NCBI RefSeq assembly: GCF_003342675.1
Contig: NZ_CP031148.1
Coordinates: forward strand, 868,001-932,000
Origin: Haloplanus rubicundus
GTDB lineage: Archaea > Halobacteriota > Halobacteria > Halobacteriales > Haloferacaceae
DNA length: 64,000 nt
Reading direction: 5' to 3'
Below are positions 1-64,000 of the stretch, piece after piece (the stretch's first letter is position 1; every line of letters begins with the position of its first letter). Position numbers and translations under genes: made by a program. Below the pieces are notes generated by a model. That model saw only the letters and a program-made list of their open reading frames with translations. It was not told the origin of the DNA and did not search any database.

Positions 1-1
1 G

Positions 2-2134
2 TGGTACGCGCCCGGCGTGGTCGCCCAGTACGAGGTGTCGCCGGGCGTCGTGGCGACGATTCGGGACACCGAGACCGACGAGTTCGCCTACTCGATCCGT
101 GAACCCGGGCTCGGGCCGCGGGACTGCGAGGCGATGGATCGCATCCGCGACCACTTCCAGGTCGTCAACCGTCGCCGACCGCTGACGCGGGAGGGGACGG
201 CCGAACGCGCCGCCGCGGGCTTCGAGCCGAAGTACCGCCGGGCGCTCGACCGCCTGATCGACGCCTCGCCCGCCGCGTGGCGCCGTCTCACCTACCACGC
301 GCTCTGTGAGCTTCGCCTGCTGGGGGCGCCGACGCCGCTCGCGCTCGACGACCGGATCGAGGTGGTCGACGTGGGCCGCGACGACGACCGGGTGGTCGTC
401 CACACCGAGAACTACGCGCCCGCCCGCACCGACTTCGACGCCGACGCGCGCTTCGTCGACCGCGTGGCCGGCGAGCGCCTCCGACGCTACACCGTCGATT
501 TCGCGGGTTTCGACGTCGACGTGGTGATCTATCGGGAACACCTGCTGGGGAGCGACCAGTTCTCGACGAAGTACGCCGTCCTCGAACCGGACCTGCTCCC
601 CGGCGACGAGCAACTCATCGAGGAGTGCAAGGAGCGGGTCTGGGAGGCCAACGTCGAGGACGTGGTGGAGGACCGACACGCCTTCGTCCGCGAGCGTGCT
701 CGGGGCTTTCTCTCCCGACGCCTCACCGCCCGCAACACCCGCGCGTGGGTCGCGGCGACGAAGTACCGCCTGCTGACCGCGCTCGCGGAGTACGGCCTCG
801 CGGTCCCGCCGGTCGACAGCCGCTACGCCACCGACCGCCTCGACGACCTGGTCTACTACGTCCTCCGGGACTACGTGGGCCACGGCGTCCTCACGATTCC
901 GATCCGTGACTCGCATCTGGAGGACGTGGAGGCCAACCGCGTCGACGAACGCGTGAAGGTGATCCCGCGGGCCGACGAACTCCCCGTCGGCCGCGTCCCC
1001 ACGAACCTCGCGTTCGACGACGAGACGGCCTTCGTCAACGTCGTCACCCAACTCGCCGCGAGCGACGGGACGGAACTCAGCGCGAGTCGGCCGAGCGCGA
1101 AGGTGAACCTCGACCCGCCGGGCGTCGCGGAGACCATCCGCTGTGCCGTTGCCCTCCCCGTCATCTCCGAGGACGGACCCCACGTCTCCATCCGCAAGCA
1201 GGCCGCCGACGCCATGACGCCCGTCGACCTGATCGACCGCGACGCCATCTCGACGGAGCTCGTCACCCTGCTCTGGATGCTGTACGAGCGCCACGGCGTC
1301 GTCCTCTTCTCCGGGCCGACGGGGGTGGGGAAGACGACGCTCATGAACGCCCACATGCCCTTCGTCCCCTACGACGACCGCCCCGTCTCCATCGACGAGG
1401 GGAGCCGCGAAGTGCGACTCCCCCACGAGACGGGCATCTCCCTGACGACGCGGGACCACGAGAACGAGTACAAGCGCGTGACGATGGCGCGGCTGATGAC
1501 CGAGACGAATTATTTGAACCCCGACGTGGAGGTCATCGCGGAGATCAACACGCCCGCCTCCTTCGAGACGTTCGGCGAGACGCTCAACACCGGCCACGGT
1601 GTCATCGGCACCACCCACGCCGAGAACGTGGAGACGCTCATCAACCGCGTCGTCGAACAGGGACTCCCGACCTACCTCCTGCGGGAGATCGACCTCGTGG
1701 TCTTCCCCCACCACGTCGACGGCGACCGGTACGTCGCGGAGGCGGTCGAACTCCTGAGCGAGTCCGAGTACGAGGCCCTCGACCCCGGCACGCTCCCCTC
1801 GGGGAGCGTCGAGAAGGGCGGTCGGACCCTCTACTGGAACGTCGTCGCCCGCCGCGACACCGACGGAGCGTTCAGCCTCGACTACGCCCACCCCCACCTC
1901 GACGACGGCCACCGCGCCCTCGGTTTCCGGCTCTTTCACCGCCTCGCCGACGCCACCGACCGCGACGTCGAGGTCGTCGAGGAGGAGTTCCACCGGAAAC
2001 ACCGGTACGTGCAGTATCTGGTGCAGGAGGGCGTCTCCGACTTCGACGACCTGTTCGCGTTCGTCTCGGATCTGCGCACCGACGAGGCGGCGACGGTCGA
2101 ACGGGCACGAAGCGAGACGGCGGGGGACGACTGA
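2..2134 (+). CDS. Type II/IV secretion system (pilus/Tad-type) ATPase, 5'-partial
   Basis: The reading frame is open to the left edge, so the true start lies outside the window; 710 residues are visible. It is a VirB11/GspE/PilB-family ATPase that would power assembly of a type IV pilus-like machine at the cytoplasmic face. A Walker A loop (GPTGVGKTT) lies near nt 1314-1340, followed by an acidic Walker B-like segment (VEVIAEINTP) and a GTTHAENVETLINR stretch with the conserved His. The long N-terminal region and the C-terminal tail (FHRKHRYVQYLVQEG) match haloarchaeal members of the family that are normally followed directly by a TadC/PilC gene. Here the next gene is a convergent halorhodopsin, 3 nt away; the likely TadC partner is at 35.2 kb. 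The family assignment is firm, the substrate unknown. Confidence 0.9.
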   Translation, partial: WYAPGVVAQYEVSPGVVATIRDTETDEFAYSIREPGLGPRDCEAMDRIRDHFQVVNRRRPLTREGTAERAAAGFEPKYRRALDRLIDASPAAWRRLTYHALCELRLLGAPTPLALDDRIEVVDVGRDDDRVVVHTENYAPARTDFDADARFVDRVAGERLRRYTVDFAGFDVDVVIYREHLLGSDQFSTKYAVLEPDLLPGDEQLIEECKERVWEANVEDVVEDRHAFVRERARGFLSRRLTARNTRAWVAATKYRLLTALAEYGLAVPPVDSRYATDRLDDLVYYVLRDYVGHGVLTIPIRDSHLEDVEANRVDERVKVIPRADELPVGRVPTNLAFDDETAFVNVVTQLAASDGTELSASRPSAKVNLDPPGVAETIRCAVALPVISEDGPHVSIRKQAADAMTPVDLIDRDAISTELVTLLWMLYERHGVVLFSGPTGVGKTTLMNAHMPFVPYDDRPVSIDEGSREVRLPHETGISLTTRDHENEYKRVTMARLMTETNYLNPDVEVIAEINTPASFETFGETLNTGHGVIGTTHAENVETLINRVVEQGLPTYLLREIDLVVFPHHVDGDRYVAEAVELLSESEYEALDPGTLPSGSVEKGGRTLYWNVVARRDTDGAFSLDYAHPHLDDGHRALGFRLFHRLADATDRDVEVVEEEFHRKHRYVQYLVQEGVSDFDDLFAFVSDLRTDEAATVERARSETAGDD

Positions 2135-2137
2135 TGC

Positions 2138-2968
2138 TCAGTCGTCGCCCGGCGCGGCCCCACCGAACGCCCCCCGTGCCGTCGCCACAACGCCCTCGTT
2201 GTCTGCCACCCATCGCAGGAGCAGGAACGAGAACACGTACTTCGCGAACACGTCGAGGATCGAATAGCCCCACGAGGTGATCCCGACCGACCCGACGAGC
2301 GCCAGCCCCTCGACGCCGACGGCCCAGATGATCGGGTAGCCGAGCCAGAGCACGACGGTTAGCGCCCGGAGCGTATCGAAAATGTCGTCGGTGCCGGCGG
2401 CCGTCGCCGACGCCGCCCACTCGGTCAGCAGCGCGTAGAGGACGACCAGGAAGAACGTACAGCTGACGGCGTAGAATGCCCAGCGGAACAGGTACGACGA
2501 GGTAGTCAGCGCCGCGGCGAGCCCCGTCACACACATCGCGATGTCCGCGGCGATGACGGTGAGCAGGCTCCCGGCATCGACGTCGGCGACGAGGCCGAGC
2601 GCGAGGAGGATCATCGGCGTCGACAGCGTCCACGTCAGATACCGGCCCCACTGGCTCATCACTTCCTCGCCGGCGAGGGCGTGCCCCGCAGGCATCTCGA
2701 CGAACCCGACCGTCAGGCCGGAGAGCAAGGCGAGGTAACTCGAGATGGAGACCAGCGGGATCATCAGCGTCGCTCCCCAGACGAGCTTCGCGCGCTCGCT
2801 CGTCACGTTCCGACCCATGTAGACGAAGAGGAGAATCGAGAGGCCGGCCAGTGCGACGTTGACCCACAGCGACGAACTGAGCAGCGGGTCGTTTTGCACC
2901 GCCGACAGGGCATCGGCCTGCGTCTGTAGCGGTACGCCGAGTCCGCGCACGAGCAGTGAACTGTGCAT
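2138..2968 (-). CDS. hop: Halorhodopsin, light-driven chloride pump
   Basis: A 276-residue seven-helix microbial rhodopsin. Helix C reads RYLTWTLSTPMILLALG: Arg109 is kept, while the bacteriorhodopsin proton acceptor and donor positions are Thr112 and Ala123, with Ser116 between; this T-S-A pattern is the halorhodopsin signature for inward chloride transport. The retinal Schiff-base lysine is Lys243 in helix G (DVFAKYVFSF). The segments GYPIIWAVGVEG and TSWGYSILD are also typical of halorhodopsin. The start ATG at 2968 is chosen because the upstream in-frame extension runs into AT-rich promoter sequence. The gene converges on the secretion ATPase with a 3-nt gap. A retinal-forming candidate (carotenoid oxygenase) is at 56.8 kb. 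Anion selectivity is inferred from the motif. Confidence 0.96.
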   Translation of the reverse strand: MHSSLLVRGLGVPLQTQADALSAVQNDPLLSSSLWVNVALAGLSILLFVYMGRNVTSERAKLVWGATLMIPLVSISSYLALLSGLTVGFVEMPAGHALAGEEVMSQWGRYLTWTLSTPMILLALGLVADVDAGSLLTVIAADIAMCVTGLAAALTTSSYLFRWAFYAVSCTFFLVVLYALLTEWAASATAAGTDDIFDTLRALTVVLWLGYPIIWAVGVEGLALVGSVGITSWGYSILDVFAKYVFSFLLLRWVADNEGVVATARGAFGGAAPGDD

Positions 2969-3010
2969 ACCGCCGTCGTTGATTCCGAACGCACAAATAT
3001 GTGCCTCAAT

Positions 3011-3026
3011 CGATACTATTTTATTA
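3011..3026 (-). promoter_or_regulatory. AT-rich promoter of halorhodopsin gene
   Basis: On the minus strand this reads aataaaatagtatcg, a TATA-like block in an otherwise GC-rich region. It lies about 45-55 nt upstream of the ATG at 2968, which would give a leader of roughly 25 nt. No clear upstream repeat (such as a Bat-type UAS) was recognised. Confidence 0.5.
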
Positions 3027-3164
3027 TCCTTTTCAATTCTGGGGGCGAAAAACACCATATACAGTCTATTTTATTCGCGATATCCGGCCGAACCGTCCGT
3101 TGACTCGACCGGTCGCCGGCACTCGGGTCGGTCGTGACACTCGCGGAATGGTTTTACGGAAGTA

Positions 3165-4626
<1,462 letters not shown>

Positions 4627-4647
4627 GCGTCCAGTCCTCAGCGACAT

Positions 4648-4830
4648 ATGGGTGACGTGACCATGTGTCATCATCACGAGCGCACGTCTTGGTGGACCGA
4701 ACGAGTCGAGGACGACGAACCGGTCGACGCCGCGGACGACGACTGGACGCCCGAGGGGTTCGAGGAGGAACGCGACGTCGAGGTGGAACTCGTCACCGAC
4801 GGCGGTGACGGCGACGACGGCGACGCGTAG
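4648..4830 (+). CDS. Small acidic haloarchaeal protein with Cys-His-His start
   Basis: Sixty residues from the ATG at 4648, or 55 from the ATG at 4663. The shorter form begins MCHHHERTSWW and continues as a very acidic tail (DDEPVDAADDDWTPEGFEEE). Similar short haloarchaeal proteins start with a Cys-His-His cluster, so this is probably a real gene of unknown role. It begins about 20 nt after the right end of the IS1341-type element, so the insertion may have replaced or displaced its promoter. Confidence 0.6.
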   Translation: MGDVTMCHHHERTSWWTERVEDDEPVDAADDDWTPEGFEEERDVEVELVTDGGDGDDGDA

Positions 4831-4945
4831 TTCGCGCCGAGACCACGTCCCGGCGCTCGGTCAGCTATTTTTCGACGGTCGCGCCGTAGCCTCTTCCGTC
4901 GGGTCTGGTGTCGACGGCGACGACCGTCACGGGGGCTGGATGGCG

Positions 4946-6223
4946 CTACCCCTGCCAGACCCGGACGCCGTCGGCCGTCCCAGCGCCCACCGCGAGCCGA
5001 CCGTCGTCGAGTGCGACGCCGGCCACGTTCGTCCGGAGTTCGCCACCGAGCGGGAGCGTCCAGGCTCGCTCGGCATCCCGCCCCGTCCGCCGCACCGCCG
5101 CCAGCGTCCGGCGGTCGGCCGTCGGCACCAGCAGTTCCGGCCGCCCGTCCCCGTCCAGATCCGCGGCCAACCCCCCGTCCACGTTCCGCGAGCCGTACGT
5201 GTGGCTGGCGTACCCCTCGTGGGTCGCCGTCACGCTCAGGCCGTCGTCGAGGCGGTAGAACTCCACCGTCCGGTCGACGTGTGGCTTCCTGACGACGGCC
5301 AGTTCCGGCCGTCCGTCCGGCCCGAACGGCGCGACACAGAGCTGATGGCGCCAGCCGGGACCGTAGACGGGACCGGTCGCGAGTTCGGTGCCCTCGGCGT
5401 CGTACACCCTGATGCGCGCGCCGTCGGCCGAATCCGCGACGGTGGTCACGATCTCGTCGTCGCCGTCGCCGTCGAGGTCGGCCACCAGCGGCGACAGCCC
5501 CTCGAAGACCGTCGGCGCGTCGAGCGTCACCGCCGCCTCGATCCGACCGTCCACGGCGTCGATCAGGAGCAACCGACTCCCCTCGACGGTGTCCCCCAGC
5601 GCGCCGTGGGCGTAGCGGGTCGTCCGCCCGCCGTAGAGGGCGTAGCGACCGTCCGCGACCCGCACAAGACGACCGTCCGTCGGGGCGTCGGCGTCGAGTC
5701 GGGTCGGCGTCCCGTCCCGCCGGACGACGATGTCGCCGTTCGTGGCCACGTACAGCACGCCCCCGTCGACCACGACCGGATGCGTGTGAGCGGCGCAGTC
5801 GGTCGGCGCGTCGACGACGCCGAACGCCCCGTCGGCCGCGTACGCCAGCGGCGGCGTCGAGACGCGACCGTGGGTCGCGACCGTCTCGCTGGTCCCGTCG
5901 CCGACCCGGTGGGTCGTCGCCCGCTCCGCCGCCGTCACGACCGTCCAGTAACTCGTCGCACCCGGGCCACGGAACGCGAGGACCCACGCCGGTCGGCCGT
6001 CGACGCCGAGGTCAACCGGGCGCGCGTCGTCGACGGCGCCGGCACCGCCGACGACGCGGTTCCCGCCGGATTGGAGGTGCGTGAACGCGTATCGCGCTCC
6101 CCGTGGGGGCGGCGCCGGCGTCCCAGTCGGTCCCTCGGTGGTCGTCGACGCCGGCGAGCCGGCGCATCCACCGAGTCCGGCTGCCGACGCGGCCGCCGCC
6201 AGTAGCGTCCGTCGGTGCCACAT
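4946..6223 (-). CDS. Secreted lipoprotein with FG-GAP/VCBS-like repeats
   Basis: 425 residues. The N-terminus (RRTLLAAAASAAGLGGC) is a signal peptide ending in a lipobox with Cys20, preceded by twin arginines, so export by Tat and lipid anchoring outside the cell are likely. The mature protein is a repetitive beta structure; two segments (VADLDGDGDDEIVTT and AADLDGDGRPELLVPT) are FG-GAP-type calcium-binding loops with the DxDGDG pattern, which suggests a beta-propeller. No catalytic motif is seen. A role in surface binding or sensing is only a guess. The ATG at 6223 directly precedes the signal peptide. Confidence 0.82.
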   Translation of the reverse strand: MWHRRTLLAAAASAAGLGGCAGSPASTTTEGPTGTPAPPPRGARYAFTHLQSGGNRVVGGAGAVDDARPVDLGVDGRPAWVLAFRGPGATSYWTVVTAAERATTHRVGDGTSETVATHGRVSTPPLAYAADGAFGVVDAPTDCAAHTHPVVVDGGVLYVATNGDIVVRRDGTPTRLDADAPTDGRLVRVADGRYALYGGRTTRYAHGALGDTVEGSRLLLIDAVDGRIEAAVTLDAPTVFEGLSPLVADLDGDGDDEIVTTVADSADGARIRVYDAEGTELATGPVYGPGWRHQLCVAPFGPDGRPELAVVRKPHVDRTVEFYRLDDGLSVTATHEGYASHTYGSRNVDGGLAADLDGDGRPELLVPTADRRTLAAVRRTGRDAERAWTLPLGGELRTNVAGVALDDGRLAVGAGTADGVRVWQG

Positions 6224-6265
6224 CGACCACGGCTACGTGTCGCGGCTCAAAAACGCCGCGGCCGG

Positions 6266-6775
6266 TCAGCCGTCCGCGTCGACGGGCGCGTCGTCGCCCG
6301 CGCTCCGGCCCAGCCGTCCCCCTGCCGTCTCGGCCCGCCCGGACGCGGGGACCACCTCGCCGACCTCCCCCAGTCCCGTCGGCGGCATGTTGTTGTAGAC
6401 GGCCTCGTACTCGCCGTCCCTGACGAGGAACGTCTCGTGCCAGATGCCCACGTCGCCGCCCTCGCCGACCCGGCGGTTGAACGCCTTCCACGCCGGCAGG
6501 TGTTCGCCCTCCGTGTCGCGGGCGTACGACTCCAGCGCCTCGAAGGACTCCCAATACTGGACCAGCAGGGGCGCACGGAGGCCGAGCCACGTCCGGGTTT
6601 CGAGCAGACCGCGCTCGGAGTCAGCGTCGAGTTCGCGGAGCATCCGCGGCATGGCGAGGAAGACGGGGAGCCACTTGTGCACCTTCCACCACGAGTTGAT
6701 GCGCATCCCGATCAGGAAGACGACGAACTCGCCGTCGACCCGTGCGGTGACGCGCTCGGGGACGATCCCGGACAT
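6266..6775 (-). CDS. DUF4188-type (antibiotic monooxygenase-like fold) protein
   Basis: 169 residues starting at the ATG at 6775. The sequence contains [28 protein letters not shown] followed later by [14 protein letters not shown] and [21 protein letters not shown], the pattern of the DUF4188 / fluoride-monooxygenase-like dimeric alpha+beta barrel family. The family has no agreed physiological role; some relatives act on phenylacetaldoxime. It lies downstream of, and separate from, its divergent neighbour at 6863. No cofactor motif is visible. Confidence 0.75.
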
Positions 6776-6862
6776 ACTGTATCGCCGACACGTAGCACGG
6801 CCGCCCGGATAACCGTTCCCCGGGGGCGACGGGCTTGTGTCGATCCGGTCCTGTGGCGTGGT

Positions 6863-7636
6863 ATGGACACCGACGCCGACGCCCGCGTCGCGGCGGGCGT
6901 CACCGCCCTGTCGGAGCGGAGCACGGAGCGTGCGGGCGACGAGTTCACGCGGGCGGCCTGGCTGTCGCTCGCCGACCCGCGCTCCGACGAGGAGCTGTCG
7001 CCGTTCGCCGACGAGGACCGGGGCTGGGTCGGCGAGGGGCTCCGGTGGCTCGTCGTCGCCGCCGTTTCCTACCGCGTCGCCGGCCGCGAGGCCCGCGCCT
7101 CGCGACGGGGCGTCGAGGGCATCGCCGTCGCGCGCGACCTGCAAACGACGCGCTCCCACCCCGCACAGCGGGCCTGCCTCGACGAGTTCGTCGCCGACTT
7201 CCGCGTCGCGGCCGGGATGGACGACGCCGACGCGGCCTACCGCACCGCCGCGGACGCCTACCGCGAGGCCGGCGACGCGGTCGACGACCCGCACCGACTG
7301 GCGACGAGCCCCCTGTTCCGCGCCGCGGCCGCGCCGATCGAGCAGGTCGCGCGGGGCCCGGCAAACGGCGAGATCGCGGTCGAGTGGGACGACCTCCACG
7401 GTTCCGACCCGTCCGATCCCGGCGCCTTCCTCGCCCGACGGGCGACGTACAAACGCCAGCGGTTCCCGTCGCTGCTCGACCGCGTCGTCGACGCCGGTCG
7501 CCTCGCGGCCCCCCGCGGCACCACCGAGTACGGCAACGACAGTTTCCGGTGTCCGGACTGTGATTCGACTGACGTGAACTGGATCGCCGGGCGGACGCTC
7601 TGTCTGCGGTGTTCGGCGCCGATGGCGCGAGCTTAG
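6863..7636 (+). CDS. Haloarchaeal conserved protein with C-terminal zinc ribbon
   Basis: 257 residues from the ATG at 6863. The first 210 residues are alpha-helical and acidic without a recognised domain. The C-terminus has a CxxC...CxxC pair ([27 protein letters not shown]), which should bind zinc. Function unknown; similar architecture occurs as conserved hypothetical proteins in haloarchaea. The stop codon overlaps the stop of the convergent methyltransferase gene by 4 nt. Confidence 0.75.
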
Positions 7637-8226
7637 CGCGTCGCGAACACGAACTCCGTGCTGCTGCCGAGAGGATCGCTCGCCGTCTCCGTCCGGAGGC
7701 CGGTAAAGCCCGCCTCGCGGAGCTGGGCCAGCGTCCGCTCCCGTCCCGGCGCCGAGAAGAACATCCGCCCACCCATCCACCCCTCGCGGACGGTTTCGAA
7801 CCGCCCGCCCGGCAGGGTCATCAGGAGCCGGCCGTCCGGCCGGAGGACGCGGGCGAACTCCCGGTACACCTCGGGGTGGGACTCGCGGGGGACGTGAAAG
7901 ACGGCGTGGTAGGCGGTCACGGCGTCGACGCTCCCGTCGGCCAGCGGGATGGCGGTCATGTCGGCCTGTACCAGCCGCGCGTCCGGCACCGTCTCCCGGG
8001 CGAGTTCCAGCCCGCGCCGCGACACGTCGAGGCCGACGCTCCCCGCCGGCAGGTTCGCGAGCGTCCGCGCCCCGTCGCCACAGCCGGCGTCGAGGACCGT
8101 CGGCTCGGCCGGTAGCTCGGCGAGCAGGTCGTCGATCAGTGCGGCGTCGGAGCCGGTCGGGTCGCGCCGGCGGGCGTACGTCTCCGAGATGGCGTCCCAC
8201 GCCCGCCGAATCTCGTGTCGGTCCAT
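7633..8226 (-). CDS. Class I SAM-dependent methyltransferase
   Basis: 197 residues. Motif I is [13 protein letters not shown] (about residues 44-56), followed by [38 protein letters not shown] and [15 protein letters not shown], the order of a UbiE/COQ5-like Methyltransf_11 domain. The substrate cannot be told; the domain fills nearly the whole protein. Convergent with the zinc-ribbon gene. Nothing nearby suggests a pathway. Confidence 0.88.
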
Positions 8227-8315
8227 ACCGGTGCTGTGGGGTCGGATCGAGGTAGTCCTGCCGCCGCGACGGCGCCTTCGCGATGAATTAAGGGTCTCCC
8301 GGCGGACTGTCTGGT

Positions 8316-9452
8316 ATGCGAAGCTACACGATCACCGAGATCTGGGACATCCCCATTCGAGTCAACACCTCTCTTCTGATCTTCCTCCCGATTCTCGCGT
8401 GGCTGATCGGCAGCGGTCAGCAGATCGAACTGTACGCGGGACTCATCGGCGGCCTGACGGGCGCCGACTTCGATCTCGCCGTGCTCCGGGCCGGATCGAC
8501 GCCGTGGCTCGTCGGGTTGCTGGCGGCGGTCGGCCTGTTCGTCAGCGTCACGATCCACGAACTCGGCCACTCGTGGGTGGCGATGCGCTACGGCCTCGAA
8601 ATCGAGTCGATCACGCTCTGGATCCTCGGTGGGCTGGCGGCGCTGAAGACGTTCCCGAAGGAGTGGAACCGGGAGTTCTGGATCGCCATCGCCGGGCCGA
8701 TCACGAGCGTCCTCGTCGCGGTCGGCTGTTACGGCGCCGTTCTCGTCGCCCCGAACTCGCTGCAGGTGCCGCGGTTCGTCCTCGGCTGGCTCGCGATCAC
8801 GAATCTCGTCCTCGCGGGCTTCAACCTCCTCCCCGCCTTCCCGATGGACGGCGGCCGCATCCTGCGTGCGCTCCTCGCGCGCACCCGCCCATACGGGGTC
8901 GCGACACGTCTCGCCGCCCGCGTGGGCGTTCTCTTCGCTTTCCTCTTTGCCATCGTCGCCGTGCTCAACTTCCAGATTATCCTCCTCCTGCTCGCCTTCT
9001 TCATCTACGGCGCCGCGACGACCGAGTCGAAGGCGGTCCTGCTGGACGAACTCCTCGAAGGGATCACGGTGAACGACATCATGACGCGGGAGCCGGCGAC
9101 CGTCGCCGCGTCGACGACCGTCGACGCGTTCGGTTCGCAGATGCTCCGGGACCGCCAGCCGATCCATCTCGTCGTCGACGAATCGGGGACACCCGTCGGC
9201 GTCGTGACGCTCGACGACCTGAAGCGGGCACGGCGTGCGGACCGCGACGCGACCGTCGGCGACATCGTCCGGGACGTGCCGCGGGTCGATCCGGACGCCG
9301 ACGCCTTCGACACGCTCGTGGAGTTACAGGGTGCGGGCGGCCTCGACGCCATCGTCCAGCGGGACGGCGAACTCCTCGGCGTGCTCTCGGAGGCCGACTA
9401 CGCCCACGCGATGACGATACAGCGGGGGTTCCGGAGCGCCGTGACGGGGTAA
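8316..9452 (+). CDS. Site-2 protease family (M50) membrane metalloprotease with CBS domains
   Basis: 378 residues. Several transmembrane helices surround the zinc site: HELGH near residue 79 supplies two His and the Glu, and NLLPAFPMDGG near residue 171 supplies the conserved Asp. The C-terminal third (from about residue 250, starting VNDIMTREPATV) is a pair of CBS motifs, which usually bind adenine nucleotides and may gate the protease. Members cleave transmembrane segments of substrates inside the membrane, often to release regulators; the substrate here is unknown. The reading frame ends 9 nt before the truncated kinase on the opposite strand. Confidence 0.93.
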   Translation: MRSYTITEIWDIPIRVNTSLLIFLPILAWLIGSGQQIELYAGLIGGLTGADFDLAVLRAGSTPWLVGLLAAVGLFVSVTIHELGHSWVAMRYGLEIESITLWILGGLAALKTFPKEWNREFWIAIAGPITSVLVAVGCYGAVLVAPNSLQVPRFVLGWLAITNLVLAGFNLLPAFPMDGGRILRALLARTRPYGVATRLAARVGVLFAFLFAIVAVLNFQIILLLLAFFIYGAATTESKAVLLDELLEGITVNDIMTREPATVAASTTVDAFGSQMLRDRQPIHLVVDESGTPVGVVTLDDLKRARRADRDATVGDIVRDVPRVDPDADAFDTLVELQGAGGLDAIVQRDGELLGVLSEADYAHAMTIQRGFRSAVTG

Positions 9453-9461
9453 TCCGAGCCG

Positions 9462-10130
9462 TCAGAGCCCGACCGGAATCCGGACGGTGACCGTCGTCCC
9501 TTCGTCGTCGCTCTCGAACGCTATCTCGCCGCCGAGTTCGTCCACGCCCCACTTGGCGATCAGCAGCCCGATGCCAGTCGTGTGTTCGAGCTGTGTCGCG
9601 GTCCCCTCGATCACCGGCTCGAACTCGTCGCGCGGGATGCCGGGGCCGGCGTCGTGAACCGCGATGTCGACGCCCCCGTCCGCAGTCTCCGTCGTCGTCA
9701 GACACACCGGCGAGGCGCCGTGTTCGAGTGCGTTCTCGACCAACTGCTCGATCACCAACCGGAGCAGCGCCCGGTTGGTGTCGACAGTCACCGGATCGAG
9801 CGCCGTCCGAACTTCTGGCGCGTCGTCGGCCTCGGCCACCTCGCGTGCGATCCGTTCGAGAAGCTCGGCGACCGCGACCGTCTCCGTCCGATCTTGCTCC
9901 CGCAGGTGGTCGAACTCACGAACCCGTTCGACGATGTCGTCGATGCGTTCGCTCGCCGCCAACACGCCGTCGGCGAACTCCTCGATCCGGTCGTCGGTCG
10001 CGAGTCGCCGGATTTCACTCGTCAGGCCGTCGATGATGGTGAGTTTGTTGCGGAGGTTGTGCCGCATCACCCGGTTGTACACGTCGACCCGCCGCTGGTG
10101 TTCGAGCAGTTCGGTGACACAGGCCGATAG
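9462..10130 (-). pseudogene. Sensor histidine kinase C-terminal fragment cut by IS200/IS605 element
   Basis: About 220 codons remain. The frame contains the H box (VMRHNLRNKLTIIDG), an N box (IEQLVENALEHG), G1 (DAGPGIP) and G2 (TGIGLLIAKWG), so the dimerisation and ATPase parts are intact. Upstream the frame still reads a kinase linker (VTELLEHQRRVDVYNRV) until about 10130, where it meets the left end of the transposable element. No sensor domain, start codon or promoter is left; the DNA beyond the far end of the element does not continue the kinase. A GTG at 10082 could start a 206-residue fragment, but this is more likely a pseudogene produced by insertion plus loss of flanking DNA. Confidence 0.85.
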
Positions 10131-10262
10131 CGCATACCTCCGTCTTCAGGCGGAGGTCAAGCGATAGGCATAGTGCGTCAATCCACGAGCCCCCGCTCTT
10201 ACTGGATTTCCCACGCTTCACCGAGGGAATTAAGACGCTGACGAATATAGTGTGTAACACGG

Positions 10263-10646
10263 ATGAAGACCACACGGCACGCGACCTACAACCTCAACTA
10301 CCACATAGTGTGGTTGCCGAAGTACCGCCAGTCGGTACTCGTCAACGAGGTCGCCGACCGTGTGCGAACCATCCTCCAGGAAATCGCCGACGACAAGGGA
10401 TTAGAGATAATCGACCTGACCGTTCAACCCGACCACATCCACCTGTTCGTCAGTAGCCCTCCGAAACACGCCCCCTCCCTTCTCGCTAACTGGTTCAAGG
10501 GTATCTCCTCGCGGAAATACAACCACCGCTACGCCGACAACGAGGGCGAGAAGATTCGATGGGCACGGGGCTACTACGCAGGAACGGCGGGCCACGTTTC
10601 CAGCGAAACGGTGCAAGACTACATTCAGCGTCAACAGAACTCATGA
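10263..10646 (+). CDS. tnpA: IS200/IS605 family Y1 transposase TnpA
   Basis: 127 residues, normal length for the family. The HUH motif is PDHIHLF (His and His around residues 58-60) and the catalytic tyrosine is in VQDYIQRQ near the C-terminus. The N-terminal HIVWLPKYR is the standard start of the Transposase_17 domain. It should cut and rejoin single-stranded element DNA using the end hairpins. All key residues are present, so the element may be active. An AT-rich block (aatatag) lies about 20 nt upstream. It precedes tnpB by 61 nt. Confidence 0.96.
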   Translation: MKTTRHATYNLNYHIVWLPKYRQSVLVNEVADRVRTILQEIADDKGLEIIDLTVQPDHIHLFVSSPPKHAPSLLANWFKGISSRKYNHRYADNEGEKIRWARGYYAGTAGHVSSETVQDYIQRQQNS

Positions 10647-10707
10647 GTTCTGTTTGGCACAAGAGAAACGCACCGCATTTCTCGGGACGTCACGAGGAAG
10701 GTGACCC

Positions 10708-11946
10708 ATGACCGAACTCACCAAGACGCTGGAACTGAAACTGGTAGACCCGAACGCACACAAACGGCGGAAACTCTGCGAGACGCGGGAGGTCTACCAG
10801 CAGGCCCTTCGAGATGCGTTCGACGCTGGTTGCACAACCCAGACCGAAGCGAACGACGTGGTAGTCACCTACGACCTGTCGGGGTACGCGAAGAACGCCC
10901 TCAAGAAGTACGTCCCGCAGTTGACGACGACGTACAACGCGGGCGACCTTCACGATGACCACCCCGTTCGGTTCACCACCGAGGGGCTACGCCTCGACCA
11001 CCAGCCCGAGAACGCTATCGAGTGGTACGTCAAAATCCCGCACCACGAGGACTACCACCTCTGGATGCCAGCACAGCCGAACCCCGACCAACGGGACTGG
11101 TTGGAAGCGTTGAACGCCGGTGACGCGGAGATGGGTGAGAGTCGGCTGTTCCAGCGGGACGGGACGTGGTATCTCCACGTCACCGCCACCCGCGACGTGG
11201 AGGACAGTTCCGAGGCGTCCGACGACGAACGGACGCCTGTCGGAGTGGACATCGGGGAAGCGTCACTCGTCACGGTGTGTCACCGCGACGACCACGGGTC
11301 TCCGATCCGCCCCGAACTGTGGGCCGATGAAGGGAAGACCGTTCGTCGGCTCCGCAAGACCTACTTCAGCGCTACGCGACGGCTTCAGGAACGCGGAAGC
11401 GACCGTCTCGTTGAGTCGTTCGGTGACGACCTGTGGAATCAAATAGACGACGTGTTGCACCGTGTCACCCGCGAAGTCGTAGAATACGCCGAATCCGTCG
11501 AGAATCCCGTTCTGGTTCTGGAAGACCTGACGTACATTCGGGAGTCGATGGACTACGGCGAGTACATGAACCGCCGTCTCCACGGATGGGGATTCGCCAA
11601 ACTCCACGCGCAGATACGGTACAAGGCCGTCGAGAAGGGGATTCCCGTCGAGACGGTGAACCCACGCAACACGTCGAAGGAGTGCCACGCGTGCGGTGAA
11701 GTCGGGTATCGCCCGAAGCAGGCGACGTTCAGGTGTACGAACGACGACTGCTGGATGGGCGAGTACCAAGCAGACGTGAACGGGGCAATAAACATCGCAG
11801 ACCGCTACCTCAGCGGAGAGAGTCGTTCCAGAGAACACCCGAACGACGATGACTCGGCTGAGGATGGGGCGCGTTTGACCGCGCCACAAGACAGTCAAGC
11901 CGATGCTGAAACCCAGCAGTCGACGCTTGGAACAGATGCGTCTTGA
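10708..11946 (+). CDS. tnpB: TnpB, RNA-guided nuclease of the IS200/IS605 element
   Basis: 412 residues. All three RuvC acidic positions are present: Asp in PVGVDIGEAS, Glu in VLEDLTYIRE and Asp in QADVNGAINI. The zinc finger uses CHACG and CTNDDC. The C-terminal 45 residues (acidic, Gln/Ser-rich) are not part of the nuclease fold and overlap the region expected to give the omegaRNA. The start ATG at 10708 follows directly on a GGTGACCC sequence. TnpB proteins cut DNA next to a short target-adjacent motif using a guide copied from the right flank, favouring retention of the element. Confidence 0.95.
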   Translation: MTELTKTLELKLVDPNAHKRRKLCETREVYQQALRDAFDAGCTTQTEANDVVVTYDLSGYAKNALKKYVPQLTTTYNAGDLHDDHPVRFTTEGLRLDHQPENAIEWYVKIPHHEDYHLWMPAQPNPDQRDWLEALNAGDAEMGESRLFQRDGTWYLHVTATRDVEDSSEASDDERTPVGVDIGEASLVTVCHRDDHGSPIRPELWADEGKTVRRLRKTYFSATRRLQERGSDRLVESFGDDLWNQIDDVLHRVTREVVEYAESVENPVLVLEDLTYIRESMDYGEYMNRRLHGWGFAKLHAQIRYKAVEKGIPVETVNPRNTSKECHACGEVGYRPKQATFRCTNDDCWMGEYQADVNGAINIADRYLSGESRSREHPNDDDSAEDGARLTAPQDSQADAETQQSTLGTDAS

Positions 11947-12021
11947 AACCACAGGGCCGTTGCGCTCGGCCTGAAATCCCGTGGCGGGATTCCCGCGTCT
12001 TCAGGCGCGGGAGGAGGTCAA
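11947..12021 (+). ncRNA. Probable omegaRNA scaffold / right end of IS200/IS605 element
   Basis: Three consecutive hairpins follow the tnpB stop: cagggccgttgcgctcggcctg, aatcccgtggcgggatt and cccgcg-tcttcagg-cgcggg. In IS605-type elements the 3' end of tnpB and the right end are transcribed as the guide RNA, with the guide copied from the flank, here starting near 12022. Placement is by analogy with the family (haloarchaeal sense-overlapping sotRNAs); transcription is not shown. Confidence 0.55.
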
Positions 12022-12089
12022 TCCCGGACCCCCCGTGTCACCCCGTTTCGTGACAACTGTTATTGATACTCACGACAACGGTTCACCGT

Positions 12090-13394
12090 ATGTCCCAGCA
12101 GATTCAGCAAGAACTCGACGTGGACCGATTCACGCTCGGCCTCGTCGGCCCGGACCAGGAGTGGGCGGGGACGGTCGCCGACGGCGGGACGGTACGCACC
12201 CACACCCCGCCGGCGTGTTGGGGGCCGATGATCACCCCCGAGTTCCGCGGGGGCCACGAAGTGACCCGTCCCATCCGGGTCGAGAACGCCGAACCCGGCG
12301 ACGCGCTCGTCGTCCGGATCAGGGACGTCGAGGTGACGAGCGTCGCCACGAGCACCGGGAGTATGGCCGAACGCGAGGGGGCCTTCGGCGACGACCCCTT
12401 CGTCGACCACCGCTGTCCCGAGTGTGGGACCGAGTGGCCAGAGAGCGTCGTCGAGGGCATCGGCGAGGAGTCGATCAAATGCGCGGAGTGTGGCGCCAAC
12501 GCCTCCTCCTTCGGCTTCGAGTTCGGCTACACCGTCGCCTTCGACGACGACCGCTCGGTCGGCTTGGCCGTCGGCGACGAGGGGGCGACCGACCTCGCGG
12601 AGCGCGCCGACGAGGCGATGGCCCTGCCCGAACACTCCCGCCAGCACCCCATCCTCCTCTACAAACCCGACGAGATTCCGGGCACGCTCGGCCATCTCAG
12701 ACCGTTCATCGGCAACATCGGTACGACGCCACCCCGCGAGTTCCCGGACTCCCACAACGCCGGCGACTTCGGGCAGTTCCTCATCGGCGCCGGTCACGAC
12801 TGGGGGCTGCCGGACGAGGAGGCGCTGGCGGACCGCACCGACGGCCACATGGACTCGAACGACGTGCGCCCGGGCGCGACGCTGATCTGTCCGGTGAAAA
12901 TCGACGGTGCCGGCCTCTACGTCGGCGACCTGCACGCCAATCAGGGCGACGGCGAACTCTCCCTGCATACGACGGACGTGAGCGGGCGGACCGAACTGGA
13001 GGTGGAGGTGATCAAGGGACTGGACATCGACGGGCCGCTCCTCCTCCCCAACGAGGCGGACCTGCCGCCCATCGCCAAACCCTACACCGACGCCGACCGC
13101 GAGACGGGCGCCGAGTTGGCCGACCAGTACGGCGTCGACGAGGTAGTCGACGCAGCGCCCATCCAGGTGATCGGCTCGGGCGCGACGATCAACGACGCCA
13201 CCGACAACGCGTTCGACCGCGCCGGCACACTGCTGGACATGACCGAAGGCGAGGTTCGCGCCCGGTGTACGTTCTCCGGCGGCGTCGAGATCGCGCGTCT
13301 CCCCGGTGTGGTCCAGCTGTCGATGCTGGCGCCGATGGAGAAACTGGCGGCGGTGGGGCTGGCCGACACCGTACGGGCGCAGTACGACCTGTAG
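12090..13394 (+). CDS. Acetamidase/formamidase family protein with zinc-ribbon insert
   Basis: 434 residues. The C-terminal half (KIDGAGLYVGDLHANQGDGEL, EGEVRARCTFSGGVEIARLPG) is the FmdA_AmdA fold, which hydrolyses short aliphatic amides to acid plus ammonia. The N-terminal THTPPACWGPMITPEFRGGHEV also fits the family. An insert around residues 108-135 has two CxxC pairs (HRCPECG and IKCAECG), an apparent zinc ribbon not typical of the bacterial enzymes. The ATG at 12090 lies about 28 nt after a TATA-like ttattg at 12059, so the mRNA is probably leaderless. The gene starts about 70 nt beyond the right end of the transposable element. Confidence 0.85.
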   Translation: MSQQIQQELDVDRFTLGLVGPDQEWAGTVADGGTVRTHTPPACWGPMITPEFRGGHEVTRPIRVENAEPGDALVVRIRDVEVTSVATSTGSMAEREGAFGDDPFVDHRCPECGTEWPESVVEGIGEESIKCAECGANASSFGFEFGYTVAFDDDRSVGLAVGDEGATDLAERADEAMALPEHSRQHPILLYKPDEIPGTLGHLRPFIGNIGTTPPREFPDSHNAGDFGQFLIGAGHDWGLPDEEALADRTDGHMDSNDVRPGATLICPVKIDGAGLYVGDLHANQGDGELSLHTTDVSGRTELEVEVIKGLDIDGPLLLPNEADLPPIAKPYTDADRETGAELADQYGVDEVVDAAPIQVIGSGATINDATDNAFDRAGTLLDMTEGEVRARCTFSGGVEIARLPGVVQLSMLAPMEKLAAVGLADTVRAQYDL

Positions 13395-13395
13395 G

Positions 13396-13662
13396 CTACC
13401 GCGTCCCGCCACGCATCGCCGGAAACAGCGCCACCTCGGCGTCGGGCGGGCAGTCGTCGTCGAGGCTCGCCCGCTCGCCGTCCACCGTGACGCGGACGCT
13501 CGGGCGGAGCGTACCGTCGCAATCGACGAGGTGGGACTCGGCGCGGGGATAGGCAGTGACGACCGCCTCGACGACCGCGCGGACCGTTCCGCCGTCGGGG
13601 TCGACGCGGACCCGTTTTGTGCCCGTCGCGGCGCGGAGTGGGCCGTACACCGTCAGTTCCAT
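13396..13662 (-). CDS. MoaD/ThiS-like ubiquitin-fold small protein (SAMP-like)
   Basis: 88 residues from the ATG at 13662. The fold is recognisable from MELTVYGPLRAATG at the start and DAEVALFPAMRGG at the end, the pattern of MoaD and of the archaeal small modifiers (SAMPs). These proteins are adenylated at a C-terminal Gly-Gly and then either carry sulfur or are conjugated to lysines. Here Gly-Gly is followed by two more residues (Thr-Arg), so trimming would be needed before activation, or the protein does not act as a modifier. It lies one nt beyond the stop of the convergent formamidase gene and 8 nt from the DUF1508 gene upstream, suggesting co-transcription. Confidence 0.8.
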   Translation of the reverse strand: MELTVYGPLRAATGTKRVRVDPDGGTVRAVVEAVVTAYPRAESHLVDCDGTLRPSVRVTVDGERASLDDDCPPDAEVALFPAMRGGTR

Positions 13663-13670
13663 GACCTCCC

Positions 13671-13856
13671 TCACTCCTCTTCTACCTCGGCGTCGGGGGC
13701 GATCCGTTTGACACACCGGATGCCGCGTTTCGCCCCCTGTTTCGACGCGTAGCCCTCGGCACTGTCGGCGACGATGTTGCCGTTCGACGCGACGAGTCGC
13801 CACCGCCACTCCTCGCCCCTGTCCTCGTAAACTTCGAAGACCGGTTGGCCCGCCAT
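13671..13856 (-). CDS. DUF1508 (YegP/HVO_2922-type) small protein
   Basis: 61 residues. The whole protein is a single DUF1508 repeat: FEVYEDRGEEWRWRLVASNGNIVADSAEGYASKQGAKRGIRCVK, with the conserved WRW, NG and S-A-GY positions. The small alpha+beta fold usually dimerises; its function is unknown. Two-repeat versions exist in bacteria (YegP). It is followed 8 nt later by the MoaD-like gene. Confidence 0.88.
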   Translation of the reverse strand: MAGQPVFEVYEDRGEEWRWRLVASNGNIVADSAEGYASKQGAKRGIRCVKRIAPDAEVEEE

Positions 13857-13945
13857 GGTCGTCGTTCGACCGAGGGGGGTTTACGTGTTCCGTCGGCGAC
13901 CACCCGGCGAAATCCTTAGGTTCGATCCGTGCTACCGTTACACAC

Positions 13946-14092
13946 ATGACACTGACGGCCGACTGTCAACGGTGTAGCGAACCGTTCGACTACCGACACG
14001 ACGCCTGCCCGAACTGCGGCTGGCGCCCCGAGACGTGGCGACAGGGTGGTCGCTACGGGCTCGGTCGGGCTGGTATCGGAGAACGGGACTGA
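13946..14092 (+). CDS. 48-residue double-CxxC zinc-finger microprotein
   Basis: Starts at the ATG at 13946 after a short promoter region (ccttagg at about 13916). The protein begins MTLTADCQRCSEPFDYRHD and then ACPNCGWRPE, giving two CxxC pairs 15 residues apart that should bind one zinc ion. The TGA overlaps the ATG of the next gene (TGATG), so the two are probably translationally coupled. The second protein repeats the same layout, so the pair looks like a tandem duplication. Function unknown. Confidence 0.72.
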   Translation: MTLTADCQRCSEPFDYRHDACPNCGWRPETWRQGGRYGLGRAGIGERD

Positions 14093-14301
14093 TGGGCGCC
14101 GAGAACGAGTGTCTCGGTTGCGGCGTCGACTTCGACTACGACGAGGGCGCCTGCCCCGTGTGTGGCTGGGACCCGCGGGACTTCGCCGCCCGCGGCCGGT
14201 ACGGACTGGAAAAATCCGGTCACGGCGAACCGGACGACGAGGGCGACGGCGAACGCGACGGCCCCAGCGGACCGCCGCCGGGACCGAAGGGGCTGTTGTA
14301 G
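14092..14301 (+). CDS. 69-residue zinc-finger microprotein, paralogue of upstream gene
   Basis: Reads MGAENECLGCGVDFDYDEG then ACPVCGWDPRDF and a GRYGLEK segment, matching the upstream microprotein (CxxC-FDY-x-CPxCGWxP-x-RYGL). The C-terminal 30 residues are acidic, then Pro/Gly-rich (PSGPPPGPKGLL). The ATG overlaps the preceding TGA by one base. No enzyme motif is present; DNA/RNA or protein binding is possible but not shown. Confidence 0.72.
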   Translation: MGAENECLGCGVDFDYDEGACPVCGWDPRDFAARGRYGLEKSGHGEPDDEGDGERDGPSGPPPGPKGLL

Positions 14302-14337
14302 GTCACCGGTCGACGCCCGTCGGCGTCCCCGACGCCG

Positions 14338-14625
14338 CTACGGAAACGACGCGACGAACAGCGTCCCGTACACCACCATCGAGAGCAGGACGGCGCCGAC
14401 GCCGAGCAACACCGCCCCGCCCAGTCGGAACACCCACGTCCGGTGCTCGCGGGTGTCCTCGTAGTAGTCGGGATGCTCCGATGGCGGCATCGAACTCAGC
14501 GCCTCCGCGTACCGCCGCTGGACGGCGAGCGCCGTCTCGACGCGGAACGCGAACACGTAGCCGAGTCCCAGCAGTCCCAGCGCGAAGGCACTCAGCCCGA
14601 TGGATGCGAGCGACACCGTTCCCAA
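14338..14625 (-). CDS. Small two-helix membrane protein
   Basis: 95 residues. Two hydrophobic segments (about residues 8-27 and 68-92) flank a hydrophilic loop that includes RRYAEALSSMPPSEHPDYYEDTREHR. A conserved haloarchaeal hypothetical protein in appearance; no function can be read. Nothing in the flanks points to a partner. Confidence 0.6.
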   Translation of the reverse strand: MGTVSLASIGLSAFALGLLGLGYVFAFRVETALAVQRRYAEALSSMPPSEHPDYYEDTREHRTWVFRLGGAVLLGVGAVLLSMVVYGTLFVASFP

Positions 14626-14720
14626 CGGCGTACTCGTCGCGACGGTGTGAAAGCCACGGTGTCTCCCGGACGACGCGCGTCGGCGGCGCCGCCCGGGTCT
14701 GAACCGACGCCGGACCGCCG

Positions 14721-15512
14721 TTAGTCCGACCGCATCGACAGCGGCGGGCGGTCCTCGGCGCGGCGCGATTCGTGGAGCGCGTCACAGACCGATCCCTGCC
14801 CGCTCATGTTGACGCCGGCCAGCCGGGTCCGGTGGCGCACCGTCTCGAACTGGTCGGGATCGATCGGCTCCCCTTCCGGCGTCCGGAACAGTTCGGGGTG
14901 GTCGTCGTCGAGGAGACCGGTCGCCTCGGCTTTCTCCAGATACCGCTCCAGCGGGTCGGCGTCGACGGTCACCGCGAGGCCGCCGTCGCGGACCCAGACG
15001 CGGGCGTCGTCGTCGCCGTCGAGATCGAGATCGAGATCGGCGCGCGTCAGAGCGACGATCTGTCCGCCGTCGAGGCCGGCGTCGAGGAGTGCGCCGGTGG
15101 CGTCGTGCTGGCGGGCGATCCGCGCCTTCTCGTCGAGTTCGGCGCGGACGGGTTCGACGCTCCCGTCGGCGTCGGGAAACGCCTCGCCGAACGAGAGGCG
15201 TTCGTTGACGCCGCGGTTGATCTCCCGTTCGTGCATGTGCTCGCGGAGGTCGATCCGCGCGCGGTCGACGTCCGGAAGCGCCTCCACTTCGTCGCGGGCG
15301 TCGGTCGTCATCATCCACGCGAAGGCGGGCGAACACCACGCCGTCGGGAGGGTCATGGCGACGTCCACCTCGTCGCCGTCGATCCGAATCTCGTCGATGT
15401 ACTCCAGTTCGACGATGGAGGTGTCGAGTTCGGGGTCGGTGACGCGGTCGAGTCGCTCTCGGACCGCCGCTTCGGTCACTCTGCCGTCACCGCCCCGCGA
15501 ATCCACCGCCAT
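14721..15512 (-). CDS. DUF59/MIP18-type iron-sulfur assembly-like protein, long form
   Basis: 263 residues. The N-terminal 100 residues are a MIP18/DUF59 domain: RLDRVTDPELDTSIVELEYI followed by VAMTLPTAWCSPAFAWMM, with the conserved Cys in the usual position. The remaining 160 residues have no known fold assigned here. DUF59 proteins help mature Fe-S or di-iron centres. The long form next to an amidohydrolase and a zinc alcohol dehydrogenase is the arrangement seen in actinobacterial propane monooxygenase clusters, where a DUF59 protein accompanies the di-iron enzyme. Its ATG overlaps the amidohydrolase stop by one base (TGATG), so translation is coupled. No monooxygenase gene is in this window. 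Confidence 0.82.
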   Translation of the reverse strand: MAVDSRGGDGRVTEAAVRERLDRVTDPELDTSIVELEYIDEIRIDGDEVDVAMTLPTAWCSPAFAWMMTTDARDEVEALPDVDRARIDLREHMHEREINRGVNERLSFGEAFPDADGSVEPVRAELDEKARIARQHDATGALLDAGLDGGQIVALTRADLDLDLDGDDDARVWVRDGGLAVTVDADPLERYLEKAEATGLLDDDHPELFRTPEGEPIDPDQFETVRHRTRLAGVNMSGQGSVCDALHESRRAEDRPPLSMRSD

Positions 15513-16576
15513 CAGTCGTCCGCCGGCGCCGCACTCGACCCGGCGTAGTGGTCCGCGAGGCCGAACTCCTCGGTCACGTCGTCGGACTCGAACTCCTCTT
15601 TTTTGGCCTCAATGTCGATGTCGTACAGCTCCGCGGCGTTTTCGCCCATGATCTTCTTTTTCGTCTCCAGATCGAGTTCGACGCCGTACTCGTCCCGCTG
15701 TTCGTCGGTCAGTTCGGCGTTCATCACCACGTCGACCAGCCAGTCGGGGTTCCAGAGCGCGTAGTCGGAGCCGAAGAGGAGGCGGTCCTCGCCCAGCCAG
15801 AAGAGGAGTTCGCCCATGATCTCGCCGAACTTCCGGGGGCGGTGGACGGCCATCGGCGCCGCGACGGCGAGGCCGCCGTAGACGTTCGGCTCCTGAGCGG
15901 CGATCCAGCAGAAGTCGTCCAGTCGGGGGAGGCCGACGTGTTCGACGACGAAGTTGAGTTCGGGGAACGAGGTGGCGGCGTCGTCCACGTCCGCCACGTC
16001 GAAGGCGTCGCGGTTGAGCGGCCGGATCGTCGGCCCCTTGTGCGGGTGGATGTTCCGGATGCCGAGTTCGGCGCACTTCTCTAGGAATTTGAAGGACTCC
16101 TCGCTGTCGAGGCGCCATCCCTTCGAGTCGCCGCGCCACTCGGCCGTGTAGAGCTTGACCCCCTGCAGGTCGTACTTGTCGTTCAGTTCCTCCAGGTATT
16201 CGAGCCCCTCCTCACCGTCCCGCGGGTCGAAGGTGCCGTTGAGGACGAACCGTTCGGGATACTCCTCGGCGAGTTCGGCGTTCTGTTCGGCCGTGTTGAA
16301 CCCCTCGTCGTAGAAGTCGGTGAGGTAGGTTGGTTGGAAGATACCCATATCGACCGCGGCGTTGCCGAACAGATCCTGTTTCATCCGGTCGGCACCGTAC
16401 TTGCGGTACTCCTCCAGCGACCACTGTTTCTCCTCCGGCGTGAACGCCGTGTGGTAGTCGTAGAAACACTGGATGAACTGCTCGCCGCCCTCGTGGACGA
16501 TGTTCTCCTCGGTCGCATCCCAGAGGTGGAGATGCGAGTCGATGACGAACACGTCCTCTCCCTCGTACTCGTACAT
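15512..16576 (-). CDS. TIM-barrel amidohydrolase (amidohydrolase_2 type)
   Basis: 354 residues from the ATG at 16576. The metal-site pattern is VIDSHLHLWD at the start (HxH), a central GVKLYTAEW (Lys), NIHPHKGP and FVVEHVGLPRL (His), and FGSDYALWNPDW near the end (Asp). The family includes decarboxylases and hydrolases using one zinc or manganese. The best contextual match is the amidohydrolase of bacterial propane monooxygenase gene clusters, whose role is undefined. It is first in a two-gene operon with the DUF59 gene and diverges from the alcohol dehydrogenase across a 100-bp region with an inverted repeat. Confidence 0.88.
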   Translation of the reverse strand: MYEYEGEDVFVIDSHLHLWDATEENIVHEGGEQFIQCFYDYHTAFTPEEKQWSLEEYRKYGADRMKQDLFGNAAVDMGIFQPTYLTDFYDEGFNTAEQNAELAEEYPERFVLNGTFDPRDGEEGLEYLEELNDKYDLQGVKLYTAEWRGDSKGWRLDSEESFKFLEKCAELGIRNIHPHKGPTIRPLNRDAFDVADVDDAATSFPELNFVVEHVGLPRLDDFCWIAAQEPNVYGGLAVAAPMAVHRPRKFGEIMGELLFWLGEDRLLFGSDYALWNPDWLVDVVMNAELTDEQRDEYGVELDLETKKKIMGENAAELYDIDIEAKKEEFESDDVTEEFGLADHYAGSSAAPADD

Positions 16577-16594
16577 ACTACGACCGACCGTGAG

Positions 16595-16625
16595 GAATGA
16601 CAACAAATAACTATTGTGGTCGTTC
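16595..16625. promoter_or_regulatory. Operator-like inverted repeat between divergent operons
   Basis: The arms GAATGACAACAA (16595-16606) and TTGTGGTCGTTC (16614-16625) are inverted copies matching at 10 of 12 positions, separated by 7 nt (ataacta). The repeat lies between the ATGs of the amidohydrolase (16576) and the alcohol dehydrogenase (16677). A dimeric regulator bound here could control both directions. No regulator gene is adjacent. Confidence 0.5.
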
Positions 16626-16676
16626 ATGAATGTCGGCGGAGGAACGCTTTTGTCGACGCGAGTGAACGCCTCACAC

Positions 16677-17720
16677 ATGCTCGCGGCACGACTGCACGCG
16701 TACACGGAGGAGATGAGCGACGCGCTCTCCATCGACGACGTCGACCGGCCGACCGCCGACGGCCCCGACGACGTGATCGTCGAGGTGGAGGGCGCCGGAT
16801 GGTGTCAGACCGACAACCACATCATCGAGGGGATGTGGGAGGAGTACGCCCCCCAGCCACTCCCGATGACGCTCGGCCACGAGAACGCCGGGACGGTCGT
16901 CGAGGTGGGCGAGAACGTCGACATCGTCGACGTGGGCGATCGGGTGATCTGTCACCCGCACATGACCTGTGGCACCTGTCGGCCCTGTCGGCTGGGCGAG
17001 GACATGTACTGCGAGAACGCCCAGTTCCCGGGGCTGACGACCGACGGGGGGTTCGCGGAGTATCTCCACACGAACGAGCGGGCGGTGATCCCGCTCCCCG
17101 GCGGCGTCGACCCCGCGGACATCGCGCCCCACGCCGACGCCGGCATCACCGCCTACCACGCGGTGAAGAAGGCGGTGGCCGAACTGAACCCCGGCGACCA
17201 CGCCGTCGTCATCGGCGTCGGTGGCCTCGGTCACATCGGTCTCCAGTGTCTCGACGCCATGAGCGCCGCGGAGATCACCGCCCTCGACCTCAAGGCGGCG
17301 GCCCGTGACCTCGCGACGGACCTCGGCGCCCACCACGCCGTCGATCCGTCGAGCGTCGACGTGGCCGCCGAAATCGAGGCGATCACCGACGGCGCCGGCG
17401 CCCAGCAAGTCATCGACTTCGTCGGCGCCGACGTGACGACGGGCTACGCCCCCGACATCGTCGCCGCGGGCGGCGACCACCACGTCGTCGGCTACGGCGG
17501 CCACATCCACGAACCGTCGCAGGCGCTCGTCAACGGCGAGTTCGCGTACCGCGGGACGCTCGTGGGCCGGTACGCCGAACTGCAGGAACTCGTCGCCCTC
17601 GTCGACCGCGGCGACGTGGAGCTTCGGACCTCCCGCTACGACCTCGACGAGATCAACACCGTCGCCGAACGCCTCGAACACGGCGACATCGAGGGTCGGG
17701 CGGTCATCGTGCCGCCGTGA
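16677..17720 (+). CDS. Zinc-dependent NAD(P)-linked alcohol dehydrogenase (MDR family)
   Basis: 347 residues. The catalytic zinc ligands are Cys in GWCQTDNH, His-Glu in LGHENAG and a third residue further on; the structural zinc site is CGTCRPCRLGEDMYC. The Rossmann motif GVGGLGHIGLQCL binds the nucleotide, and the following VTALDLK-like strand (ITALDLK) ends in Asp, favouring NAD. It probably oxidises a primary or secondary alcohol. The same combination (ADH, amidohydrolase, DUF59 protein) occurs in bacterial propane oxidation clusters, where ADH converts 2-propanol to acetone; here the substrate is unproven. It diverges from that pair. Confidence 0.9.
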   Translation: MLAARLHAYTEEMSDALSIDDVDRPTADGPDDVIVEVEGAGWCQTDNHIIEGMWEEYAPQPLPMTLGHENAGTVVEVGENVDIVDVGDRVICHPHMTCGTCRPCRLGEDMYCENAQFPGLTTDGGFAEYLHTNERAVIPLPGGVDPADIAPHADAGITAYHAVKKAVAELNPGDHAVVIGVGGLGHIGLQCLDAMSAAEITALDLKAAARDLATDLGAHHAVDPSSVDVAAEIEAITDGAGAQQVIDFVGADVTTGYAPDIVAAGGDHHVVGYGGHIHEPSQALVNGEFAYRGTLVGRYAELQELVALVDRGDVELRTSRYDLDEINTVAERLEHGDIEGRAVIVPP

Positions 17721-17761
17721 GGAGAGGGAAGTTCCGGGGACCGGTTGTCCCGCCGCCGGAA

Positions 17762-18217
17762 CTACTCGGTCCGGTATTCCTTTTCGAATCCGCGGAATTC
17801 GGTGCGGTGGGCCTCTTCGTCGGCGAGAATAGTCACTGCGAGGTCCTCAGTCACCGGATCGTCCGCCTCTTCGGCCGCATCGATGAGTGCACGGTACGTC
17901 TCGATGGCGTCCTCTTCCGCGTCGAGGACGCCGCGGATGACCGAGAGCACGTCCGTCGAGTCCTCGGGCGGCTGGAGGGAGTCCTGTCGGGCGACGAAGT
18001 CGGCCGATCCCGGCGGGCGCGCGTCCAGTTGTTTGAGGCGCTGTCCGAGCTGTTCGGCGTGGCCCAGTTCCTCCTGAATGTCCTGCTGGAGGCTCTCCTT
18101 GATCTCCTCGGCCCGAACGCCGTCGAGAACGATCGCGTTCGTCTGGTAGTTCATCACGGTCTCTATTTCGTCGCCGTACGCCTTACGCAGGAGTTCGACG
18201 ACACGGTCGGAGGTCAT
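17762..18217 (-). CDS. Ferritin-like di-iron domain protein
   Basis: 151 residues, predicted as a four-helix bundle. Candidate metal ligands are Glu in YGDEIETVMNYQ, the EELGHAEQL motif in helix 2, Glu in DAEEDAIETY in helix 3 and DEEAHRTEF in helix 4, the ExxH pairs expected of the ferritin/rubrerythrin class. It could store or oxidise iron, or act as a Dps-like protein; the C-terminal half has no rubredoxin domain. It stands alone downstream of, and convergent to, the alcohol dehydrogenase. Confidence 0.82.
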   Translation of the reverse strand: MTSDRVVELLRKAYGDEIETVMNYQTNAIVLDGVRAEEIKESLQQDIQEELGHAEQLGQRLKQLDARPPGSADFVARQDSLQPPEDSTDVLSVIRGVLDAEEDAIETYRALIDAAEEADDPVTEDLAVTILADEEAHRTEFRGFEKEYRTE

Positions 18218-18261
18218 GCCGGTTCGTGCTACGCACCATCGACGCTAAACTGTTCTCCCGG

Positions 18262-20010
18262 TCAGCGCTCCCGCCTCGTCGCCTCGGCGCCGGTGGTGGT
18301 GAACTCGAATCGCGCGCCGCCGGCCGCTCCCTCGGTCACGGCCACGGTCCAGCCGTGTGCCTCCGCGACGGTCCGGACGATGTTGAGGCCGAACCCCGTC
18401 CCGCCGTCGGCGGTGGTGTATCCCCCTTCGAACACCCGGTCGCGCTCCGATTCGGGGATGCCGGGACCGTCGTCTTCGACGTAGAACCCGTCCGCGGTGC
18501 GCCCGACGGTGACGGTCACGGCGGCGTCCGTCTCCCCGCCGCGAGTGAACTCCACCCCTTCGTCGGCGGCCGGCCGACGGTTCGTCGAGCCATGCTCGAC
18601 GCTGTCGTCGGACTCCGTCCGGCTACCAGTGGAGCCGTGTTCGACGCTGTCGCCGGGCTCCGCCCGGCTACTCGTGGAGCTATGCTCCACGCTGTTCCGA
18701 AACAGGTTCTCGAACACCTGCGTGAGTCGACTCTCGTCGGCCTCGACGGTTCCCGGGTCGTCGTCGAATCGGAGCTGGGCACCCTCGGTTTCGGTCGTCG
18801 CCCACGCCCGTTCGGCGACCGACCGGACGTCGACGGGCTGGACGTCGTCGACGGTCCGCCCGTACCGCGCCAGCGTGAGCAGGTCGTCGATCAGTTCGTC
18901 CATGCGGTCGAGCGCGTCCGCCACCCGGCCGAGACGGTCGTCGTCCACGTCCATCCGCGCGAGTTCGAGGTTGCCGTGGGCGACGTTCAGGGGATTGCGC
19001 AGGTCGTGGGAGACGACGCTCGCGAACTCGTCGAGGCGCTCGTTCTGTCTGGCGAGTTCCCGTTCGCGTCGGCCGAGTTGCTTCCGGGCCGTCATCGAGT
19101 CGATGGCGTGCCCGATGCTCTCGCCGAGTTCGGCGAGCGCCTCACACTCCCGGGTGTCGAACACGTTGGCGCGGTTGGCGTAGATGGTCAGGAACCCGTG
19201 GGCGTGCTCGCTCCCGACGAGCGGGACGACCGCCATCGACTCGACGCCTTTCTCTGCCAGCATGTCCCACCACGGCTCCAGGCTCGGCTCCGCGAACACG
19301 TTCTGGATGGGTTGGAGATCCCCCGTTCGGATCGCCTCGCTGCCCGGTCCCCCTTCGGTCTGACTGTCGATGTCGATGGCAACCTCCAGTGGCTCGAAGT
19401 ACTTGTCGTCGTGCCCTGCCCACGCCGACGGCCGGACGAACTCGTCGCCGGGGACGTAGCGGCCGATCCACGCGCCGTCGTAGATCCCGGTATCGGTCAG
19501 TCGCTCACAGACCACCGCTTCGAGTTCGTCCCGTTCGGTGGCGTTTACCATCTCCTGGGTCGCGATGCGGAGCGTGTCGTTGATGCGGGTCAACTGCTCG
19601 GCGCGTCGGCGCTGGCACTGCCCGCGGGCGTCGTAGATGCCGACGACGAGACCGACGACGGCGCCGAGCGTGGCGGCGTTGAGCACCGTGCGCCTCGCCC
19701 CGGGTACCGACTGGCCACGGATCGCGGCGTCGGCGAACAGCCAGCCCACGGCGACGACGAGCGCCACCGTTCCAACCACGGTCCAGCCGAGCGTCCGGTC
19801 GGCGAAGGGCGCCGGGCCGAGTCGTTCCTCGCGGAGCAGTCCGCCGATGCCGGCCACGATCAGCGCCAACACCAGCGGGACCACCGCCTCGACCACGAGC
19901 AGCCGCGGAGACGCCCGCAGCCGGACGGCCGACTGCAGATGTACGACTGCGAGCACGAGCCCGGCCACGGCGATGACCGTACCACTCGTCCGTGCCGACA
20001 CTCGCTCCAT
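18262..20010 (-). CDS. Membrane sensor histidine kinase with GAF domain and repeat-expanded ATPase domain
   Basis: 582 residues from the ATG at 20010, which lies about 30 nt from a TATA box; a start 54 nt upstream (20064) is less likely. The order is several N-terminal transmembrane helices, GAF domain (about 170-320, ending CEALAELGESIGHAIDS), HisKA (VVSHDLRNPLNVAHGN) and HATPase (NLFRNSVEH, DDGPGIPESERDRVFE, GTGFGLNIVR). Between the N box and the next strand the sequence contains three tandem copies of a 15-residue unit. No response regulator is adjacent. The signal is unknown. Confidence 0.92.
   Translation of the reverse strand: MERVSARTSGTVIAVAGLVLAVVHLQSAVRLRASPRLLVVEAVVPLVLALIVAGIGGLLREERLGPAPFADRTLGWTVVGTVALVVAVGWLFADAAIRGQSVPGARRTVLNAATLGAVVGLVVGIYDARGQCQRRRAEQLTRINDTLRIATQEMVNATERDELEAVVCERLTDTGIYDGAWIGRYVPGDEFVRPSAWAGHDDKYFEPLEVAIDIDSQTEGGPGSEAIRTGDLQPIQNVFAEPSLEPWWDMLAEKGVESMAVVPLVGSEHAHGFLTIYANRANVFDTRECEALAELGESIGHAIDSMTARKQLGRRERELARQNERLDEFASVVSHDLRNPLNVAHGNLELARMDVDDDRLGRVADALDRMDELIDDLLTLARYGRTVDDVQPVDVRSVAERAWATTETEGAQLRFDDDPGTVEADESRLTQVFENLFRNSVEHSSTSSRAEPGDSVEHGSTGSRTESDDSVEHGSTNRRPAADEGVEFTRGGETDAAVTVTVGRTADGFYVEDDGPGIPESERDRVFEGGYTTADGGTGFGLNIVRTVAEAHGWTVAVTEGAAGGARFEFTTTGAEATRRER
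18559..18693 (-). repeat. Three tandem 45-bp units inside a kinase gene
   Basis: On the minus strand the three units encode SVEHSSTSSRAEPGD, SVEHGSTGSRTESDD and SVEHGSTNRRPAADE. They sit directly at the N box of the ATP-binding domain, so the last residues of the real N box are copied into an insertion of about 30 residues. The period is exactly 45 bp and keeps the frame. Confidence 0.85.
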
Positions 20011-20035
20011 TCGTTCGGTGTACTTCGGCCTCGGC

Positions 20036-20044
20036 ACATATAGG
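20036..20044 (-). promoter_or_regulatory. TATA box of the GAF-domain kinase gene
   Basis: The minus strand reads cctatatgt, centred about 30 nt before the ATG at 20010. This supports that start and a leaderless transcript. Confidence 0.55.
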
Positions 20045-20175
20045 TCACTGGCTTTCGGAATCATTCGTGAGAACTCGAATCGAAGTGATCCCTTCGAATC
20101 CCGTCCGGGCGGCAGATATACGGCCGTCGGGTCCCGTGTGTAGACGATGATACCGTCGAGAATCGCCCCGAGTGC

Positions 20176-20469
20176 GTGTCCGCCGTGGACCGCCGACTCC
20201 CACGGGGGACCACCGTGACCGATCCGCTCTCGTCGATCCGACGCGACGCCCCGACGATGGCCCTGGCCGTCGTCGGCGTTCTGGTCGTCGTCGCCGTCGG
20301 CTTCGTGATCATCGTCGGCTCCATCCGCGTCCTCCTGCCGGCGGTGTACCCCGTCTTCCCCGACACCGATCCGACGACGCTCGCCGCCGTCGTCGGATTC
20401 GGTCCCGCCCTCGTCTACGGCGTCGTCGTCGCCGTCGCCATCCGCCGATACGTCGTCAAAAGAGGCTGA
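20176..20469 (+). CDS. Small two-helix membrane protein
   Basis: 97 residues from a GTG at 20176; an internal GTG at 20215 (MTDPLSSIRRD) would give an 84-residue protein and is equally plausible. Two hydrophobic helices (MALAVVGVLVVVAVGFVIIVGS and a second near AAVVGFGPALVYGVVVAVAI) are followed by a basic tail (RRYVVKRG), suggesting the C-terminus is inside. No family recognised. Confidence 0.5.
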   Translation: MSAVDRRLPRGTTVTDPLSSIRRDAPTMALAVVGVLVVVAVGFVIIVGSIRVLLPAVYPVFPDTDPTTLAAVVGFGPALVYGVVVAVAIRRYVVKRG

Positions 20470-20584
20470 CGCTCCGACGGACCGGGACCGCCGTTCGTCA
20501 CGAAATCGCTCCCCGAATCGGACGCGTGGCCACCCTCTGTGGCCGCGTCGCGGGGGTGATGCCGCTCTCGGCCCTAGAGTAGGT

Positions 20585-22381
20585 ATGACCGAATCCTCCC
20601 GACCGCCGAGCGACGACTCGCGTTCGGTCGACTACGAAACCCACGCCGTCGACGTCCTGATCGTCGGCGCCGGCGCGGCCGGCGCCCGGACGGCCATCCA
20701 ACTGGTCGATCGCGGCGTCGATCCCGCCGATATCCTCGTCGTCGGCAAGCGGCGCCACGGCGACGCCCACACGACGTGGGCGCGCGGCGGCATCAACGGC
20801 GCCCTCGGGACCCACGACCCCGAGGACGGTTGGGCCGTCCACGCCGCCGACACGCTGAACGAGGGCCACCACCTCAACGACCCCGCGAAGGTGGAGGCGG
20901 TGACCCGGCGGATGCCCGGCCTCCTCCGCGAACTCGACGCGTGGGGGATGCCGTTCAGCCGGACCGACGAGGGCGACATCGACCAGCGCTACTTCGGCGC
21001 GCAGTCGTTCCGCCGGACCGCCTTCGCCGGCGACCACACCGGCGAGTCGCTGCTGGAGACGCTCGTCGAGCGGGCGCAGTCGCTGTCGATCCCCTACCGC
21101 GAGAACGTCTTCGTCTCGAAACTGCTCACCGACGAGGGACGAATCGTCGGCGCCGCCGCCACCGACCTCGACACCGGCGACTTCCTGCTGTTCGAGGCCG
21201 ACACCGTCGTCCTCGCGGCGGGCGGGTACACGAGCCTCTACCGTCGCCACTCCTCGCGCGACGACGAGAACACGGGCGACGGGCCGGCGCTCGCCTACGA
21301 CGCCGGCGCCCGCCTGATGGACATGGAGTTCGTCCAGTTCCACCCGACCGGCATGGTCGGCGCCCGCTACGGCGACGAGTGGGACGGCCGCCTCGTCACC
21401 GAGGCCGTCCGCGGCGAGGGCGGCCACCTCTACAACGCGCAGGGGGACCGGTTCATGGAGCGGTACTCGCCCGACCAGATGGAACTCGACGCCCGCGACG
21501 TGGTGGCCCGCGCCATCGACGCCGAACTCGCGGCCGGCCGCGGCACCGAGTACGGCGGCGTCTACCTCGACATCTCCCATCGCGACCCCGCGTTCATCCG
21601 CGAGCGCCTCCCCCGGATGGACGAACGGTTCGCGGACCTCGGCGTCGACCTGGCGACCGAACCGGTCGAAGTCGCACCCACCGCCCACTACGGCATGGGC
21701 GGGGTCGTCGTCGACGACGACGGCGAGACGGACATCGAGGGCCTCTACGCCGTCGGCGAGACGATGGCGGGCGTCCACGGGGCGAACCGCCTCGGCGGCA
21801 ACTCGCTGGCCGAGACCATCGCCTACGGACAGGTGGCGGGCGATGCCATCGCGGCGCGGCTGGCCGAGGGAAACGATGCCGACGCCGATGCGACGCTCCA
21901 CACCGCCGCCCGCCGCCACTTCGCCGACCTCGCCACCCTCGCCGGGAGCGACGGCTCGACGCCTCCCGAGACCCTGCTCGACGACCTCCGAGAGATCCTC
22001 TGGGATCACGCCGGCATCCACCGCGACGAGGCGGGCCTCGTCGCCGGCCTCGACGCCCTCACCGCGCTCCGCGGGCGGGCGATAGACCTCGACGTGGGCG
22101 ACCGGACGAGCCGCTCGTTCGAGTTCGCGCTGAACCTCCAGTTCGGACTGCTCGTCGCCGAGGCGGTCCTCCGGAGCGCCCACGAGCGCACCGAATCGCG
22201 CGGTGCCCACCACCGCCCCGACTACCCCGACACCGACCCCGACTGGCGGCGAAACGTCGTCGTCGAACGGGGGACTCTCGGGGCGATGGCGCTCTCGACG
22301 ACGCCCGTCGACGAGCCGAGCGCGGCGGTTCGAGACGCACTGGACGCCGGCTACGAACTCGACTACCACCAGCTGGAGTGA
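20585..22381 (+). CDS. FAD-dependent succinate dehydrogenase/fumarate reductase-type flavoprotein
   Basis: 598 residues. The FAD site is VLIVGAGAAGARTA (about residues 25-38). His62 in AHTTWARGG sits where SdhA/FrdA carry covalently bound FAD; L-aspartate oxidase (NadB) lacks this His, so a covalent flavin of the SdhA type is likely. Further family motifs are EFVQFHPTGM, VTEAVRGEGGHLYN, HYGMGGVVVD and GANRLGGNSLAE. No iron-sulfur or membrane subunit gene is nearby, so it is not an ordinary complex II; it could be a soluble fumarate reductase-like or aspartate oxidase-like enzyme. A TATA-like cctagagtagg precedes the ATG closely. Confidence 0.88.
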   Translation: MTESSRPPSDDSRSVDYETHAVDVLIVGAGAAGARTAIQLVDRGVDPADILVVGKRRHGDAHTTWARGGINGALGTHDPEDGWAVHAADTLNEGHHLNDPAKVEAVTRRMPGLLRELDAWGMPFSRTDEGDIDQRYFGAQSFRRTAFAGDHTGESLLETLVERAQSLSIPYRENVFVSKLLTDEGRIVGAAATDLDTGDFLLFEADTVVLAAGGYTSLYRRHSSRDDENTGDGPALAYDAGARLMDMEFVQFHPTGMVGARYGDEWDGRLVTEAVRGEGGHLYNAQGDRFMERYSPDQMELDARDVVARAIDAELAAGRGTEYGGVYLDISHRDPAFIRERLPRMDERFADLGVDLATEPVEVAPTAHYGMGGVVVDDDGETDIEGLYAVGETMAGVHGANRLGGNSLAETIAYGQVAGDAIAARLAEGNDADADATLHTAARRHFADLATLAGSDGSTPPETLLDDLREILWDHAGIHRDEAGLVAGLDALTALRGRAIDLDVGDRTSRSFEFALNLQFGLLVAEAVLRSAHERTESRGAHHRPDYPDTDPDWRRNVVVERGTLGAMALSTTPVDEPSAAVRDALDAGYELDYHQLE

Positions 22382-22480
22382 TCAGCGACGGACGCGGACC
22401 GGTCGGACGACTCCTCCTCCCGACCACACGTATATATCCTTCGACGAACTGCGCGGTGGCACGGTCCGTCACCGAACGTA

Positions 22481-23830
22481 ATGATCCCGTGGGCCGTAGG
22501 CGTTCCTGCGATGGTCCCCAACACCCCCGCTGACGACGCGTCCCCCACGCGCCGCGCGTTCCTCCGCCGCGGCGCGGGCGCCGTCGCGGCCGGCTTCGTC
22601 GCCGCGACGGCCGGCTGTACGTCGGCCCTCCCGCCGCTCGGCTCCGCCCAGCGATTCGGCCGCATCGACGTTCCCGACGCGGACCCACCACGGTACCGAC
22701 GGTGGCTCCCCGCTCCGTCGGCCGTCGACGGCGTCGACGCCGAGGGGTACGCCTACCTGTTCCGCCGCCCCGGCGCCCTCGACTACCCCGCGCCCGTTCG
22801 GTTCACCACGCCACGCAAGCGACTCCTGAGCCACCTCGATCACTTCGGAATCGGCTACGCGAACTACGACCGTCTCCTCCACACGCCCTTCGGCACGGTG
22901 CTCGCGGGCGAGTTCGACGCCGAGGCTGTCGGCGAGACGCTCACGGACAGTGGCTACGCCGCCACGGGATCGGACGGCGACTACGACCGCTTCACCCGCG
23001 ACGACGTGCCCCGCCGGGCCGCCGTCGGCGACGGCGTCGTCGTCTGGTCGAGCGAGCGCGTCCACGACCACCCTCGGATCGACGCGCTGCTCGACGCCCG
23101 CACCGGCCGGCGGACCCGCTACCACGACGCCGACGCCGGCGTCGCCCGCCTCACCGACACCGTCGGTGAGAGCCGCATGGTCGAGTACGTCCCGCCCAGC
23201 GACGAGCGCTACTGGCAGAAATGTGAAGGCTTCCGCTTCGACGGCGACACCGCGTATCACGTGATGACGTTTCTCTACCCCGAGGGGCGGACGCCGCCCG
23301 AGTCGGAACTCCGGGACCGCGCCGTCGACGGGACGGTGTTGACCCGCGAAGTCGAACACTCCGACTTCCGGATCGACGGCCGCCTCGTGATCGTGGAGGG
23401 GCGCATCCCCCCGGGCGAGGGCATCGATCCGGTCGATATCACGCCACCGTATCCGCCGCAGATCACGTGGGGGTACGCCTCCGACACCGACGCGTCCGCG
23501 GTGACCGTCCGTCACGAGGCGGGCGATTCGGTCCCGACGAGCGCCCTCGGCTACACGTTCGACGCCGACGTGCCGGACGGCTGGCTGGTGCTCGCCGAGC
23601 AGCGGCCGCTCCCGACGGACGGCGAGACGCTCGCCGCCGGCGACGCCGTGACCCTCTCCCTCCCCGCGACGCCGACGGTCGAAGCCATCCCGCACGGGGA
23701 CATCGACCACGAGGCGGCGAACCCGTACGCGGCCGCCGACCCCCGACCGGTGGCCCGCCTCGAACTGCTGTACGGTCCCGGTGAGACGCGCCGCCCCGTC
23801 TTCGCAGTGCCGCTGGAGGGGTCGTCGTGA
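22481..23830 (+). CDS. Tat-exported lipoprotein, haloarchaeal conserved
   Basis: 449 residues from ATG 22481, or 439 from ATG 22511. A TATA box (gtatatat, about 22429-22436) fits the first start with a 20-nt leader. The signal region has the twin arginines TRRAFLRRG and a lipobox ending at Cys (ATAGC), so the protein is expected on the outer face of the membrane. The mature part has no recognised domain; it is acidic with little helix. The wHTH gene downstream begins in its 3' end region. Confidence 0.8.
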   Translation: MIPWAVGVPAMVPNTPADDASPTRRAFLRRGAGAVAAGFVAATAGCTSALPPLGSAQRFGRIDVPDADPPRYRRWLPAPSAVDGVDAEGYAYLFRRPGALDYPAPVRFTTPRKRLLSHLDHFGIGYANYDRLLHTPFGTVLAGEFDAEAVGETLTDSGYAATGSDGDYDRFTRDDVPRRAAVGDGVVVWSSERVHDHPRIDALLDARTGRRTRYHDADAGVARLTDTVGESRMVEYVPPSDERYWQKCEGFRFDGDTAYHVMTFLYPEGRTPPESELRDRAVDGTVLTREVEHSDFRIDGRLVIVEGRIPPGEGIDPVDITPPYPPQITWGYASDTDASAVTVRHEAGDSVPTSALGYTFDADVPDGWLVLAEQRPLPTDGETLAAGDAVTLSLPATPTVEAIPHGDIDHEAANPYAAADPRPVARLELLYGPGETRRPVFAVPLEGSS

Positions 23831-23904
23831 TTGTCGCATCGCCCCCGACCGACGAACCGGCGCCCGCCCCGCCGAGGTGGGCGGGCGATTTATTTCCCGG
23901 ACCG

Positions 23905-24264
23905 ATGACCGATCCATCCGTGGCGGACGACCCCGACCTCTCCACGCTCGTCGGCCTGCTGGACGACGAGCACGTCCGGACCATCCTCGCGGCGACGAGC
24001 GCGGAGCCGCTGTCGGCGGCGGCACTGAGCGAGCGCTGTGGCGTCTCCACCTCCGCCGTCTACCGCCGGGTCGACCGCCTCGTCGACGCCGACCTGCTCG
24101 ACGAGCGGACGCGCCCGCGGAGCGACGGCCACCACGACACCGTCTACGTGGCCGCCATCGAGCGCTTCGAACTCGTCGTCGACGACGGCGACATCGACTG
24201 GACCGTCGACCGAACCGAGACGGACGTGGCCGACGAACTCACGCGCCTCTGGGGGGAGTTCTGA
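23905..24264 (+). CDS. ArsR-like winged-helix transcription regulator
   Basis: 119 residues from the ATG at 23905; a GTG at 23827 overlapping the previous gene would add a Pro-rich 26-residue tail and seems less likely because an AT-rich block (gatttattt) sits just upstream of 23905. The helix-turn-helix is TILAATSAEPLSAAALSERCGVSTSAVYRRVDRLVDADLL, with a wing after it (ERTRPRSDGHHDTVYV). It is followed one nt later by a DUF7521-type membrane protein, a pair that recurs in haloarchaea, suggesting co-regulation. Confidence 0.88.
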   Translation: MTDPSVADDPDLSTLVGLLDDEHVRTILAATSAEPLSAAALSERCGVSTSAVYRRVDRLVDADLLDERTRPRSDGHHDTVYVAAIERFELVVDDGDIDWTVDRTETDVADELTRLWGEF

Positions 24265-24265
24265 G

Positions 24266-24598
24266 ATGGTGGCCGCCGCCCCACTCGTCGACCTGCTCGC
24301 GGGCGTCGCGGCGACCGGGTCCGCCCTCGTCGGCCTTTACATCGGCTATCAGGCCTACCGCGGCCTCCGCCGCAACGACGAGCCCGCGATGCGGTATCTC
24401 GCCGCCGGCATGATCGTCCTCTTCGGCGTGACCTACCTGCTCGCGGTCGTCGGGCAGGGACTGATCGCCTTCCACGTCGTCACCCTCGGGTTTCAGGACG
24501 TGTTCCGGCTCCTCGTTCGCATCCTCCAACTCGCCGGACTGGTACTCATCGCCTACTCGCTCCACCTCGCGGCCGGCAGCCGCGTCTCGGAGGGTTAA
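24266..24598 (+). CDS. DUF7521-like three-helix membrane protein
   Basis: 110 residues, starting one nt after the stop of the wHTH gene. Three hydrophobic segments: residues 5-27, 44-65 and about 82-103. The layout and the pairing with a wHTH gene match the haloarchaeal DUF7521 family, of unknown function; the assignment is from memory of the family. The 3' end overlaps the convergent LOV kinase by 4 nt. Confidence 0.72.
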   Translation: MVAAAPLVDLLAGVAATGSALVGLYIGYQAYRGLRRNDEPAMRYLAAGMIVLFGVTYLLAVVGQGLIAFHVVTLGFQDVFRLLVRILQLAGLVLIAYSLHLAAGSRVSEG

Positions 24599-26547
24599 CG
24601 GAAGAGGACGGTCGGCCGTCGCGCGACGGCATCGACCGGCGTGTCGTCGTCGATGGCGGGAAGTCTGACGCACGCGACCGATCCCGTCCCGTCGTCCCGC
24701 GCGCGAATCCCGAAGGAGCCGCCGTAGCGCGTCACGATCCAGTTGACCAGCCACAGCCCCAGCCCGGAGCAGTGGACCAGATCGGTCTCTTCGCCCGCGT
24801 CGATGGCCGCGGCCTCCATGTCGTCGATACCGGTGCCTTCGTCCCTGACGACGAGTTCGATCCACTCGCCGTCGTCCGTCGCTTCGAGTTCGATCCGCGG
24901 CGCGTCACCGGGGTCGTGTGTCACGGCGTTCTCGGCGAGTTCCGTCAGCGCCTGCTCCAGTTCGGGACCGGCACAGACATCTCGGTCGGTCCGGACCGCG
25001 ACGTCGACGGTCGCTCCCGCCGGCAGGTCGTTCGTCGCGGCGTCGAACAGCGCCGCGGGGTCGAGTCGTCGGGGCTCGCGCTCGCGACGCGCGTACCGCT
25101 CCAGTTCGCGGGCCTGTTCGCTCGTCCCCATCAGTCGGTTCGCGGTCCGCTCGATCCGGTCGCCGAGTTCGCTCACGTCGTCGTCCTCGGTCAGCCCGGA
25201 CTGGAGATGATTGCCCACGCCGAGCAGGACGTTCAGGTCGTTGCGGAGGTTGTGCCGGAGCACGCGGTTGAGCAGGCGCACGAGCTGTTCGGTCCGCTTG
25301 CGCTCGGTCACGTCGGTCTGGAAGCCGAGATAGTGGGTGAGGTCGCCGTCCGGCCCTTCGATGGGGCTGAGTCGCACCTGATTCCAGAACGGCGAGTCGT
25401 CGGCGCGGTAGTTGAGCAGGTCGACCGAGGCGGGCTCTCCGGCGTCGACGGCGGCGCCGAGTTCGGCGACGGTCGACTCGTCGGTCGCCTCCCCCTGTAG
25501 GAACCGGCAGTTCCGGCCCACAATCTCCGCGGCGTCGTAGCCGGTCACGCGCTCGAAGCCCTCGTTGGCGTAGACGATGGGCAGGTCGCCGTCGGCGTCG
25601 GCCATCGAGATGCCCACCTGCGCCTCGTCCATCGCGCGGGTCTTCCGCCGCAGTTCGCGCTCGCGCTCCTTGCGCGCGGTCACGTCCCGACCGACGCCTT
25701 GCACCCCGACCACTCCGTCGTCGCCGCGGATCGGCGTGGCGTTCACCGCGACGACGACCCGCTCGCCCGCCGCGTCGACGAAGTCGAGTTCGAGGTCCTC
25801 GACCGTCTCGCCGTCGACCGTCCGATCGAAGGCCCCCAACGCGTCGTCTATCGACGCCCCGTCGAGCCACGCCGCGAACGGCGTGTCGATCAGCTCCGCC
25901 GGTTCGTAGCCCAGTACGCGCTCGACCGCCGAGGAGACGTAGGTGAAGGCGCCAGCCCGGTCGAGCCGAAAGAGGATGTCGAAGCTCGTCTCGGCGATGC
26001 CCTCGAACCGCGCTTTCTCGTGTTCGAGCCGTTCGGTCCGTGCCTCCAGTTCCCGCTCGTATCGCCGCCGTTCGAGTGCCTGCCCGATCAGCTTCCCAAG
26101 CAGTTCGAGGAAGACCTCCTCCGTCTCGTCGAACGGCGCCGACCGCTCCGATTCGGCGGCGAAACAGACCGTCCCGTACGTCTCGTCGTCGACGGTGATC
26201 TTGACGCCGATGTAGGCCCCCAGCCCGAACGCCTGCAGCGCCCGGTCGCTGACCGACGACGACGCGGTGGCGTCCTGTACCGCCAGCGTCCCCTTCACCT
26301 CGATCGTTCGCCGACAGTACGCCTCGTCCAGCGGGCAGCGCTCCCCGGCCTGAATCCCTTCGTGTCTCCCCGTGGCCGCGACGATCTCCTGCGACCCGTC
26401 GTCGAGTCGCGTGAGAAAGCCAATCGGCAGCCCGAGATACTCGGTTCCGACGTCGAGCGCCCGCTCTACCCGCGCGGTCACGTCGGCGTCCCCGTCGGTA
26501 CCGGTGAAGATGTCGTAAATCTTCTCTCGGTAGCCACTGGCGTCCAT
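24595..26547 (-). CDS. LOV-domain (blue-light) sensor histidine kinase with GAF and PAS domains
   Basis: 650 residues, soluble. The order is GAF (about 20-160), PAS (180-290), a LOV-type PAS (305-415) and HisKA/HATPase (425-630). The LOV domain has the signature GRNCRFLQG with adduct-forming Cys347, and the other flavin-contacting residues are in place: Asn379 (LLNY), Asn389 (FWNQ) and Gln410 (LGFQ). Blue light should therefore form a Cys-FMN adduct and alter kinase activity. The H box is VLRHNLRNDLNV (His432); the N box is LAENAVTHD and G boxes are DEGTGI and GLGLWLV. No response regulator is adjacent. Light sensing is inferred from conserved residues. Confidence 0.93.
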   Translation of the reverse strand: MDASGYREKIYDIFTGTDGDADVTARVERALDVGTEYLGLPIGFLTRLDDGSQEIVAATGRHEGIQAGERCPLDEAYCRRTIEVKGTLAVQDATASSSVSDRALQAFGLGAYIGVKITVDDETYGTVCFAAESERSAPFDETEEVFLELLGKLIGQALERRRYERELEARTERLEHEKARFEGIAETSFDILFRLDRAGAFTYVSSAVERVLGYEPAELIDTPFAAWLDGASIDDALGAFDRTVDGETVEDLELDFVDAAGERVVVAVNATPIRGDDGVVGVQGVGRDVTARKERERELRRKTRAMDEAQVGISMADADGDLPIVYANEGFERVTGYDAAEIVGRNCRFLQGEATDESTVAELGAAVDAGEPASVDLLNYRADDSPFWNQVRLSPIEGPDGDLTHYLGFQTDVTERKRTEQLVRLLNRVLRHNLRNDLNVLLGVGNHLQSGLTEDDDVSELGDRIERTANRLMGTSEQARELERYARREREPRRLDPAALFDAATNDLPAGATVDVAVRTDRDVCAGPELEQALTELAENAVTHDPGDAPRIELEATDDGEWIELVVRDEGTGIDDMEAAAIDAGEETDLVHCSGLGLWLVNWIVTRYGGSFGIRARDDGTGSVACVRLPAIDDDTPVDAVARRPTVLFR

Positions 26548-26650
26548 CTACCACTCGTTGGGGGACGAGCGTCTTATGAGCGTTGGCCGAGTTTTCAGGG
26601 CTGATTCTGGGCGGCGTGAACGCTTTGGTCTCCGAGGCCCGTCCGCCCGT

Positions 26651-27022
26651 ATGGCCGACGCCCGCCGCGACGGACTCCTCGCCGTCCTGACCCTCGCCGC
26701 CCTCGTCGTCGTCGGGGTCCGCACTGTCGGCGTCACGCCCTTTCTCCGGCCACTCGCCGCCGCCGTCGGCGTCGCGGGCGCCCTCGTGCTCGAGTGGGCC
26801 TTCCTCGCGTCGCCGACGCTCGCAACCGGCTGGGAACGGCGCGGCGTCCCCGTCGTCAGCGCCGTCGCCGTCGTCGTCGCCGCCGCCGTCCTCGTCCCGC
26901 GGGCGCCGTGGCTCGTCGGCGCGGCGGCGTGGGGGCTCGTGACCTACGGCGGCCTGCTCGGCTGCGCCCTCGTCGGCTGGGGAAACCCGGTGGCGCGGGT
27001 GTCGACCCGGCGGGGCCGCTGA
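26651..27022 (+). CDS. Small polytopic membrane protein
   Basis: 123 residues from the ATG at 26651. Four hydrophobic segments (starting at LLAVLTLAALVVVGV, LAAAVGVAGALVLEWAFL, VPVVSAVAVVVAAAVLV and WLVGAAAWGLVTYGGLLG). No recognised family and no cysteine or charged motif inside the membrane. It is divergent from the LOV kinase; the 100-bp intergenic region has no clear TATA box. The gene marks the left limit of the lower-GC island. Confidence 0.6.
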   Translation: MADARRDGLLAVLTLAALVVVGVRTVGVTPFLRPLAAAVGVAGALVLEWAFLASPTLATGWERRGVPVVSAVAVVVAAAVLVPRAPWLVGAAAWGLVTYGGLLGCALVGWGNPVARVSTRRGR

Positions 27023-27063
27023 CCCGAACGAAGTTGACGATTCACTGTAATTAGGCGCTAAGT

Positions 27064-27122
27064 CCTCTTCCTTAAGAAGCAACGCAGGGAGCGAAGCGAC
27101 CGAGTAGCGCAGTAGGGAGGGG
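27064..27122 (+). ncRNA. Orphan omegaRNA-like right-end fold (module 1)
   Basis: The arms CCTCTTCCT (27064-27072) and AGGGAGGGG (27114-27122) can pair over 9 bp with two G-U pairs. Between them is an aagaagcaacgc...gcgcagt segment like that of the three other folds in this island, which have (c)aaggagcga...gagcgagtagg. No tnpB precedes it: the gene upstream is the membrane protein at 26651. It is either a relic of a lost IS1341-type element or a retained guide RNA. Confidence 0.45.
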
Positions 27123-27132
27123 ATACAGCGTT

Positions 27133-27180
27133 GACGAGACGCTCCGCGTCTCGTCTGCACACGAGAGCTTTGCTCTCGTG
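27133..27180. repeat. Two adjacent perfect hairpins
   Basis: First stem GACGAGACGC/GCGTCTCGTC (27133-27142 and 27146-27155, TCC loop); second stem CACGAGAGC/GCTCTCGTG (27160-27168 and 27172-27180, TTT loop). They lie between the orphan fold and the left side of the next tnpB module. They could be a terminator or parts of an element end. Confidence 0.6.
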
Positions 27181-27266
27181 AACGCCGCACGATTCTCAAA
27201 CACGTTCGCCGCTCGGCCCACAGGCCACTCCCACCTTTATGTCTATCCAAAGTCTATACATCGGTG

Positions 27267-27413
27267 ATGGATAGGTTTGAAATCGAAGGAGAAGAAGTCC
27301 TCGACGGAACTGCAAAACCGTCGGGAAATAGTGCCCACGTCATCGTCCCCAAACGCTGGCGCGGAGCCGACGTGAAAGTCGTCCGCGTCTCCGACCCCGA
27401 CTCAGACGAATAG
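27267..27413 (+). CDS. DUF2080-family transposon-encoded small protein
   Basis: 48 residues: MDRFEIEGEEVLDGTAKPSG, then NSAHVIVPKRWRGADVKVV and an acidic tail. The K-x-SGNSAHVIVPKRWRG pattern is that of the DUF2080 proteins encoded directly upstream of tnpB in many haloarchaeal IS elements; it resembles an AbrB/SpoVT-like DNA-binding half. The ATG at 27267 lies behind AT-rich sequence (tttatgtctatcc, agtctatac). The stop is 3 nt before tnpB. Its role in transposition or in regulating TnpB is unknown. Confidence 0.82.
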   Translation: MDRFEIEGEEVLDGTAKPSGNSAHVIVPKRWRGADVKVVRVSDPDSDE

Positions 27414-27416
27414 CCT

Positions 27417-28646
27417 ATGCACTACAACTACAAGTATCGACTCACCCCGTCAGAAGCCCTCGAAGAGGAGCTTCTGCACCACGTCGATACTTGTAGGCAA
27501 CTGTACAATCACGTCCACCACCTGCTCAACGAGGCAGACGACATTCCCGCTCGCTACGAGGTGCAGGGGCGACTCCCCGACCTCAAAACGTGGTGGGACG
27601 ACCTCGGAGATGTCCACTCGAAAGTTCTCCAGATGGTCGTCAAGCGCGTCTACGACAACCTCTCAACGCTCAAAGCACAGAAGGAGAACGGACGCGCCGT
27701 GGGGATGCTCAAGTGGAAACCACCCCGGGAGTATCGGTCGCTCACCTACAACCAGTCCGGCTTCGAACTCAAGAACACGAGTGGTCGGCCCACGTTGTGG
27801 TTGAGCAAGATCGGCGAGATCCCGATTCACCTCCACCGAGACATCCCTGAGAACGCGACCATCAAACAAGTCGCGGTCAAACGCGAACCCACGGGCGAGT
27901 GGTATGCCACGTTCGGTATCGACGTGAACGAGGATACACCAGAGAAGCTGGAGAACCCCGAGAGGGTGGTCGGAATCGACGTGGGCATCCTCAAGTACGC
28001 ACACGACACCGACGGGTACGCCATCAAAAGCCCTGACTTCATCGAGGAGCGCAAACGACTCGAACGCGCTCAACGCGATCTCTCGCGGAAGGAACACGGC
28101 TCTGAGAATTGGGAGAAACAGCGGCAGGTCGTTGCCGAACGACACTCCGACCTCAAGCGGAAGCGTCGGGACTTCCTTCACAAGTTGTCGAACTACTACG
28201 CCCTAGAGTACGACCTCGTGGCTGTGGAGGACTTGGACGCGAAGGGGTTGGTCGAACTGCCGGGCAACTCGCGGAACCGGGCAGGAGCGGCTTGGGGGAC
28301 GTTTCTGCGGATGCTCGAATACAAGTGCGAGCGCGAAGGGACGTACTTCGTCGCAGTTGACCCGAAAGAGACGACGAAGGAGTGCGCGTCCTGCGGCGTC
28401 AAGACGGACAAGCCGCTGTGGGTTCGCGAACACTCGTGTCCGTCGTGTGGGTTCGAGGCGGACAGGGACGCGAATGCGGCGTGGAATATTCTTTCTCGCG
28501 GTCTCGAAGACGTAGGAGTGGGATACTCCGAATCAACGCCTGTGGAGACTGCGCTCCCTGTGGACACCATTGTGTCTGGAAAGCGCGTCGTGGAAACAGG
28601 AAGCCCCACCCTCAAGGAGCGAACCGCGTCAGCGGTGAGCGAGTAG
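27417..28646 (+). CDS. tnpB: TnpB, RNA-guided nuclease, module 2
   Basis: 409 residues starting MHYNYKYRLTPS, the classical OrfB start (helix-turn-helix OrfB domain), then the RuvC domain. Catalytic residues are intact: Asp in VGIDVGILKYA, Glu in VAVEDLDAKGL and Asp in EADRDANAAWN; the zinc finger has CASCG and CPSCG. It is a different subgroup from the other three TnpB proteins of the window, which have an IRE after motif II. The last 15 codons overlap the right-end fold, so the coding sequence and the guide-RNA scaffold share DNA. Confidence 0.95.
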   Translation: MHYNYKYRLTPSEALEEELLHHVDTCRQLYNHVHHLLNEADDIPARYEVQGRLPDLKTWWDDLGDVHSKVLQMVVKRVYDNLSTLKAQKENGRAVGMLKWKPPREYRSLTYNQSGFELKNTSGRPTLWLSKIGEIPIHLHRDIPENATIKQVAVKREPTGEWYATFGIDVNEDTPEKLENPERVVGIDVGILKYAHDTDGYAIKSPDFIEERKRLERAQRDLSRKEHGSENWEKQRQVVAERHSDLKRKRRDFLHKLSNYYALEYDLVAVEDLDAKGLVELPGNSRNRAGAAWGTFLRMLEYKCEREGTYFVAVDPKETTKECASCGVKTDKPLWVREHSCPSCGFEADRDANAAWNILSRGLEDVGVGYSESTPVETALPVDTIVSGKRVVETGSPTLKERTASAVSE

Positions 28647-28661
28647 GGTGGGGTAGTTCAC
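28604..28661 (+). ncRNA. omegaRNA scaffold / right end of module 2
   Basis: A perfect 9-bp stem CCCCACCCT/AGGGTGGGG (28604-28612 and 28645-28653) encloses caaggagcga, a small hairpin ACCGC-gtca-GCGGT and gagcgagt; the element ends at tagttcac. The layout corresponds to the sense-overlapping RNAs reported for haloarchaeal IS1341-type tnpB genes. The guide would begin at about 28662. Confidence 0.6.
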
Positions 28662-28737
28662 ATAATTTAGTAGACGGAACGAGAGGCACCCATATGGACA
28701 CACGACAATCGAGCAAACCCAGCTCCCAGCCCCACCG

Positions 28738-30063
28738 ATGGTAAATGTCGCGCTCTCGCTGGCGCAAGTCGTCCTTGCGCTGGCTCTGGTGGTGTTGAAC
28801 GGCTTTTTTGTCGCTGCAGAGTTCGCCTTCGTACGGATACGAGGGACATCGGTCGAACAACTTGCTGAGGAGGGACGCCCCGGCGCGGGGACGCTCCAAG
28901 AAGTGATGGTGAGCCTTGACGACTATCTCGCGACGACGCAACTCGGCATTACCATCGCCTCGCTCGGGTTGGGGTGGGTCGGCGAACCCGCCGTGGCGGC
29001 GCTCATCGAACCCGTATTGGAACCGATTCTCCCGGCGGGTCTCATCCATCTCGTCGCTTTCGCAATCGGCTTCAGTATCATCACGTTCCTCCACGTCGTC
29101 TTCGGTGAACTCGCGCCGAAGACGCTCGCAATCGCCCAGACCGAGCGACTCTCCCTGTTCCTCGCCCCGCCGATGAAGGTCTTCTATTACATCCTCTATC
29201 CAGGAATCGTCGTCTTCAACGGGGCTGCCAACGCATTCACGCGAGCACTCGGCGTGCCACCCGCCTCCGAAACGGACGAGACGCTCGGCGAGCGGGAGCT
29301 CCTTCGGGTGCTGACTCGATCCGGCGAGGAAGGAGACATCGACGTTGCAGAGGTGAAGATGATCGAGCGGGTCTTCGATCTCGACGACGTCGTGGTGCGG
29401 GAGGTCATGGTTCCACGACCGGACGTGGTGAGCGTTCCCGCCGATGCCTCGCTCTCCGACCTCCAGTCGATCGTCCTTGAGACTGGTCATACGCGCTATC
29501 CAGTTCTTGATGCCGACGACAGCGACCAAGTGATCGGATTCGTAGACGTCAAGGACGTGCTCCGAGCGGAGGTGAAGGACGGTGACGCCGAGATAGTCGG
29601 CGACATCGCCCGCGAGATTGTCATCGCTCCTGAGACGATGGCACTGAGCGATCTCCTGAGGCAGTTCAGGGAAGATCAACAGCAAATGGCCGCAGTTATC
29701 GACGAGTGGGGTGCATTTGAGGGGATTGCAACGGTTGAAGACGTCGTCGAGGCGCTCGTTGGAGACCTCCGGGATGAGTTTGATATGGACGAGCGTGAAC
29801 CCTCGATTCGTCGGCGTGGCGATGAGGGGTACGACATCGACGGCAGTGTCCCGTTATCGAAAATCAACGACACGATCGAGGGAGATTTCACAAGTGAAGA
29901 GGTCGAAACCATCGGTGGACTGGTACTCGAGCAACTCAACCGTGCGCCAGAACGTGGCGATCGCGTTGAGGTCGACGGGTACACCATTGAGGTGACGAAC
30001 GTTGAGGGGACCCGAATTTCGACGGTCTGGATCCACGAACGTGAAGCGGATGATTCAGCGTAA
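28738..30063 (+). CDS. CNNM/CorC (HlyC) family transporter with CBS pair
   Basis: 441 residues. The DUF21 membrane domain (residues about 1-190) has three or four helices and the conserved NGFFVAAEFAFVRIR and FGELAPKTLAI segments. Then come two CBS motifs (VMVPRPDVVSVPADASLSDL onward) and a C-terminal CorC_HlyC domain (DGSVPLSKINDTIEG, GGLVLEQL). Family members export or sense Mg2+ or other divalent cations. The gene lies between two tnpB modules and is followed 13 nt later by an omegaRNA-like fold; its codon use includes many A/T third positions compared with genes outside the island, so it was probably acquired together with the elements. Confidence 0.93.
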   Translation: MVNVALSLAQVVLALALVVLNGFFVAAEFAFVRIRGTSVEQLAEEGRPGAGTLQEVMVSLDDYLATTQLGITIASLGLGWVGEPAVAALIEPVLEPILPAGLIHLVAFAIGFSIITFLHVVFGELAPKTLAIAQTERLSLFLAPPMKVFYYILYPGIVVFNGAANAFTRALGVPPASETDETLGERELLRVLTRSGEEGDIDVAEVKMIERVFDLDDVVVREVMVPRPDVVSVPADASLSDLQSIVLETGHTRYPVLDADDSDQVIGFVDVKDVLRAEVKDGDAEIVGDIAREIVIAPETMALSDLLRQFREDQQQMAAVIDEWGAFEGIATVEDVVEALVGDLRDEFDMDEREPSIRRRGDEGYDIDGSVPLSKINDTIEGDFTSEEVETIGGLVLEQLNRAPERGDRVEVDGYTIEVTNVEGTRISTVWIHEREADDSA

Positions 30064-30076
30064 TGCAAGGAGGAGC

Positions 30077-30119
30077 CTCCGACCTCAAGGAGCGAGCGTC
30101 GCGAGCGAGTAGGTCGGAG
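30077..30119 (+). ncRNA. Orphan omegaRNA-like fold after corC-type gene (module 3)
   Basis: A perfect 9-bp stem CTCCGACCT/AGGTCGGAG (30077-30085 and 30111-30119) encloses caaggagcga and gcgagcgagt. The conserved inner sequence is nearly identical to module 2 while the stem has different bases that still pair. The upstream gene is a transporter, not tnpB. Either the tnpB was replaced by the transporter, or the fold is kept for another purpose. Confidence 0.55.
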
Positions 30120-30221
30120 AGGAAACCGACTCGGTACTACACCAACCACGCTCGATGGCTGGCCGACTCCCCCACTGAATCGTGACTAATATAAAGACAT
30201 AGACTCACATCTGAAGTACGG

Positions 30222-31484
30222 ATGGAGATACGTCGCACCGTCCCCGTCAAACTCGACGTGGCCGACAGCGACGCCGACCTTCTCCACGAAACCATCTCCG
30301 AGTTCCTGTGGGCCGCCAACTACGTCGTCGACCACGCGTGGCAAGGCGAGTACAAGACCACAAGCAAAGCCGAACTCCAGCGCGAAACCTACGACGACGT
30401 ACGGGCCAAAACGAGGCTCCAAGCGAACCTCGTTCAGAACGCTCGCAACAGGGCCGCCGACGCCGTACAGAGCGTCGTCGCTCGGTGGAAGCAAGGTGAC
30501 GATGCAGGGAAGCCGCACTTCACTGCCCCGACGCTCGTCTACGACAAGCGATGTGCGACGTTCAACGACGACCACGCGACGCTCTCAACCGTCGACGGGC
30601 GTATCACGGTTAAGTACGTCCTCCCCGACGAGAGCCGCGAGACGCCCCACTCGGAGTACCTGTTCAACGATGACTACGAAGTGACGGGTGGGGAACTCCA
30701 CTACCGCGACGGTGAGTTCTACCTTCACGTCCGAACAAAGGCGGACGTGGAGTCCGAGACTGCCGACAAAGGCAACGACGGGCACAGCACAGTCCTCGGC
30801 GTTGACCTCGGCATCGAGAACGTCGCCGTCACTTCGACAGGTTCGTTCTGGAACGGATCGGAGTTGAACCACTGGCACCGCGAGTTCGAGAAACGACGGG
30901 GGTCGCTTCAACAGCGTGGAACGCGGGCCGCTCACGAAACCATCCAGTCGGTCGGACGCACCGAGACGGGTCGCTACGACCACTTCTTACATACCGTCTC
31001 GAAGGAACTCGTCGCGGAAGCCGTCGAGAACGGCTGTGACGTGATCGCATTCGAGAACCTGACGGGGATTCGTGAGCGGATGCCGAACGCCAAGAAGTTC
31101 CACGCGTGGGCGTTCCGACGCTTGTTCGAGTACGTCGAATACAAAGCCGAAGTCGTCGGCATCTCGGTTGAACAGGTGAGTCCCGCATACACGAGCCAGC
31201 GGTGTTCCAAGTGTGGGACGACGCTCCGCGAAAACCGCCAGACACAAGAGCGATTCTGTTGCCAGAAGTGCGGCTATGAAGTGAACGCCGACTACAACGC
31301 GGCGAAGAATATCGGTGTAAAGTATCTCCGCTCGGCGCAAAAGTCGTCGGGCGGAGGCGCACCCGTAAACGTGCGCTTGAATCGCGGGACGCTGAACGTG
31401 AACGGCGAGTATTCGCCTGCCTGTGAAGGCCAGAACGGGAGTCCACGCGAAAGCCCCATCACCAGAACCGAAGGTTCTGGTTAG
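30222..31484 (+). CDS. tnpB: TnpB, RNA-guided nuclease, module 4
   Basis: 420 residues. RuvC motifs are intact: Asp in [11 protein letters not shown], Glu in [11 protein letters not shown] and Asp in [11 protein letters not shown]. The zinc finger is CSKCG...CQKCG. The C-terminal 75 residues (from about residue 350) are low in structure, Gly/Asn-rich and coincide with the hairpins of the right end. The start at 30222 is about 30 nt after the TATA-like block, fitting a nearly leaderless transcript. Confidence 0.95.
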
Positions 31485-31564
31485 CAGTCAGAGGCTCCGC
31501 TTCTGACGACACCCTCAACGAAGCGAACGGCGAAGCCGTGAGCGAGTAGGGTGGGGTAGTTTAC
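31463..31564 (+). ncRNA. omegaRNA scaffold / right end of module 4
   Basis: Two hairpins (ACCAGAACC-gaa-GGTTCTGGT at 31463-31483 and GTCAGAGGC-tcc-GCTTCTGAC at 31486-31506) precede a fold with stem CACCCT/AGGGTG, inner hairpin ACGGC-gaa-GCCGT and gagcgagtagggtggggtag. The guide would start near 31565. Transcription is inferred from the family. Confidence 0.55.
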
Positions 31565-31812
31565 TGGTAGACTGATCGGGATTATGGTAGCCGGTCGGAG
31601 GTCCAGCGACCCTCGACCGGCAGAGAATGAGATTCGCATGAAAGCGAATCGATGGACTACTACGATACCAGATACGCGCTGTATATGCAGCACGTTCGCA
31701 TAATATCCATCGAAACTGGTGATTTCTCTAAGTATCAATCCCCAACCTGCCTAACGGCTATTCCGGCAAGAAAGGTGTCGAGAAAATAGGATTTCAACAG
31801 AGCCGCTGACCC
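31565..31812. other. Intergenic AT-richer stretch, no gene seen
   Basis: Between the module 4 right end and the UspA stop. It holds a hairpin gattcgc-atgaaa-gcgaatc at about 31632-31651 and otherwise no convincing reading frame with haloarchaeal codon use. It is lower in GC than the region after 31813, so the acquired island may extend to about here. Confidence 0.5.
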
Positions 31813-32262
31813 CTACTCCGTCCGCCGGACGATGTGGACGTCGTACTTCGCGTCGGTCGAGAGCGGGCCGCCGACGCTCGTCACCGGCATCGAGACACGC
31901 CCGGCGTTCTCGCTCCCGACGAAGATGATCGACACGTCGAGCTCCGCGGCGACCGACCGGATCGTCTGGGTGACGTTGTCGATGGTCGTCGCCGTCGGAT
32001 GCTCGCTCGGCGGCGGATGCTCACACCGGAAGGTCGCGTCGGCGTCTATCTCCCCGACGCGCAGTTCGAACTCCGTGCAGATCGCCTCGGGATCGTACGG
32101 CTCACCGGGCTCGATCCAGCCACGGTCCGTCGCGAACGACTCGTCCTCGGGGACGACCGTCAGCGCGACCACCGCCTCGTCCCGGTAGTCGGCGAACTCG
32201 CGGGCGCGCCGCAGGGCCGCCTCGGCGAGGGCCGACCCGTCGAATGGCACCAGTAGGGTCAC
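31813..32262 (-). CDS. UspA-type universal stress protein
   Basis: 149 residues: MTLLVPFDGSALAEAALRRA at the start, VVALTVVPE for strand 2, and VSIIFVGSENAGRVS near the end. The nucleotide-binding motif is a variant of GxxGx9GS/T (VGSENAGRVSMPVTSVGG), so ATP binding is possible but not certain. Single domain. It stands alone, 250 bp from the mobile elements and divergent from the large protein gene. Usp proteins help cells survive various stresses, mostly by unknown mechanisms. Confidence 0.85.
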   Translation of the reverse strand: MTLLVPFDGSALAEAALRRAREFADYRDEAVVALTVVPEDESFATDRGWIEPGEPYDPEAICTEFELRVGEIDADATFRCEHPPPSEHPTATTIDNVTQTIRSVAAELDVSIIFVGSENAGRVSMPVTSVGGPLSTDAKYDVHIVRRTE

Positions 32263-32630
32263 GCCTCGGGTTTCATCGGGCTCGGTCTTATAGTATCGGC
32301 CTACAGCCCCGTCGCCCCCGCTCCCGCCCCGTTTCGAGGGGTCTCGGACGGTCGGTGACCCGTCGGAGCGCCGGCAACTGCTCCGTCCGGCCGTCGCCGC
32401 CGCGTACGGCCAACCGTCGCGTGGCCGTGTCGCTCACGCCGCCGAAATGGTTGATCGGCCAATAGTTTTATTCAGGTATCATTTGTACGCTCCGCCGTGG
32501 CTCATCGGTGAATAATAATGAGGAATACGGCACCGGGGCGTCGTTCCACGCCTCCCGACGTAGACGTATCGCGTTCGACCGACGTGGCTCGTGGCACATC
32601 CCCGACGGTACCGTCCCCGGGTGGCACGCG

Positions 32631-35108
32631 ATGACGTTGACGCTCGGCGCCGAGGGTGACGCCGTCGCGGAACTGCAGGACCGCCTCGCGGATCGTGGCT
32701 ACGACGTCGGCCCCGTCGACGGCTCCTTCGGCCGTCGCACGCGGGAGGCGGTCGCCGACCTCCAGCACGAACACTGCCTGTCGCCGACGGGGGCCGTCAC
32801 GGCCGAGACGGCCGAGGAACTGGGCCTCGAAGTGGACGCCCCCGAGGTCGAGGAGACGCGCTCGCAGTTCGCGCGGTTCGTGACGCGGAACCCCAACTAC
32901 TTCGGCAACCGACCGTCGCTCGACTTCGAGCCAGTCGTCGAGAAAATCGGGGACACTCGCTACGAGTCGGTCACGTGCGTCGGGTACGACCCGGGCACGA
33001 GCCAGCTCGAAGCCGTCGTGAGCGTCGAGCGCGACGCCGGCTACGGCGGCGACGTCTGCACCGACGGCTCCGTCGAGTACGTCCGCTTTTTCGTCGACCG
33101 GGACCGCGACGGAAACTGGGAGGACGTGGGTGTCGCGTCGACCCGCGTGTACGACATGCCGGGGCCGAAGCCCGTCGACTACGCCGTCTCGGTCGAGCTA
33201 GAGCAGGAGCTCGACCCGTGCGATTCGGCGGTCCTGCCGAAGGTGCGGGCGATCCTGAGCTGGTCGGTCGAACCGCCCGCGGGCGACGAGACGTTCCGTC
33301 CGGTGTGGGGGAACCGTCACGAGGCGAACATCCAGCTCGAACCCCGGGCACCGACGGTCGGCGACCTCGTCGACGAGGACCTGCTCGGCTCCGACCTGTT
33401 GGACGGCGTGGACCTTGACGCCTCGATGCCGTTCGACCCGCCGTCACCGACCCCGACGCAGCTGCTCACGGCGTACGAGGGGACGAGCGTCCCGGCTCAT
33501 CGGGCCGGATTCGGGGAGTTCAAGCGCTTGCTGAGCGGTCCGATCCCCTCGGGCCCGAGCGGACCGTCCGGTCCCGAGGGACCGACGCCGCCCGCCCCCT
33601 TCCCGGGACCGATCCCGGTGCCGTACCCCGACGGTCCGCAGGTCGACCTCCCCGAGGGACTCGCGCCCGATCTGGACGACCTGGTCGACGATCTGTTCGA
33701 CACGGCGGGCAACACGAGCTACGAGGAACTGGACTGTGTGGGCTTCCGACGGGGGCTCCTCACCGGCCTGCTGACGATCAAGCGCCCCTCCGGCTACTCC
33801 GGCGGCCTCTGTACCGCCGGCAGTCCGGAGTACGTCGCCTTCTGGGAGAAGCCGGCGAGCGGCGGGACGTGGACCCACGTCGGCACGGGGTCGGTCACCG
33901 TCCACGACATCCCGGGACTCCCGAGCGACGGCCTCCAGTACGCCGTCCACCTGCCCGCTGACTTGAGTCATCACCGACAGCCGTGCGACGAGGGCCCCAG
34001 CCTCGTCACGATCCGCGCCGTCGTGTCGTGGAACCGGAAGCCACCGTCGAACGACCCCAACTTCGTCCCGACGTGGGGGAACCGCCACGAGACGCTCGTC
34101 CAGGTGCCGCCGGGACCGGACCCCGGCGAGGGCCTGCTCGAAGTCGGCACGCTGGGGAACGTGGTGCCGACGGACATCGAGCAGTCGACGGGGAACCCCA
34201 CGACCGGCACCGCGACCGGCCCGCTCGTGTCCAGCGGCGGGTCGGTCAACGCGACCGAGGCGTCGTTCGGCGGGCGCGTGACCATCACCGGCCGCCCCGA
34301 CGGCATCTCCCCGTCCGCGAGCGGCCCGAACAGCCTGAAGTACCGCATCTCGGTCAAGCCCCACGACGCCCCGGACAGCGCCTACCGGCCGCTCACCAAC
34401 GAGTTCCGGGTCGCCACCTACGCGAACCCCGGAACCTTCCAGCCCATGACCGTCGACGGCGACGGCTTCTACACGTACGTCCCGGGCGTCAAACAGCACC
34501 TCCTCGCCGTCTGGCACACGAGCGATGACGGCGTGTACGACCTGCAGATCGAGGCGAAACGCGGCGACGGGTCGCCCGTCGACGCCGCCGCCATCACCTA
34601 CCCCGACGGGACGACCGAGTCCGAGGCCGTGATCCGCCTCGACAACACCGCTCCGGACGCCGAACTCGACATCACCGAAGTGGTGCCCGGCGGGAGTGGC
34701 ACCCCCGAATCGGCCGACGAGTGTGGCTTCTTCACCGTCGGCGATACGGTCCGCGGGACGTTCACCGCCGACGACGAACACTTCCGCGCCGGGCCGACCG
34801 GCTGGGCACCCTACCGCTTCCAGGTCCACCCCGGCGGCCCGGCGGGCGGCGCCACGCCGACCGAGCGAACCCCCGGCGGATCGACGACCGTCCGGGCCCG
34901 TGGCGGCGGCGACGGCCACTGGACGCTCGACACGAGCGGCATGCAGTCCTGTGGCTACATCGTCGACCTCGACGTCGCCGACAACGTGATCGTCAACAAC
35001 AACTACCGCGGCCACCGCGCCGGCGACTCCGAGGGCTTCTGCCTCCTCGAACCCGGCCAGGAGGTCGTCAGCGACGAGGAGGGTGAGGGCGACGGCGACG
35101 GCGCCTGA
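32631..35108 (+). CDS. Large duplicated-domain protein with N-terminal peptidoglycan-binding-like module
   Basis: 825 residues from ATG 32631. A GTG at 32508 in frame lies 40 nt after a TATA-like ttttatt (32466) and would add 41 basic residues. Residues 1-70 (LTLGAEGDAVAELQDRLADR onward) form a PG_binding_1 module. Residues about 108-240 and 361-495 are two copies of a 130-residue domain with matching landmarks: CVG, GYGGDVC/GYSGGLC, EYVRF/EYVAF, a Pro-Gly turn and PVWGNRHE/PTWGNRHE. Between them is a collagen-like Gly-Pro linker (GPIPSGPSGPSGPEGPTPP). The rest has immunoglobulin-like beta character (FRVATYANPGTFQPMTVDG). There is no signal peptide. Archaea lack murein, so the ligand is unknown. 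The pilus operon follows 125 bp downstream. Confidence 0.72.
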   Translation: MTLTLGAEGDAVAELQDRLADRGYDVGPVDGSFGRRTREAVADLQHEHCLSPTGAVTAETAEELGLEVDAPEVEETRSQFARFVTRNPNYFGNRPSLDFEPVVEKIGDTRYESVTCVGYDPGTSQLEAVVSVERDAGYGGDVCTDGSVEYVRFFVDRDRDGNWEDVGVASTRVYDMPGPKPVDYAVSVELEQELDPCDSAVLPKVRAILSWSVEPPAGDETFRPVWGNRHEANIQLEPRAPTVGDLVDEDLLGSDLLDGVDLDASMPFDPPSPTPTQLLTAYEGTSVPAHRAGFGEFKRLLSGPIPSGPSGPSGPEGPTPPAPFPGPIPVPYPDGPQVDLPEGLAPDLDDLVDDLFDTAGNTSYEELDCVGFRRGLLTGLLTIKRPSGYSGGLCTAGSPEYVAFWEKPASGGTWTHVGTGSVTVHDIPGLPSDGLQYAVHLPADLSHHRQPCDEGPSLVTIRAVVSWNRKPPSNDPNFVPTWGNRHETLVQVPPGPDPGEGLLEVGTLGNVVPTDIEQSTGNPTTGTATGPLVSSGGSVNATEASFGGRVTITGRPDGISPSASGPNSLKYRISVKPHDAPDSAYRPLTNEFRVATYANPGTFQPMTVDGDGFYTYVPGVKQHLLAVWHTSDDGVYDLQIEAKRGDGSPVDAAAITYPDGTTESEAVIRLDNTAPDAELDITEVVPGGSGTPESADECGFFTVGDTVRGTFTADDEHFRAGPTGWAPYRFQVHPGGPAGGATPTERTPGGSTTVRARGGGDGHWTLDTSGMQSCGYIVDLDVADNVIVNNNYRGHRAGDSEGFCLLEPGQEVVSDEEGEGDGDGA

Positions 35109-35156
35109 GCCCCGCGGCCCGCCGCCGAAATCAAATCTGAGAAGCGCCGTCCAACG

Positions 35157-35164
35157 TTTATATA
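35157..35164 (+). promoter_or_regulatory. TATA box of the TadC/pilin-like operon
   Basis: The sequence tttatata lies 27 nt upstream of an ATG at 35187, the spacing expected for a leaderless haloarchaeal transcript. That ATG opens a 16-codon frame overlapping the tadC GTG. Confidence 0.6.
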
Positions 35165-35186
35165 CCATCGCGCGGCACCTCGCGCC

Positions 35187-35237
35187 ATGCCCGACCGGAC
35201 CCGAGTCGTCGCCCGCCGTCGTGGGGGTGGCTCGTGA
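35187..35237 (+). CDS. 16-codon leader frame coupled to tadC
   Basis: ATG 35187 to TGA 35237 encodes MPDRTRVVARRRGGGS. Its TGA overlaps the GTG of tadC (GTGA), and its ATG sits at the predicted transcript start. It is basic, unlike the acidic proteins around it. It may serve only to bring ribosomes to the tadC start; it may also be the remains of a removed upstream gene. Confidence 0.4.
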   Translation: MPDRTRVVARRRGGGS

Positions 35238-37168
35238 CGACGGACGACCCCCGGGCGGACGGCGGCATGCCCGTCGAGACAGTTCCGTCGGCGGAGTCGC
35301 CCTCGGCGGGCTACGCGTCGTCGTTCGACCGCGTCCTCTACGCCCTGTTCGCCCGCCACGCCGACGACAGCCGGCACGTCCGTGACCGCAAGCGCTACCG
35401 GGGGACCGACCTCCGTCTCAGCTTCGACGTGTATCTCGCCCGCGTCTACGGGCTCTCGTGGGCCGTCGCGTTCGCCGTGGCGCTCCCGGCCGTCGCCGTC
35501 GCGGTGACGGTGGGTGACCGCCTCCCGCTCCCGGCCGTCGGCGACGCCCTCCCGCTTGCCGGTATCGGTCTCCCCGCCCCGTCGGTGACCGTCGTCGTCG
35601 CGGCCGTGGGCGTCGCCGTCGGCGGCCTCGCGAAGGCCGCGACCGTCCGCCTCGGCGGCGGCTACCTGCGCTGGCTGGCGACCGCCCGCCGAAATGACAT
35701 CGAGCGCACCCTCCCCGGCGCCGTCCGCTACCTGCACGTCCTCTCTTCGGGGAGCGACGGCCACCGGACGATGCTCCGGAAAGTGGCCGCCACCGACCCC
35801 TACGGCGAGACGGCGGTGTCGATCCGGAAGGTGCTGAACACCGCCGTCCTCACCGGGAGCCTCCACGAAGGCCTCCGACGCATCGCCCGCGATACGCCCT
35901 CGCGGGAACTGCTCGCGCCCTTCCTCCTGAAGTTCAGCGAACACGCCCAGCAGGGGGAGGCCGAACTCGCGAACTACCTCCGGATGGAGAGTCGGATGCT
36001 CGCCCACCGACAGGACCGCGCCCGCCAGCGCGCCGCCGGCCTCCTCGAACTCCTCTCGGAGGTGTTCATGGTTCTGCTCGTCCTGCCGACGCTGCTCGTC
36101 ATCGTACTCACCGTCCTCGCCATCATCTCGCCGGCCCTCTCCGAACCGGTCGCGACGCCGCTCGGTACGACCACCGCCCGCGCCATCGTCGTCTACGCGA
36201 GCGCCCTGTTCGTCCTCGGTCTTGGCCTCGGCGCGAGCATCGTCGTCGGGGGGCTTCGCCCGCCCGGGCAGACCGTCGAGTACGACCGCCCGTCCGGCGC
36301 GCTCGCAACGCTCGCCACGGCCGCCACCAACCCCGCGAGTGCGGCGGTCGTCGCCCTCCTCCCCGCCGTCGCCGTCGCCGCCGCCCTCGACGCCGTGGGC
36401 TCCCCGCCCGCCGACGTGGCGCTCCTCGGCTACGCCGCCTACGCCCTCCCGGTCGGCATCGTCGGCATCCGTCGCGCCCGCCTCGACGACGCCAAGGACC
36501 GCGAGATAAAGGACTTCGTCCACGCCGTCTCCGGCCACGTCAACCTCGGCCGTCCCTTTCCCCGCGCGGTCGAACTCGTCGCCCGCGACGTAGACTTCGG
36601 GCCACTCGACCCCGACGTGGCCGACCTCGCGCTCAACCTCGGGTTCACCTCCCCGGAGACGGGCCTCGACGAGAACGTCCGTACCGCGGCGCTCGAACGC
36701 TTCGTCGAGACGGTCGGGACGCCGCTGGCCGAACAGACCGTCGGCCTGGTGACCGGGGCGCTCGACTCCGGGAGCGACGCGGGCACCGTCTTCGATACGC
36801 TCCAGACGGAGATCGGTCGACTCTACCACGAGAAGCGCCAACTCCGCGCCAACCTGCTCGCCTACGTCGCCGTCGGGTGGACGACCGCTCTGCTGGTCGT
36901 CGGCATCGCCGTCGCCGTCGGCCTCCACGTCTTCGACGGTTTCGAGCAACTCGCCTCAATCCGCGGATCTACCGGCTACATCATCGAGGGATCGGCCATC
37001 GACCTGGACCGCGAGCGCTATCGCCTCTACGTCGTCACGCAGGCGACGATGCTCGCCTCGGGGTGGTTCGCCGGCACCGCCAGCCGCGGCCGCTACGAGG
37101 CGCTGTTGCACTCCGGGGCGCTCGTGGTCGTCTGTCACGCCGTCTTCGTGGCGACGGGGATGATATGA
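35234..37168 (+). CDS. TadC/PilC-type type II secretion system F domain membrane protein
   Basis: 644 residues from the GTG at 35234. It has two T2SF regions: residues about 155-290 (RTLPGAVRYLHVLSSGSDGH, LRRIARDTPSRELLAPFLLKF) and about 420-540 (KDFVHAVSGHVNLGRPFPRAVELVA, FDTLQTEIGRLYHEKRQLRANLL). About nine transmembrane helices form pairs before and after each. It is the membrane platform of a type IV pilus-like or Tad-like machine and normally sits beside the ATPase gene. Here the nearest ATPase of the family is 33 kb away at the left edge of the window. The TGA overlaps the next ATG (ATGA), and five small membrane-anchored proteins follow. Confidence 0.93.
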   Translation: MTTDDPRADGGMPVETVPSAESPSAGYASSFDRVLYALFARHADDSRHVRDRKRYRGTDLRLSFDVYLARVYGLSWAVAFAVALPAVAVAVTVGDRLPLPAVGDALPLAGIGLPAPSVTVVVAAVGVAVGGLAKAATVRLGGGYLRWLATARRNDIERTLPGAVRYLHVLSSGSDGHRTMLRKVAATDPYGETAVSIRKVLNTAVLTGSLHEGLRRIARDTPSRELLAPFLLKFSEHAQQGEAELANYLRMESRMLAHRQDRARQRAAGLLELLSEVFMVLLVLPTLLVIVLTVLAIISPALSEPVATPLGTTTARAIVVYASALFVLGLGLGASIVVGGLRPPGQTVEYDRPSGALATLATAATNPASAAVVALLPAVAVAAALDAVGSPPADVALLGYAAYALPVGIVGIRRARLDDAKDREIKDFVHAVSGHVNLGRPFPRAVELVARDVDFGPLDPDVADLALNLGFTSPETGLDENVRTAALERFVETVGTPLAEQTVGLVTGALDSGSDAGTVFDTLQTEIGRLYHEKRQLRANLLAYVAVGWTTALLVVGIAVAVGLHVFDGFEQLASIRGSTGYIIEGSAIDLDRERYRLYVVTQATMLASGWFAGTASRGRYEALLHSGALVVVCHAVFVATGMI

Positions 37169-37872
37169 CTCCCCGAAACCGCGCGCAGTCGGCGCCCGTC
37201 GGCGTGGCCATCCTGCTGGCGGTGACCGTGGTGAGCATGTCGGCGCTGACCGTCGCCGTCGGCTCCGTCGTCGAGGAAGGGGCGAGCGAGGCGGAGGCCC
37301 GCGGCGCCGCGGCGTCGATGGACGCCGCCCTCGACGCCGAACGGTACGGCCCGCACGAGCACACCCTTTCCCTACACGAAGGCCGACTTCGCACCGTCGA
37401 GCGCTCGGTTCGGGTGCTCGTCGGGAACCGAATCGCGTTCGAGCGAGCGGCCGGCGGACTCGTCTTCGCCGCCGGCGACCGGCGGGTCCGGCACGTCGGC
37501 GGCGCAACCGTCCGCGGCACCGGCACCGGCGCCGTCTTCCACGCACCGCCGTCGCTGGCGGTCCGCAACGGGACGCTCTTTCTCGACGTGTCGACGCTCG
37601 ACGCCCCCGCCGTCGCCGTCGCCGGCCCGGGGACGGTGACCCTGCGGACGAACGTGACCCACGACCGCCGACATCTGACCGGTGGCGGCTACGCCGTCGC
37701 CGTCGAGACGCGGACACCCGCCGTCTGGGAGCGGTGGTTCGCCGACGTGGGCGCGACGACGACCCGCCGCTCCCTGGACGACGACGACGTGCCGAGCGTC
37801 GTCGCGCGCTTCCCCGACGCTCGTGACGCGTACGTCTTCGTCCACGACCTGCACCTGGAGGTGGGGCGGTGA
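37165..37872 (+). CDS. Pilin-like membrane-anchored protein 1 of the TadC operon
   Basis: 235 residues. A single N-terminal hydrophobic helix (SAPVGVAILLAVTVVSMSALTVAVG) after a short charged start resembles archaeal type IV pilin N-termini (DUF7289-like), with no obvious prepilin peptidase site. The rest (EEGASEAEARGAAASMD, then a beta-rich region with IAFERAAGGLVF and FVHDLHLEV) would be outside the membrane. ATG overlaps the tadC stop. Its partner genes overlap in the same direction, so all are expected in one transcript. Confidence 0.75.
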   Translation: MTPRNRAQSAPVGVAILLAVTVVSMSALTVAVGSVVEEGASEAEARGAAASMDAALDAERYGPHEHTLSLHEGRLRTVERSVRVLVGNRIAFERAAGGLVFAAGDRRVRHVGGATVRGTGTGAVFHAPPSLAVRNGTLFLDVSTLDAPAVAVAGPGTVTLRTNVTHDRRHLTGGGYAVAVETRTPAVWERWFADVGATTTRRSLDDDDVPSVVARFPDARDAYVFVHDLHLEVGR

Positions 37873-38312
37873 GCGACCGGGACCGCGCCCTCGCGCCCGT
37901 CGTCGGCAAGGGGCTGGAGGCGCTGATCGTTCTCCTCTACGTCGCGTCGCTCGTCGCCACCCTCCACGGCGGCGTCCTCCCCGAGTACCGCACGACTGCG
38001 GCCGCGGAGGTGAGCGACCGCACCCTCGCGACCGCCGCCGACCGCATCGAGGCGTCCGTCCCGCGGCGAGCGAGCGCCGTCGACGTGACTCGGACCGTCG
38101 CCCTTCCCGACACCATCGATCGCGCGACGTACCGGATCCGCACCGTCGACGGCGCCCTCGTCCTCGACCACCCCGACCCCGCCCTCTCCGGGCGCGTCCC
38201 GCTCGCACTGCCGGAGCGCGTCGTCGCCGTCGAGGGGGCGTGGAAGAGCGACGACCGAACCGTCGTCCGGGTGCGCGCCACCGGCGGCCGAGTGCGGGTG
38301 ATCCTGTCGTGA
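37869..38312 (+). CDS. Membrane-anchored protein 2 of the TadC operon (DUF7266-like)
   Basis: 147 residues from a GTG overlapping the previous stop (GTGA). The N-terminus RALAPVVGKGLEALIVLLYVASLVATLHGG is one hydrophobic helix; the remainder, with DRTLATAADRIEA, looks like a compact beta domain. It matches the layout of haloarchaeal DUF7266 proteins from such operons; the family number is from memory. A minor pilin role is an inference from operon position. Confidence 0.68.
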   Translation: MSDRDRALAPVVGKGLEALIVLLYVASLVATLHGGVLPEYRTTAAAEVSDRTLATAADRIEASVPRRASAVDVTRTVALPDTIDRATYRIRTVDGALVLDHPDPALSGRVPLALPERVVAVEGAWKSDDRTVVRVRATGGRVRVILS

Positions 38313-38980
38313 GGGCCCAGACCAACCTCGTCGCGCTCGTCCTCGCGCTCGTCCTCGTGACCGGGGCGACCGTCGTCGGCGTCGGCGTCGCCGACGGTGC
38401 GCTCGCCGGCGCCGACCGCGACCCTCTCGACCGACACGCCGCGACTTCGGTCGCCGACCGTCTGGTCGCCCCCGACTCCCCGACGTCGGTGTGGGCGAAC
38501 GCGCTCGACGCCGCTGCGGTCGAGGCGCTGAACGCGAGCCGTGTCGAGGCGCTCGCTCCGCCCGCCGAGGGGGCCGCCCTCCGGATCACCCTCGACGGCG
38601 AGGCGGTCGCCGAGCGCGGCAACCCGGTTGGTGGCGTCACCGTCCGGCGGTCGGTAACCGTCGTCTCCCGTTCGGAGTCGGTGCGGCGGGTGGTCAACCT
38701 CTCCCGTGGGTCGACGGTACGGGTTCCGCGGGGCATTGGGCGGGCGACCGTCGCCGTCGACTCCGGGGAGAACACCACCGTCCGCACCGTCCGCGCCGAC
38801 GGGCGCGTCGTGTTGTACGACGGTGCGGGCCTGGATGCGAACGCCACCGTCCACCTCTCCAGATACGAGCCGACGACGGTCAGAACTGGGGCCGGCGCGA
38901 ACGCCACCGGGCGCGTCGTCGTGACCTACCGCCGGCCCTCCGTCGAGACGCACACGTTGGCGGTGACCGTCGATGCCTAG
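38309..38980 (+). CDS. Membrane-anchored protein 3 of the TadC operon (DUF7263-like)
   Basis: 223 residues from a GTG that overlaps the preceding TGA (GTGA). RAQTNLVALVLALVLVTGATVVGVGVADGAL gives one anchor helix; DRDPLDRHAATSVADRLVA and the later VVNLSRGSTVRVPRG are typical of the haloarchaeal group. It contains several NxS/T sequons (NASR, NLSR, NTT, NAT) consistent with N-glycosylation of an extracellular domain. It ends inside the next gene with an 8-nt overlap. Confidence 0.68.
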   Translation: MRAQTNLVALVLALVLVTGATVVGVGVADGALAGADRDPLDRHAATSVADRLVAPDSPTSVWANALDAAAVEALNASRVEALAPPAEGAALRITLDGEAVAERGNPVGGVTVRRSVTVVSRSESVRRVVNLSRGSTVRVPRGIGRATVAVDSGENTTVRTVRADGRVVLYDGAGLDANATVHLSRYEPTTVRTGAGANATGRVVVTYRRPSVETHTLAVTVDA

Positions 38981-39377
38981 GGGGCAACTCTCGCTGACCG
39001 TCGTCGAGGCCGTCGTCGGCGTCGTCCTCGTGATGGGTGTGGCTGCCGGCTTCACCGTCGTCTCGACGGGACCGTCCCCGTCGACGCCCCAACTCGACAC
39101 GCTGGCCGACGACGCCGCGACCGCTCTCGCCTCGGAGCCGACCGCGGGCGGGCGCGACTCCCGGCTGGCCGCACTCGCTCGCTCCGAGGGGTCGTTCGGC
39201 GCGACTCGTCGGTCGGCCCGTGAGCGGCTCACGGATCTGCTCCCCGCCGACGTGCTCTTTCGGGTGCGGACGCCCCACGGCTCCGTCGGCTACCCCCAGC
39301 CCCCGACCGCCACCGTCGGCTCGACGACGGTTCCGACGCGCTACGGTCCGGTCACGATCCGGGTGTGGTACGGATGA
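38973..39377 (+). CDS. Pilin-like protein 4 of the TadC operon (DUF7262-like)
   Basis: 134 residues. The start MPRGQLSLTVVEAVVGVVLVMGVAAGF has a Glu at the position reminiscent of the pilin Glu5, followed by a hydrophobic helix, so it is a good candidate for a minor pilin. The C-terminal half ends in PVTIRVWYG. The 5' end overlaps gene 3 by 8 nt and the stop overlaps gene 5 (ATGA). Confidence 0.7.
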   Translation: MPRGQLSLTVVEAVVGVVLVMGVAAGFTVVSTGPSPSTPQLDTLADDAATALASEPTAGGRDSRLAALARSEGSFGATRRSARERLTDLLPADVLFRVRTPHGSVGYPQPPTATVGSTTVPTRYGPVTIRVWYG

Positions 39378-40045
39378 GCGGGCGGCGTCGCGGTCAACTC
39401 GTCCTGCTCGCGGCGGCGGTGGTGGTCACCGCGCTGGTTCCCATGCTCCTCGCCTACGCCCAGTTGACCGTCGGCGTCGCCGGCGAGGCGGCCGACACCG
39501 ATGCCACGCAGTCGCTCGACGACGCCACGCGGTCGCTCGAACGCGCCGTCGCCGACACGACGGTCGCGGTGGCGAACGGCACCGATCCGGACAGCCACCG
39601 AACCGTCGCGGCGCTGGCGACCGACCGCCTCAACTCGACGGTGACGACGCTCGAATCGTCCGGGACGGGGCGGGGCGTGACCGTCGCCATCGACTGGAAC
39701 GCCTCCGCGGCCCGGAACTGGGCGCGCACGGACTGCCCCGGGGGACCGGGTCGCGCGTTCGACACCTGTGCGGTCGACGACGGCGTCGTCACGCAGACGC
39801 GCGCCAACTCGACCGCCCTCGTCGCCGTCGCGTTCGACGTGACGGTTCGGGGACCGGACGGGACGGCGACCGCGACGGTCGTGATCCGGGGGGTTCGGGG
39901 GGTAATCGCCGACCGCCGGTCGGCCGCCGCGTCGCTCACACCCCCGGTCGCCAGCCGCGAAGCAACGCGGCACACAGCCCGCCGGTCGAGAGGCCGAACG
40001 CCAGGCTCGTGGTCCGAAAGAGCAGGACGGCGGTGGCCGCGGTGA
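39374..40045 (+). CDS. Membrane-anchored protein 5 of the TadC operon (DUF7261-like)
   Basis: 223 residues. RRRGQLVLLAAAVVVTALVPMLLAYAQL is the anchor helix; the domain has NGT, NST and NAS sequons. The conserved-looking part ends at VVIRGVRGVIADRR. The last 40 residues are Arg/Ser-rich, read through the antisense of the convergent flippase gene over 110 nt, and look unlike the rest, so the natural stop may have been lost by a small change. It is the last gene of the operon. Confidence 0.7.
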   Translation: MSGRRRGQLVLLAAAVVVTALVPMLLAYAQLTVGVAGEAADTDATQSLDDATRSLERAVADTTVAVANGTDPDSHRTVAALATDRLNSTVTTLESSGTGRGVTVAIDWNASAARNWARTDCPGGPGRAFDTCAVDDGVVTQTRANSTALVAVAFDVTVRGPDGTATATVVIRGVRGVIADRRSAAASLTPPVASREATRHTARRSRGRTPGSWSERAGRRWPR

Positions 40046-40937
40046 CGCTCGCGACGCCCGTCGTGACGACGAGCGCGCCGCCGAGGAGCAGGTCGTACGC
40101 CCCGAGACTCGCCGGGACGGGGACGACCGTCGCGGCCTGCGGGAGCGGCACGACGACGAGGATCGGGAGGAAGGCCACGGGGGTCCCGAGCGCGGTCAGG
40201 AGCGTCCACAGCGCCGCGGCGACGAGCAGTTGTTCGAGGAGTCCGCCGAGGACGATCAAGAGGACCAGCGCGGGCCGGTCCCCGAACTCCGCGACCCGGG
40301 ACCGGAAGCGGTCGACGGCGTCGGCGACGCGGTCGCGGTCGGCCGCGACGCCCGGGACGACCGTCGAGACGGCGGCGGCGACGGGCGTCAGTACCGCGAC
40401 CGACAGGCGGGCGAGGCGGCCGCCGACGGCGACGGCGACGACGCCGACCGCGAGCACCGCGACGACGCCGGCGACGAGCGTCCGCAGGACGCCCGCGGCG
40501 TCGCCACGGAGGACGGCGACCCCGACGACGCTCGACAGCAGGATCTGCCCGGCCGCCTTGACGTATTTCGCCACGCCGCGGACGCCGAGCGCCTCGCTGT
40601 AGCCGGTCCCCGTCGCCACGCTGATGAACCGGGACATGATCGGTTCGGAGCTCGCGGCCCCCGCCGGACTCACGATGTCGAAGAAGTCGCCGGCGAGCGC
40701 GAACTGGACGCTCCGGAGCGGGTCGAGACCGCCGCCGAGCGGGCGCACAGACGCCCAGAACCCGATCCCGTCGGCCACGCCCTCCGCGACGACGAGGAGG
40801 ACGAGCGCGCCCAGCGCCCACGGCGCGACGGTCCGTGCCCGGTCGACGATGCCCCCGACGCCCACGGACCACGCGTACAGGAGGAGGGCGCCGCCGCCGA
40901 GTGCGACGCCGAGGAGGAACCGGACCCGCTTGTGCAT
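39936..40937 (-). CDS. LPG synthase/AglD-type flippase-like membrane protein (UPF0104)
   Basis: 333 residues, about eight transmembrane helices. The conserved segments LAGDFFDIVSPAGAASSEPIMSRF and VPVPASLGAYDLLLGGAL are those of the lysylphosphatidylglycerol synthetase TM/UPF0104 family, whose archaeal members are attached to or act with glycosyltransferases in lipid-linked sugar handling. No glycosyltransferase domain is fused here. It converges on the TadC operon and overlaps its last gene by 110 nt. Confidence 0.85.
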   Translation of the reverse strand: MHKRVRFLLGVALGGGALLLYAWSVGVGGIVDRARTVAPWALGALVLLVVAEGVADGIGFWASVRPLGGGLDPLRSVQFALAGDFFDIVSPAGAASSEPIMSRFISVATGTGYSEALGVRGVAKYVKAAGQILLSSVVGVAVLRGDAAGVLRTLVAGVVAVLAVGVVAVAVGGRLARLSVAVLTPVAAAVSTVVPGVAADRDRVADAVDRFRSRVAEFGDRPALVLLIVLGGLLEQLLVAAALWTLLTALGTPVAFLPILVVVPLPQAATVVPVPASLGAYDLLLGGALVVTTGVASVTAATAVLLFRTTSLAFGLSTGGLCAALLRGWRPGV

Positions 40938-41045
40938 GCCGCGAACACGGGTCGACGGTGGGATGAATCTGCTGATCGAGCGGTTCGCACGGTCAACGCG
41001 CCGAACCGCCGCAGGCAGGGAGCGCCGACGCGTCGCGGGCGACGA

Positions 41046-41342
41046 TCACAGCCGGTCGGGGTCGCCCCGGACCGACTCCTCGCCGGGCGTCGACCCCGAC
41101 CGGTCGTCGTAGTGTTTGACGCCGACGAACTCGTCGTCGAGGTTGGCGAGCAACGAGGTGTAGAGGTCGTCGGCCGACCGATAATCGGTCTCGTCGGTGA
41201 GTTCCAGCACCTCCTCGACGGTAACGGAGTCGCCGGACTGTGTCGTCAACACCACGTCCCCGAGCCGGTCGACGACAGTCCGGTGTTCGGTCGGGAAGTC
41301 ACACGCCTGGTCGAACAGCTGGTGCGTCTCGGAGTAACGCAT
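41046..41342 (-). CDS. DUF5789-type small haloarchaeal protein
   Basis: 98 residues from ATG 41342; an ATG at 41369 would add nine residues and fits the TATA-like sequence (catatatct, about 41390-41400) better as a leaderless start. The pattern FPTEHRTVVDRLGDVVL, SVTVEEVLELTDETDYRSADDLYTSLL and EFVGVKHYDDR is the DUF5789 (DUF2795-like) layout. Acidic, single domain, function unknown. It stands alone between the flippase-like gene and a kinase. Confidence 0.78.
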   Translation of the reverse strand: MRYSETHQLFDQACDFPTEHRTVVDRLGDVVLTTQSGDSVTVEEVLELTDETDYRSADDLYTSLLANLDDEFVGVKHYDDRSGSTPGEESVRGDPDRL

Positions 41343-41427
41343 CGGTGTCTCGACGCACGCATCAAACATCAAAAAACATTATGTATTTTTAGATATATGA
41401 TCGTCGTCGCCTCGGTGTCGCCGGCGA

Positions 41428-42576
41428 TCACCTCGCTCGTGGGGTCAGCACCGACTCGGGCGGCGACTCCAGTTCCGGATTCGTCGCCGGTTCGTCGCTG
41501 GTCGTCGGTAGCCGGACGATCACGATGGCCCCGCCGTCGTCGCCGTTCTCGACGGTGAACTCGCCGTCGTAGGCGTCGACGATCCACCGGACGAGCCAGA
41601 GGCCGACCCCGTCGCTGTGTCGGAGCGCCGTCTCCGTCGTCTCGGCGTCGGCGTGGACGGCGAGTTCGGTGTCGGTGAAGCCGGGTCCGTCGTCCTCGAC
41701 CCGGAGCACGACGGTGTCCCCAGGGCCGTCCGGGCGGACGGTCACCCGAATCCACGGGTCGGCCTCGGACGGCGACGGATGGCTCGTGGACCCGTGTTCC
41801 ACGGCGTTCCGAAGCAAGTTGTCCACCACCGACGTGAGGAGACCGTTCGCCCGAACGTACGACTCGGGGTGAATGTCCGTCTCGACGGTCACGGCGTTCG
41901 TCGAGCGCTGTATCGTGTCGACCCGATCACGGACGAGCGCCCCGAAATCGATGGGCTCCGTCTCGGTCATCGATTCGAGGTCGTCGAGGCGGTTCGCCGC
42001 GTCGCTCAGGCGCTCGATGTGCGTGAGGTGGTCGCGGATCACGTCGGCGGATTCGAGCGGCGTTTCCCCGGCGCTCGCCACGAGGTCGAGATGGCCACGA
42101 ATGAGGTTGACGCTCGTGCGGATGTCGTGTCGAAAGAGCCGCAGAAAGACCGTGTTGCGCTGGTTGAGCGTCCGCGTTCGTTCGTGTTCGGCGCGGAGTT
42201 CGAGGAGCGAGCCGACCAGGACGCCGACGACGCCGCCCGCGGCGATGTTGACGAGGACGACGCTTCGCCACCCGATCCCCCTGAGCATCGACGGGAGAAG
42301 CACGATCACGAGGACGGCGAGCAGCGTGGGCACGCCCAGCCCGAGCGTCGACCACCCGGCGACGCGCCACACGCGCTCGTCGTCGAGCGTGCTCCGCGCC
42401 AGGCCGATGCCGGTGACGAGGAAGCTCCCGGCGATCATGATCCCCATGCTCAGTCCGAGAAGCGAGCGCGAACGGGCGGCCTCGACCGGCAGGAGCATCC
42501 CCCCGCTGAAGACGCCGAACAGCACGACCCCCACGGCGACGAGATAGCTCACTCCGAGGTCGCCTTTCGACACCAT
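41428..42576 (-). CDS. Membrane sensor histidine kinase without cytoplasmic sensor domain
   Basis: 382 residues from ATG 42576, about 30 nt from a TATA box. Five or six N-terminal helices fill the first 150 residues; then HisKA with FRHDIRTSVNLIRGHLD, an N box DNLLRNAVEHGSTS, G1 EDDGPGFTD and G2 DGVGLWLVRWIV. There is no PAS or GAF domain, so the signal should be read by the membrane part. No response regulator nearby. The protein differs from the other kinases of the window in this layout. Confidence 0.92.
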   Translation of the reverse strand: MVSKGDLGVSYLVAVGVVLFGVFSGGMLLPVEAARSRSLLGLSMGIMIAGSFLVTGIGLARSTLDDERVWRVAGWSTLGLGVPTLLAVLVIVLLPSMLRGIGWRSVVLVNIAAGGVVGVLVGSLLELRAEHERTRTLNQRNTVFLRLFRHDIRTSVNLIRGHLDLVASAGETPLESADVIRDHLTHIERLSDAANRLDDLESMTETEPIDFGALVRDRVDTIQRSTNAVTVETDIHPESYVRANGLLTSVVDNLLRNAVEHGSTSHPSPSEADPWIRVTVRPDGPGDTVVLRVEDDGPGFTDTELAVHADAETTETALRHSDGVGLWLVRWIVDAYDGEFTVENGDDGGAIVIVRLPTTSDEPATNPELESPPESVLTPRAR

Positions 42577-42603
42577 TCCGTGCCCACACTCGACGGGCCA
42601 TCC

Positions 42604-42610
42604 TATAAAC
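42604..42610 (-). promoter_or_regulatory. TATA box of the membrane kinase gene
   Basis: The minus strand reads gtttata, about 30 nt from the ATG at 42576, supporting that start and a leaderless mRNA. Confidence 0.5.
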
Positions 42611-42693
42611 GAATTGATTGGATTATCACGTCTGATACGGTCCTCGTCACACTCCATCGTCGGACTGAACACCGTCGACGACGTAGTCGTGCC

Positions 42694-43233
42694 GTGACCG
42701 ACTACACCGAGCGACTCCGCGAGAACCGAGCCGAGAAGGACCGCGTCTTCGCCGAGGAGCGTGGCTCCCCCATCCCCCCGGACGAGCGCGACGACTTCGA
42801 CGGCCTCGACTACTTCGAGCCGGACCCCGACTACCGCGTCGAGGCGACCGTCACCGTCCACGACGATCCCGCCCCCGTCGACATGGAGACGAGCGACGAC
42901 CGGACCGTCCGCTATCTCCGCGTCGTCACCTTCGAGTTCGCGCTCGACGGCGAGTCGTACACCCTCCACGGCTACCGACAGGAGGGCCGGGACGACGAGG
43001 TGTTCGTCCCCTTCCGCGACAAGACGACCGGCCAGCAGACCTACCGCGGCGGCCGCTACATGGAACTCGCCCCGGACCGCGAACTGACCGATGGCGACCG
43101 CGTCACGCTGGATTTCAACCTCGCGTACACGCCGTTCTGTGCCTTCAGCGACGCCTTCTCCTGTCCGCTTCCGCCCGAGGAGAACTGGCTGGAGACGGTC
43201 GTGCCGGCCGGGGAACGCGACCCCCACGCGTAG
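42694..43233 (+). CDS. DUF1684 family protein
   Basis: 179 residues from the GTG at 42694. Family landmarks: RENRAEKDRVFAEERGSPIPPDERDDFDGLDYFEPDPDYRV, then VFVPFRDKTTGQQTYRGGRYMEL and LDFNLAYTPFCAFSDAFSCPLPPEENW. DUF1684 proteins are widespread, cytosolic, with conserved Asn-Tyr-Cys positions near the C-terminus and no defined reaction. The gene is upstream of a cupin protein in the same direction, but the cupin has its own TATA box. Confidence 0.85.
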   Translation: MTDYTERLRENRAEKDRVFAEERGSPIPPDERDDFDGLDYFEPDPDYRVEATVTVHDDPAPVDMETSDDRTVRYLRVVTFEFALDGESYTLHGYRQEGRDDEVFVPFRDKTTGQQTYRGGRYMELAPDRELTDGDRVTLDFNLAYTPFCAFSDAFSCPLPPEENWLETVVPAGERDPHA

Positions 43234-43271
43234 GACGAACCATTATATGGGTGACCGGACGAGTCGAACGC

Positions 43272-43652
43272 ATGAGCGAACAGCAGCCGTCTCCCGTGAT
43301 CAAGCGCGCCGGCGACGCCGACTACGCGGAACTGTCGAAGGCCGACGGCGTGCGCAAGGCCGTGATCCTCGACGAGAAAGACGGCGCGCCGAACTTCCGG
43401 ATGCGTCGCTACCGACTCGACCCCGGCGCCGAGGTGCCGAAACACACCAACGCCGTCGAACACGAGGTCCACACCGTCGCCGGCGAGTACGTCGTCGGCA
43501 TCGAGGACGAGGAACATACGGTGTCCGAGGGCGACTCCCTGCTCATCCCCGCCGGCACCGTCCACTGGTTCCGAAACGAGAGCGACGCCGAGAGTTCGTT
43601 CGTCTGCATGGTGCCGAACGGCGACGCGGGGATCGAACTGGTCGACGAGTGA
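43272..43652 (+). CDS. Cupin domain protein
   Basis: 126 residues. Cupin motif 1 is PGAEVPKHTNAVEHEVHTVAGE and motif 2 is GDSLLIPAGTVHWFRN, giving His, His, Glu and His as a possible metal site. A TATA box (ttatat at 43243-43248) lies 27 nt upstream of the ATG. The catalytic function is open; small cupins of this type can be isomerases, dioxygenases or ligand-binding proteins. Confidence 0.88.
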   Translation: MSEQQPSPVIKRAGDADYAELSKADGVRKAVILDEKDGAPNFRMRRYRLDPGAEVPKHTNAVEHEVHTVAGEYVVGIEDEEHTVSEGDSLLIPAGTVHWFRNESDAESSFVCMVPNGDAGIELVDE

Positions 43653-43719
43653 ACGGCCGCGGTCGGTCGGTCGTGACCGGCGGAACCGTTTTCCCGACCC
43701 GTTTCTTTCCCCACACGAA

Positions 43720-44676
43720 ATGTCACTCACGCGACTCGCACCCGTCCTCGTCGCCGCGCTGGTGCTCCTGAGCGGCTGCTCGGGGGTCATCGGCGGCGAC
43801 ACGTCGACGCCGACTGCGGCGCCGACCGACACGCCGACGGAAACGGCGACGACGACCCCGACCCCGACCGCCGAGGCGACGTACACACCGACCGAACACA
43901 TGGGCTGTCAGCCCGGCGCCATCGAGAAAGACGGCACCTGCGAACCCGTCACCTCCGGCGGCAACGCCGACATCTTCGGTGCGGAGGATCTCGCACCCAT
44001 CACGACCGAACGGACGACCGTCGACGGCACGCCGGGCTATCTCGCTCGTCCCGCCGCCGAGGGCGAGTACCCCGCCGTCGTCATGATCCACGAGTGGTGG
44101 GGCCTCAACGAGAACATCGAGCACATGGCGGAGATCCTCGCCGGCCACGGCTACGTCGTCTTCGCGGTCGACCTCTACGACGGCGAGGTGGCGGCGAACT
44201 CCTCGGAGGCGGCCAGGCTATCGGGTCAGGTCCGCGAGAATCCCGACGTGGCCGTCTCGAAGATGAGCAGCGCCGTCTCGGGGCTGCGCGAGCGCGCCGA
44301 CACCACCGACCGCGTCGCCAGCCTCGGCTGGTGTTTCGGCGGCGGCCAGAGCCTCCAGTTGAGTCTCAGCGACGCCGACCTGAACGCCACCGTCATCTAC
44401 TACGGCACGCTCACGACCAACGAGTCGACGCTCCAGCGGATCGACGAACCCGTCCTCGGGGTCTTCGGCTCCGAGGATCAGGTCGTCGGGGTCGAGAACG
44501 TCCGCGAGTTCGACCGGACGCTCGGCGAGCTCGGCGTCGAACGCGAAATCTACGTCTACGAGGGCGCGAACCACGCCTTCGCCAACCCGAGCGGCGAGAG
44601 CTTCCGCCCGAACGACACGCGGGACGCGTGGTCGAAGACGCTGCGATTCCTCGACGAGAACCTGAAGGAGGACTAA
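43720..44676 (+). CDS. Secreted dienelactone hydrolase-family lipoprotein
   Basis: 318 residues. The signal peptide ends in a lipobox (VLLSGC, Cys20), followed by a Thr/Pro-rich tether (PTAAPTDTPTETATTTPTPT) before the alpha/beta hydrolase domain. The nucleophile is Cys in GWCFGGGQS, as in dienelactone hydrolases rather than Ser esterases; Asp (FGSEDQVV) and His (GANHAFAN) complete the triad. VVMIHEWWGLNENIEHMA is also family-typical. Being extracellular it may act on esters or lactones outside the cell. The gene converges on a carboxylesterase gene with a 4-nt overlap. Confidence 0.9.
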   Translation: MSLTRLAPVLVAALVLLSGCSGVIGGDTSTPTAAPTDTPTETATTTPTPTAEATYTPTEHMGCQPGAIEKDGTCEPVTSGGNADIFGAEDLAPITTERTTVDGTPGYLARPAAEGEYPAVVMIHEWWGLNENIEHMAEILAGHGYVVFAVDLYDGEVAANSSEAARLSGQVRENPDVAVSKMSSAVSGLRERADTTDRVASLGWCFGGGQSLQLSLSDADLNATVIYYGTLTTNESTLQRIDEPVLGVFGSEDQVVGVENVREFDRTLGELGVEREIYVYEGANHAFANPSGESFRPNDTRDAWSKTLRFLDENLKED

Positions 44677-45302
44677 TCGAGCAGGTCGGCGACCATCGCC
44701 GCCACGTACTCGCTCTCGTCCTGATTGATCGTGTGTCCCATGCCCGGGTAGAGTCGCTTCGTCACGTCGGCGCCCAGTCGCTCGAACACGTCGGCCGACG
44801 CGTGGACGCGCTCCTCGGGGATGTGGGGGTCCACGTCGCTACAGCCGAAGAAGGCGGGGGTTCCCTCCAGGTCGCCCTCGTAGTCCGCGGGGTCGACGGT
44901 TTCGCCGATCAGGCCGCCGGAGAGGGCGGCGAGGCCACCGTACCGACGGGGGTTGCGGGCGACGAACTCGCTGGCGAGACACGCGCCCTGCGAGAAGCCG
45001 AGGAGCACGACGCGCTCGGTCGGAATCCCGGCTTCGTCGACGGCGTCCGCGATGGCCCGCAAGCCCGAGGTCCGCCCCGGCTCGTTCGACTCGACCGGCG
45101 CGGTAAACGGGTTGGGATACCACGTGTTGCGGTTCGCCTGCGGCGCGAGGTAGGCGACGCCGGGTCGGTGGAACGGCTCGGCCATCCCCACGATGCTCCG
45201 TGCCGTCGCGCCGCGGCCGTGGACGAGGACGACGGCCGCCTCGGCCTCGTCGAGGGGCGTCCCAGCCGTCACGAGCGGCTGGCCCTGGTGTGGTCCGCTC
45301 AC
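44673..45302 (-). CDS. Phospholipase/carboxylesterase family alpha/beta hydrolase
   Basis: 209 residues, cytosolic. The oxyanion start is VVLVHGRGATARSI, the nucleophile Ser is in LLGFSQGACLA, Asp in CSDVDPHIPEERV and His in YPGMGHTINQDE. This is the short Abhydrolase_2 family that hydrolyses small acyl esters or lysophospholipids. The last bases overlap the secreted hydrolase gene on the other strand. A 217-bp region upstream to 45519 has no convincing gene. Confidence 0.88.
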   Translation of the reverse strand: MSGPHQGQPLVTAGTPLDEAEAAVVLVHGRGATARSIVGMAEPFHRPGVAYLAPQANRNTWYPNPFTAPVESNEPGRTSGLRAIADAVDEAGIPTERVVLLGFSQGACLASEFVARNPRRYGGLAALSGGLIGETVDPADYEGDLEGTPAFFGCSDVDPHIPEERVHASADVFERLGADVTKRLYPGMGHTINQDESEYVAAMVADLLD

Positions 45303-45519
45303 GTCAGCTCTCCCCGTCGGCGGTCACTCGTGGGTCGCTCGCGGCGGCCGTTGCGTGGTGGCTGCTGGCTGTGTCGTACATTGTGTTGGAACGTTCGGTC
45401 GGCGTCGGTCCACCCGGACCGACGCCTCGGGTGCCTCCATCACTCGTAGGCCCCCGACGGAAATAGGCGTTCCCCGACGGTGGGGATATCAGGTAGCATC
45501 GGTGTCACCACGGCCGCGG

Positions 45520-47805
45520 TCAGCCGACGACGGGCAGTTCCACGACGAACACCGCACCCGTCGGCTCGTTGTCCTCGACCCACACGTCGCCGCCGTAGCG
45601 GTCGACCAGCGTCTCGACGAGATACAGGCCGAGACCGGTCCCCTCGCTGTCGAGGCCCTTCTCGCCGTCCTCGAAGATGGCGTCCTTGCGGGCGTCGGGA
45701 ATGCCGGGGCCGTTGTCGGCGACCCGAACAGTGGCGGTGTCGTCGTCGACGGTCACCGAGACGGTCACCTCCCGGACCGGGCCGTCGTTGTGGACGACGG
45801 CGTTCGTGAGCAGGTTCTTGAACACCGATCCCAGCATGTCGTCGGCGGGGACTTCCACGTCGGGAATCGTCCCTTCGGTCGTCAGGATGGCGTTCGCGTG
45901 TGTCTCCGCGACTTCGTCGATTCGGTCGGTGAGGGCGTATCTGAGCCCGACGGCTTTCGTCTCCGTCGTCGCGCTGAGCATCACCTCGGCCACGTCGGCG
46001 GCCGTCTTGGTGATTTCGACGGCGTCGCGCCCGCTCGCGATCACGCGTTCGAGGTGCTCGCGCCCCTCGTCGTCGACGAACTCCCGGAGGACGGTTGCGT
46101 AGCCGACGACGACCTGCAGGTCGTTGCGGATGTCGTGGCGCACCACCTGATTGAGGATTTCGAGGTTGTCGCGCTGTCCCTCCAGCCGTCGTTCGTACTG
46201 CTTGCGCTCGGTGATGTCGCGGACGACGCAGATGTAGCCGCCGTCCGAGAGGGGAGTGAGCGAGAGGTCCTGTGGGAAGGTACTCCCGTCGGCGCGGACG
46301 CCCGTCGCCTCGCCCCGCCACTCCTCGCCCGCCCTGAGCGCCGGCATCACCTCGTCGTCGAACCGCTCGATTTCGTCGGCCTCGTAGAGCATCCGCCAGG
46401 TGTTACCGACGAACGCCTCGGGGCCGTCGTAGCCGTAGATGTCCGCGTGCGCCCGGTTGGCGTAGACGAACTCGCCCGTTTTGTCGATGATGCCGATGCC
46501 GTCGATAGAGGCTTCCATCGCCTCGGCCTGATCGATCACCTCCTCCGCCCGCTTGCGCTCCGTCAGGTCGACAAAGAGGGCGTTCGTCCCCACGACGTCG
46601 CCGTCCGTGTTCCGTCGGGGCGTCGCCTGCAACAGCGTCTCCAGTCGGTCGCCGTTTCGCGTGCGGAGCGTCCGCTCGGTGGTCACGAACTCGCCGGCCA
46701 GTGCCCGCTCGTAGCCGTCGCCGTCGAGGAGTTTTCGCGTCGCCTCCTCGGTGTACACGTCCGTCAGGGGGCACCCACGGAACTCCTCGCGCGACCAGCC
46801 CAGCTTGGCCGCGAACTGCCGGTTGCAGTCCTCGATGGTCGGCCCGTCGTCCGTATCGCGCGTCAGCGCCACCATCACCGGCGCCTCCTCGAACAGCTGT
46901 CGGTACTGCGATTCGTACAGCTCCTGCATCCGAACGCGGTGGTACGCGTGTCCGATGGTCTCGCCGAGGTCGGCCAGCAGCGCCCGCTCCTTCGGATCGA
47001 ACGCCCCCGTCCGGTCGGCGTAGACGTTCAACACGCCGTAGAGCGTGTCGTCGTGGTGCAGCGGAATCGCGGCGCTGGAGCGATAGGACCGTTCGAGGGC
47101 CTCGGCCCGCCAGGGCTCGTACTCCGGCGCCGTCGAGATGTCCTGGACCGTCTCGATGGCTCGGCTCTCGACCGCCCGACCCGTCGGCCCTCGGCTCGTT
47201 CGACTGCCGTCGGCCGTCACGTCGATGGATTCGAGATAGCCCGCCTCGAACCCGGCCGACGCCCGCGGCGTCACCTGCCCGTCGCTCCCGTCGTACTCGC
47301 CGATCCAGGCGAAGGCGTACGGCTTCGTCTCGACGATGGCCGCACACACCTGTTCGTCGATGTCCTCGGCCGTCCGTGCCCGCACGAGCGCCGACTGGAC
47401 CGTTCTGACGAGGTCGACGACCCGTTCGGCCCGGCGATCCGGCACCGGTTCGATCGCGTCGAGGACCCTTTCGACCAGCCGGTCTCGGTCGCCGTCCGAT
47501 CCCGAAACGTAGTCGGTGACCCCGGCACCGATCGCCTCGCTGGCGAGCGCTTCCGACCCCTCCGTGGGGAAGAGAACGAACGGGAGATTCGGATGGGACG
47601 CACGGACGCGTTTCAGGAGATTGATCCCGTCCGTGTCGGGGAGCGGGGTCGACGCGACGACGCCGTCGATGGCCTCCGACGATAGCCGGTCGAGCGCCTC
47701 CGCGGCCGTCGCCGCCGTCCGTCCCTCGGCACCGGCTTCGGCGAAGCGGTCCTCGACCGCTTCGCCCCCTCCGTCGCCCACGTACAGTACCCGCCGCTTC
47801 GACAT
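45520..47805 (-). CDS. Multi-domain sensor histidine kinase with degenerate receiver domain
   Basis: 761 residues from ATG 47805. Order: receiver-like domain (1-115), GAF (about 135-290), PAS (305-415), PAS (425-540) and HisKA/HATPase (550-755). The receiver lacks the phosphate-accepting Asp: the expected position in AIDGVVASTPLPDTDG is Ser or Ala, though the loop is otherwise conserved, so it probably works as a dimerisation or binding domain. The H box is VVRHDIRNDLQVVVGYA, N box NLLTNAVVHND, G boxes DNGPGIPD and GTGLGLYLVE. There is no LOV cysteine in either PAS. No response regulator is adjacent; the potassium channel gene follows upstream on the same strand. Confidence 0.93.
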   Translation of the reverse strand: MSKRRVLYVGDGGGEAVEDRFAEAGAEGRTAATAAEALDRLSSEAIDGVVASTPLPDTDGINLLKRVRASHPNLPFVLFPTEGSEALASEAIGAGVTDYVSGSDGDRDRLVERVLDAIEPVPDRRAERVVDLVRTVQSALVRARTAEDIDEQVCAAIVETKPYAFAWIGEYDGSDGQVTPRASAGFEAGYLESIDVTADGSRTSRGPTGRAVESRAIETVQDISTAPEYEPWRAEALERSYRSSAAIPLHHDDTLYGVLNVYADRTGAFDPKERALLADLGETIGHAYHRVRMQELYESQYRQLFEEAPVMVALTRDTDDGPTIEDCNRQFAAKLGWSREEFRGCPLTDVYTEEATRKLLDGDGYERALAGEFVTTERTLRTRNGDRLETLLQATPRRNTDGDVVGTNALFVDLTERKRAEEVIDQAEAMEASIDGIGIIDKTGEFVYANRAHADIYGYDGPEAFVGNTWRMLYEADEIERFDDEVMPALRAGEEWRGEATGVRADGSTFPQDLSLTPLSDGGYICVVRDITERKQYERRLEGQRDNLEILNQVVRHDIRNDLQVVVGYATVLREFVDDEGREHLERVIASGRDAVEITKTAADVAEVMLSATTETKAVGLRYALTDRIDEVAETHANAILTTEGTIPDVEVPADDMLGSVFKNLLTNAVVHNDGPVREVTVSVTVDDDTATVRVADNGPGIPDARKDAIFEDGEKGLDSEGTGLGLYLVETLVDRYGGDVWVEDNEPTGAVFVVELPVVG

Positions 47806-47865
47806 ACACGGCGTATCGACCCGTCGGCCATTCAAGCCATCGCTCTCGCGGCGCGAGCGGCCGGT

Positions 47866-49512
47866 TCAGACGCCGAACGTTCGCTCGAACTGTGTGGTCG
47901 CCTCGTCGGTGCCGGCGATGATCACCTCGTCGCCCGTCTCGATGGTGAACGCCTCGGGGTCGATGTCGGTGATGGTCGCGCCCTCCCTGACGACGGCGAC
48001 GACGGTACAGCCCGTCTCCGTCCGTACCCGCTCGTCGGCGATGGTGCTCCCGACGAGCGACCCCGCCGGCAGGCGAACGACGTTGATCTGTTTGTCGTAC
48101 GCGAGCACCTCCTCGTCCTCGAAGACGGTGGAGGCGAGCATCCGGCCGCTGATCGTCGCCAGCGACTGCACGTAGTCGCCGCCGGCGCGATACAGTTTCT
48201 GGACGTCGTCCTCCTCGTTCGCCCGCACGACGATGTGGAGGTCCGAGTTCAATTCGCGGGCGATGAGCGTCACGAAGATGGCCGTCGTGTCGTCGCCGAC
48301 GGTGACGATCAGCGCCGACGCCGTCCCGATACCCGCCGCATCGAGCCTCTCGGGGTCGCGCGCGTCGCCCACCACGTCCACGTCCGAGGCCTCCGCGGCG
48401 TCGAGGACGGTCAATTCGGCACCGGTGTCCGCGAGTGCGGCCGCCGCGGCGCGCCCGGAGTCGCCGTAGCCCGCGACGACGATCCGTTGCGGGCCGAACC
48501 GCCGAACGGTCGAGGCGGTCGCCGCCCCCAGCGCCTCGATCCGTGCCGACTCGCCCGCCACGAGGAGGCGCGTCCGCGCCGCCAGCCGTTCGTCCATCCC
48601 GACCGGCGTCCGGAAGTCGCCGTCGAACCACGCGCCGATCACGTTCACGCCGAACCGCTCGCGCAGGCGTGCCTCGCCGAACGTCTTCCCGTGGAGGTCG
48701 CTGTCCGCCGCCACGGTGAGTTCGACGAGTTCGAAGTCGTCGTCCACGTCGCCGATTTCGATTCCGTCGGCCACGTCGGCCGTCACCGTCGTCGGCACCT
48801 GCCGCGCCAGACTCTCGCCCAAGAGCTGTCTGGGCGAGAGCACCTCGTCCGCCCCTGCGGCCCGGTGGTAGCGGGCGAGGGACGCGTCCTCGACCAGCGT
48901 GATCACGCGCACGTCCGACCGGGCGTCCCGCGCCGAGAGCGCGATGCTCGCGTTCGTGTCGTCGGCGGCGTCGGCGACGACGGCGCGCGCCGACTCGATG
49001 CCCGCCGCCCGGAGCACGTCGGTCGACTCGGGGTCGCCGTGGACGACGCGGTAGCCGTCCTCGTGGAGCCGTCCCGCCCGCTCCTCGTCGACCTCGACGA
49101 GGACGTACGCCCGGTCGCGGGCGTCGAGTTCCGCGACGAACGCGTCCGTCCGTGGGGTGTGCTCACAGACGATGACGTGATTCCGGAGGTCCGGCGCCGA
49201 CGTCGGGGCGCTCGGGGTGAGCGCGTCGCGGAGCCACGGCACCGCGAACACGTCGACGGCGGTGAGGATGAGGCCGATGCCCGCCAGTTGCATCGTGATG
49301 GCGAGGAGGTTCATCTGTGGCGTCCGCCACGGCGCGTCCTCGCCGTAGCCGGTGGTGGTGAAACTCTGGATCACGACTTCGAGCGAGCGATACAGGGGCT
49401 GGGGTCGACCCTCCCAGGTCGCCATCCCGACGTTGTAGAGGAGCGTGAACAACATGGTCGTCGCCACGACCAGCGCGAGATAGTAGACGGTCCGGCGCGT
49501 TCGGAGCGGCAT
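47866..49512 (-). CDS. Potassium channel with two RCK/TrkA domains
   Basis: 548 residues. Two transmembrane helices (TVYYLALVVATTMLFTLLYNV and MNLLAITMQLAGIGLILTAV) flank a pore loop with the filter TTTGYGED. The cytosolic part has two TrkA_N domains, starting at HVIVCEHTPRTDAFV (without the usual GxGxxG) and IVVAGYGDSGRAAAAAL (canonical), and TrkA_C segments (VELTVAADSDLHGKTFGEA and VVRLPAGSLVGSTIADE). It should conduct K+ under control of a bound nucleotide or ion. Potassium is the main cytosolic ion in haloarchaea. It shares direction with the kinase downstream, with a 60-bp gap. Confidence 0.93.
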   Translation of the reverse strand: MPLRTRRTVYYLALVVATTMLFTLLYNVGMATWEGRPQPLYRSLEVVIQSFTTTGYGEDAPWRTPQMNLLAITMQLAGIGLILTAVDVFAVPWLRDALTPSAPTSAPDLRNHVIVCEHTPRTDAFVAELDARDRAYVLVEVDEERAGRLHEDGYRVVHGDPESTDVLRAAGIESARAVVADAADDTNASIALSARDARSDVRVITLVEDASLARYHRAAGADEVLSPRQLLGESLARQVPTTVTADVADGIEIGDVDDDFELVELTVAADSDLHGKTFGEARLRERFGVNVIGAWFDGDFRTPVGMDERLAARTRLLVAGESARIEALGAATASTVRRFGPQRIVVAGYGDSGRAAAAALADTGAELTVLDAAEASDVDVVGDARDPERLDAAGIGTASALIVTVGDDTTAIFVTLIARELNSDLHIVVRANEEDDVQKLYRAGGDYVQSLATISGRMLASTVFEDEEVLAYDKQINVVRLPAGSLVGSTIADERVRTETGCTVVAVVREGATITDIDPEAFTIETGDEVIIAGTDEATTQFERTFGV

Positions 49513-49627
49513 GGGGCGTCGTTCACGCCCGTGGTAGTTATACCATTCCGGCCGCGCTCACGCGGTCGGAATCACCGTCTCGGCAACCGCCCCCGGACTT
49601 TTACCCAACCGGCTCCCATCGGCGTCC

Positions 49628-50128
49628 GTGTTCCGTCGCCTCCGCGAGAACGGCCCCGTCGTCCTCGTCCCCCTCGCGTGGTCGTTCGTCACCGCCGCGC
49701 ACCTCGACGCCGTCGCCACGCGCACGCTCCTCATCGCCCACGTCGTCATGGCGACGCTCCTCCTCGCCTTCGCCGCGCTCTCGTGGACCGACATGCGCTC
49801 CGGCGCCCTCCTCGTCTGGCGGCGGATCATCGTCGCCGGGTTCGTCTTCACCGTCGCGGGCGCCGCCGGCCTCGTCCTGTCCTCGGAGCGACTCCTCTGG
49901 ACCGCCGTCGTCGGGTGGATGCTCCTGCCCGCCGCCGGGCTGTGGGACACCGGCCGTCGCGGCGCGCGACCCGCCCGCGCCTATCTCGCCGGCGGCGCGT
50001 GCTCGGCGCTCGGGGCCGTCGTCTACGTCCTCGGTCCCCTCGTCGGATCGGCGGCGACCCTCGCCGGCCTCGCGCTGGTCGGCATCGGACAGACCGCCGG
50101 CATCGTCGCCGCCGTCGTGGCCGATTAG
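49628..50128 (+). CDS. Polytopic membrane protein, unknown
   Basis: 166 residues from the GTG at 49628. Four or five hydrophobic helices, from VVLVPLAWSFVTAAHL to VGIGQTAGIVAAVVA. No known family motif. It overlaps the stop of the convergent dehydrogenase gene by 4 nt. It looks like the many small haloarchaeal membrane proteins of unknown function. Confidence 0.62.
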   Translation: MFRRLRENGPVVLVPLAWSFVTAAHLDAVATRTLLIAHVVMATLLLAFAALSWTDMRSGALLVWRRIIVAGFVFTVAGAAGLVLSSERLLWTAVVGWMLLPAAGLWDTGRRGARPARAYLAGGACSALGAVVYVLGPLVGSAATLAGLALVGIGQTAGIVAAVVAD

Positions 50129-51180
50129 ACGAGCCGGTCGCGCAGGTCGTCGGTCACGGCCACCGTCCGCGCGCTCCCGCCGATGTCCGCCGTCCGCGGC
50201 GCGTCGGCGTCGGCCAACTGGTCGGCCACGCCCGCCCACAGCGCCTCGGCCACCGCCGCCTCCTCCAGGTGCTCGAACATGAGCGACGCCGAGAGGACGG
50301 TGCCGAGGGGGTTGGCGACGCCCTCGCCCATGATATCGAAGGCGCTGCCGTGGACCGGTTCGAACATCGAGGGGTAGGTGCCGTCGGGGTTGATGTTCGT
50401 CGACGGCGCGAGGCCGAGACTCCCCATGATGCCGCCGCCGATGTCGGTGAGGATGTCGCCGAAGAGGTTCGAGGCGACGATCACGTCGTACTCGTCCGGC
50501 CGGCGGACCATGTCCATGCTCGCGGCGTCGACGAGGAGTCGCTCCACCTCCACGTCGGGGTAGTCCTCGCTCACCTCTTCGACCATGTCGTCCCAGAAGA
50601 CCATGCTGTGGGCCTGGGCGTTCGACTTCGTGACGTTCGTCAGGTGCCCCGAGCGCTCGCTCGCCGCCTCGAACGCCGGCCGAAGCAGTTTCTCGGTCCC
50701 CTCGCGGGTGAACACCGACGCCTGCACCGCCACCTCGTTGTCGAAGCCCCGGTGTTCCCGGCCGCCCACGTCCGCGTACTCGCCCTCCGTGTTCTGCCGG
50801 TAGACCACGAAGTCGATGTCGCCGCCCTCGTAGCCCCGGAGGGGGCTCTGGACGCCCTCGAAGAGGTACGCGGGGCGCTTACAGACGTGCTGGTTGAACC
50901 CCTTCGTGATGGGGAGTCGGAGCCCCCGGAGGGTGACGTGGTCCGGGACGTCGGGGTGGCCGACGGCACCCAGCAGGATGGCGTCGAAGTCCTCCAGTTG
51001 ATCCAGTCCGTCGTCGGGCATGAGCGCCCCCTCGTCGAGGTAGCGCTGGCTCCCCCAGTCGAACCACGTCGTCTCCACGTTCACGCCGTGACCGTCGGCC
51101 ACGTCGATCAGGAGGGGTTCGACCGCCTCCACGACTTCGTTCCCGATGCCGTCGCCCGGGATGACCGCGACGTCGTACAT
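50125..51180 (-). CDS. Tartrate dehydrogenase/D-malate dehydrogenase-like (IMDH superfamily)
   Basis: 351 residues from ATG 51180. The start VAVIPGDGIGNEVVEAVEPLL and the end FEPVHGSAFDIMGEGVANPLGT place it in the isocitrate/isopropylmalate dehydrogenase superfamily. Segments GHPDVPDHVTLRGLRLPITKGFNQ and VTKSNAQAHSMVFWDDMVEE are those of tartrate/D-malate dehydrogenases, whereas LeuB has a Lys-Ala-Asn in that position. The reaction is NAD-linked oxidation (often with decarboxylation) of (D)-malate or tartrate needing Mn2+ or Mg2+. LeuB cannot be strictly excluded, but no leucine genes are near. Confidence 0.85.
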   Translation of the reverse strand: MYDVAVIPGDGIGNEVVEAVEPLLIDVADGHGVNVETTWFDWGSQRYLDEGALMPDDGLDQLEDFDAILLGAVGHPDVPDHVTLRGLRLPITKGFNQHVCKRPAYLFEGVQSPLRGYEGGDIDFVVYRQNTEGEYADVGGREHRGFDNEVAVQASVFTREGTEKLLRPAFEAASERSGHLTNVTKSNAQAHSMVFWDDMVEEVSEDYPDVEVERLLVDAASMDMVRRPDEYDVIVASNLFGDILTDIGGGIMGSLGLAPSTNINPDGTYPSMFEPVHGSAFDIMGEGVANPLGTVLSASLMFEHLEEAAVAEALWAGVADQLADADAPRTADIGGSARTVAVTDDLRDRLV

Positions 51181-51232
51181 GGGCGTGGGTGTCGGGGTGT
51201 GGTCATAAAGGGTGCGGGCTCGCCGTGCGGTA

Positions 51233-52066
51233 CTACTCCACGAGCCGAATCTCGGCCGACGCCTGGCCGCCGGCAACGTACAGCCGGTAGGTCACGTCCG
51301 CCTCGTCGTCGCCGACGTGTTCGTCGTCGGGCAGCCCGCTCCACGAGTCGGCGACGGTGACGGTCGTTCGCTCGCCGGCCGGCACGAGTTCGCTCACCCG
51401 GGCGACCGGTATGGAGGCGACCTGTGGACCGCCGCGGTTGAGCGCCCCGAGGAACCGGCTCCCCGTCGACCTCTCGTTCGCCACCTCGACGGTGATCGGT
51501 GGGGCCGTCGATCCACCGTACCTGCTCGGCACGTCCAGCGTGGCCGAGAACGCTGGTGCGGACGCGTCGATCCGCGTCACGATATCCTCGCCGACCGGTC
51601 GCTCGCCACCGGGCCACGTCAATCGAAGGTGTTTCGTCGGCGCCGGCGGTGCCTCGAACAGCACCAGTCCGTCGTCCCGCCCCCGCTCGTACCAGTGGTC
51701 GTCGCCCCACGCCGTCCGGTACAGCCGGTCGATCCGGGTCGGGGAGTACCGCACGTCGCCCATCCGGAGGCCGAATTCGTCCCGCGAGAGCGGGCCGTCG
51801 ACGCGAACCGAGGCGACGAGATACGGCGTGTCCGTGTTCGAGACGCCGATGGAGTCCGGCGACATCGGCGTCACGACGCCGTACTGGAGGCGGAGGGCGT
51901 CGACGGTCACGCCGGCGGCCGGCTCGCCGGACCGCGGCGTCGGGGTCGCCGTTCCCGTCGGTTCGTCCTCCGGCGGTGGCCCGTCGGACCTCCGTCGCCA
52001 CCCGAGACAGCCAGCCACACTGGCGAGCGTTCCTCCCGCACTCGCGACGAACGCACGTCGGTGCAT
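51233..52066 (-). CDS. Tat/lipobox-exported protein, unknown
   Basis: 277 residues. MHRRAFVASAGGTLASVAGC is a twin-arginine signal with a lipobox ending at Cys20, followed by a Gly/Thr/Pro linker (EPTGTATPTPRSGEP). The mature domain is rich in beta strands with no known motif. It is the common haloarchaeal pattern of an anchored surface protein. It stands between two enzyme genes without evident operon links. Confidence 0.75.
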   Translation of the reverse strand: MHRRAFVASAGGTLASVAGCLGWRRRSDGPPPEDEPTGTATPTPRSGEPAAGVTVDALRLQYGVVTPMSPDSIGVSNTDTPYLVASVRVDGPLSRDEFGLRMGDVRYSPTRIDRLYRTAWGDDHWYERGRDDGLVLFEAPPAPTKHLRLTWPGGERPVGEDIVTRIDASAPAFSATLDVPSRYGGSTAPPITVEVANERSTGSRFLGALNRGGPQVASIPVARVSELVPAGERTTVTVADSWSGLPDDEHVGDDEADVTYRLYVAGGQASAEIRLVE

Positions 52067-52140
52067 CGGCGGCGCTTCGGCGCCGTCGGATAAGTGCCTT
52101 CAGAAGGCTCAGACGATTCGTTGACCGACCGCGTGGCCGG

Positions 52141-53286
52141 TCACCCACCCGCCGCGCAGTTGTTCGGCCCCAGCTCCAGTTCGAACGCTTCGTCGTCGTC
52201 GACCGACTCGTGGCCCAGATTGATGGCGACGATGCGGTCGGCGTTGGCCGGTTCGGCGCCCACGTGAGTCACGTGCTCGACGAACGCTTCGTCGTCCATC
52301 CCGAAGACGGACAGCCGGTCCCGCAGGTCGCCGAGGCGGGCCACGGCGGTCCCTTCCTCGACGCCCGCGTCGGTGTGGCCGGGCGCGATCAACGTGTCGT
52401 CGGAGAACTCGCGCAGGCGCTCGGTCAGCGTCGTATACAGGTCCCGGACCTGCGCCTCGGGGTCGGCGTCTTCCTCCAAGTCCGGCCGGGCGACGCCGTC
52501 GAGAAAGAGGCTGTCGCCGGTGAGGAGGGTGTCACCGACCGCGATCCCTGTCATCCCCGTGGTGTGTCCGGGGAGCGCGACGGCCCGGAGCGTCGCGTCG
52601 CCGACGGCGAGTTCGTCGCCGTCCCGAACGGTCCGGAAGTCCGCCCCGTCGGCGACGCCGCGCTCCACCGCCCGCGCCGGCAACACGGGCGTCGCGCCCC
52701 GCGCCGCGAGCGCCCGCACGCCGCTGACGTGGTCGGCGTGGACGTGCGTGTCGACGGCGTCGGTGAGCGTCGCGCCCAGTTCGGCCGCGTCGTCGACGTA
52801 GCGGTCGGCGAAGGCTCGAAGCGGGTCGATAACCGCCATCTCGCCGTCGGCGACGACGGCGTAGCCGAGACAGCCGCTCGCGGGACGGCGGTACTGGTAG
52901 ACCGTCGCGTCGGCGTCCGCGGCGATTTCGATCCGGTCGTACAGCCGCGCCCACGCCTCCATTCCACCGGCGAGGTTCTCGGCGGCGACGCCGGCGGCGA
53001 CGAGCTGGTCGGCCACCTCGGCGCTCGCCTCGCCGCGGGGACAGACGGCGACGACGGGCTCCTGCACGTCGGCCGGGAGGAGGTCGGCCACGCCGCCGGT
53101 GACGCCAGCGGCGACGAACTTCACGTAGGGGACGTGGTGGTAGGTGATCGAGGGCGCCTCGATGCGCCAGCGCTCGATTTCGGTGCGGTCGCGCACGTCG
53201 AGGATCGTCACCGGATCGCCGTCGGCGAGACGGCGGCGGAGGGCCGCGGGCGTGAGGCTCCCCGCCCGGTCGGTGTCGGTAGCCAT
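52141..53286 (-). CDS. Rhodanese + metallo-beta-lactamase fold fusion (persulfide dioxygenase-like)
   Basis: 381 residues. The N-terminal 110 residues are a rhodanese domain with the active cysteine in VVAVCPRGEAS. The rest is an MBL domain: THVHADHVSG, LPGHTTGM and LIAPGHTD, with conserved metal ligands and GDSLFLDGVARPDL, a segment seen in ETHE1-like enzymes. The fusion probably handles sulfane sulfur, oxidising persulfide and transferring sulfur. Most fusions place MBL first; here rhodanese comes first. A Gly-Cys-rich C-terminus (NNCAAGG) is present. It reads away from a tandem repeat region. Confidence 0.88.
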   Translation of the reverse strand: MATDTDRAGSLTPAALRRRLADGDPVTILDVRDRTEIERWRIEAPSITYHHVPYVKFVAAGVTGGVADLLPADVQEPVVAVCPRGEASAEVADQLVAAGVAAENLAGGMEAWARLYDRIEIAADADATVYQYRRPASGCLGYAVVADGEMAVIDPLRAFADRYVDDAAELGATLTDAVDTHVHADHVSGVRALAARGATPVLPARAVERGVADGADFRTVRDGDELAVGDATLRAVALPGHTTGMTGIAVGDTLLTGDSLFLDGVARPDLEEDADPEAQVRDLYTTLTERLREFSDDTLIAPGHTDAGVEEGTAVARLGDLRDRLSVFGMDDEAFVEHVTHVGAEPANADRIVAINLGHESVDDDEAFELELGPNNCAAGG

Positions 53287-53335
53287 ACTCGTCGTACGCC
53301 CCCGTCGGCGTTAAGCGTGGGGTCGGGGAGAGCGG

Positions 53336-53440
53336 GACGGCAAAGCCGTCGACAGCGAGGGACGAGGTCCCTCGAGCAGACGGCAAAGCCGTCGACAGCG
53401 AGGAACGAGGTCCCTCGAGCAGACGGCATCGCCGTCGACA
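53336..53440. repeat. 2.4 tandem copies of a 43-bp unit with two palindromes
   Basis: Units begin at 53336, 53379 and 53422 with an exact 43-bp period. Each full unit contains GACGGC-aaa-GCCGTC and, in the first copy, GAGGGA-cgagg-TCCCTC; the second copy has one change (gaggaac). The third stops after the first palindrome and runs straight into the TATA box (gtataac, 53441) of the next gene. The array lies between the divergent rhodanese-MBL and ferritin-like genes. Confidence 0.9.
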
Positions 53441-53471
53441 GTATAACGACCGCCCCGCTCCAAGGACCGGT

Positions 53472-54122
53472 ATGGACGGCGACACGCTCGTCGAGACGGT
53501 TCGGGAGCGGACGGCGACGGAACTCGACCGCCTCGGTTCGGAGAAGGCGCTCGTGGCGACGACGGCGGCGCAGTTGGACCGCGAGCACGTTCTGTCCGCG
53601 ACGCTCGCCGCCGAGCGCCGCGCCGCCGCGACGTTCGAGGCGTGGGCCGACGACGAGGCCGACGCCGACGCCCGCGCGGCCTTCGAGGGAGTCGCGGCGA
53701 CGGAACACGACCACGCGGAGCAGGTCGTGGCACTGCTTGACGACCCCGAGGCCGAGGCCGACGTCGCGGTCGATCCGGACCCCGACCCCCTGCACGCCCA
53801 CCTCCGCCCCCTCGACTCGACGCCCGAACGCGTCGCCGCCGGCCTCGTGGCCCGCCCCCTCGTGAGTTCCCGTTCGCTCCTGCAGGTGATCAACTTCTTT
53901 GTCAACGAGGCCGACGAAGCCGCCGCCGACACCGTCCGCGAGTTCCGGGCGGAGACCGACGCCCTCGTCGAAGATGGGGCGGCACTCCTCGAGACGTGCT
54001 GTGAGAGCGAGGCCGACTGGGAGCGGGCCGTCGACGCCGCCGTCGAGACGGTCCGGATCGCGTACGACGAGTACGCCGAGACGCTTCGGGGGATGGGCGT
54101 CGACCCCGCGCCGGTCTGTTAG
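53472..54122 (+). CDS. Ferritin/rubrerythrin-like helical protein
   Basis: 216 residues, mainly helical. The first 95 residues carry KALVATTAAQLDREHVLSATLAAERRAAATFEAWADDE and VAATEHDHAEQVVALL, with an E-x-x-H-type pattern like the rubrerythrin family; a second helical part has a Cys pair (LLETCCESEADW). It is likely a four-helix di-iron-like protein of unknown function. A TATA-like gtataac lies 28 nt upstream of the ATG. The stop overlaps the MOSC gene on the other strand by 4 nt. Confidence 0.7.
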   Translation: MDGDTLVETVRERTATELDRLGSEKALVATTAAQLDREHVLSATLAAERRAAATFEAWADDEADADARAAFEGVAATEHDHAEQVVALLDDPEAEADVAVDPDPDPLHAHLRPLDSTPERVAAGLVARPLVSSRSLLQVINFFVNEADEAAADTVREFRAETDALVEDGAALLETCCESEADWERAVDAAVETVRIAYDEYAETLRGMGVDPAPVC

Positions 54123-54628
54123 TCCTCCTCCGAGCGCAGCCGTCCGATTGTCTCGTCGGTGCGGTCGGTCGACCCCAGATCCACCACCTCGGCGCCGACG
54201 GTGATGTCGCCGGGGTCGAGCACCTCCGCACAGATGCCGCCCCGTCCGTCGCCGAGGGCGCGGGCGACGCCCTCCACCTCGGCGAGTTCTTCGACGTGCG
54301 CACAGGGCGGGCGGGGCCGCGTCCCCCTCAATGTCGCCTCCCCGACCCGGAAGCGGTGGTCGAGCAGGTCGTGGAGGTCGACCCCCTCGGTGACGAGGTT
54401 GCGACGGTGCTCGCCGGCCGCGAGCGAGGGGCCGAGTTCCTCGTCGATCCGTTCGAGGTCCTCGCGGGCGATCAGCGTCACCTCGCAGACGTCGAAAGGG
54501 GTGTAGTGACCCCGGCCCTCGCAGTACCGGTCGCCGCGGAGGCCGCCCGCGACGGCCTCGACGTGATCGACCGATCGCATCGGCTCCGACCCCGCGTCCG
54601 CGACGAAGATGTCCGTGACTCGCGCCAT
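54119..54628 (-). CDS. MOSC domain protein
   Basis: 169 residues. Family markers are GDRYCEGRGHYTPFDVCEVTLIARED, RRNLVTEGVDLHDLLDHRFRVGEATLRGTRPRPPCAHVEEL and GGICAEVLDPGDITVG. The Cys in PPCAH is the conserved MOSC cysteine, which carries sulfur or binds molybdenum cofactor. Stand-alone MOSC proteins act in N-hydroxylated compound reduction or sulfur transfer. It is divergent from the RnfC-like gene. Confidence 0.88.
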   Translation of the reverse strand: MARVTDIFVADAGSEPMRSVDHVEAVAGGLRGDRYCEGRGHYTPFDVCEVTLIAREDLERIDEELGPSLAAGEHRRNLVTEGVDLHDLLDHRFRVGEATLRGTRPRPPCAHVEELAEVEGVARALGDGRGGICAEVLDPGDITVGAEVVDLGSTDRTDETIGRLRSEED

Positions 54629-54749
54629 GCGGTCGCTGGGGCGGCGTGAGCCATAACGGTTCGCCCGATGTCGTCGTGCGACGATAGGCCTCTCGACGAC
54701 CGACGGAATTATATGGTTGTTCGTTAACAATACTCGTGGTAGTGTGGGA

Positions 54750-55847
54750 ATGAGTCTCTCGCAACTCGACGGCATGGCGGTGCCGAAGATCGCGACGACG
54801 CTCCGTGACGCCGGCGTCGCGGGGGCGGGTGGGGCCGGATTTCCGACCCACGCGAAGTGGCGGCGGCTCGACGACGTGGATCACTTACTGGTCAACCACC
54901 AGGAGAGCGAACCGATCTACTACATGGATCGGTGGCTCGGCAGGGAGCGGGCGCACGCGTTCGCCGCCCTCTTCGAGGCGTTGCTCGGGTCGGCGTTCGA
55001 GACGGTGGTCGTGACGCCCAAACTGAAACATCGCGACTGGACACGGGGGTTGGAGGCGGTGACGGACGCCACGGTCTATCTCCCCGAGGACCTCCCGGTC
55101 GACGCCGACGACGAGTCGGGGGTGGTGTTCGCGTACACCGACGACGAGTACAAGTACGGCATGGAGAGCATCCTCCTGAACGTCGCCACGGGGACCGTCG
55201 TCCGCGGCGACGACCTCCCCATGGATCACGGCTGGATCGTCCAGAACACCGAGACGCTCTGGAACGCGTACCGGGCGCTCGACCGCGACATCCCGACGAC
55301 GCGGACGTACGTCCACGTCGCCGGCAACGTCCCCGAGCACCGCTTTCTCGACGTGCCGATCGGCACGCCCGCCGCCGACCTCCTCGACGCGGCCGGGCGC
55401 CCCATCGGCTCCCTCTCGGACGCCGAGGTGCTCCTCCACGGCGGCCCGGGGTGGTCGTTCCGGACCGACGGCACGCCCGCCGAGTTCCGGGTCTCGAAGC
55501 GCACGAACGCCATCCTCGTCCTCGACGCCGACACCGTCGCGGCCAACACCTACGGCGACGGGCGAATCGAGGTGCTCGACGCCCGCGACTGGGGCGGCGA
55601 TCACGAGACGACGCCGACGACACTCGACCCCGACGCCGTCGGCGTCCCACTCGCCGCCAACCCGGCGATCGGTCCCGTCGAACCGGCCGACCCCCTGGTG
55701 TCGCCGGGCGACCGCGTAAAGCGACGGGAGCCCATCGCCGTCCCCGGTGACGGCATCAGCAACGCCCACCACGCACCCATCGACGGCATCGTGACCGACG
55801 TGTTCGAGAGCCGTATCGACATCCGCTTCGACGTCTGTCCGGTGTAG
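54750..55847 (+). CDS. RnfC/Nqo1-like NADH-FMN domain protein without Fe-S ligands
   Basis: 365 residues from ATG 54750, about 38 nt after a TATA box (ttatat at 54709). The FMN/NADH motif is GAGGAGFPTHAKW (about residues 22-34). Following blocks (NHQESEPIYYMDRWL, YVHVAGNVPEHRFLDVPIGTP and VLLHGGPGW) fit the N-terminal and SLBB parts of RnfC and PduS. The only cysteine is in the C-terminal segment (FDVCPV); the CxxCxxC clusters of RnfC/PduS are missing, so electrons would have to leave by another route or the protein is non-redox. No other rnf gene is near. Confidence 0.78.
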   Translation: MSLSQLDGMAVPKIATTLRDAGVAGAGGAGFPTHAKWRRLDDVDHLLVNHQESEPIYYMDRWLGRERAHAFAALFEALLGSAFETVVVTPKLKHRDWTRGLEAVTDATVYLPEDLPVDADDESGVVFAYTDDEYKYGMESILLNVATGTVVRGDDLPMDHGWIVQNTETLWNAYRALDRDIPTTRTYVHVAGNVPEHRFLDVPIGTPAADLLDAAGRPIGSLSDAEVLLHGGPGWSFRTDGTPAEFRVSKRTNAILVLDADTVAANTYGDGRIEVLDARDWGGDHETTPTTLDPDAVGVPLAANPAIGPVEPADPLVSPGDRVKRREPIAVPGDGISNAHHAPIDGIVTDVFESRIDIRFDVCPV

Positions 55848-55888
55848 ACGGCACGCGCCGTCCGCCACGCCGGGGCGCCGTCGGACCG

Positions 55889-56746
55889 TTACACCGGCAG
55901 TCGAGACCGCGCGAACCCCGCGAACGTTCGAAGCTTCGACGGCCGCCGAATCCGCTCCATCTCCGCCTCGGTCAACGCGAAGTCGAACACGTCGCGGTTC
56001 GCGGCGAGGTGGTCGCGGCTCGTCGCCTTCGGGATGGTCGCGACCCCTTCGTGCTGGATCGCCCACCGGATCGCCACCTGCGCGGCCGTCTTCCCGTAGC
56101 GACGGCCGACCCTCCGGAGTACGTCGTCGTCGAGGACGCCCCCGTGACACAGTGGGCTGTACGCCGTCAGGAACACGTCGTTGCGCCGGCAGTACGACAG
56201 GAGGCGTCGCTGGTCCCAGTAGGGGTGAAACTGCACCTGGTTCGTGAAGATGGGGGCGTCGGACAGCCGTCGCGCCTCGTCGAGGCGGCGCACGTCGAAG
56301 TTCGAGACGCCGACGTGCCGGACCAACCCCTCGTCGACGAGTTCGTTCATCGCCGTCAGCGTCTCGGCCAGCGGCGGGCCGCCGGGCAGTCGCACCGGCG
56401 AGAACGGCGGCTTGTCGTTCGGCCAGTGGACGAGCAGGCAGTCGAGGTAGTCGGTACCCAGTCGGTCGAGGCTCTCCCTGACGGAGCGCTGGACCGCCCC
56501 GTTCCGCCGACTCCCACCGTCTAGTTTCGTCGTGAGAAAGACGTCGTCGCGGTCCACCGGGCTCGACTCGATGGCCGCTCCGACCCGTCGCTCGTTGCCG
56601 TACGCCTGTGCGGTGTCGACGTGGCGATAGCCCAGTTCGAGCGCCGTCTCGACCGCCCGGCGGCAGTCGTCGCCGCGGAGGCGCCACGTCCCGAGGCCGA
56701 CCGCCGGCACCTCGACGCCGCCGACGGTCACCGTGTCCGCTGTCAT
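55889..56746 (-). CDS. Aldo/keto reductase
   Basis: 285 residues. The catalytic tetrad is visible: Asp in HVDTAQAYGNE, Tyr in the same segment, Lys in VFLTTKLDGG and His in CLLVHWPND. The C-terminal NADPH-binding part is VATIPKATSRDHLAANRDVF. This is the 2,5-diketogluconate reductase-like AKR class, reducing small aldehydes or ketones with NADPH. The substrate is unknown. It diverges from the carotenoid oxygenase gene. Confidence 0.92.
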   Translation of the reverse strand: MTADTVTVGGVEVPAVGLGTWRLRGDDCRRAVETALELGYRHVDTAQAYGNERRVGAAIESSPVDRDDVFLTTKLDGGSRRNGAVQRSVRESLDRLGTDYLDCLLVHWPNDKPPFSPVRLPGGPPLAETLTAMNELVDEGLVRHVGVSNFDVRRLDEARRLSDAPIFTNQVQFHPYWDQRRLLSYCRRNDVFLTAYSPLCHGGVLDDDVLRRVGRRYGKTAAQVAIRWAIQHEGVATIPKATSRDHLAANRDVFDFALTEAEMERIRRPSKLRTFAGFARSRLPV

Positions 56747-56790
56747 GGAGTCCCACGGGGCGCGGTCGGCCTAAGGGTGACGGCGCGGTC

Positions 56791-56815
56791 GAGTCGAGTC
56801 GAGTCGAATCGAGTC
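56791..56815. repeat. Five GAGTC-type tandem units
   Basis: Five consecutive 5-bp units (four GAGTC and one GAATC) between the aldo/keto reductase start and the carotenoid oxygenase GTG. It is a simple repeat that can change in length by slippage, 35 nt upstream of the start. No regulatory meaning can be assigned. Confidence 0.8.
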
Positions 56816-56849
56816 GGGGATTCATACGCACCGCCACCCAACGGCCGGC

Positions 56850-58268
56850 GTGTCGACGCCGAACGCGTACGAACTGGGATTCCGGTCGGTCGACCGCGAG
56901 TTCAGCGACCGCCGGCTCCCCGTCGAGGGCACCGTCCCCAACTGGCTCTCGGGTCGCCTGATCCGCAACGGTCCTGGTCGGTTCGAGGTCGGTGGGGAGC
57001 GCGCGACCCACTGGTTCGACGGCCTCGCGATGCTCCGGAAGTACGCCGTCGCCGACGGCGCCGTCCGCTACACGAACCGCTTCCTCCGGACCGAGGCGTA
57101 CGACGCCGCGACCCGTGGCGAACGGACCGCGGAGTTCGCGTCCGGACCGAGTCCCGTCCGGCGGGCGCTCCGCTGGCTCCGGGCGCTCGGCCCGCCGGAG
57201 TCGACCGACAACGCCAACGTCAACGTCGTCCGCTTCGGCGACCACTACGTCGCCCAGACGGAGGCGCCCCGGCGGATCGCCTTCGATCCCGACACCCTGG
57301 CGACCCGCGGCGAGTTCCGCTTCACCGACGACCTCACCCTCCACCTGTCGACGGCGCACGCGACGGTCGACCCCCGGACTGGCGAGACGGTCGGGTTCGG
57401 CCTCCAGTTCGGCCGCCGAGCTCAGTATCACGTCTACGCCGTCGATCCGGGGACGGCAGCGCGCCGACGGATCGGGTCGGTCCGCGCACGGGGGCCGGGC
57501 TACGTCCACGACTGCGCCGTCACCCGCGACTACGTCGTCCTCGTCGAGACGCCGCTCCGGATCGACCTGTGGCGGATACTCGTGCCGTGGGGCGACGGCT
57601 TCCTCGATGCGCTCCACTACGACGACGACCGGGGCACCCGCCTCGTCGTCGTCGACCGGGAGACGGGCGACCTGGTCGCCGATCCCGTCGTTCCCCCCTT
57701 CTTCACCTTCCATCACGTCAACGCCTACCAGACCGACGACGAGGTGGTGATGGACCTCGTCGCCTTCGAGGACGCGAGCATCGTCGACGCCCTCGCGTTC
57801 GAGACGCTGGCCGAGGACGCCTTCGCCGCGGCGCCCGACGGTCGCCTCGACCGCTTTCGGTTCGAGCCCACGGCGACCGATCCGGACGTGACCCGCGCCC
57901 GCCGCTACGACGGCGGGTGCGAACTCCCGACGGTCCCCCGATCCGTGCGGACGCGACCCTACCGCTACGCCTACGCACAGGCGACGGACCGGCGCGGCGC
58001 GAACGGCCTCGTGAAAGTCGACCTCGAACGGGAGATGGCGACCGAATGGTGGGCGCGCGGCGTTTACGTCGAGGAACCCCGGATGGTGCAGCGACCCGGC
58101 GCCGACGCCGAGGACGCGGGCGTCGTCCTCGCGCCCGCCCTCGACACCGACGCCGAGCGGTCGGTCCTCCTCGTCTTCGACGCCGAGACGCTGTCGCTGC
58201 TGGCGCGAGCGCCGCTCCCGCACGCCGTTCCCTTCGGTTTCCACGGGCGATTTTTCGCCGCCGACTGA
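56850..58268 (+). CDS. Carotenoid cleavage oxygenase (RPE65/ACO family)
   Basis: 472 residues from the GTG at 56850. The start PVEGTVPNWLSGRLIRNGPGRFEVG is family-typical. The four iron-binding histidines are His170 (STAHAT), His220 (GYVHDCAVT), His288 or 289 (FTFHHVNAY) and His465 (FGFHGRF). The enzyme cleaves a polyene double bond with O2; in a haloarchaeon the likely product is retinal from beta-carotene, the chromophore of the halorhodopsin at 2.1 kb, though other carotenoids are possible. Haloarchaea generally use Brp/Blh for this step, so a CCO is an alternative or extra route. It is followed 79 nt later by a small exported-like protein gene. Confidence 0.92.
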   Translation: MSTPNAYELGFRSVDREFSDRRLPVEGTVPNWLSGRLIRNGPGRFEVGGERATHWFDGLAMLRKYAVADGAVRYTNRFLRTEAYDAATRGERTAEFASGPSPVRRALRWLRALGPPESTDNANVNVVRFGDHYVAQTEAPRRIAFDPDTLATRGEFRFTDDLTLHLSTAHATVDPRTGETVGFGLQFGRRAQYHVYAVDPGTAARRRIGSVRARGPGYVHDCAVTRDYVVLVETPLRIDLWRILVPWGDGFLDALHYDDDRGTRLVVVDRETGDLVADPVVPPFFTFHHVNAYQTDDEVVMDLVAFEDASIVDALAFETLAEDAFAAAPDGRLDRFRFEPTATDPDVTRARRYDGGCELPTVPRSVRTRPYRYAYAQATDRRGANGLVKVDLEREMATEWWARGVYVEEPRMVQRPGADAEDAGVVLAPALDTDAERSVLLVFDAETLSLLARAPLPHAVPFGFHGRFFAAD

Positions 58269-58347
58269 GCACCACTTTCCACCTTCTTCCGGCGATTTCC
58301 GCCGATACGTTCATCTCGCACCTCCACGCGTCAGGACGGCGACCATC

Positions 58348-58518
58348 ATGCGACACGTACCACGGCGAACGATGCTCGGGCCCGTCGGAACGACGGTGGC
58401 CGCGGGTACAGTTGGCCGATTCCCGTCGACCGCCGCCGAACGGCCGAGCGATCCCTCACTCGACGCGTCGGCGATCCGGGGCTACTGGGCGGCGACGGCG
58501 GCGGAGCGGGGCCGCTGA
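58348..58518 (+). CDS. 56-residue protein with twin-arginine start
   Basis: ATG 58348 to TGA 58518: MRHVPRRTMLGPVGTTVAAG and then TVGRFPSTAAERPSD and a helix to the end (YWAATAAERGR). The RRT-start and hydrophobic stretch look like a weak Tat signal without a lipobox. The TGA overlaps the ATG of the next gene (TGATG), which supports translation of both. It has no recognised family. Confidence 0.42.
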   Translation: MRHVPRRTMLGPVGTTVAAGTVGRFPSTAAERPSDPSLDASAIRGYWAATAAERGR

Positions 58519-58835
58519 TGCCCAAACAGATCGTCCTCCTCGCGGCCGGCGTCGAGCCGGGGACGTTCGACGAGGTGGCCCGCTGGCCGAAACAGTGGTT
58601 CCCCGACGGCGACTACACCGTCGACGCCGAGGCCGTCGGCGGCGACCGTCACCGGATCACGGTGACGCCGACGGTGCCGCTCCCCGTTCCGGACGCCGAG
58701 GTGTACGACGAGGTCGAGGTCGGCGTCGACTTCTACGATGGCGGGTCGCTCGCCGCCTCGCTCTGCGACACCGTCCGGCCGCCCGGTCCGCCGGTCGACG
58801 ACGAGGAGGCCTGCGACCCCGTCTGCGTCGAGTGA
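58518..58835 (+). CDS. Small acidic conserved-looking protein
   Basis: 105 residues: MPKQIVLLAAGVEPGTFDE, WPKQWFPDGDYTVDAEAVGGD and VGVDFYDGGSLAASLCDTVR. Beta-rich, probably cytosolic, with two cysteines near the C-terminus (DPVCVE). Function unknown. It is coupled to the small frame before it through a TGATG overlap. Confidence 0.55.
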   Translation: MPKQIVLLAAGVEPGTFDEVARWPKQWFPDGDYTVDAEAVGGDRHRITVTPTVPLPVPDAEVYDEVEVGVDFYDGGSLAASLCDTVRPPGPPVDDEEACDPVCVE

Positions 58836-58932
58836 CTCGGTCACCGACGCGGTTTCGTCGCTCCCCGTCCGAGCGACGGCGCTGGTCGACCCGACCGACG
58901 GCGTCTTTTGACTCCCTGCCCTACGGGGCGAC

Positions 58933-59223
58933 GTGCAAAGCGAGTTCTCCGGCGACGTGATGGACGTTCTCGGCCAGCTGTTCGAGAAGGGGGCGCGGGT
59001 GCTCGACGGCGACGCGGCGTCGGCCGAGGGGTCGCCGACCGACACCGCCCGGCAGATCCTCACGAGCGCCGAGACGGTGGCGACGAACAAACTCCCCGAC
59101 GGCGAGTTCCGATCCCGCCTCCTGCACGGCTGTGAGCGGGCACTCGCCACCCTCGACGGCGACGCGCCCGCCGCCGCCGAACACTGCCGGACGATGGCCC
59201 GGGAAGTGGCGTCGCGACGCTGA
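58933..59223 (+). CDS. Helical haloarchaeal protein, unknown
   Basis: 96 residues from a GTG at 58933; an ATG at 58960 would give an 87-residue form (MDVLGQLFEKGARVLDG). Helical, with a single cysteine pair (GCERALAT and HCRTMARE). A TATA-like gttt/ttttg block sits upstream, near 58907. No family recognised; the photolyase gene follows 43 nt later. Confidence 0.55.
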   Translation: MQSEFSGDVMDVLGQLFEKGARVLDGDAASAEGSPTDTARQILTSAETVATNKLPDGEFRSRLLHGCERALATLDGDAPAAAEHCRTMAREVASRR

Positions 59224-59266
59224 CCGCGGGTCGAGCCTTTATCACGACCCGTTCCTACCGCCCGGT

Positions 59267-60673
59267 ATGCGCCTCCACTGGCACCGGACGGACCTCCGGC
59301 CGTCGGACAACCTCGCGCTGGTGACGCCGGCCGAAGATCCGATCCTCCCGGTGTACGTCTTCGACCCCCGGATTCTCTCCCACGCCGCGCCCCCGCGGGT
59401 GGCCTTCGTCCTCGACAGCCTCGACGCCCTCAGGGACTGGTACCGCCAGCGCGAGAGCGACCTGGTGGTCGTTCGCGGCCGCGCACCGGACGAACTCGCC
59501 CGTCTCGCCGACGACTACGACGCCGACAGCGTGTCGTGGGCGCAGGCCTACTCCGGATTGGGCCGCCGCCGGGACGACCGAGTCGAGGAACGACTCGCCG
59601 GGATGGGCGTCGACGCCCACGTCGTCCACGACCACCTCCACCACGAACCGGGATCGATCACGACGAACCAGGGGGAGCCGTACTCGGTCTACAGCTACTT
59701 CTGGAAGAAGTGGCAGGACCGCGAGAAGCGGGGGTCCGTGCAGGCGCCGGGTGCGGACCGCCTCGCCGCCCCCGACGAGGACACCCCGATCCCCACCCTC
59801 GACGACCTAGGATTCGACGAGCCGGAAGCCGAGATTCCGCCCGGCGGCTACATGGAGGCCCGCCACCGCCTCAACGACTTCTGTGCCGAGGACATCTACC
59901 GCTACGACGACGCCCGCGACGACCCGGCGGCCGACGCCACCTCACGGCTCTCGGCGCACCTGACCCACGGCACCGTCGGGGTGCGCACCCTCCACGACCG
60001 GGTGGTTCGCGCCCGCGAGGGGGCCCCCGACGACGCCGCCCGCGAGTCGGTCGAGACGTTCCGCGGCGAACTCGCGTGGCGGGAGTTCTACCACCACGTC
60101 CTCTACTTCAACCCCGAGGTGGTGACGGAGAACTACCGCGACTACGAGCACCCCATCGAGTGGCGCGAGGACCCCGACGCCCTGCGGGCGTGGCAGGACG
60201 GCGAGACGGGCTACCCCATCGTCGACGCGGGGATGCGCCAGTTGCGCCGCGAGGCGTGGATGCACAACCGCGTGCGGATGATCGTCGCCTCCTTTCTCAC
60301 GAAGGACCTCCTGCTCGACTGGCGCGAGGGCTACGACTGGTTCCGGCAGAAACTCGTCGACCACAACCCCGCGAACGACAACGGCGGGTGGCAGTGGGCG
60401 GCGTCGACGGGCACCGACGCCCAGCCGTACTTCCGCATCTTCAACCCGATGACCCAGGGAGAGCGTCACGACCCCGACGCCGAGTACATCAAGCGGTACG
60501 TCCCCGAACTCCGCGGTGTCGACGCCGACCTGATCCACGACTGGCACGAGCTCTCCCCGACCCAGCGTCGGCGGACGGCCCCCGAGTATCCCGACCCCAT
60601 CGTCGACCACAGCGAACGCCGGGAGCAGGCGCTCGCGATGTTCGAGCGGGCGCGCGGCGAGGACGGGGACTAA
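59267..60673 (+). CDS. phr: Deoxyribodipyrimidine photolyase / cryptochrome
   Basis: 468 residues from ATG 59267, 27 nt after a TATA-like ctttat. N-terminal DNA_photolyase domain (MRLHWHRTDLRPSDNLAL, PVYVFDPR) binds the antenna; the FAD domain includes YSYFWKKW, FRGELAWREFYHHVLYFNP, GETGYPIVDAGMRQLRREAWMHNRVRMIVASFLTKDLLLDW and DNNGG-like ANDNGGWQWAASTGTDAQPYFRIFNP. This is a class I CPD-type photolyase; the tryptophans around W306/W359-like positions are present. It repairs UV-induced cyclobutane dimers using blue light. The gene is in the light-related half of the window along with the carotenoid oxygenase. Confidence 0.95.
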   Translation: MRLHWHRTDLRPSDNLALVTPAEDPILPVYVFDPRILSHAAPPRVAFVLDSLDALRDWYRQRESDLVVVRGRAPDELARLADDYDADSVSWAQAYSGLGRRRDDRVEERLAGMGVDAHVVHDHLHHEPGSITTNQGEPYSVYSYFWKKWQDREKRGSVQAPGADRLAAPDEDTPIPTLDDLGFDEPEAEIPPGGYMEARHRLNDFCAEDIYRYDDARDDPAADATSRLSAHLTHGTVGVRTLHDRVVRAREGAPDDAARESVETFRGELAWREFYHHVLYFNPEVVTENYRDYEHPIEWREDPDALRAWQDGETGYPIVDAGMRQLRREAWMHNRVRMIVASFLTKDLLLDWREGYDWFRQKLVDHNPANDNGGWQWAASTGTDAQPYFRIFNPMTQGERHDPDAEYIKRYVPELRGVDADLIHDWHELSPTQRRRTAPEYPDPIVDHSERREQALAMFERARGEDGD

Positions 60674-60748
60674 CGCCGTCGGTCACCGGACGCCGGCTCA
60701 CGTCGGCTCACCGATCATTTTATACGGAGGTGTGCGCGTTGCACACCA

Positions 60749-60970
60749 ATGACCAGCGACGACGAGCCAACGGTGCCCATCGTCTGTTCGGCCTGCGAGA
60801 CGACGACGCGGGTGCCGCTCCCGGACGTGGCCGAGGCGGTCGATCGACACAACGAGAACGTCCACGACGGCGAGGCGATTGCGGAAATCGACCCCGCAAT
60901 CGTCGAGAGCCTCGCCGACCTCGTCGCCGAGGACATGGGGTTGCTCGACGACGACGAGGACTGGGACTGA
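60749..60970 (+). CDS. Small acidic haloarchaeal protein with CxxC
   Basis: 73 residues from ATG 60749, with a TATA box (ttttatac, 60718-60725) 27 nt upstream. The start is PTVPIVCSACETTTRVPLPDVAEAVDRHNENVHDGE; the CxxC pair and a following His could bind zinc. The acidic tail is DDDEDWD. Conserved hypothetical proteins of this size are common in haloarchaea. It ends just before a long hairpin. Confidence 0.7.
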   Translation: MTSDDEPTVPIVCSACETTTRVPLPDVAEAVDRHNENVHDGEAIAEIDPAIVESLADLVAEDMGLLDDDEDWD

Positions 60971-60978
60971 TACTCCGC

Positions 60979-61058
60979 ATACTGTCGGCTGTATCTGTTT
61001 CACGATGTCCGTCATCCCGGGGTGACGGACCTCGTGATCGACTTACAGCCGGCAGTAT
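60979..61058. repeat. 80-bp imperfect hairpin, copy 1 of a structured pair
   Basis: Outer arms ATACTGTCGGCTGTA (60979-60993) and TACAGCCGGCAGTAT (61044-61058) pair at 14 of 15 positions. Inner arms tcacgatgtccgtcatccc and gggtgacggacctcgtga (61000-61037) pair with one bulge. The internal-loop strands are tctgtt and tcgact. A second hairpin with the same loop sequences but different stems lies at 61732-61813 on the far side of the halocyanin gene. Function unknown. Confidence 0.9.
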
Positions 61059-61165
61059 CACCGGCTGTCGTGACGCCGCGGGCGCGTTCCCACCGCCCGG
61101 CGACCGCCACGAACCTGTTCGGCCGAACCCTCGCGTCCGAGCGGTGCCAGGAGCGACGTGGGAAG

Positions 61166-61711
61166 ATGTTCGAATCCAAGCGCTGCACACGTCGGTCGGT
61201 GGTCCTGTCGACAGGTACGCTCGCCCTCACGGCACTCGCCGGCTGTAGTGGCGGTGGCGGCGGGGGGAGCGAGAGCGACGGCGGCGGCGGTGAGAGTCAG
61301 AGCGACGGTGGAACGGCCACGGAGACGGAGAGCGGCGACGGGGGCGGCGGTAGTGGCGGCGGCACCCCCAGCTTCGATGGCTGGATGGAGAACGTCGGCA
61401 ACTACGACGGCGTCGTCGACGAGACGGGGGGAGACGAGGTGACCGTCGCCGTCGGCGCCGAGGGCAACGGCGGCGCGTACGCGTTCGGCCCGCCGGCGGT
61501 CCGCGTCTCGTCCGGGACGACCGTCGTCTGGGAGTGGACCGGCCAGGGCGCCCAGCACAACGTCGCCGCCGAGAGCGGCGGCTTCGAGAGCGACCTCTCA
61601 GCCGAGGAAGGATTCACCTTCGAGCATACGTTCTCGGAGTCGGGGACGTACACGTACGTCTGCACGCCCCACCGGACCCTCGGGATGAAAGGCGTCGTCG
61701 TCGTGGAGTGA
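61166..61711 (+). CDS. Halocyanin (blue copper) Tat lipoprotein
   Basis: 181 residues from ATG 61166. A Tat-like signal (TRRSVVLSTGTLALTALAGC) ends in a lipobox, followed by a Gly/Ser/Asp-rich tether. The cupredoxin domain has the copper ligands His (GAQHNVAAE), Cys and His (YVCTPHRTL) and Met (LGMKGVVVV), the plastocyanin pattern. Halocyanins are membrane-anchored electron carriers on the outer face, probably between a bc1-like complex and a terminal oxidase. The two structured hairpins flank this gene. Confidence 0.95.
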   Translation: MFESKRCTRRSVVLSTGTLALTALAGCSGGGGGGSESDGGGGESQSDGGTATETESGDGGGGSGGGTPSFDGWMENVGNYDGVVDETGGDEVTVAVGAEGNGGAYAFGPPAVRVSSGTTVVWEWTGQGAQHNVAAESGGFESDLSAEEGFTFEHTFSESGTYTYVCTPHRTLGMKGVVVVE

Positions 61712-61731
61712 CCGCGGCTCACGAGGATGCT

Positions 61732-61813
61732 ATAGTCGCGTTTGGAACTGTTTGCACGTCGGATCGCACGCAGCCTTGCGATCCGATGTGTGATGACTTA
61801 CGAACGCGACTAT
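61732..61813. repeat. 82-bp imperfect hairpin, copy 2 of a structured pair
   Basis: Outer arms ATAGTCGCGTTTG (61732-61744) and CGAACGCGACTAT (61801-61813) pair with one G-T. Inner arms gcacgtcggatcgca and tgcgatccgatgtgt (61754-61791) pair with two G-T. The loop strands are gaactgttt and gatgactta, which match those of copy 1 (ctgttt and gacttac). The stem bases differ from copy 1 yet still pair. It overlaps the last three bases of the MFS gene stop region. Confidence 0.9.
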
Positions 61814-63042
61814 CGTCCGACCGGCGGCAACACTTGGCCGAGCGCGAGGACGACGGTCGCGACGCCGGCGAGGAGGAAGAAGGCGGCGTCGAACCGCCCG
61901 GCGTCGCCGAGTGCGCCGACGACGACCGGCCCGCTCGCGCCGAGGCCGATGAAGCCGGTCCGAACCAGCCCGAAGCCCGTCCCCTTCGCCTCGTCCGGCA
62001 CCGTCTCGACGATGTAGGTGTTGCCGATGGGCCAGAAGGCGAGTTGCGTGCTCGCGAGGAGGGTGACGGCCAGGATTCCCGCGCGGCTCTCGGCCAGTGG
62101 CAGGGCGACGAGCGCGCAGACGGCGCCGGCGAGGATGGCGGTCATCGTGACCCGCGTCCCCACGCGATCACGCGCCGCGCCGGCGATGGGCTGGACGACG
62201 ACGGCGCTCGCGAAAAAGAGGCCGAGTATCGTCGCCGCCCCGCTCTCGCTCAGCCCCTTCTCGACGACCAGGTAGGTCGGGTAGAAGCCGGTGAACGACT
62301 GATAGACGAACATCATGAGGATCATACACAGGGTGCCGAGGCCGAGCGCCCGCGTCGTCAGGGCGCGCCCGACCGCCCGAACGTCCGCCCACAGCGGTCG
62401 GACGGGCGGCGCGTCGGCGTCGCCGGAGCGTCGTGGGATCACGAGCGCGAGCGCGACGGCGACGACGGCGAACGCCGGGACGAGCGCGCCGAACCCCAGT
62501 CGCCACCCGACGGCGGCGGCGATGGTCGCCGCGAGCGGCGGGAGGGCCATCGTCCCGACGTTGCCCGTCGCCTGCGCGATGCCGATGGCGGTGCCCGTGC
62601 GGTCGGTGAACACGTCCGAGAGGACGGTGAGCCGGGTGGTGCCGTACAGCCCCACCCCGACGCCGACGCCGACGGTGCCGAGGAAGAACGTCACCGTCGT
62701 CGTCGCGGCGGCGACGGCGACGACGCCCAGTCCGCCGAGCGCGATTGCGGCGACGAGGACGGCCCGTTCGCCGTACCGGTCGGCGAGGATGCCACCCGGG
62801 AACTGCATGCTCGCGTACGCGCCCCACAGGACGGTGATGAGCAACCCGGCCGTCGAGAGGCTCATCCCGAAGCTCCGGCGCACCGCCGGCAGGAGCGCGG
62901 GGAAGACGAGGCGAACGCCGATGGCGAGCGCCCAGCCGACGGCGACGACGACCAGCACCCACCCCCGCCCGTCGCCACGGAGTTCGTTCGCGGCCGTCCG
63001 CACCCGGGCAACGGCGTCGCGGCTGCGCTCGACGCCGATCAT
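61810..63042 (-). CDS. Major facilitator superfamily transporter
   Basis: 410 residues from ATG 63042, twelve predicted helices. The loop between helices 2 and 3 carries GGILADRYGERAVL, matching the MFS signature GxLaDrxGrrxxl. A later cytosolic loop is GAARDRVGTRVTM. The substrate is not evident. It converges on the halocyanin gene with the structured hairpin between the stops, which could act as terminator for both. Confidence 0.9.
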   Translation of the reverse strand: MIGVERSRDAVARVRTAANELRGDGRGWVLVVVAVGWALAIGVRLVFPALLPAVRRSFGMSLSTAGLLITVLWGAYASMQFPGGILADRYGERAVLVAAIALGGLGVVAVAAATTTVTFFLGTVGVGVGVGLYGTTRLTVLSDVFTDRTGTAIGIAQATGNVGTMALPPLAATIAAAVGWRLGFGALVPAFAVVAVALALVIPRRSGDADAPPVRPLWADVRAVGRALTTRALGLGTLCMILMMFVYQSFTGFYPTYLVVEKGLSESGAATILGLFFASAVVVQPIAGAARDRVGTRVTMTAILAGAVCALVALPLAESRAGILAVTLLASTQLAFWPIGNTYIVETVPDEAKGTGFGLVRTGFIGLGASGPVVVGALGDAGRFDAAFFLLAGVATVVLALGQVLPPVGR

Positions 63043-63180
63043 CCGCTGCCCGCCACCCTGCCCCCTTGCATCGGTCGCCCGTTCGCCGACCGACGGATAA
63101 AGCCATCCGATTTTTCCGGGTCGTGCGTCGGCCGCCCACGACCGGGCCGCTCTTTTGTCCGGTCCCCAGCAAGTACTCCC

Positions 63181-63816
63181 ATGAGCGACACGCAGGCCAG
63201 CGAGCGCATCACCGTCTACTCCGACTACGTCTGTCCGTTCTGTTATCTCGGACGGCAGTCCCTCGGCCGGTATCAGGACGAGCGCGAGGCGGAGCTGGAA
63301 GTCGACTGGCGACCGTTCGACCTCCGCGCACAAAAACGCGGTCCGGACGGCGACATCGACCACTCGGTCGACGACGGGAAAGACGCGGACTACTACGAAC
63401 AGGCCCGCGAGAACGTCCGCCGGCTCCGCGAGCAGTACGACGCCGAGATGGCCCAGGAGATAGCGACGGACGTGGACTCGCGGCCGGCGCAGGTGGTCTC
63501 CCTGCACGTGAAAGAGAGCGAACCCTACGGGACGTGGCTGACGTTCGACGAGACGGTCTTCGAGGCGCTGTGGGTCGACGGCCGCGACATCGGTGACCGC
63601 GACGTGCTGGTCGACTGCGCCGAGACGGCGGGGCTTGACGAGAACGTCGTCGACGCCGCCCTCGACGACGCGGCGCTCGATTCCCGAATCGACGACCTGT
63701 TCGACGCGGCGCGGCGGCAGGGCGTCACCGGCGTCCCCACCTTCGCCTACGACGGTCACGCGGCGCGGGGCGCGGTGCCGCCGGCGCAGTTGCGGCGACT
63801 GGTCGAAGGGAACTGA
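63181..63816 (+). CDS. DsbA family (FrnE-like) thiol oxidoreductase
   Basis: 211 residues. ITVYSDYVCPFCYLGRQSL has the CPFC active site at the end of the first strand; VTGVPTFAYDGHAARGAVPP carries the cis-Pro and closes the thioredoxin-like part. The helical insert YYEQARENVRRLREQYDAEM is typical of the FrnE subfamily. No signal peptide, so it works in the cytosol. Roles in redox or metal stress are known for the family. Its start is 140 bp from the MFS start on the other strand. Confidence 0.9.
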   Translation: MSDTQASERITVYSDYVCPFCYLGRQSLGRYQDEREAELEVDWRPFDLRAQKRGPDGDIDHSVDDGKDADYYEQARENVRRLREQYDAEMAQEIATDVDSRPAQVVSLHVKESEPYGTWLTFDETVFEALWVDGRDIGDRDVLVDCAETAGLDENVVDAALDDAALDSRIDDLFDAARRQGVTGVPTFAYDGHAARGAVPPAQLRRLVEGN

Positions 63817-63859
63817 CCCCACCCCAACCTATTCCCCCCCGTATCCCTCACATCGACCG

Positions 63860-64000
63860 ATGAGCGATCAGGGAGCGAGCCGGCGTGGATTCCTCCGCGC
63901 CGGCGCCATCGCGCTGACCGCGGGGCTCGCGGGCTGTGGATCGACGGCCCCGAGTGCCGACGGATCGGCCGCCGCCGGGAGCGACGGGTCGGCCGCCGAT
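63860..64000 (+). CDS. Tat lipoprotein, 3'-partial
   Basis: The first 47 codons are in the window. RRGFLRAGAIALTAGLAGC is a Tat signal with lipobox, followed by a Ser/Ala/Gly/Asp-rich tether. The frame is still open at the right edge, so the functional domain is not seen. It probably encodes an extracellular anchored protein such as a substrate-binding or halocyanin-like protein. Confidence 0.7.
   Translation, partial: MSDQGASRRGFLRAGAIALTAGLAGCGSTAPSADGSAAAGSDGSAAD

Follow-up and report, generated by a model that had tools for sequence, protein, structure and literature searches.

Two long hairpins that flank a halocyanin-like gene in Haloplanus rubicundus are copies of a dispersed mobile DNA element and not a new RNA. 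With high probability they belong to a group of MITEs that carry no genes of their own and are cut out and inserted in trans by a transposase of the IS630 family. The window analysed here, a stretch of 64,000 nucleotides of the H. rubicundus genome, contains one copy each of two subfamilies of these elements (hereinafter mini-elements), whose anatomy and neighboring genes are collected in Table 1. An earlier, preliminary description of this DNA had recognised two hairpins with a common internal-loop sequence and with stems that differ but remain compensated, and this description is accurate: folded as RNA, both have a stability well beyond that of dinucleotide-shuffled versions of the same sequence (z-scores of -8.1 for copy 1 and -6.8 for copy 2, with 0 of 200 shuffles as good), and the loop pattern CTGTTTN{15,45}GACTTA has two matches in the window as against 0.02 expected. 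The hairpins had also been placed correctly, except that their true ends lie one base further in on each side.

Table 1. Features of the two mini-elements and their surroundings (positions in the window). Element boundaries were set by the target duplications and the terminal repeats of relatives; model R1 was built with both window copies among its sequences, so that their R1 scores are not independent and the E-values are rough.
Feature	Position	Strand	Basis
Short gene, TGA stop 6 bp upstream of the left flank of copy 1	60749..60970	+	
Copy 1 left flank, GCA	60977..60979	.	sequence; a decayed target duplication, one base off TCA
Copy 1, 78-bp mini-element of subfamily A (TACTG ends)	60980..61057	+	covariance model R1, 75.1 bits, E 1.9e-17; fold
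Copy 1 outer arms	60980-60994 and 61043-61057		
Copy 1 loop CTGTTT	60995-61000		
Copy 1 inner hairpin	61001-61036		
Copy 1 loop ATCGAC	61037-61042		
Copy 1 right flank, TCA	61058..61060	.	sequence
Halocyanin-like gene between both copies	61166..61711	+	ORF list and protein sequence; name from the preliminary description
Copy 2 left flank, CTA, half of the C-TA-G target	61730..61732	.	
Copy 2, 80-bp mini-element of subfamily C (TAGTC, a variant of TAGTA ends; TTTGC box)	61733..61812	+	covariance model R1, 71.4 bits, E 1.9e-16; fold
Copy 2 outer arms	61733-61747 and 61798-61812		
Copy 2 loop CTGTTT	61748-61753		
Copy 2 inner hairpin	61754-61791		
Copy 2 loop GATGAC	61792-61797		
Copy 2 right flank, TCG, one base off the usual TAG	61813..61815	.	
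MFS-type transporter gene, start approximate	about 61810..63042	-	ORF ending at 61810; family by sequence appearance

The mini-elements are 78-80 bp in length, lack genes and share a layout in which a 15-bp outer arm starting with TA(C/G) is followed by the loop CTGTTT, by an inner hairpin whose stem measures about 15 bp and whose loop about 8, by the loop NNYGAC and by the second outer arm. The subfamilies differ in both the outer and the inner stems: type A is typified by TACTG ends, type B by TACGG or TAGTG ends and type C by TAGTA ends. Across 34 diverse copies two-sided changes were observed in 23 of the 30 pairs, and 90.9% of the cells pair, a figure that drops to 24-44% if the partner position is shifted; in the outer arms, which constitute terminal inverted repeats of 15 bp, the paired fraction is 95.9%. 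In the tallies of loop letters CTG and GAC had been demanded, and the conservation of exactly those letters is hence partly built in.

Within the genome of H. rubicundus a wider version of the loop pattern has 24 matches versus a single one for the reversed control, and a left-end pattern has 57 versus 2 in the control; every one of the 57 lies on the 3.40-Mb contig, and the smaller contigs C1 and C3, which make up about 10% of the genome, have none. Tens of copies are likewise encountered in several genomes of the same genus. When about 85,000 species of prokaryotes were scanned, 103 stretches were recovered, 75 of which fold, and all of these 75 are haloarchaeal, coming from genera such as Natrinema, Natrarchaeobius, Halobiforma, Halorhabdus, Halomicrobium, Halomarina, Natronomonas and Halobellus, among others. 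The non-folding matches are mostly from unrelated bacteria of other phyla; they look like chance and act as a built-in control. Of the 292 genomes of the class that were sampled, 150 yielded a match to the covariance model, as did 47 of the 77 genera; at most 16 candidates were scored per genome, so that copy counts are lower bounds. The mini-elements are widespread and numerous in haloarchaea, being present in about half of the sampled genomes, and the many matches with compensatory changes that the preliminary description had predicted do exist. A query of plasmid records matched four of them, and there is a plasmid match in Haloplanus sp. GDY1; one query of phage records found no match, and nine pattern matches in viral contigs are unfolded and attributable to chance. 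A scan using pairing alone also uncovered sister palindromes in Halomicrobium katesii (L099, L106, L115, L126 and L144), which are of similar length and possess other internal loops, e.g. TGTAGGCGTTT, one of them being almost fully paired. In one haloarchaeal MAG three mini-elements are situated in gene gaps within 1.7 kb (L111, 400-2110); positions 441-2093 of this locus, taken up as a long-range candidate for an autonomous element, proved to be neighboring mini-elements.

The flanks of the copies provide evidence for mobility. The 3 bp on either side are identical in 76 of 102 copies and are nearly always TCA or TGA, the consensus of the perfect duplications being TSA. As these flanks are direct and not inverted repeats, they do not simply prolong the palindrome but represent target duplications. 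In one relative (G006) the same sequence occurs eight times without change, at sites that are unrelated and always framed by perfect TCA or TGA repeats. Another (G003) has about 12 type C copies that are identical to one another; the flanks of nearly all of them are CTA and TAG, i.e. a TA duplication in CTAG. Empty orthologous sites with a single TSA were also found (three in the relative G010, one also in G007). At the site of copy 1 itself seven relatives have no insertion, whereas two others have members of other subfamilies in the corresponding gap after the orthologous stop codon. The mini-elements thus combine shortness and lack of a transposase ORF with terminal inverted repeats, target duplications and dispersed copies that vary in presence and absence, i.e. 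the features by which MITEs are defined. A mini mobile element was one of the options listed in the preliminary description, and it is the one borne out by the duplications, the empty orthologous sites and the identical recent copies.

Both copies in the window are old insertions, their flanks GCA/TCA and CTA/TCG each being one base off a perfect duplication. Their location around the halocyanin-like gene is incidental, given that the sites at which copies of the various subfamilies are found have nothing in common with one another and that seven relatives lack an insertion at the site of copy 1. The end of copy 2 overlaps the stop codon of the MFS-type transporter gene. The bases beside copy 1 (60968-60979, TGATACTCCGCA, on the left and 61058-61070, CGGCTGT, on the right) look like element ends and may have been left behind by a previous insertion at this stop codon. 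At a gene end in G006 (L259; G006:C1:102000-105000) there is a 79-bp tandem repeat, the first unit of which holds a mini-element and the next only TCA.

The very stable fold, the strong covariation of the stems and the many copies placed just after stop codons and between convergent genes are what one might expect of a structured RNA, an RNA-processing element or a terminator that is kept because its transcript folds. Several observations nonetheless make this very unlikely. A transcript selected to fold is expected to tolerate G.U but not A.C mismatches. In the inner stem the two kinds of mismatch, G.T and A.C, occur in equal numbers (58:58 at the level of clusters), which argues against the folding of one RNA strand, and the outer arm has a weak excess of G.T (30:18); RNA-level selection is hence not supported by the inner-stem mismatches. 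Furthermore, the target duplications and empty sites show transposition, and the placement at stop codons mostly reflects the TSA target and survival between genes (see below). An Rfam search yielded no family above threshold, its matches being far below the gathering scores and none of them on either hairpin. The earlier proposal that compensated stems speak for selection on a folded RNA or single-stranded DNA, and against an insertion copy, is not supported, for the hairpins are insertion copies with IS630-like ends. Part of the outer-stem covariation probably stems from two inverted ends having to suit one and the same transposase, with the tips changing together.

With genes called by a simple codon-usage script, 45 of 89 stop-like duplications (51%) were found to end a coding ORF, as opposed to 90 of 1589 control TGAs (5.7%). 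Taken naively this would imply strong targeting of stop codons, but the effect shrinks upon conditioning on the TSA sites in the same intergenic gap, with 42 copies at stop codons observed versus 32.6 expected (sd 2.8). Stop codons account for a large share of the TSA sites in gaps, and hence the placement is mainly a consequence of the TSA target along with survival only between genes, the extra bias toward stop codons being mild. The gaps holding copies comprise 40 convergent, 40 tandem and 9 divergent ones (n=89), and this avoidance of divergent gaps is as expected if promoters are spared.

REP/RAYT elements of bacteria, which use an HUH mechanism and generate no target duplication, resemble the mini-elements in being dispersed intergenic palindromes. 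A REP-like origin, in which a Y1 (HUH) transposase would mobilise the hairpin in single-stranded form as in REP/RAYT or PATEs, would be in keeping with a short palindrome that has conserved unpaired bases and a GTAA foot, and IS200/IS605 transposases do occur in the genus. However, the mini-elements have target duplications of 3 bp or 2 bp, whereas PATEs cause none (PMC3119063), and this largely refutes such an origin. Proximity to Y1 genes is also lacking: the flanks of about 1.5 kb around 26 Y1 loci contain no element, and in G003, with its set of identical copies, no Y1 gene was detected. We consider movement by a Y1 enzyme extremely improbable. The window itself includes a Y1 (IS200/IS605-type) transposase gene, at 10284-10634 on the + strand (G000:C2:878284-878634).

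A better candidate for the mobiliser is offered by IS630-family transposons (PF13358; NCBIfam NF033545) of 1055-1148 bp, which are present in G003 and relatives with three kinds of ends. Those with TAGTA ends show TA duplications (6/6), mostly in CTAG; those with TAGTG ends show TSA duplications, identical in 12 of 13 cases; and those with TACGG ends show 3-bp duplications (4/4, one of them TTA), so that the latter two kinds together have 3-bp duplications in 16 of 17 cases. Positions 19-23 of the transposons read mostly TTTGC or a close variant in the TAGTA group, and mostly TTTAC in the TAGTG and TACGG groups. The same combinations recur in the mini-elements, type C joining TAGTA with TA and TTTGC as in the TAGTA transposons, and type B joining TACGG or TAGTG with TSA and TTTACCGG as in the transposons with those ends. 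Tip, box, spacing and duplication type agree jointly, subfamily by subfamily (B and C), and from this match of ends, boxes and duplications we infer mobilisation in trans. The end identity common to transposons and mini-elements is short, consisting of tips of 5-6 bp and a box of 5-10 bp. Hence the "conserved loop" CTGTTT on the left is in part the transposon-end box. G003 carries a heavy load of transposons, its 45 PF01609 and 20 IS630 matches including many of equal score, in addition to the identical type C mini-elements. Within one genus (L401-L426, from G003, G001 and G002) IS630 transposons with TSA (once TTA) are found alongside those with TA in CTAG, a mixture that represents a possible shift in target choice.

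A search for PF13358 found no match in the H. rubicundus genome, nor in G006 despite its identical copies; in these two genomes the mobiliser may be missing, lost or undetected. Among the IS630 transposons examined none was seen with TACTG ends, i.e. a partner for type A and copy 1, and no autonomous copy with the full conserved loop was found among the 30 of the 57 H. rubicundus left ends that were inspected, nor in an end-pair scan. The absence of a detected IS630 gene from these genomes could point to MITEs whose mobiliser is a DDE transposase from a different family (e.g. IS5-type), with convergence accounting for the similarity to IS630 ends, and a TNA-type 3-bp duplication, which occurs in some IS5-group elements, would be compatible with this. 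Yet the PF01609-type transposons of the genus, which were considered as mobilisers, have unrelated ends (GAGGGTGTCATAGAAC, GGCTGTGTTGAATC, CATCCGTTCTAGTTTA) that do not match the mini-elements, and their duplications, where readable, are mostly of 7-10 bp. As IS630 fits tip, box, spacing and duplication type together for subfamilies B and C, we regard a different DDE family as having very little probability.

Under the IS630 model, a DDE transposase of this family would recognise a TA(C/G)NN tip and, about 19 bp from the end, a TTT(A/G)C box. Insertion would duplicate TSA in the context C-TSA-G for types A and B, and for type C the TA of CTAG. The model does not demand the full-length palindrome or the retained CTG/GAC mismatches, and a shared transposase does not explain the inner-stem covariation. 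For the latter a DNA-level cause appears more likely, either correction of a quasi-palindrome by template switching or use of the foldback DNA as the transposition substrate; correspondingly, the inner palindrome itself could have arisen through repair of an imperfect palindrome by template switching, or because DNA that folds has some advantage. A more extended scenario, which we offer tentatively and think rather less likely to be right than wrong, is that of a haloarchaeal IS630/MITE branch that changed its target from TA (CTAG) to a 3-bp TSA (CTSAG), with insertion rebuilding a TGA stop, and in which the almost full-length foldback with its fixed mismatched loop would be part of transposase recognition, where it may act in the form of an extruded cruciform.

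Among known systems the closest is RUP, the pneumococcal repeat unit, a tightly folded 107-bp element with about 110 interspersed copies and ends like those of IS630-Spn1 (PMC3049150). The mini-elements are similarly short, folded and interspersed with IS630-like ends, but differ from it in sequence and host domain, and in being 78-80 bp nearly full-length palindromes with several stem subfamilies and mostly TSA duplications. A comparable pairing of MITE and IS through terminal inverted repeats is seen in Nezha, an ISNpu3-like cyanobacterial MITE for which an IS that resembles it in these repeats has been proposed as the mobiliser (as described in PMC3049150); by this description, on which the comparison is based, it has another sequence and host. 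Transposase-free mobile repeats are also on record in haloarchaea, with Haloquadratum carrying MITEs, SMRs (HqIRS41 being 80 bp) and PATEs (PMC3119063). The SMRs and PATEs lack a target duplication and the inverted repeats of the SMRs match no known transposon (PMC3119063), whereas the mini-elements have duplications and IS630-matching ends; they are set apart from the SMRs on the basis of this published description. For the IS630-Tc1-mariner group a TA duplication is stated (PMC8533490), with TAA, TAAA and TATA as exceptions (PMC7386202, PMC8533490). Type C mini-elements and TAGTA transposons keep TA, while the TSA duplications of types A and B and of the TAGTG and TACGG transposons depart from it and would be a further variant on the TA rule of this group. 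In the open-access papers that were searched we found no description of the mini-elements; as mobile DNA they are of a known kind, but the family they form is new.

By putting strong hairpins at gene ends the mini-elements will mislead searches aimed at terminators or RNA structures, and they mark recent genome change. The candidate transposons in the same genus make trans-mobilisation directly testable, and the TSA duplication may show how target choice shifts within the IS630-Tc1-mariner group.
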